From a bacterium (lineage in GTDB: Bacteria > UBA3054): a stretch of 5,098 nucleotides of DNA. Below, piece by piece: positions 1 through 5,098 of this stretch. The number at the start of each line of letters is the position of its first letter. Position 1 is the stretch's first letter. The position numbers and the translations under genes are program-made. The stretch covers positions 1 to 5,098 of the forward strand of contig JAFYIM010000099.1 in NCBI GenBank assembly GCA_017538635.1, given 5' to 3'. The notes under the pieces are model-generated. The model saw only the letters and a program-made list of their open reading frames with translations. It was not told the origin of the DNA and did not search any database.

Positions 1-188
1 GTTAACCCCATTTCCTCTGAAGAAACTTTTATTTTTAAATCACTAAAATATCCTTCTTTAATCTCATTGGTAATAGAAGCCGAATATATAAAATCTACAA
101 ATCTATTGGATGCCCTGGCCTCGATTGAACATGCAACACAAAAAAACAGGAATAGACTTATTATTTTTATGTAGAACTTGAGTTTCAT
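1..188 (-). CDS. Exported protein of unknown function, N-terminal part only (runs off left edge)
   Basis: Reading leftwards from the ATG at 188, the frame stays open for 62 codons to the window edge. The product starts MKLKFYIKIISLFLFFCVAC and has a classic Sec signal peptide: a lysine-rich n-region (K2, K4, K8), a hydrophobic core of about residues 9-20, and an A24-R25-A26 signal-peptidase I site. Cys20 could suggest a lipoprotein, but the residues before it (C-V-A) lack the usual Leu at -3, so type I cleavage is more likely. The mature part seen so far (about 36 residues) is polar and resembles no family I recognise. The start lies one base after the TAG of the upstream gene, so the two are almost certainly co-transcribed and probably translationally coupled. 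Only a weak purine stretch (GAAAGA) lies upstream. The sequence is AT-rich, like its neighbour. Confidence is high that this is a gene and nil on its function. Confidence 0.75.
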   Translation of the reverse strand, partial: MKLKFYIKIISLFLFFCVACSIEARASNRFVDFIYSASITNEIKEGYFSDLKIKVSSEEMGL

Positions 189-189
189 G

Positions 190-1095
190 CTAATCTTTCA
201 AAACGTCTTTGCTTATAGCTTGTATCTTTGCCCTTTCGTTGATCAGATAAGCAATTACAGGCATTCTCTCCTCGCTGCCAGGTTGGGCAAGCGCTAAGTC
301 TGTAAGAGACGATACAATAAGTTTTATGCCTTCTGGATGTTCTATAGAAATCAGTTGAGAAGCTGTCTCAACGCCATTTTTGATGTTTTCAAGGCTCTCG
401 TGACGATTAGCCCACAGCCAACTCAAAACAGCATCAAGTTTTTTCTCTTTGTCGTTATTTTCAGCAACAATTATCGTAAGTTCGAGAAAAGCTGGCAGAA
501 CGCCGCCTTTTTCTTTGAACTCCTTTGCAAAAGCAGCCATATCACCAACACAATTTGGGAAACGGCGACAATATTCATTTAGTGATGAAATTTGCTCTAG
601 ATCAAAAGGATCGTATAAAATGGCTTCCTTCTGAGTAGCTATACGATTTACTTGGTCCTTTTTTCTTATATAATGGTCTCTCATTCTATAGAAAAGATTT
701 TTATAGCTTTTCCACTGATTGCCCTTTGCTTTTTCTTCCCACTCTTTAATCGCCTTGCGAGCTTCTTTTACAATGGCTTGATTCTGATTATGATAAGACT
801 CAGCCTTGTACCAAAGACTGGCAGAATATATAGTCAGAGACAGAGGCTCCATGTCTGACGCAACATATCCATCAGCTTTTCCTGATTGAAGAATGTCGAC
901 TAAAAGTTGAGAAGCCTCCTTTAATTTTTGTGTTTTGGCAGCTTCCTCAACTTTTGTTAATTCGGTATAAATATCAGCATTGGTCACAGTATCGGCGATT
1001 AGCCAAACTCCTTTCTCGATCATAAAAGCATGGCAAAGCATCGGAATGCAAAAAGCGAGAAGTGCGATCAAAGTGTTATTACAATTTACTTTCAT
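190..1095 (-). CDS. Exported, all-helical protein of unknown function (301 aa)
   Basis: This complete ORF runs from ATG at 1095 to TAG at 190. It begins with a Sec signal peptide: MKVNCNN n-region, hydrophobic residues 8-20, and a C21-H22-A23 signal-peptidase I site, which predicts an exported mature protein of about 278 residues. The mature part looks almost wholly alpha-helical. Residues about 40-75 and 85-125 form charged amphipathic helices with an alternating pattern like TPR/alpha-solenoid repeats, though I see no canonical TPR. Cys176 and Cys182 (C-X5-C) are the only cysteines in the mature part and could form a disulfide outside the cytoplasm. There are no catalytic motifs, membrane anchors or lipobox. 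No Shine-Dalgarno sequence is visible before the ATG (the preceding bases are TTTCTTAACAA). The gene lies about 119 nt downstream of the start predicted from a consensus sigma-54 promoter and is followed at once by a second exported protein. I do not recognise the family; a protein-binding scaffold role is only a guess. Confidence 0.8.
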   Translation of the reverse strand: MKVNCNNTLIALLAFCIPMLCHAFMIEKGVWLIADTVTNADIYTELTKVEEAAKTQKLKEASQLLVDILQSGKADGYVASDMEPLSLTIYSASLWYKAESYHNQNQAIVKEARKAIKEWEEKAKGNQWKSYKNLFYRMRDHYIRKKDQVNRIATQKEAILYDPFDLEQISSLNEYCRRFPNCVGDMAAFAKEFKEKGGVLPAFLELTIIVAENNDKEKKLDAVLSWLWANRHESLENIKNGVETASQLISIEHPEGIKLIVSSLTDLALAQPGSEERMPVIAYLINERAKIQAISKDVLKD

Positions 1096-1224
1096 TTGTT
1101 AAGAAACTGAAATTTTGTTAATGAAAATTTAAAAGAACTATCCTAAAAAAACTGATGACAGTAATGAAATCACTAATCATCGTTTTTATAGTGCAGAGAA
1201 AAAAAGATCCAGCAAAATTTGATA
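1096..1224 (-). other. AT-rich leader between the left sigma-54 promoter and the exported-protein gene
   Basis: If transcription starts about 12 bases after the -12 element, near 1214, the - strand mRNA carries a leader of about 119 nt before the ATG at 1095. It is AT-rich. I see no strong hairpin, no Shine-Dalgarno sequence at its end and no recognisable riboswitch or sRNA. A 20-codon ORF starting at 1180 exists within it but has no ribosome binding site. The leader's length and the missing Shine-Dalgarno leave open a second, closer promoter that I cannot identify. Confidence 0.3.
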
Positions 1225-1241
1225 AGCAAAAAGCGTGCCAA
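1225..1241 (-). promoter_or_regulatory. Sigma-54 (RpoN) promoter driving the exported-protein genes
   Basis: On the - strand, positions 1241 to 1225 read TTGGCACGCTTTTTGCT. This matches the sigma-54 consensus TTGGCACG-N4-TTGCW at every specified base. The invariant GG (1239-1238) and GC (1227-1226) are separated by exactly 10 bases. The predicted transcription start is near 1214, and the first gene downstream is the exported protein starting at 1095. Sigma-54 promoters are silent without an ATP-dependent enhancer-binding activator, normally bound 80-150 bp upstream. The two palindromes centred on 1301 and 1333 lie at about -87 and -119 from this start. The assignment is by motif only. Confidence 0.85.
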
Positions 1242-1293
1242 ACTTCAAAAAGCCGTGTTTCTGGGTGTTTTCAAGCACTTAAACATACATTTT

Positions 1294-1308
1294 TTACATT
1301 TTATGTAA
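1294..1308. promoter_or_regulatory. Palindromic operator 1, TTACAT-N3-ATGTAA (candidate enhancer-binding-protein site)
   Basis: The sequence TTACATTTTATGTAA is a perfect 6-3-6 inverted repeat, as expected for a site bound by a homodimeric regulator. It lies between the two divergent sigma-54 promoters, about 108 bp upstream of the + strand predicted start (1409) and 87 bp upstream of the - strand one (1214). It is the same motif as operator 2. It does not match the NtrC consensus (TGCACC-N5-GGTGCA) and is inverted relative to the Bacillus-type GlnR site (TGT...ACA). The three-base loop is too short and the stem too AT-rich for a credible terminator. Confidence 0.65.
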
Positions 1309-1324
1309 TACAGCAAAGCCAATC

Positions 1325-1341
1325 ATTACATTAAATGTAAT
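1325..1341. promoter_or_regulatory. Palindromic operator 2, ATTACAT-N3-ATGTAAT (candidate enhancer-binding-protein site)
   Basis: The sequence ATTACATTAAATGTAAT is a perfect 7-3-7 inverted repeat sharing the TTACAT-N3-ATGTAA core with operator 1. The centres (1301 and 1333) are 32 bp apart, close to three turns of B-DNA. Dimers on both sites would therefore face the same side, as in tandem enhancers where activators oligomerise. It lies at about -76 from the right-hand sigma-54 start and about -119 from the left-hand one. Sharing by both promoters is an inference from geometry. Confidence 0.65.
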
Positions 1342-1381
1342 CATGCTGCCGTTTTCCAAGATTAAATCGCCTGTTTCCACT

Positions 1382-1398
1382 TTGGCACACCTTTTGCT
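1382..1398 (+). promoter_or_regulatory. Sigma-54 (RpoN) promoter of the asparagine synthetase-gltB operon
   Basis: The sequence TTGGCACACCTTTTGCT matches TTGGCACG-N4-TTGCW at all specified bases but one (A for G after TGGCAC). GG at 1384-1385 and GC at 1396-1397 are exactly 10 bases apart, giving a -24/-12 promoter with a predicted start near 1409 and a 37 nt leader before the ATG at 1446. It is nearly the same as the opposing promoter: 1381-1401 and the reverse complement of 1222-1242 agree at 19 of 21 positions. Sigma-54 control fits the downstream nitrogen-assimilation genes. An overlapping sigma-70-type promoter is possible (TTGCTT at 1394, TACTAT at 1416) but is a weaker match. Confidence 0.85.
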
Positions 1399-1434
1399 TA
1401 TATATGTTGCTCTATTACTATATAACCGCAAAAA

Positions 1435-1439
1435 AGGAG
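1435..1439 (+). promoter_or_regulatory. Shine-Dalgarno sequence that fixes the start at 1446
   Basis: AGGAG lies six bases upstream of the ATG at 1446. It abuts the ATG at 1440, which leaves no spacing, and it lies inside the longer reading frame that opens at 1404. This selects 1446 as the start. The 1404 start would also precede the predicted sigma-54 transcription start. Confidence 0.8.
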
Positions 1440-1445
1440 ATGACC

Positions 1446-2678
1446 ATGCAGGAACGAGACGACATCGGCGCAAGCTTAGCCAGATTTCACGCCGCCCTTA
1501 AGCAGTCCGGCAGCGGACTGACCGCCTTCGCCAAAAGCCAGTACATGGACAAATGGCAAAGCGAGACCATCTTTCACGTTTTGAAGATCCGCACCACTCT
1601 TGTCAACGCGATGCAGGAATTTTTGGTCAATAACGGCATACTGAATCTGGAAAGAGTTTCGCTTTCCCCTGTCACCGATCCTCTGGCCCACGACATAGAG
1701 TACTCGCCTACGCTTAGCTACAAGGGCCAGCCCTACAAGACCACCCATTCCATGATCTACTCGAAGTTCCTGGCCTGCACCAACCCTTATTTAAAGGGCG
1801 TTTACATCGACTCCCCCAACATCAGGCTGGAACTGGAAAGCCCCGTTGGCGAACAGAGAGGCCGCTATCTTATTGATTTTTCGCAAATGGACATGGAAGT
1901 CAGAAGGGAACATTTCGTCCCGCTGGAAGAGTATTACGGCGAGGTGGAGAAGACCAAAAAGCTCCTCAGGGAAGACCTCGGCAAAGCGCTTGGTTTCTTC
2001 GAGGATCTCATCATCTACGCCGTGAAGGCCCTCAAAGAAAAGAACGAAGCGGATCTGGCCGCCCTGGGCGTAAAGCTCGAAGTTCCCGCCAAGCCCTTCC
2101 CTTCTTATTTCCTTGACGAAGCGAAGAAGAAAGCTTCGGGCGGTTCCGTGGAAAAAGTCTTGGGCGAAGAGTGCGGCAGCCAGTTCTTCTGGATCAAGGG
2201 CATACTGCGCGAAAACTACGACCTCGTTTACCCCTACCTTAAGGCCGACGGCAGCAAGAGAAACCAGGACGACATTCCCTCGGAGGATATCTACAACTAC
2301 GACCTCTGCGCCCAGAGCTCCCTCCTGGAGGGCGGAATGGGCGGCGCCTTGGAAGTGCTTTCCGGCGCCGTCAGGGAATGGCTCTACGAACCGATCATCG
2401 CGAGGTTGATAGACAACAAGATCATTCCGGAAGAACCTAAGTTTGACCGCAACGGCGAAATCACCAACATCGAGAAGCTGAGCGGGTACGCTCCCTTCCT
2501 GGCGGTGGCCGGCATGAAAGGACCGGACGGCGCTCCCCTCTTCCCCTCGACTTTCGGCGGCGGCATCGGCGTGGAAAGATTCCTGTATGCGCTCCTGAAA
2601 GGCCCCGTCATCAAAAAGATCGACGACGTGACGCTCTTCGGCAAGAACCCTGACTCCTACCCTGTTTATATTTTCTAA
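1446..2678 (+). CDS. AsnRS-related asparagine synthetase (class II synthetase-like, no anticodon-binding domain)
   Basis: The 410-residue protein has the catalytic fold of the AspRS/AsnRS subclass. Motif 1 is the helix-strand segment at about residues 48-75, ending at Pro75. Motif 2 spans about 125-152, with Arg127 in NIRLELES and then FSQMDMEV, which resembles the FTQLDLEM of AspRS. Motif 3 is GGGIGVERFLYALL at 371-384 with Arg378. The N-terminal OB-fold that reads the anticodon is absent: only about 45 residues precede motif 1, against more than 100 in true AsnRS. Stand-alone proteins of this type, such as the archaeal AS-AR family, and the distantly related AsnA make asparagine from aspartate, ammonia and ATP through aspartyl-adenylate. 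The neighbouring gltB and the sigma-54 promoter fit ammonia assimilation in the cytoplasm. The last residues (FGKNPDSYPVYIF) replace the FPR-type ending of tRNA synthetases. An alternative is a tRNA- or protein-modifying synthetase paralogue. The class is secure; the exact substrate is inferred. Confidence 0.8.
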   Translation: MQERDDIGASLARFHAALKQSGSGLTAFAKSQYMDKWQSETIFHVLKIRTTLVNAMQEFLVNNGILNLERVSLSPVTDPLAHDIEYSPTLSYKGQPYKTTHSMIYSKFLACTNPYLKGVYIDSPNIRLELESPVGEQRGRYLIDFSQMDMEVRREHFVPLEEYYGEVEKTKKLLREDLGKALGFFEDLIIYAVKALKEKNEADLAALGVKLEVPAKPFPSYFLDEAKKKASGGSVEKVLGEECGSQFFWIKGILRENYDLVYPYLKADGSKRNQDDIPSEDIYNYDLCAQSSLLEGGMGGALEVLSGAVREWLYEPIIARLIDNKIIPEEPKFDRNGEITNIEKLSGYAPFLAVAGMKGPDGAPLFPSTFGGGIGVERFLYALLKGPVIKKIDDVTLFGKNPDSYPVYIF

Positions 2679-2690
2679 GCGAAAAGAAAA

Positions 2691-5098
2691 ATGAAAGGAC
2701 TGTACGACCAAAGTTTCGAGCACGACGCCTGCGGCGTGGGATTGGTAGCCGACCTGAACAACATCGCCTCCCATGAGGTCATCGCTTCAGGTCTGAGTGT
2801 CCTCAAGAATCTCATCCACCGCGGCGCCACGGGCAACGATCCGGAGACCGGCGACGGCGCCGGCCTCCTTTTCCAGCTTCCCGACGCGTTCTTCAGAAAG
2901 ATCATTCCCAATCTTCCTCCACTCGGCCAATACGCTGTGGCCATGGTCTTTGAAAAAGCGGACGAAAAGGATCTGATCGAAGCGACGCTGAAAGAATGCG
3001 GTTTCCGCGTCCTCTGCTGGCGCGACGTTCCCGTGAAGCCCGAAGCGATAGGCACCGTAGCGAGATCCGGCATGCCCTCTATAAAGCAGCTTTTCATCAC
3101 CTTCGATCCCGTGGGCGACGGCGGCGAACTCGAAAGAAAGCTCTTCGTTTTGAGAAGGGTGTTGGAAAAGAAATGCCAGAGCACCTTCTTCTGCTCCCTT
3201 TCCTCCCGCACCATCGTTTACAAAGGTCTTTTCATCGCGACGCAGCTGGAGAGATTCTATCCCGACCTGACGGAAAAGGATCTGACTTCCGCTCTGGTCT
3301 TGGTCCACCAGCGTTTCTCCACCAATACTTTCCCGAGCTGGGAACTGGCTCATCCTTTCCGCCTTTTGGCCCACAACGGGGAGATAAACACCATCAAAGG
3401 CAACCTGAACGCCATGCGCTCCCGGCTGCCTTCTTTGCACTCTCCCCTCCTTAAGGACGACATGGAGAAGATCCTGCCGCTCTTTACGGAAGGCGCCTCG
3501 GACTCTTTCTGTCTTGACAACATTTTCGAGCTCCTCATAAATTCCGGCTACGACCCGGCGCATGCCATCCTTATGCTAATGCCCCAGGCCTGGGGCGCGA
3601 AGTACCACATGGGGCACGACATCAGAGCCTTCTACGAATATCACTCCGCCCTGATGGAACCCTGGGACGGCCCCTCCGCCTTGGCTTTCACCGACGGCGT
3701 CATGGCTGGCGCGGCCCTCGACAGGAACGGCCTCAGGCCCGCCCGCTGGACTTTGAGAAAAGACGGACTTTTCGTGCTGGCTTCCGAGACCGGAGTGCTT
3801 AACATCGCCCCCAAAGACGTGGCAAGACGCGGGCACTTGAACCCCGGCGCCATCATCTGCCTCGACCTCAATGAACACCGCATTCTGGAAAACGAGGAAG
3901 TGAAAACCAGGTGCGCCAGGAGCAAACCCTACCGCCGCTGGGTGGAGACTAACCATGTCCAGATCCAAGGCCTATTCACGGAAGTCGCTCCCTCCTCAGT
4001 TCCAGAAGACCTCGCCGCCAAGCAGGAATTCTTCAATTACGACAAGGCGAACGTCATCAAAGCCCTGAAGTTCATGGGCGAAAACGGCAAGGAGCAGGTT
4101 GGCTCCATGGGCTGCACAAGCCCCTTGGCCGCTCTCTCCAAAAAATACCATCCCCTCTTCGACTATTTCCACCAAAGCTTCGCCCAGGTCACCAATCCTC
4201 CCATCGACTCCATCAGGGAAGAGCAGGTCATGTCGATCATGACCTACATTGGCAACAGCGGCAACATCCTCGAGGAAACTCCCGACTGCGCCAAACTGAT
4301 AAAGCTTAAAAGACCGATCCTGACAGAGGATGAACTGAAACGGCTCTCAGGTTACAAAGCCCAGACCTTCCCCCTCTTCTTCAAGGACGATCTTTCCGCC
4401 GCCCTCACAAAACTGGCAAACGACGCTCTTTCGGCCGTAAAGGAAGGCGTGAAGATCCTTATCCTTTCCGACCGGCTGGAAAACAAAAAGGACGGCGAAC
4501 TGCCCATCCCCTCGCTTCTGGCCGCGGCCACAGTTGACAAAATCTTGAACGACGCCGGCAAAAGGCCACCCGTGGGCATCATCCTCCAGACCGCCGAGTG
4601 CTGGGACGTCCACCACTTCGCGGTGCTCCTAAGCTACGGCGCCACCGCCATCGCGCCGTATCTGGCCTTCGAGACTATTTCCAACATCTTCCCGGATGAT
4701 CCTGTCAAAGCCTCCTCCAATTACGTCAAGGCCATAAAGAACGGCCTTCTCAAGATCATGGCGAAGGTCGGCATCTCGACATTGAGAAGCTACCGCTTCG
4801 CCAAGCTCTTCGAGATCATGGGGCTTTCCCCTGAAATGGTGAATTCCTATTTCTCCGGCACTCCCTCGAGGATTGGCGGCATAGGCTTAGCCGAACTGGA
4901 ACAGAAGATCAAAGAGCTCCACGCAGCCAAATGCGAAATAAAAGAGCGCCCATGCTGGACCGCCAAAGCCCAGATCGCTTTGAGGGAAGCAACGAGAGGA
5001 AACGACTACGCGAAATTCCAGGAATTCTCGAATATAGTAAACGACACCTCGGAAGGCTGCCACACCTTAAGGGATCTTCTGAAATTCAAGAAAACGAA
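2691..5098 (+). CDS. gltB: Glutamate synthase large subunit, N-terminal 802 residues (runs off right edge)
   Basis: The frame is open from ATG 2691 to the window end. The enzyme reductively transfers the glutamine amide to 2-oxoglutarate, giving two glutamates, and usually works with an electron-supplying small subunit (GltD) in the cytoplasm. The protein opens with a 13-residue propeptide before the N-terminal nucleophile Cys14 (HDACGVGLVA). Class II glutamine amidotransferase signatures follow: HQRFSTNTFPSW at 206, HNGEINT at 228, Asp271 in the GASDSF segment, and DRNGLRPAR at 344. The central domain includes GENGKEQVGSMG (about 463) and FAQVTNPPID (497). HHFAVLLSYGATAI (641) and GISTLRSYRFAKLFE (694) follow. 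The window ends about where the FMN/2-oxoglutarate domain begins, so the Fe-S cysteines and the glutamate-forming site are not seen. It starts 12 nt after the asparagine synthetase stop, with only a weak GAAAAGA before the ATG, so translational coupling is likely. Compared with E. coli GltB as I recall it, the GGEYHAYNP segment before residue 770 is missing. Confidence 0.95.
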   Translation, partial: MKGLYDQSFEHDACGVGLVADLNNIASHEVIASGLSVLKNLIHRGATGNDPETGDGAGLLFQLPDAFFRKIIPNLPPLGQYAVAMVFEKADEKDLIEATLKECGFRVLCWRDVPVKPEAIGTVARSGMPSIKQLFITFDPVGDGGELERKLFVLRRVLEKKCQSTFFCSLSSRTIVYKGLFIATQLERFYPDLTEKDLTSALVLVHQRFSTNTFPSWELAHPFRLLAHNGEINTIKGNLNAMRSRLPSLHSPLLKDDMEKILPLFTEGASDSFCLDNIFELLINSGYDPAHAILMLMPQAWGAKYHMGHDIRAFYEYHSALMEPWDGPSALAFTDGVMAGAALDRNGLRPARWTLRKDGLFVLASETGVLNIAPKDVARRGHLNPGAIICLDLNEHRILENEEVKTRCARSKPYRRWVETNHVQIQGLFTEVAPSSVPEDLAAKQEFFNYDKANVIKALKFMGENGKEQVGSMGCTSPLAALSKKYHPLFDYFHQSFAQVTNPPIDSIREEQVMSIMTYIGNSGNILEETPDCAKLIKLKRPILTEDELKRLSGYKAQTFPLFFKDDLSAALTKLANDALSAVKEGVKILILSDRLENKKDGELPIPSLLAAATVDKILNDAGKRPPVGIILQTAECWDVHHFAVLLSYGATAIAPYLAFETISNIFPDDPVKASSNYVKAIKNGLLKIMAKVGISTLRSYRFAKLFEIMGLSPEMVNSYFSGTPSRIGGIGLAELEQKIKELHAAKCEIKERPCWTAKAQIALREATRGNDYAKFQEFSNIVNDTSEGCHTLRDLLKFKKT

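Follow-up and report, generated by a model that had tools for sequence, protein, structure and literature searches.

Organization of the region upstream of asnA and gltB

The window, by which we mean the whole stretch of 5,098 nucleotides that was analysed, carries an asnA-like gene and gltB on the right of an intergenic region and a gene for a 301-residue protein on the left. The features are given below in the order of their coordinates.

190..1095, minus strand: gene for a 301-aa protein of no Pfam or NCBIfam family, behind the left promoter
1225..1240, minus strand: left divergent sigma-54 −24/−12 element TGGCACGCTTTTTGCT, perfect; found elsewhere only in the near-identical locus L001
1294..1308, no strand: dyad 1, TTACATTTTATGTAA (core TACA-N5-TGTA), a perfect palindrome centred on 1301
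1326..1340, no strand: dyad 2, TTACATTAAATGTAA (core TACA-N5-TGTA), a perfect palindrome centred on 1333
1383..1398, plus strand: right sigma-54 −24/−12 element TGGCACACCTTTTGCT of the asnA-like/gltB operon, perfect; conserved in L001–L005
1446..2678, plus strand: asnA-like gene, with a class II aminoacyl-tRNA synthetase fold; asparagine synthetase A models match below their cut-offs
2691..5098, plus strand: gltB, glutamate synthase large subunit, extending past the end of the window

Both dyads read TTACAT-N3-ATGTAA with their centres 32 bp apart, and they lie between two perfect, divergent sigma-54 elements, as a preliminary description of this DNA had stated. With the T of TGGCAC counted as −26, the dyad centres are at −76 and −108 from the right start and at −87 and −119 from the left start, the same values as had been given there. 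The exact palindrome occurs twice in the window and in none of 200 dinucleotide shuffles of it, and the perfect element TGGCAC-N5-TTGCW also occurs twice, against a shuffle mean of 0.01. When up to three mismatches to the palindrome were allowed, the window still held two matches, which is not unusual (shuffle mean 1.01; 56 of the 200 shuffles reached two). Scanning of the window against Rfam gave no match up to an E-value of 1, and a search of a plasmid collection gave a single match at 26.4% identity.

The nearest contig, JAFZID010000043.1 (L001; genome G001), came from water-buffalo reticulum and shows three differences over bases 1–1475. On comparison of the window with L187, the asnA-like gene differed by approximately 10% (positions 1476–2600), with divergence falling back to approximately 1% where gltB begins; the window and the G001 contig thus appear from their sequences to form a recombination mosaic centred on asnA.

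Conservation of the tandem dyads at two nitrogen operons

Five close loci in five genomes (91–93% identity) were collected by alignment of the asnA-like protein, without using the motif. In all five, a perfect sigma-54 element is preceded by two TACA-N5-TGTA dyads at the 32-bp spacing. A search of 145 genomes, taken as relatives of G001, gave 12 copies of the zero-mismatch tandem at exactly 32 bp, in six genomes (two each in G001–G005 and G007), and all 12 copies lie at two operons, namely asnA-like/gltB and an operon headed by the glutamine synthetase III gene glnN (Pfam GSIII_N); for G001–G005 taken alone this holds for 10 out of 10. A purF-like gene follows glnN in G001 and G005, and in G007 the order downstream of glnN is a purF-like gene (below cut-off), then carA and carB. 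The main predicted targets are two separate operons, glnN and asnA–gltB. Inexact matching was much less selective: with up to three mismatches to the tandem core, G001–G005 gave 13 forward matches (10 with no mismatch, three with three) against 11 for the reversed-pattern control, and with up to two mismatches the 145 genomes gave 59 forward matches against 72 for the reversed control, a control figure that pools the mismatch classes.

In the six genomes, all 16 core columns were invariant at both operons, compared with three of the 19 inter-dyad columns at asnA–gltB and nine of 19 at glnN, although this footprint is partly circular because the glnN loci and the G007 loci had been found by the motif. 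The palindromes are thus conserved in relatives, which was the outcome that the preliminary description had asked footprinting to decide. Its core was slightly too long, however: the palindrome itself stands, and what is invariant in the six genomes is TACA-N5-TGTA. The pair keeps exactly the same spacing in relatives and so most likely serves to dock an activator of nitrogen assimilation.

Specificity and geometry relative to sigma-54 promoters

The eight clade genomes contain 40 perfect sigma-54 elements, 28 in G001–G005 and 12 in G006–G008, where the reversed control gave eight and four respectively; the elements are commoner than the control, yet there are chance matches among them. A tandem lies within 200 bp upstream of 13 of the 40 elements, the search that the preliminary description had proposed, and the other 27 are without one. 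At these 13 elements the dyads stand 50–94 bp upstream of the −24/−12 motif. Relative to the T of TGGCAC, the dyads are centred at −83/−51 in five genomes for asnA–gltB (−82/−50 in G001 and the window), at −94/−62 for glnN and at −93/−61 for the left promoter of the window. The offset of 11–12 bp between these position classes is approximately one helical turn, and both operons thus have their dyads on the same helical face. Single TTACA-N5-TGTAA sites were not commoner than the reversed control in five genomes (nine against seven), and seven of the nine fall inside the two enhancers. The information lies in the pairing and the place of the dyads.

No sigma-54 element was found at four GlnN2 loci, no perfect one at five AsnA2 loci, and none at eight of nine gltB loci elsewhere, partial gltB matches having been left out. 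The elements without a tandem include those of genes read as clpB and dnaK. Ten loci (L121, L130, L142, L143, L225, L238; L124, L144, L145, L243) combine perfect sigma-54 elements with other palindromes, their genes being read as clpB and dnaK, and the conserved palindrome upstream of clpB is of another kind, GGGACAAAATGTCGC. Stress genes in this clade seem, from these promoters, to be driven by sigma-54.

A NifA-like candidate activator

The sigma-54 activator domain gave three or four strong matches per clade genome, with four in each of G006–G008, and the proteins fall into four classes, a–d. Classes a (gene beside lgt) and d (beside a glycosyltransferase) are response-regulator activators, and class c is a one-component protein resembling NifA, with the order GAF, AAA+, Fis HTH, whose gene (L099:919-2436) stands beside guaA; the names clpB, dnaK, guaA and lgt are our readings of the sequence. 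In the NifA-like protein, Pfam GAF and Sigma54_activat scored above cut-off and HTH_8 reached 21.9 bits against a cut-off of 22. The best NCBIfam model was NifA, at 447.6 compared with 528.85 bits and so below the nifA equivalog cut-off. The HTH of class c is nearly constant within the clade and differs from that of homologues elsewhere, of which the closest are approximately 62% identical, have the HTH SPRMMNYRLNKAG and are in part named Kiritimatiellae or Oligosphaeraceae.

In all eight clade genomes (L334–L341), an ACA-N5-TGT dyad lies 26–28 bp before the start codon of the NifA-like gene, in each case one mismatch from TACA-N5-TGTA, and the 300 bp upstream hold no ACA-TGT dyad at any other spacing from 2 to 8. 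The chance per 300-bp sequence is 0.016 for a dyad of that spacing and 0.035 for the longer core with one mismatch, the eight upstream sequences being not independent because they are closely related. With up to one mismatch, no such dyad was found in the 300 bp before the class b genes (six sequences), nor before lgt (five sequences), guaA (seven), clpB (six) or dnaK (five); one further hit in the upstream scan was the same dyad read from the opposite side of the intergenic region. G006 and G008 lack gltB, glnN1 and the tandem, and keep the activator gene and its dyad. A sigma-70-like promoter, TTGAAT-N17-TAAAAT, was read just before the dyad of the NifA-like gene, and the position of the dyad just downstream of it suggests autorepression. 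Response regulator b was rejected as the activator, as its HTH differs between G003 and G004 and the sites agree.

ACA-N4-TGT dyads outside the clade

Among 69 distant asnA loci, 18 had a convincing sigma-54 element, perfect in 14 and with one mismatch in four (L017, L020, L023, L030, L031, L034, L035, L038, L039, L041, L046, L047, L049, L050, L053, L057, L064 and L072), mostly in genomes labelled Deltaproteobacteria. In this survey L052, which has no upstream sequence, was left out, L001–L010 were treated apart, and two of 20 flagged loci, L013 and L068, were discarded because their matches were weak, with two mismatches. ACA-N4-TGT formed nine dyads in seven of the 18 loci, where exact dinucleotide shuffles gave a mean of 0.84 and none of 1000 reached nine; spacings 2, 3 and 5–8 were not clearly enriched at these promoters. 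Two N4 dyads stand 32 bp apart in L072.

Of 21 upstream regions taken from class c homologues of other genomes, outside the clade (L345, from the same genome as L304, and L348 were left out), nine had the ACA-N4-TGT dyad (shuffle mean 1.32; 0 of 1000 shuffles), and no other spacing was enriched. In the close relatives G010, G013 and G014 and in G027, the N4 dyad lies 22–26 bp before the activator start, matching the position of the clade's N5 dyad, with these positions approximate since start codons were chosen by rule. NifA-like homologues adjoin amtB at L306, L309 and L314, and the one at L315 (genome G159) lies between glnA and asnA; a nitrogen gene was confirmed at at least five of 13 homologue loci, whose neighbours were scanned in part. 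Amidotransferase-like neighbours at L306 and L308–L310 were read from sequence and have no Pfam match. In a Deltaproteobacteria-labelled genome, a gene for an NrpR-type repressor, nrpR (L307:282-1295, minus strand), is directly downstream of the NifA-like homologue. ACA-N4-TGT dyads also stand beside amtB, as raw pattern matches. The gltB of G159 has a weak sigma-54 element with an N4 dyad upstream, and glnN of G010 and G013–G015 has a one-mismatch element with tandem dyads approximately 30 bp apart, as read by eye.

Both at the gene of the regulator and at the target promoters, the spacing is thus N4 outside the clade and N5 within it. In these other genomes the N4 dyad is absent from 11 of the 18 sigma-54 asnA promoters and from 12 of the 21 homologue upstream regions. 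The genomes that have it at asnA mostly differ from those in which amtB adjoins the activator, and of the former only G146 also showed it at the activator gene. We propose tentatively, and with slightly more doubt than belief, that an ancient NifA-like nitrogen-assimilation switch reading ACA-N4-TGT in several phyla was re-spelled in one rumen clade via the recognition helix SSRMINYYIKQY, the sites changing to ACA-N5-TGT together with it, both before the activator gene and at the two target operons.

Comparison with known systems

At glnAp2 the NtrC sites are 32 bp apart, at −108/−140. Like the NtrC/glnA enhancer, the present one consists of a pair of dyads of that width class in front of a nitrogen-assimilation sigma-54 promoter, but the half-site is different, the dyads are closer to the promoter, and the probable activator is a one-component protein whereas NtrC is a response regulator. 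The 17-bp NtrC consensus is given as TGCACCAnnnTGGTGCA for the E. coli glnA enhancer (PMC8743547) and glnAp2 is described as having two high-affinity NtrC sites (PMC3870243). An NtrC site was rejected here, as the TGCACC-N5-GGTGCA box had no match in the window with up to three mismatches. The upstream site of NifA is TGT-N10-ACA. Its sole occurrence in the window is at 301–316, inside the left gene, with none at the enhancer, and a NifA site was rejected as well. The candidate activator does have the NifA domain order of GAF, AAA+ and Fis HTH, but the half-sites of the dyad are in the opposite order and the targets are assimilation genes. The GlnR/TnrA site, TGTNA-N7-TNACA, has no match in the intergenic enhancer and was likewise rejected; with one mismatch there are four in the window, more than shuffles give (one of 200 reached four). 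The earlier judgement that the core is neither an NtrC nor a GlnR site therefore holds.

A further related system is DVU1949 of Desulfovibrio vulgaris, a one-component sigma-54 activator with predicted control of nitrogen metabolism and transport (PMC4641369). Compared by description only, it is like our candidate a one-component sigma-54 activator for nitrogen, but its regulon is predicted to comprise nine operons, whereas ours has two. Literature searching turned up no described TTACAT-N3-ATGTAA sigma-54 site among the titles and abstract openings listed. By its sequence, the enhancer can be regarded as a lineage-specific version of a known enhancer type.

Identity of the regulator and reach of the enhancer

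The tandem dyads are, on these comparisons, very probably a genuine sigma-54 activator enhancer with an NtrC-like layout and a different half-site. Palindromes of such a size would also fit dimeric repressors, and the dyads might bind a repressor or another regulator unrelated to sigma-54. We consider this very improbable, as the tandem occurs nowhere but in front of sigma-54 elements, standing at enhancer distance with a constant helical phase and without overlap of the dyads with the promoters. Within the sigma-54 activators, the enhancer might instead belong to a response regulator of class a or d, as with NtrC in enterobacteria: NtrC is itself a response regulator, and both classes are conserved with recognition helices nearly constant in the clade. 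This seems unlikely to us, since no TACA-N5-TGTA dyad with up to one mismatch lies in the 300 bp before the genes of either class (seven sequences each), and the class a recognition helix is almost the same in the clade as in G010, G013 and G014, whereas the dyad spacing is not. Class a is absent from the G001 matches, though that assembly may be incomplete. The activator of the tandem enhancer is thus probably the NifA-like protein. The preliminary description is supported in seeing a sigma-54 activator enhancer of nitrogen genes, which relatives share and which goes with sigma-54 promoters; for its 'unidentified' activator a NifA-like candidate can be named.

Its proposal that the enhancer serves two promoters at once was not supported by comparison. 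The left −24/−12 element is present only in the window and L001, which lend it no support because they are nearly identical there, and the other five enhancer genomes, G002–G005 and G007, have no perfect left-hand element beside asnA; a different gene lies to its left in these genomes and the left gene block of the window was not found next to asnA there. The start of the left gene lies 129 bases downstream from its element. Its 301-aa product gave 14 database matches, one identical and 13 at 43–68%, and the left gene block gave no match, or weak ones under cut-offs, against PHROGs and Pfam. In G001, four co-directional genes, apparently with signal peptides, lie behind the left sigma-54 promoter (L187:7696-12271, minus strand), and none has a Pfam family above cut-off. 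The enhancer could act on the right promoter only, the left element being a chance match or inactive. We give this reading rather less than even weight, as the left element fits the consensus perfectly, belongs to a pattern with few copies in the genome (six in G001), and sets the dyads within 1 bp of the glnN arrangement. Sharing of one enhancer with the left promoter remains plausible.

Proposed mechanism and significance

Taken together, it is quite likely that the dyads are an upstream activating sequence for ammonium assimilation, with the NifA-like activator as the most likely ligand. Two activator dimers would bind the dyads, which face the same side of the DNA at a distance of three helical turns, and would help to assemble the AAA+ ring. 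DNA looping would bring the activator, presumably answering a nitrogen signal, to the sigma-54 RNA polymerase waiting at the −24/−12 element. The polymerase would then transcribe the asnA-like gene and gltB, and at the second locus glnN and the genes that follow. The NifA-like protein would probably repress its own gene via the lone dyad at the start site.

These features would make up a specific nitrogen-control operator in a rumen lineage that is uncultured and has few sigma-54 activators. The circuit would comprise two target operons and one probable autoregulatory site, with three or four activators as candidates. If the proposal is true, the two-operon regulon spans glutamine, glutamate and probably asparagine synthesis. 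The comparison further suggests that in several phyla nitrogen assimilation is activated by a NifA-like protein and not by NtrC. If the sites were indeed re-spelled with the recognition helix, a regulator and every one of its known sites would have changed together in nature, and the N4/N5 difference would offer a clean system for studying such joint change.
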